11,037 nt of DNA, taken from contig JASWJB010000612.1 in assembly GCA_032433595.1 (NCBI GenBank), forward strand, positions 1-11,037. Reading direction: 5' to 3'. The notes under the pieces were generated by a model. It searched no databases and was not told where the DNA came from. It worked only from the letters and a program-made list of their open reading frames with translations. Below are positions 1-11,037 of this stretch, piece after piece; within the stretch, counting starts at the first letter, position 1; every line of letters starts with the position of its first letter. The translations under genes and the position numbers were made by a program. This DNA is from Conoideocrella luteorostrata. Taxonomy: Eukaryota > Ascomycota > Sordariomycetes > Hypocreales > Clavicipitaceae.

Positions 1-328
1 GTTCTTAGTGCTAGCTAGGCCCGTCACTTTAAAATTTAGCAACTCCTCCCACCTTTCCGCCTAATTGGTCTGTGTGTTCTGTACTCACAAAGCTCTCTTG
101 GGCTCTGTGACCTGACCTGTGAATGTGCTATATTTAGCATGTCATGAATACTAACCTAATCTCACAGAGGGTAAATTGCGAGACAGCGGATTCACAGGCT
201 GTCTGCCTGTCTACCAGGGTACACGGTGGGCCAGCTTTCATCGAACTCAAACTTACTTAAACTGCACTGCACCTTTTTCGCTTCGTTTGAAATTAGAACT
301 TCAAAGACTACTTCAACACACGGATTAT
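1..328. other. Left-edge non-coding stretch
   Basis: No convincing gene is visible. Short open frames on both strands lack family motifs, signal peptides or plausible splice structures. One inverted repeat is present, CTCTGTGA at 103-110 and TCACAGAG at 162-169, 51 bases apart, with no obvious role. The stretch may hold the promoter or 5' leader of the gene starting at 419, or the end of a gene lying outside the window. Confidence 0.4.
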
Positions 329-418
329 TTTGACACAAATTACTTTGATATACTGTCATTTTGACACACGAATCTTTTTGAATCATTTTGATACACAAAT
401 TAGTTTGACACACGAAAA
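329..418. repeat. Short degenerate TTGACACA-type direct repeats before the 419 gene
   Basis: The core TTGACACACGAA occurs at 361-372 and again at 405-416. Related copies are TTGACACAAAT at 330-340 and TTGATACACAAAT at 388-400. Spacing is irregular (about 17-31 bases). The last copy runs directly into the ATG at 419, so the repeats form the immediate 5' leader or core promoter of that gene. They could be a decayed minisatellite or repeated factor-binding sites; the sequence does not decide which. Confidence 0.5.
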
Positions 419-1219
419 ATGGCCGGCCAAGAGCGAAAGCACGAGAACTCCGCTCAGAATATCATAGCTAACGAACGGCGGGCCAACTATGACGAATTCT
501 TTTTTGAGATTGCTGATTGGATTAAACCAGCAGTAGAACACGTCTGCAACCTCGAAGATGATTTAAGAGCAACCGAAGAGGTTAGATTATTCAAGTTCTT
601 CAAGGCAAAGGGAATGACGCGAAATAGTGCCACAAAAATGGCAATTGAATACAACAATTGGAAAGCAATTCATGGGCAGCAGACCACAGATATTCTACAG
701 AACTTGATGCCTGAGATCAACAAAGTTGAACTTTGGAAGAGAGGGGGAAAGAAAAAGGATGATGCGCCGTCTACCCCATTCCTAGACCGCATCAAGGTTC
801 TTTGCGATAAATCTTGCCTTATCAGCAGGAGGACATTCATATATTGGATTGACGTACAAAATGAGAGACATCAAATGGCGCACGACTTCGTGCCCGTGCC
901 AAGAAACTTCTTCTGCCAAAATACTGGTCGGGTCGACTTTTCAGCCTTGAAAAAAGCAATTTTCCGCGAGAAACTCGAGGTTCGGCAAAGACACGACTCT
1001 GGGACCCTCATTAATGCGCAGTTTGACATGTTCAACAATGCAATTCAATCTATTTTGAACTTATATTTTGTTGACGTCCGCGACAATGCAAATGCGCGGC
1101 CGACTTCAGCGGGATTGGTCGAAGAAACGCGCCTTGAGAGCATCGCCGGCAATAATCCGCCTCCCCCAGTAGACTACCCGGACCTCTTGAATTGCGACTG
1201 GGATGACCTTGATCTCTAA
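419..1219 (+). CDS. Hypothetical protein, 266 aa, family not recognised
   Basis: An uninterrupted 266-codon frame starts at an ATG in a good eukaryotic context (aaaaATGG) and ends at TAA. I do not recognise the family. There is no signal peptide and no membrane segment, so it is probably cytosolic or nuclear. The sequence is hydrophilic and looks mostly helical up to about residue 225. It has a basic patch near residues 107-113 (KRGGKKK), a proline run near 247-250 and a very acidic C-terminal tail (CDWDDLDL). A basic patch plus an acidic tail would suit a nuclear or DNA-associated protein, but that is only suggestive. It is intronless, unlike most other genes here, and separated from the ureohydrolase by almost 1 kb of AT-rich DNA, so membership in the cluster is doubtful. 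It could be a lineage-specific orphan or a remnant of a mobile element. Confidence 0.6.
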   Translation: MAGQERKHENSAQNIIANERRANYDEFFFEIADWIKPAVEHVCNLEDDLRATEEVRLFKFFKAKGMTRNSATKMAIEYNNWKAIHGQQTTDILQNLMPEINKVELWKRGGKKKDDAPSTPFLDRIKVLCDKSCLISRRTFIYWIDVQNERHQMAHDFVPVPRNFFCQNTGRVDFSALKKAIFREKLEVRQRHDSGTLINAQFDMFNNAIQSILNLYFVDVRDNANARPTSAGLVEETRLESIAGNNPPPPVDYPDLLNCDWDDLDL

Positions 1220-1630
1220 TTTCTGGGAAATCAGGTCAAAATCCTCGTTGGAGAGGCCAAGGGTGGCGAAGTCGGATTAAAGGCTCTAGATTTCATTTGT
1301 CGATTGATAGGGTTTTTGCGAAAATGGGATTAGATATTATTAGAAGCAATAAAAGTTATAGTTTGTCATCCCAAGGCAATACTAGCGTCTGACGCACAAC
1401 CTGCAATGCTATCGTAAACTCCGTGAAAGGTTTGCGAGGAGACCTTCCGTAATTCGTAGAGACCTAACTTATCGCAAGATCAAATGGTCTGTCAGGTCAC
1501 TCATCGATTTTGGGTTACTTCATATTTTAACAGAACAATTTTGTCAAACCCTCACGTGGACTAACGCGGGCCACCTAGAGGCTCCTTTCCTATTACGGTC
1601 CGTGCCTTCACAGCCCACGATAGATTCACA

Positions 1631-1674
1631 CACACCTGTGGGTGATGCACAGCACACCTTTGAGTGATGCACAG
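1631..1674. repeat. 22-bp tandem duplication
   Basis: Two adjacent 22-bp units, at 1631-1652 and 1653-1674, differ at only two positions (CACACCTGTGGG... against CACACCTTTGAG..., both ending in TGATGCACAG). It lies in non-coding DNA about 400 bp beyond the 419-1219 gene. It is probably a replication-slippage product, with no function evident. Confidence 0.75.
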
Positions 1675-1865
1675 CACGGGTTTTTCAGCGGCGCGTGAAT
1701 ACAGCAGTAGATAAGAAGGCACTGTAAATAGAGATTGAAGTTGCGTAGAGAGCGAAGAGATTCTTGCTCTTCACTTTTAGTTGCCTTTTGGTTCAATAGT
1801 ATCTATTAATAGCGCAGGCTGCCTGTTATTACTATTTATTGCCTGTAGTATTCCACCCACATAAT

Positions 1866-1892
1866 ATTTATTATTTATTATTATTTATTATT
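1866..1892. repeat. TTA/TTTA microsatellite
   Basis: A low-complexity run alternates TTTA and TTA units on the plus strand in AT-rich intergenic DNA. It is a simple sequence repeat and probably variable in length between strains. Confidence 0.75.
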
Positions 1893-2192
1893 CTTCATTC
1901 TTTAGCTCTTTTTGTTTGTTCCTTTTTTTTAATTTGGTCCACTTAGAAGAAACACCCAATATGTCGTAAACGTATGTACAGAAGTATACTGATACTCATT
2001 GTACAAAGATAAATGTACAGAGGTATTTGAGTCTCAATAATTTGAACTAAAAGTAATGCAGTTGCCTACGGACGAACAAACGAATTGTAAAATGGGGATC
2101 TCTGAAACTGGCTATTTCATATGCATGCTGTGGCATTTTATGTGGACAAGCTGACTATCAAATCTTTACATAGAAAGAAGCTTTTCCGTCTC

Positions 2193-3938
2193 TTATTTCA
2201 CTTCAAGCTTGGTAGATGCGTTTCCAACTGGAGAAGTAACCATAAGATCAAGCAGGGAAAGGGCCACGTGCGCAGCGGCGAGGGTAGTGATCTGATTGTT
2301 TGTATCATATACTGGTGCAACTTCCACCACGTCGCCTCCAACAACCTTGAGTCCTTCCAAACCCTGCAGGATGGAAAGCAGCTCTCGTGTGGACCAGCCG
2401 CCTGGCTCTGGGGTGCCAGTTGCTATGTCGGATATTAGCGAGACTGAGAACTAGACATTCAAAAAAGCATCGGGAGTGGAGGATTGATCGAGTACCTGGG
2501 GCAAAAGCAGGATCCAAGACGTCAATATCAACGGTGACGTACACAGGGCTGTCGCCCACGCGTTGGCGAATCTTGTCAATCACACCGCGGATGCCCAATG
2601 TATCTACTTCGCGGGCGTTGACAGTCGCGAACCCGCACCGCCGGTCGTCGTCTAGGTCACGGCGGTAATAGTGCGGCGCGCGGATACCAGCATGAATGGA
2701 GTTGTTGAGAATCAGCCCCTGATTCCAAGTCTCAGAAAAGATGGCCACAATAAAATTCCCCCACGACGAGGATAACATACCTCTTCATGAGCAATGTACA
2801 GAAATGTGCCATGGTCTAATTTTCTATAGTCAAGTTAGTCGGCATAGCTGGTGCTTAAGAGTCCGGCTGTCAAGCCTGCCGCTTCATTCATTTTTTTCTT
2901 TAAGAAGCATGGAAGAGGTAATAGCATTCTATTTTGAAAGAGGTCTTGCTTACGCATATTCAGACAAGGCATCATCATATGTCCAGGTGTCTAACAATCA
3001 GGGAAAAGGAGAGTTTTAGTCATCCGTGGCCCACCTAGTTGAGAGTGGCGCTTTGCATTTCCCGTAAGAGTGGCACTCACCAATGTGACTATCAAAATGG
3101 ACGACAGCCACCTCACCCCATCGCTTCCGCACAGCCCGCAGGGCCGAGAGCGTCGTGCTATGATCGCCACCAAGCATCAGGACACGAGGGGAGCGGCAGC
3201 GCTCCGGGTGCGCCGCTTTTCGAAGAGTAGCAAGGTCGTGGGCTCTGTCAAGCGTTCCCATGGCGACTTGTTTGTCCAAATTGTACATGGGGACATCTCC
3301 GCAGTCTACTATTTTGGCCCACTCGCGAAGAGGGTCACGGTCTCTCGTGGCGGAGAAGTCAGCTGGAGAAGCCACCCGGACACGGTCAAGAGATTCAGAC
3401 AAACCGGTAAAAGGACTATAACCAAAAGACATGATCTGAGTTGCGAGTCTAATGTTGACTGGGCCAAAGCGTGCTCCTGGCCGAACTGTGACAGCCTAAA
3501 CTCACACATCTCGACAATAGAGGGCAGGTTAGCCAAGTGTAGCTTGCATGCCCCAAGCTTGGCATGAGCCATTAGAATAATGGGTGACAAATAGGCTCTG
3601 GAATGGGCTCAATTCACGGGAGCAGCGAGAGGGACAGGGATTTAGGCTAGACTGACAGTGTCGCTGGGGGCACCCAAGAAGGCAATATCGTATGTACTGT
3701 CATTGTCGCCCTTTGCAAAGCAGTTCATGCCTGGCACACTCATGAATGTGTTGGACGCTTGAGAAGAACTCGCTAGGATGTCGTCATTGCTTTGCGAGAC
3801 AAGCCTCCGATGAATTGCTGAGTCTTTGCCAGACACACGCTTCTGACTTTGGACATGGCCATGCCCATCAACAAGCCCATTTGCGGCCGCGAGGAAGCAT
3901 AGTCCAGATAGGGTCTGTAAAGTCGGCCAAATCTTCAT
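2193..3938 (-). CDS. Secreted agmatinase/arginase-family ureohydrolase, six exons, 409 aa
   Basis: Exons: 3938-3657, 3495-3081, 2990-2954, 2823-2781, 2718-2496, 2422-2193, with all junctions in phase. The first ~24 residues form a signal peptide (MKIWPTLQTLSGLCFLAAANG), so the enzyme should enter the secretory pathway. Ureohydrolase motifs follow in order: GAPSDT (about 89-94), RPGARFGP (99-106), GGDHS (203-207), FDSHIDTW (228-235), IHAGIRAP (267-274), DIDVLDPAFAP (323-333) and GGDVVEVAP (362-370). The six expected Mn ligands are all present (His206, Asp229, His231, Asp233, Asp323, Asp325), so it should be catalytically competent. The family hydrolyses guanidino groups to an amine plus urea. 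Fungal members of this secreted type are usually named agmatinase, but the substrate cannot be read from sequence. It is the nearest gene downstream of the repeat precursor and on the same strand. It may be a tailoring enzyme or merely a neighbour. Confidence 0.88.
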
Positions 3939-5552
3939 TTTTGCGAGTACGTCTGCTCAAGATGGGTTCAAGTGACAAGTGAGCAGAATGCATGCATACA
4001 CGCACTTCCTGTGGCCGGCTGCTGTTAAATGGAGCGCACTTGATGTTATAGTGAGGGTGGGGTGCTTCGACTCAAGTTGCTTTCCGAGATCCTGTTGCGT
4101 GGGGGTGAAATAGTGACAAAATACTCCGCTGTGCAGTGGAATCGCCGGCGTGCGGTGCAGACGGCGGCCGTTCTCATCCGCCTCGGGCGTCACCCGAGCG
4201 CTCCTGCATACGACTCTACTGCTTATGGCTCTAATGCATACGACTCTACTACTGTGTCCCGGAATACTGTGTCCCGGAAAGGCGAGGTCGGCGAGAACTT
4301 TTGCCGCCAAGTTCACGGATACAAGCATACCGCCTTTCAGAACTGCTATTCCAGAGTTCGACGCTGGCACGCAAAAACGAAGACAGTCCCACAGATTTAG
4401 ATAAGATTCACATCCCGAATCAAGTTGTAAGTGGAGGCCGGGGATGTGGAGTGGCGACGAGGTAATGAGGGGTTTTGCGCTTTGCTGCGTTGCCTGCCAT
4501 AATCAAGGCTTAGGTACAGGCGATGGCCTTCGCACTATGGATTTGTCGTGCTGATCAGAAAAACCAAAAGAGACCGCCAAATAATCGATGGTTGAGACAA
4601 CATCGCGGATTTTCCACTCCACTTAGGAGAGATTTGCGGGACAGTAGCAATTGCAACCGAAAAGATTTTTTTTATAAAAAGTAAACATAGAAAAGCAAAA
4701 TAATCAAACTTATGTTTGTTTCACATTTTCAAATTCTAGTACGAGCTCTGTGGAAGATGCTGTCGTTGTTAGAGCTTGAGAGCAAATGGCTCGGATGTGT
4801 GGCCAGTTGGTACGACAAATAGACTTGATCATCGGATCCTCTAAATATTGGACGAGATGTTCTGGATTGACGGTATTTGCTTGCATATAGCAAGATTTCT
4901 TTTCCGGATTTCAGCCCAGAGCTAATTGGGCTCTTCGAAAGGGAAAGAATGAAAGCCCCAAATTGTCATGTCAACTCGCTTGCTGGTATGTGGCTAAATG
5001 TTCCAACCATCGTGGCATCAATTGAAGCGCTAGAATAATACCTGTCACATCTCTTTTGTTAAGAATTGGAGACGGAAATTGGCACAGCCGGGGCAAGTGA
5101 GGCAGTCTGTTGAGGATTCGGGAGGATTCATTCCAGGTATACGGAACGTTCTGTTCGTATTTGATGCTTTACTTGTGCACAATGGATAAGGCTCAATGAA
5201 GTTATAGGAGATGTCATGTGTAAAGGATGGGCAGTTACATGGACATACGAGCTGTTGGGCGCCGGTCTTCTTCATTCACTTTGTTAAATGGAATGAAAGT
5301 TCTTGAAAAATATTTCCTTGTGTATTGTCACTGTCGATTTATTGTCGTGCCTAAGCACTGTTCTGCAAAGGTGCTTTGAGTGATCAGCTAACGCTTCTGT
5401 TGTAGAGCGTTTCCACCAGCTCGGCTTCTTGCCCTCCCGTATCCTCAAACGATTCTACTAAGGACAGATAGCAGACTGCTCCGGCAACAGTCCTAATGTC
5501 AGCATGATTTCCGATTCTGTTGAAGAATCAGCGCTGAACAATGGTGGATTGC
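3939..5552. other. Intergenic region between ureohydrolase and repeat precursor
   Basis: About 1.6 kb without a gene I can support. The part next to 3938 is the ureohydrolase promoter; a TATAAC sequence on the minus strand (4050-4045) lies about 110 bases before its ATG. It also contains the 15-bp repeat array at 4206-4280. A 76-codon ATG-initiated frame on the minus strand (5275-5045) has seven Cys, including CPCNC and CLTCPGC clusters, but no signal peptide, recognisable family or clear splice partners; I do not call it a gene. The DNA next to 5553 is the 3' flank of the precursor gene. Confidence 0.5.
4206..4280. repeat. Array of five 15-bp units, two sequence types
   Basis: Consecutive 15-bp units run from 4206: GCATACGACTCTACT (4206-4220), a diverged copy (4221-4235), an exact copy of the first (4236-4250), then ACTGTGTCCCGGAAT (4251-4265) and ACTGTGTCCCGGAAA (4266-4280). 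The period is a multiple of three and every frame stays open across the array, but no start codon or family motif links it to a gene. It lies about 270 bp upstream of the ureohydrolase ATG, so it could affect that promoter or be a relic of coding sequence. Confidence 0.7.
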
Positions 5553-6118
5553 TTAAAGGTACGATTGGTGGCGGTCAGGCTCGGCCTGGGAACGCTCCTT
5601 GAGATAGGACTGGTGGCGATCGGGCTCAACAAGGCCACATTCCTTCAAGTAAGATTGGTGACGGTCGGGTTCAACACGGCCTCGTTCCTTGAGATAAGAT
5701 TGATGACGGTCCGGTTCAACAAGAGAGCGTTCCTTCAAGTAAGATTGATGACGATCCGGCTCCACAAGAGAGCGCTCCTTGAGATAGGACTGGTGGCGAT
5801 CGGGCTCAGCATTGCCTCGTTCCTTCAAGTAAGATTGATGACGATCCGGCTCAACAGAGCCTCGTTCCTTGAGATAAGACTGGTGACGGTCGGGTTCGAC
5901 AAGACCACGTTCCTTCAAGTATGACTGGTGACGGTCAGGTTCGACAAGACCACGTTCCTTCAAGTATGACTGGTGACGGTCCGGCTCAGCAAGACCATCA
6001 GTAGTAGCAGCTGTGACACATTAGTCGGGTTACCAGCGTGCCCATGACAAGACTAACTTTTTGTTGGGGCGGCCAATGCCAACGCCGGGAATAGAATGAA
6101 GACGCTTGAGAAACGCAT
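5553..6118 (-). CDS. Repeat-containing RiPP precursor (ustiloxin/dikaritin-like), signal peptide plus ten 15-residue units
   Basis: Exon 1 is 6118-6058 and exon 2 is 6010-5553, giving 172 aa. The start is the ATG at 6118. Its first 16-17 residues (MRFSSVFILFPALALAA) form a clear signal peptide. The 47-nt intron (GTTAGT...CTAAT...CACAG, 6057-6011) removes an in-frame stop and joins this exon in frame to the repeats. After a short spacer come ten copies of [G/S]-x-[V/A]-EPDRHQSYL, nine of them followed by KER or KEC; the last copy ends exactly at HQSYL-stop. A signal peptide plus tandem copies of a Tyr-containing core is the architecture of UstA-type precursors, whose cores are cut out in the Golgi and cross-linked by UstYa oxidases; two such oxidases lie just upstream. 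Unlike UstA there is no Lys-Arg Kex2 site. Alternatives are a pheromone precursor or another kexin-processed secreted repeat protein, but the units lack the usual alpha-pheromone residues. Confidence 0.9.
5556..5996 (-). repeat. 45-bp coding tandem repeat, ten units with 90-bp higher-order pattern
   Basis: Ten units of 45 bp (the last truncated by the stop codon) encode the repeated peptide of the precursor. Units 2-9 alternate in the codons for Tyr-Leu: TAC TTG in units 2, 4, 6 and 8 and TAT CTC in units 3, 5, 7 and 9, so the array behaves as duplications of a 90-bp dimer. Within EPDRHQSYLKER nearly all differences between units are synonymous (CAC/CAT, CAG/CAA, TCA/TCT/TCC/TCG, TTG/CTC/CTT and so on). 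The only amino-acid change there is one Arg to Cys. Confidence 0.95.
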
Positions 6119-6222
6119 TTTATGATGATAGTATTGGAAAAGTAGTGTATGTGACCAAGTTTGATGTTAGAGTTCAACTCCAATGGCATGATCAAGAAAG
6201 AAAAGGCAGGAGCAGCCTTGGA

Positions 6223-6228
6223 TTTATA
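6223..6228 (-). promoter_or_regulatory. Candidate TATA box of the precursor gene
   Basis: The minus strand reads TTTATAAATC here, about 105 bases upstream of the precursor ATG at 6118, a sensible distance for a fungal core promoter. It would suit a strongly inducible cluster gene. There is no transcript evidence. Confidence 0.5.
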
Positions 6229-6303
6229 AACAAGTTCATTCCGTTAAACCTGTTACGATCCCCGAGCTGATAGCCTACTAAAACCAGAGAGGGTTGGTTT
6301 GTC

Positions 6304-6329
6304 TCTCCGAGGCTTCGCCGGACCTCCGA
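6304..6329. promoter_or_regulatory. Clustered CCGA/CGGA half sites upstream of the precursor
   Basis: CTCCGA occurs at 6304-6309 and 6324-6329, with CCGGA between them, about 190-210 bases upstream of the precursor ATG. CGG/CCG half sites are typical targets of fungal Zn(II)2Cys6 regulators, and a similar but tighter cluster lies in the divergent oxidase promoter. A shared regulator is inferred; no such regulator gene is in the window. Confidence 0.3.
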
Positions 6330-7169
6330 CAATTCATTCCCGATCAACTTTACGTTTAATTTTCATTACTCATGAGTTTTGGCTATCAGAGGGTGTCATC
6401 ACTGCAAGGGTAGCAGAATGAGAACGTGTGGTCCCTTTTTCCACACCTAGTATTCCTGGATTGGTTCAGGCATCAACCTACCTCGCCTGATACAACTTTG
6501 AGATCACTAATCTACGTCACACGATGTGGCTCAGGTGCATGTAGGCTGCATGATTAGTTTCTTTCGAGATTGGAATTTCAGATGAACGGCGAGCGAAAAA
6601 GGGGGGTATGAATGACGTGGCAGTGATTAATGGCACTCGAAGACTTGCAAGTCTCGGATAATATTGGTAAGGTGACATTCAACAAGTAGACGTCGTATCC
6701 AAGTGGAAGCGTCAGCATGCGGGTGACAGATTCTTGCCGACCTTTCCGATTTGCAAATTATGCATGGTATCACGTAATTACGAATACAAAATTCCGTATC
6801 TGAACTAAATTGCGTGATTTGATCATTGGAATTGCTTATTGCTGAATCCACAAGGTTTGAGACGTGCCGCAATTAATCGATATGCTTTACGAATGGGTTT
6901 TAAGAGTAAGAGAGATTTACATCGCAAAATTTCGGGCTTTAGCGCAGAAGGTGATTATTTTTAGCACGAAAATTATAGGTTGTAGGTGGTTATTTCAATT
7001 ATACGAAGCTAGTGTTTTGAGGAGTTCAATGGCTTTGCTATCGCTATGCTTTAAACCGTGTTTATTACCAAAACTAGAGACTATCAAACATCATTTCCAC
7101 TGCTACTATAATCAAAAGGACCAGCTGCAAACTATTAGTCGAAATCTAGGTAGTTCAACGTCAATGTGA

Positions 7170-8174
7170 TTACTTACGAAGTTCAGGGTGGAAGTTTGGA
7201 TGTTTGATGAGAGATTCGTCAAACCCGTCAAAGAAATGAGCCCAAGCCCACTCCTCAATGGCCTCCCAGTTGGCACACTCGTGCACGATACGGAAGTTGG
7301 GCCATGGTTTATGAAAGTTGGGAATCCAGTCAAATGTCAACAACGAAACGTCAGTGTTGCACATGAGATATTGTCGTAAACTGTCAAGGCAGTGATCTAT
7401 AGCCGCGGGCTTGTCAGTTAAGCCGTACAAATCCATTTTATAATTTCAAAGTCGTTGAAAAAACAATCAAGCTCACCAATGTGCTGACCAAGATTTTTTT
7501 CTTGTGTCATGTTATAGTAATCTTGGTGCAAGTATCTCCGTACGTATCTCTTGAATGACTATCAGCTCGCAATTCCGACATGTAGAAACTATGAATGCAA
7601 CTAACAAGACAATGAAGCTGATGATAGACATCCAAACCTGCCATGTAACCGGATCCGTCTCGTAGCGGAACAGATGTTCGATTGATCCGTTCCAGAGTAT
7701 CTTTGCTGACCCGAACAGATGAAGGTCCAAGAAGCTTGTCCCAAGCCTCATCAAGCTCCGGTCTTGGAGGCCCTTTGAAAGGGTTAGTTGCTTCAAGTGC
7801 GTTTTCTACCACGCGCGGCTCCCATCTCAATGCCTCCAAAGCTGGACCTAAGTTGCAATATTCGTCAGACTTTCAACACTGATGAAGTATTTGTAGGACA
7901 CTTATGTCGACTAACTATAGGCATTGACCTCAGTGTTGCGAATATTAGCAACAGTGCAGCCTCTGTAGTCCCAAAAGGCGAAAAATAAGGTCGTATAAGT
8001 TGCTGCGAGGATCAGGTGGAATATTAGGGACAGTGGACTGAACAAGCACCAGCGTTTCTTTTTTTGTCGAAACTGAGAAGGAGAAAGCTTTTCATTTGAA
8101 GATGTTTCGGCCGAGCTCCTGAACTGCGTTAAGAGAGTTTCAGAGTCAGAAGTAATGTCAAACGATTGAGGCAT
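7170..8174 (-). CDS. UstYa-type (DUF3328) oxidase 1, four exons, 266 aa
   Basis: Exons: 8174-7916, 7847-7606, 7549-7477, 7396-7170; introns of 68, 56 and 80 nt keep the frame. The protein has a short cytosolic N-terminus, one membrane segment (about residues 42-67, WCLFSPLSLIFHLILAATY...) and a lumenal UstYa domain. That domain carries YSPALEALRWEP (86-97), DEAWDKLL, the first metal motif HQLHC (162-166) and the second HIDHC (190-194), split by intron 3, followed by LRQYLMCNTDVSL. The two HxxHC motifs are the signature of enzymes that cyclise, hydroxylate or chlorinate peptides in ustiloxin-, phomopsin- and cyclochlorotine-type pathways. It is transcribed toward the precursor and shares a divergent promoter with oxidase 2. 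A strong donor GTAAGT (7177) and acceptor TTGCAG (7125) near the stop could add a 53-nt intron and move the stop to 7084 (277 aa). Confidence 0.9.
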
Positions 8175-8820
8175 GATGAAAACTATCGAGCCACAACGAG
8201 GTGCAGAGCGTCAAAGAGGTGGATGATAAAGATAAAAGTGCCAATGTAGACGTTGGATGAGCTACAAAATCCACAATCAATGCGTGAACGACGCATTACC
8301 CGGTGATTAGTTGATACGATTTTTGCCCTGGGAAAATCGACGAGGCGACAGACGATGATGGTCCAAGACAATGAGAGGCGCAGTCTGGTCACTCCCCAAC
8401 TTTTGCGTAACATCGCGTATTTTTTGCATGCAGGCATATTTCGGGTCGGACTTAGGAAGACGTCCGAACTATCGGACGAGAACAGGCCACGATCTTCCCC
8501 CACAAGGCAAGAGCCGTGGATCCCGACGCAGTGCGTGAGATCCATGTTGCATCTGAGGGGGGCATGACGATCACAAAAAATGACCCATATCCAGACCCGT
8601 TTTTTTGTCTTTCTTGTATCCCTATGATTGCACGTGCATAAGTCCAAAATAAATTCAATTATCGAGGAGATGCATGGGTCGAGAGGCCTTGGCAAGAACA
8701 GAGTGTACCAGAGTAGCCATATTGCACTACCGCAAGGGTGCCCAGCTCGAAGGAAAACCTAGGTCAAATCAGGACCTTTTCATTCACTTTCGTTGAAACT
8801 AATCAAGTCAATAGCTTTTC
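8175..8820. promoter_or_regulatory. Divergent promoter shared by the two UstYa-type genes
   Basis: A 646-bp gap separates the ATGs of the two head-to-head oxidase genes, so both should be driven from here. It contains the TCGGAC/GTCCGA cluster at 8446-8477, a CACGTG E-box-like site at 8631-8636, a TGCATGCA palindrome at 8425-8432 and GATA sequences near 8226-8234. A long minus-strand frame across it begins at TTG, has no family motif and is not called as a gene. Confidence 0.6.
8446..8477. promoter_or_regulatory. Candidate Zn(II)2Cys6 binding site: three TCGGAC half sites
   Basis: TCGGAC at 8446-8451, its reverse complement GTCCGA at 8462-8467 and TCGGAC again at 8472-8477. The last two form a perfect inverted repeat with a 4-base spacer (CCG-N6-CGG). 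Paired CGG/CCG triplets are the classical target of binuclear zinc-cluster dimers, which often regulate fungal secondary-metabolite clusters. The site is about 272 bp from the oxidase 1 ATG and 344 bp from the oxidase 2 ATG. Confidence 0.45.
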
Positions 8821-9805
8821 ATGGGTTTCTGGAACTTGAGGCGTGTCTTTACGGACAGGCTGAGCCAGACGCCGCCGGGGTTCTCGCGGGTGAAATGCGA
8901 CGATTTTGATCAAGAATCTTCACCTTTGCCACCGAGGGAGTCGTCTCTCCTGGGCCTGAGTACTCTCAAACTATCACTTTTCGCCCTCCTATACGCGTCG
9001 CTTACTTCTGCTTTGACCTGCTTGGTAATATGGCGCTTCGGCTTTGATTCCAATGTCGTTTCAAGGGCAAAAGCCAACCGTCTTCTGCAGTCGCCAATAC
9101 CCGACTGTAGGCTGTTTCACATGATAGTAATAATGTGTACACCGGGGCTGACTATCAGCGCATAGTTCCAAAAGAAATCCGAACATTTGAAGAGAATTCG
9201 ACATTCACGGATCCGCCAACGGCTGAGAACAACGAGGCATGGAATAGCCTTCTTCCGGTAAGTGAGCATAATCGAAGACTGATTATCCTTCTGTCCCTGG
9301 TTAGACCTTAATCACTGAGATCAATTCAAGTCTGGCAGAGGCTTTGTTTTTGTCAAAGATGCGGCCAAGTATGGCCTTGAGCCTGGTATTGACACTGGTC
9401 GCGGTGAAATTTATTCGGTCTCTTTGTATCATCAGATTCATTGCCTGGGGTTGGTCCGCAAAAACTACTGGCGCGTAGTAAATGGGATCGTGAATGCTGA
9501 TGCAGAGATCACGGAATTTGCACGCAGTGAGCTGAGCGGCTCACACACCGCGCATTGTTTCGACTACTTCAGACAGAGCTTCGAATGCTCAGCTGATATG
9601 TCACTTGAATGGACCCAGCCAGGATCTAAGCAAGTAGACGGCGTGGGCATCCCCCACGTCTGCACAAGCAAGGTTTGTCTGCCCAGATTGTATTGCAAAT
9701 TCTGAAGGGTTCCACAAACTAACGTCGCCAATATAGCGGGCTGTCAAAGAATACATGGACAAGCATCAGTTTGATGGGGCTCATAACCACGATATCTCGG
9801 CTTGA
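8821..9805 (+). CDS. UstYa-type (DUF3328) oxidase 2, four exons, 262 aa
   Basis: Exons: 8821-9106, 9166-9257, 9331-9672, 9737-9805; introns of 59, 73 and 64 nt, the last with an ACTAAC branch site, all in phase. The protein is a single-pass membrane protein: cytosolic N-terminus, membrane segment at about 49-71 (LKLSLFALLYASLTSALTCL...), then the lumenal domain. That domain shows IPDFPKEIRTF (93-103), NEAWNSLLP (118-126), HQIHC (160-164), HTAHC (198-202), FRQSFECSADMSLEW and HVC near the end. Both HxxHC motifs are intact, so it should be active. Ustiloxin and several related pathways use pairs of UstYa enzymes for cyclisation; this divergently transcribed pair would fit that. Splice site 1 uses a weaker donor (GTAGGC), but the join restores the family block exactly. 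Confidence 0.9.
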
Positions 9806-10294
9806 AGCTGGACGGCTGCTTGTAGAGAGGTAGGGGCGGATCAATACCATGAAAATGTACTTCATTTCAAATGTGAAGAGCTTTAGTAGCTAGTGAATGA
9901 GTTCTCCTAAACATATAACAGGGAGCCGACAATCACAGAGACAGTCAGTGCATTTTAACAAATATATTACACAATCAAAATTAAGTGACCTGCGATACAT
10001 TTCCTCGTGGGGTGAAAAGTTGTCGAAATTGCACTTATGAGCGATCGATTTTGAGATTGATAGGGTGATTATCAGCGATGTAATTAATAGGAATTACTAA
10101 TTAGCGATTTATCAATCAAAGTCAATGTTTGGACGAATTTTCTAAATTATGCTCGCTTGAGTTAATTAAGTTTTCACAATTAATCCTAAATCTAAGGCAA
10201 GATTCAAAAATGAATCTGAGTCAGGTCCCGGACTCAGAATAATGATTAATTTCATACCTGGCTACTACTATACTATATGAAGAGCAGAGAGGTT
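9806..10294. other. AT-rich region between convergent genes
   Basis: About 490 bp between the 3' ends of oxidase 2 and the third UstYa-related gene, very AT-rich from about 9950 to 10270. No gene is visible. It contains an inverted repeat, CTGAGTC at 10216-10222 and GACTCAG at 10231-10237 with an 8-base spacer. The left arm extends to TGAGTCA, a Gcn4/AP-1-like site, but since it lies downstream of both genes a hairpin in the 3' region is as likely as a regulatory role. Confidence 0.5.
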
Positions 10295-10940
10295 TTAGGG
10301 TGGTAGGATACAGGTAGGGTAGCGCACCGTCACTTGGTGTAACCGTTCGTCATCGCCTTCAGTATCTTGGAACAGTTTCTCACACTTCATGAGCTCATTT
10401 ATGTCGGTGGTGTAGCCGTCGAGGGCTGTCTCATTCTTGACAGCCCCGTGAGACTTCCTCCAAGCAAATACACAACGATACTGGAGGTACGACTTGCGGA
10501 CAAAAAGCGAAGAGTGACGACCTTGCATCAGGTTTGCTAATGATATGGGCTGTTCACCTGCTTCAGCCTTAGTCCAAAACTGCGCCTTCTCCAACTCCAG
10601 AAATTCCCTAGTGAGGTCAAAATCATGACACTCTTGAGGAAGCCAAGCGACAGAGATGGGGTCAAACATGCAACCTCTGAACCTTGCTGTGACGGGATCA
10701 CTGCCGCAAACACCAGAGGAACTTGCAGTATTTGATGATGGCGATCCGGTAGAGACGCGATGCAGATCGTACGCCGCAGAAAGAGCCACAATAACAAGCA
10801 AGACGATCACAGCCTGCAAGGCTCTGCGGAAAATACCAGATGGAGCACATCGGTCTGGAACGTCCGCTTGGCTGCCCAACTCGCCATGCTCGTCAAGCAG
10901 CGGAAGGGGTTTTGTCAGAGACTACTACTTGTGAGGGCAT
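10295..10940 (-). CDS. UstYa-related small membrane protein, probably frameshifted near its N-terminus
   Basis: A single frame is open from 10921 down to the TAA at 10295. It encodes a lumenal-type protein with one membrane segment (RRALQAVIVLLVIVALSAAY), then CGSDPVTAR, GCMFDPISVAWLPQECHD, a CVFAWRKSH block and DGYTTDINELMKCEKL. This order matches the small UstYa-related proteins often found beside DUF3328 genes. No in-frame ATG precedes the membrane segment. The best start, ATG at 10940-10938, lies one base out of frame and meets a stop at 10895-10893, while the other frame already encodes a family-like PLLDEHGE; a single-base shift between about 10921 and 10896 would explain this. An undetected upstream exon is the alternative. 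Where relatives have HxxHC-like motifs this copy has QYRC and ELMKC, so both histidine pairs seem lost. It may be decaying or non-catalytic. Confidence 0.65.
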
Positions 10941-11037
10941 TCAGAAGCCACGTGATGTCGTGAGTCTAGTGACGCACCTCAGCCTATGGGAGGAGAACAG
11001 CATGCAGCTAGCAAACCCTTCACTGCGGGGTAACAGC

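Follow-up and report, generated by a model that had tools for sequence, protein, structure and literature searches.

The question raised by this locus is whether an open frame of short tyrosine-containing repeats, lying near genes of the UstYa family, encodes the precursor of a dikaritin-type RiPP or a repeat protein of another kind. The DNA analysed (the window) comprises all 11,037 bp of contig C612 in the 46.4-Mb genome of Conoideocrella luteorostrata, a scale-insect pathogen of the Clavicipitaceae (PMC12352038). The assembly used here holds 46.42 Mb in 620 contigs, as against 47.39 Mb in 864 scaffolds in the genome paper, the accessible text of which names fungal RiPPs only inside an 'Other' category and contains no discussion of this locus (PMC12352038).

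The initial annotation had described a repeat frame with no ATG of its own, joined through a 47-nt intron with good splice and branch signals to an upstream mini-exon carrying a signal peptide. All of this was borne out. The open frame at 6020-5556 holds no methionine, and conceptual splicing of 6118-6058 to 6010-5553 on the minus strand yields an in-frame product of 172 aa. The parts of the gene are as follows.

6058..6118, minus strand: precursor exon 1, 20 aa, start codon and signal peptide MRFSSVFILFPALALA followed by APTK, predicted by inspection
6011..6057, minus strand: precursor intron, 47 nt, GTTAGT ... CTAATGTGTCACAG, from the sequence
5553..6010, minus strand: precursor exon 2, short spacer, repeats and TAA stop (5555-5553)
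5556..5987, minus strand: ten EPDRHQSYL cores, nine of them followed by K-E-R (eight) or K-E-C (one) and three variable residues

The intron has the donor GTTAGT, a branch-like CTAAT and the acceptor CAG, and the predicted signal peptide shows, by inspection, a hydrophobic core and an A-x-A site. The product runs from MRFSSVFILFPALALA (with an A-L-A/A-P site) through APTKTATTDGLA to the ten EPDRHQSYL cores, twelve residues of spacer separating the predicted signal peptide from the first core. Ten tyrosine-containing 15-mers had been claimed; ten cores are present, each with its Tyr, but the array is made up of nine full 15-mers plus one terminal 9-mer, the tenth EPDRHQSYL forming the C-terminus directly before the stop. 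The only cysteine of the precursor comes from the KEC linker. No KR, RR, KK or RK pair was found in the 172 residues, the linkers being eight KER and one KEC, and no second copy of the precursor was found in the C. luteorostrata genome.

As a control, the 310 nt before exon 2 (6320-6011, exon 1 and intron included) were subjected to 1000 dinucleotide shuffles, which were scored for an ATG, a hydrophobic exon, donor, branch, acceptor, in-frame join and A-x-A. The full set appeared in 0 of 1000 shuffles, the features having been chosen with knowledge of the real solution; the signal-exon solution before the repeat is more than chance would be expected to give. When the nine full units are aligned over their first 12 codons, 13 columns vary, and 11 of these are third codon positions (hypergeometric p = 1.4e-6). 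The ten cores spell one protein sequence in eight distinct DNA versions, with a divergence among cores of pS 0.94 (saturated) and pN 0.03, and the three spacer residues of each unit evolve at a near-neutral dN/dS of 0.91. These figures bear on the idea that the array is unexpressed or in decay and yields no product. The one linker that now reads KEC would fit such decay, but the cores are identical as protein while synonymous change is saturated, and the putative Epichloe festucae orthologue described below has a cDNA-confirmed structure and is among the top 100 genes upregulated in planta (PMC6374014); decay is therefore extremely unlikely.

Two genes with both UstYa HxxHC motifs had been placed within 4 kb of the repeat, and Pfam matches together with motif reading confirmed them. 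They and a third gene occupy the right half of the contig.

7084..8174, minus strand: UstYa-1, 277 aa, motifs HQLHC and HIDHC, PF11807; orthologous to the N-terminal portion of E. festucae C2857_004664
8821..9805, plus strand: UstYa-2 (QQS21_012737), 262 aa, motifs HQIHC and HTAHC, PF11807
10295..10921, minus strand: gene 3, predicted one-helix membrane protein in which both HxxHC motifs are lost (LQYRC, ELMKC)

UstYa-1 was modelled with five exons (8174-7916, 7847-7606, 7549-7477, 7396-7178 and 7124-7084) and UstYa-2 with four (8821-9106, 9166-9257, 9331-9672 and 9737-9805), the latter model being identical letter for letter to the public protein P0046 (QQS21_012737). Exon by exon, the PF11807 matches of both genes have E values of 1.7e-21 to 1.5e-16. 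Relatives were sought with a UstYa-1 query lacking its true last exon and a UstYa-2 query whose intron choice differed from that of P0046. All 18 UstYa-2 sequences keep the His and Cys residues of both motifs, and one motif is absent from four of the 17 UstYa-1 sequences (the first in P0004, P0032 and P0038, the second in P0009), possibly through gene-model errors. The UstYa-1 matches included no C. luteorostrata protein, so the public model of this gene may be off. A PDB sequence search with one UstYa-1 exon gave no match, and the AlphaFold models of UstYa-2 (mean pLDDT 61.5) and gene 3 (48.7) were too weak for use.

Gene 3 has no Pfam match. Seven matches to it were found elsewhere in the genome, six of them no more than about 2 kb from UstYa matches (C54:115562, C76:59022, C300:47070, C532:13030, C363:5272 and C341:142). 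Both HxxHC motifs are kept in all four of the relatives that were read (C54, C532, C363 and C76), and the 57 PF11807 exon matches of the genome include none of the seven. Gene 3 looks like a UstYa-like protein that has lost its catalytic-type motifs, a candidate pseudo-enzyme and a possible member of the cluster, and its resemblance to UstYa proteins adds weight to the reading of the contig's right half as a UstYa cluster. The Pfam scan of nine contig ORFs returned two arginase matches, three UstYa matches and four ORFs without a match, and the contig ends 1.2 kb past UstYa-2. Tyrosinase, methyltransferase and peptidase families had no match among these nine ORFs, which for tyrosinase and methyltransferase is a difference from the dikaritins as far as the contig reaches. 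In the original five-gene sense, a dikaritin cluster includes tyrosinase, methyltransferase, transporter or peptidase genes (PMC12048977, quoting Ding et al.). The left part of the contig carries an arginase-family gene (PF00491, about 2193-3956, minus strand) whose N-terminus resembles a secretion signal by eye, and a 271-aa open frame (404-1219, plus strand) that has no Pfam match and a 44% identical copy at C84:65912-66670.

Whether the repeat recurs beside UstYa genes in other ascomycetes had been proposed as a check, and the answer came from the grass fungus E. festucae. A database search with UstYa-1 found C2857_004664 (P0001) of strain Fl1, a 378-aa protein that consists of a UstYa-1 orthologue (252 of 277 residues identical) followed by seven EPD[RG][HL]QSY[LF] units. 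In the same species, C2857_004661 is the UstYa-2 orthologue (229 of 262 identical). The Epichloe linkers are KER in five of six cases and KKR in the sixth, and the array ends at EPDRHQSYL. The Arg of EPDR is replaced by Gly in two of the seven Epichloe units (units 1 and 3, EPDG), and none of the 17 units in the two species lacks the Tyr. The most likely cause of the fusion is an annotation error that passed over the signal exon. Among the full protein sequences of 16 relatives, P0001 is the only one to carry the repeat. A direct protein-database search with the precursor gave no match at E <= 1 for any of 11 candidates of at most 1.75 x 172 aa, a result that does not amount to absence, as the 378-aa Epichloe model exceeded this length bound and was found through UstYa-1.

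The repeat tail of C2857_004664 appears to be a protein that has already been described. With the 20-aa first exon of the window gene as a stand-in, the 107-aa tail becomes a protein of 127 aa and 14.97 kDa. SspN (EfM3.062700), reported from Fl1 by Hassing et al. in 2019, has 127 aa, 14.98 kDa, 15-aa repeats and no Cys, and a single LxKR motif that was seen only in strain Fl1 and that its authors suggest is a recent mutation (PMC6374014). The tail likewise has no Cys and one LxKR. With the same stand-in exon, the computed masses are 13.04 kDa without the 18-aa signal (13.19 reported for SspN) and 14.13 kDa with a His8 tag (14.31 reported). The sspN gene is 430 bp long with one intron (PMC6374014), computed here at 46 nt, against 47 nt in C. 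luteorostrata. Besides these small differences in mass, the repeat count is given differently, as 7.5 in the SspN paper against six full units plus nine residues in the tail. Since length, mass, repeat, cysteine, LxKR and intron figures agree, we infer that the tail is SspN, and the window precursor is its probable orthologue on sequence grounds. It shares with SspN the 15-aa unit and the single short intron, and differs in having ten units where SspN has seven and in that SspN was published as an effector candidate.

A good deal is known of SspN from that study (PMC6374014). The signal peptide is functional in yeast, and an SspN-mCherry fusion was located on hyphal walls. The gene is one of three effector candidates downregulated in all four E. 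festucae symbiotic mutant interactions; neither its deletion nor its overexpression produced a phenotype. Its distribution within Epichloe is patchy, and homologues outside the genus are listed, unnamed, in the supplement. The discussion cites GigA as a kexin-cut repeat protein that gives rise to cyclic peptides and does not appear to propose this for SspN, and word searches of the main text found no UstY, DUF3328 or RiPP. The initial annotation had called the cluster undescribed; this stands for the link to UstYa genes, which the main text of the SspN paper lacks, and falls for the repeat itself, which matches a published effector candidate.

If the precursor is cut into peptides, the linker is the likelier site, because two of the seven Epichloe units have Gly in place of the Arg of EPDR and all six Epichloe linkers are KER or KKR. 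Cutting after the DR of the core was considered and is disfavoured by the EPDG units; EPDR also has no Leu at P4. LKER is compatible with the expanded Kex2 motif LxxR at P4 (Leu), P2 (Glu) and P1 (Arg); the motif prefers Leu at P4, and Glu is one of the five top-ranked alternatives to Lys at P2 (PMC8528282). LKER would be a weak Kex2-type site. A proprotein-convertase P-domain (PF01483) is found at one place in the C. luteorostrata genome. Trimming of ...LKER by a Kex1-type enzyme would stop at Glu, and an extra peptidase would therefore be needed for this linker.

The layout of other precursors in the genome was examined for comparison. The 57 PF11807 exon matches lie on 27 contigs and form 32 groups at 5-kb spacing. 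Repeat frames were scanned in 189,708 bases around UstYa matches on 8 contigs and in 32 loci, each about 3 kb long, on 17 of the 27 contigs (the 8 and C612 included), precursors being picked by eye from the best 40 frames. At least four sibling precursors were found on these 17 of 27 contigs, 0.4 to 1.6 kb from UstYa matches.

C532 (L042:9325-9825), minus strand: nine NNQAGWG units with RR/KR linkers behind a signal-peptide-like start, a UstYa match 1.6 kb away
C54:25300-25662 (L037:400-762), minus strand: eight VEDYFIGAD units with KR linkers, a UstYa match 0.6 kb away
C8:231716-231928 (L040:9416-9628), plus strand: SADESYLPN units, KR linkers
C604 (L048:8014-8202), plus strand: DVADAF units, KR linkers

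The VEDYFIGAD unit resembles the EDYxI core type of PMC6339444, and the NNQAGWG unit has Trp and no Tyr. The array ends exactly at the core in two siblings and one or two residues beyond it in the other two, a layout that by analogy supports reading KER as the linker of the window precursor. All four siblings have KR or RR linkers; KER occurs in none of them, which makes it an unusual linker for the precursors detected in this genome.

P2 Glu is kept in 14 of the 15 linkers of the two species (nine of nine here, KEC counted, and five of six in Epichloe) though Lys is one base change away, which would suggest either selection for slow cutting, for instance to let cyclisation come first, or a protein that is kept whole. 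The latter would make SspN and its orthologue an intact secreted repeat protein of the hyphal surface, either unmodified, as an effector or wall protein, or cross-linked by UstYa enzymes and left uncut. The main evidence against processing is the published western, in which SspN-His8 (C-terminal tag, tef promoter) from axenic mycelium gave an uncleaved band of about 14 kDa and was absent from the medium, in an experiment in which SspM was processed (PMC6374014). SspN thus stayed uncleaved despite its LxKR, and this, the lack of a phenotype, the lack of dibasic sites in the window precursor and the lack of tailoring-enzyme matches among the nine scanned ORFs all weigh against a RiPP, just as the hyphal-wall mCherry signal weighs for an intact protein. 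Several points stand on the other side. The His tag sat on the last unit, so that a cut product would be tiny, about 20 aa, and the cultures were axenic, without the plant, so that partner enzymes may not have been made. Absence from the medium, which the authors ascribe to instability or wall attachment (PMC6374014), is predicted by cutting as well. In both species no residues follow the core of the last unit, which is also the case in two of the four KR-type siblings, and one Epichloe linker reads LKKR. Taken together, an intact surface protein of either sort seems unlikely. Its modified form, in which the UstYa pair would cross-link a repeat protein left whole, the linker Glu blocking Kex2 and cyclised Tyr loops being displayed on the hyphal surface, is given a smaller chance still and is regarded as quite unlikely; if true, it would be a kind of protein not met in the literature consulted.

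The neighbourhood itself has a wider distribution, assessed on the assumption that gene order follows locus-tag order. Relatives of UstYa-1 and UstYa-2 have close tags in five genomes: the tags are consecutive in Cordyceps sp. RAO-2017 (CDD83_2139/2138) and in Beauveria bassiana (CRV24_006143/006142), and the distance is two tags in Nemania abortiva, three in E. festucae and six in Ophiocordyceps camponoti-saundersi. Relatives of both apparently occur together also in Purpureocillium lavendulum and Penicillium cf. griseofulvum. Judged from the species names, the relatives of the pair presumably belong to the Hypocreales, Xylariales and Eurotiales. This distribution bears on another alternative, that of a linear, KEP-like signalling precursor cut by Kex2 without UstYa modification, its neighbours being coincidental. 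KEPs resemble the window precursor in being secreted and in having short near-identical repeats and basic-ended linkers, 6120 of 7878 KEPs have no UstYa neighbour (PMC7329392), and alpha-pheromone precursors share the general architecture (PMC6339444). However, the repeat adjoins UstYa-1 in two genera, the UstYa pair is close-tagged in five genomes, and Tyr is present in 17 of 17 units across two species, which makes this reading very unlikely. An alpha-pheromone as such is disfavoured by composition, the core having no Trp or Cys. The KEP definition of Le Marquer and Umemura demands KR, RR or KK between repeats, and in one survey also RK (PMC6339444, PMC7329392), and the window precursor falls outside it. 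Because dibasic sites are required, both surveys would miss KER-linked precursors.

The class of system to which the precursor is assigned is already known. Like the dikaritins or ust-RiPS (ustiloxin, phomopsin, asperipin-2a), it combines a signal peptide, Tyr repeats and adjacent UstYa/DUF3328 genes; one survey uses dibasic Kex2 sites to define the dikaritins (PMC7329392), whereas here the linker is KER and the core is different. GigA and the epichloecyclins, whose genes are expressed in host tissue, likewise have a signal peptide, repeats and a clustered gene for a UstYa-like cyclase (PMC8982410). The likeness, drawn from description, ends at the kexin recognition sequences between the GigA repeats, the window precursor having no dibasic site (PMC8982410). 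The letters EPDRHQSYL occurred in no paper of the open-access literature, and of four accessions and tags searched there only the genome accession occurs in print. No tie to UstYa or RiPPs was found in the open-access texts on sspN as an Epichloe effector, and the main text of a paper on uncharacterized Epichloe clusters does not give sspN or its gene number, though its supplements might list the locus (PMC8982410). As far as these searches go, the link between SspN and UstYa, the second-genus orthologue beside the same genes and the non-dibasic linker are new.

The initial proposal of a dikaritin-type precursor therefore stands in part: signal peptide, spacer, repeats, the UstYa pair and recurrence in E. 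festucae favour it, and the linkers are K-E-R rather than dibasic. It is the best reading because the arrangement recurs in E. festucae, and it is held with moderate confidence that the gene is the C. luteorostrata sspN orthologue and encodes a multi-core dikaritin-type RiPP precursor that is cross-linked and cut by Kex2. Both cleavage at LKER and cyclisation would belong to the following pathway. The precursor would enter the ER; membrane-anchored UstYa-1 and UstYa-2 would form an oxidative cross-link at the invariant Tyr in every [xxx]-EPD-x-x-QSY[L/F] core; Kex2 would cleave on the C-terminal side of L-K-E-R, which as a site is non-dibasic and of the LxxR type; the linker would be trimmed by an exopeptidase; and about ten modified 9- to 12-mers would be secreted per precursor.

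On the dikaritin-type reading, SspN is probably a RiPP precursor that has been kept beside UstYa genes in two genera. If this is true, it would give a chemical role to sspN, an effector candidate without a knockout phenotype. The sspN mutants were scored for growth, morphology and seed transmission (PMC6374014), whereas a RiPP would reveal itself through metabolites or through its action on other organisms. Surveys restricted to dibasic sites would miss a class of UstYa-linked precursors, and since relatives of the UstYa pair occur in the Hypocreales, Xylariales and Eurotiales, more such precursors may sit beside it.
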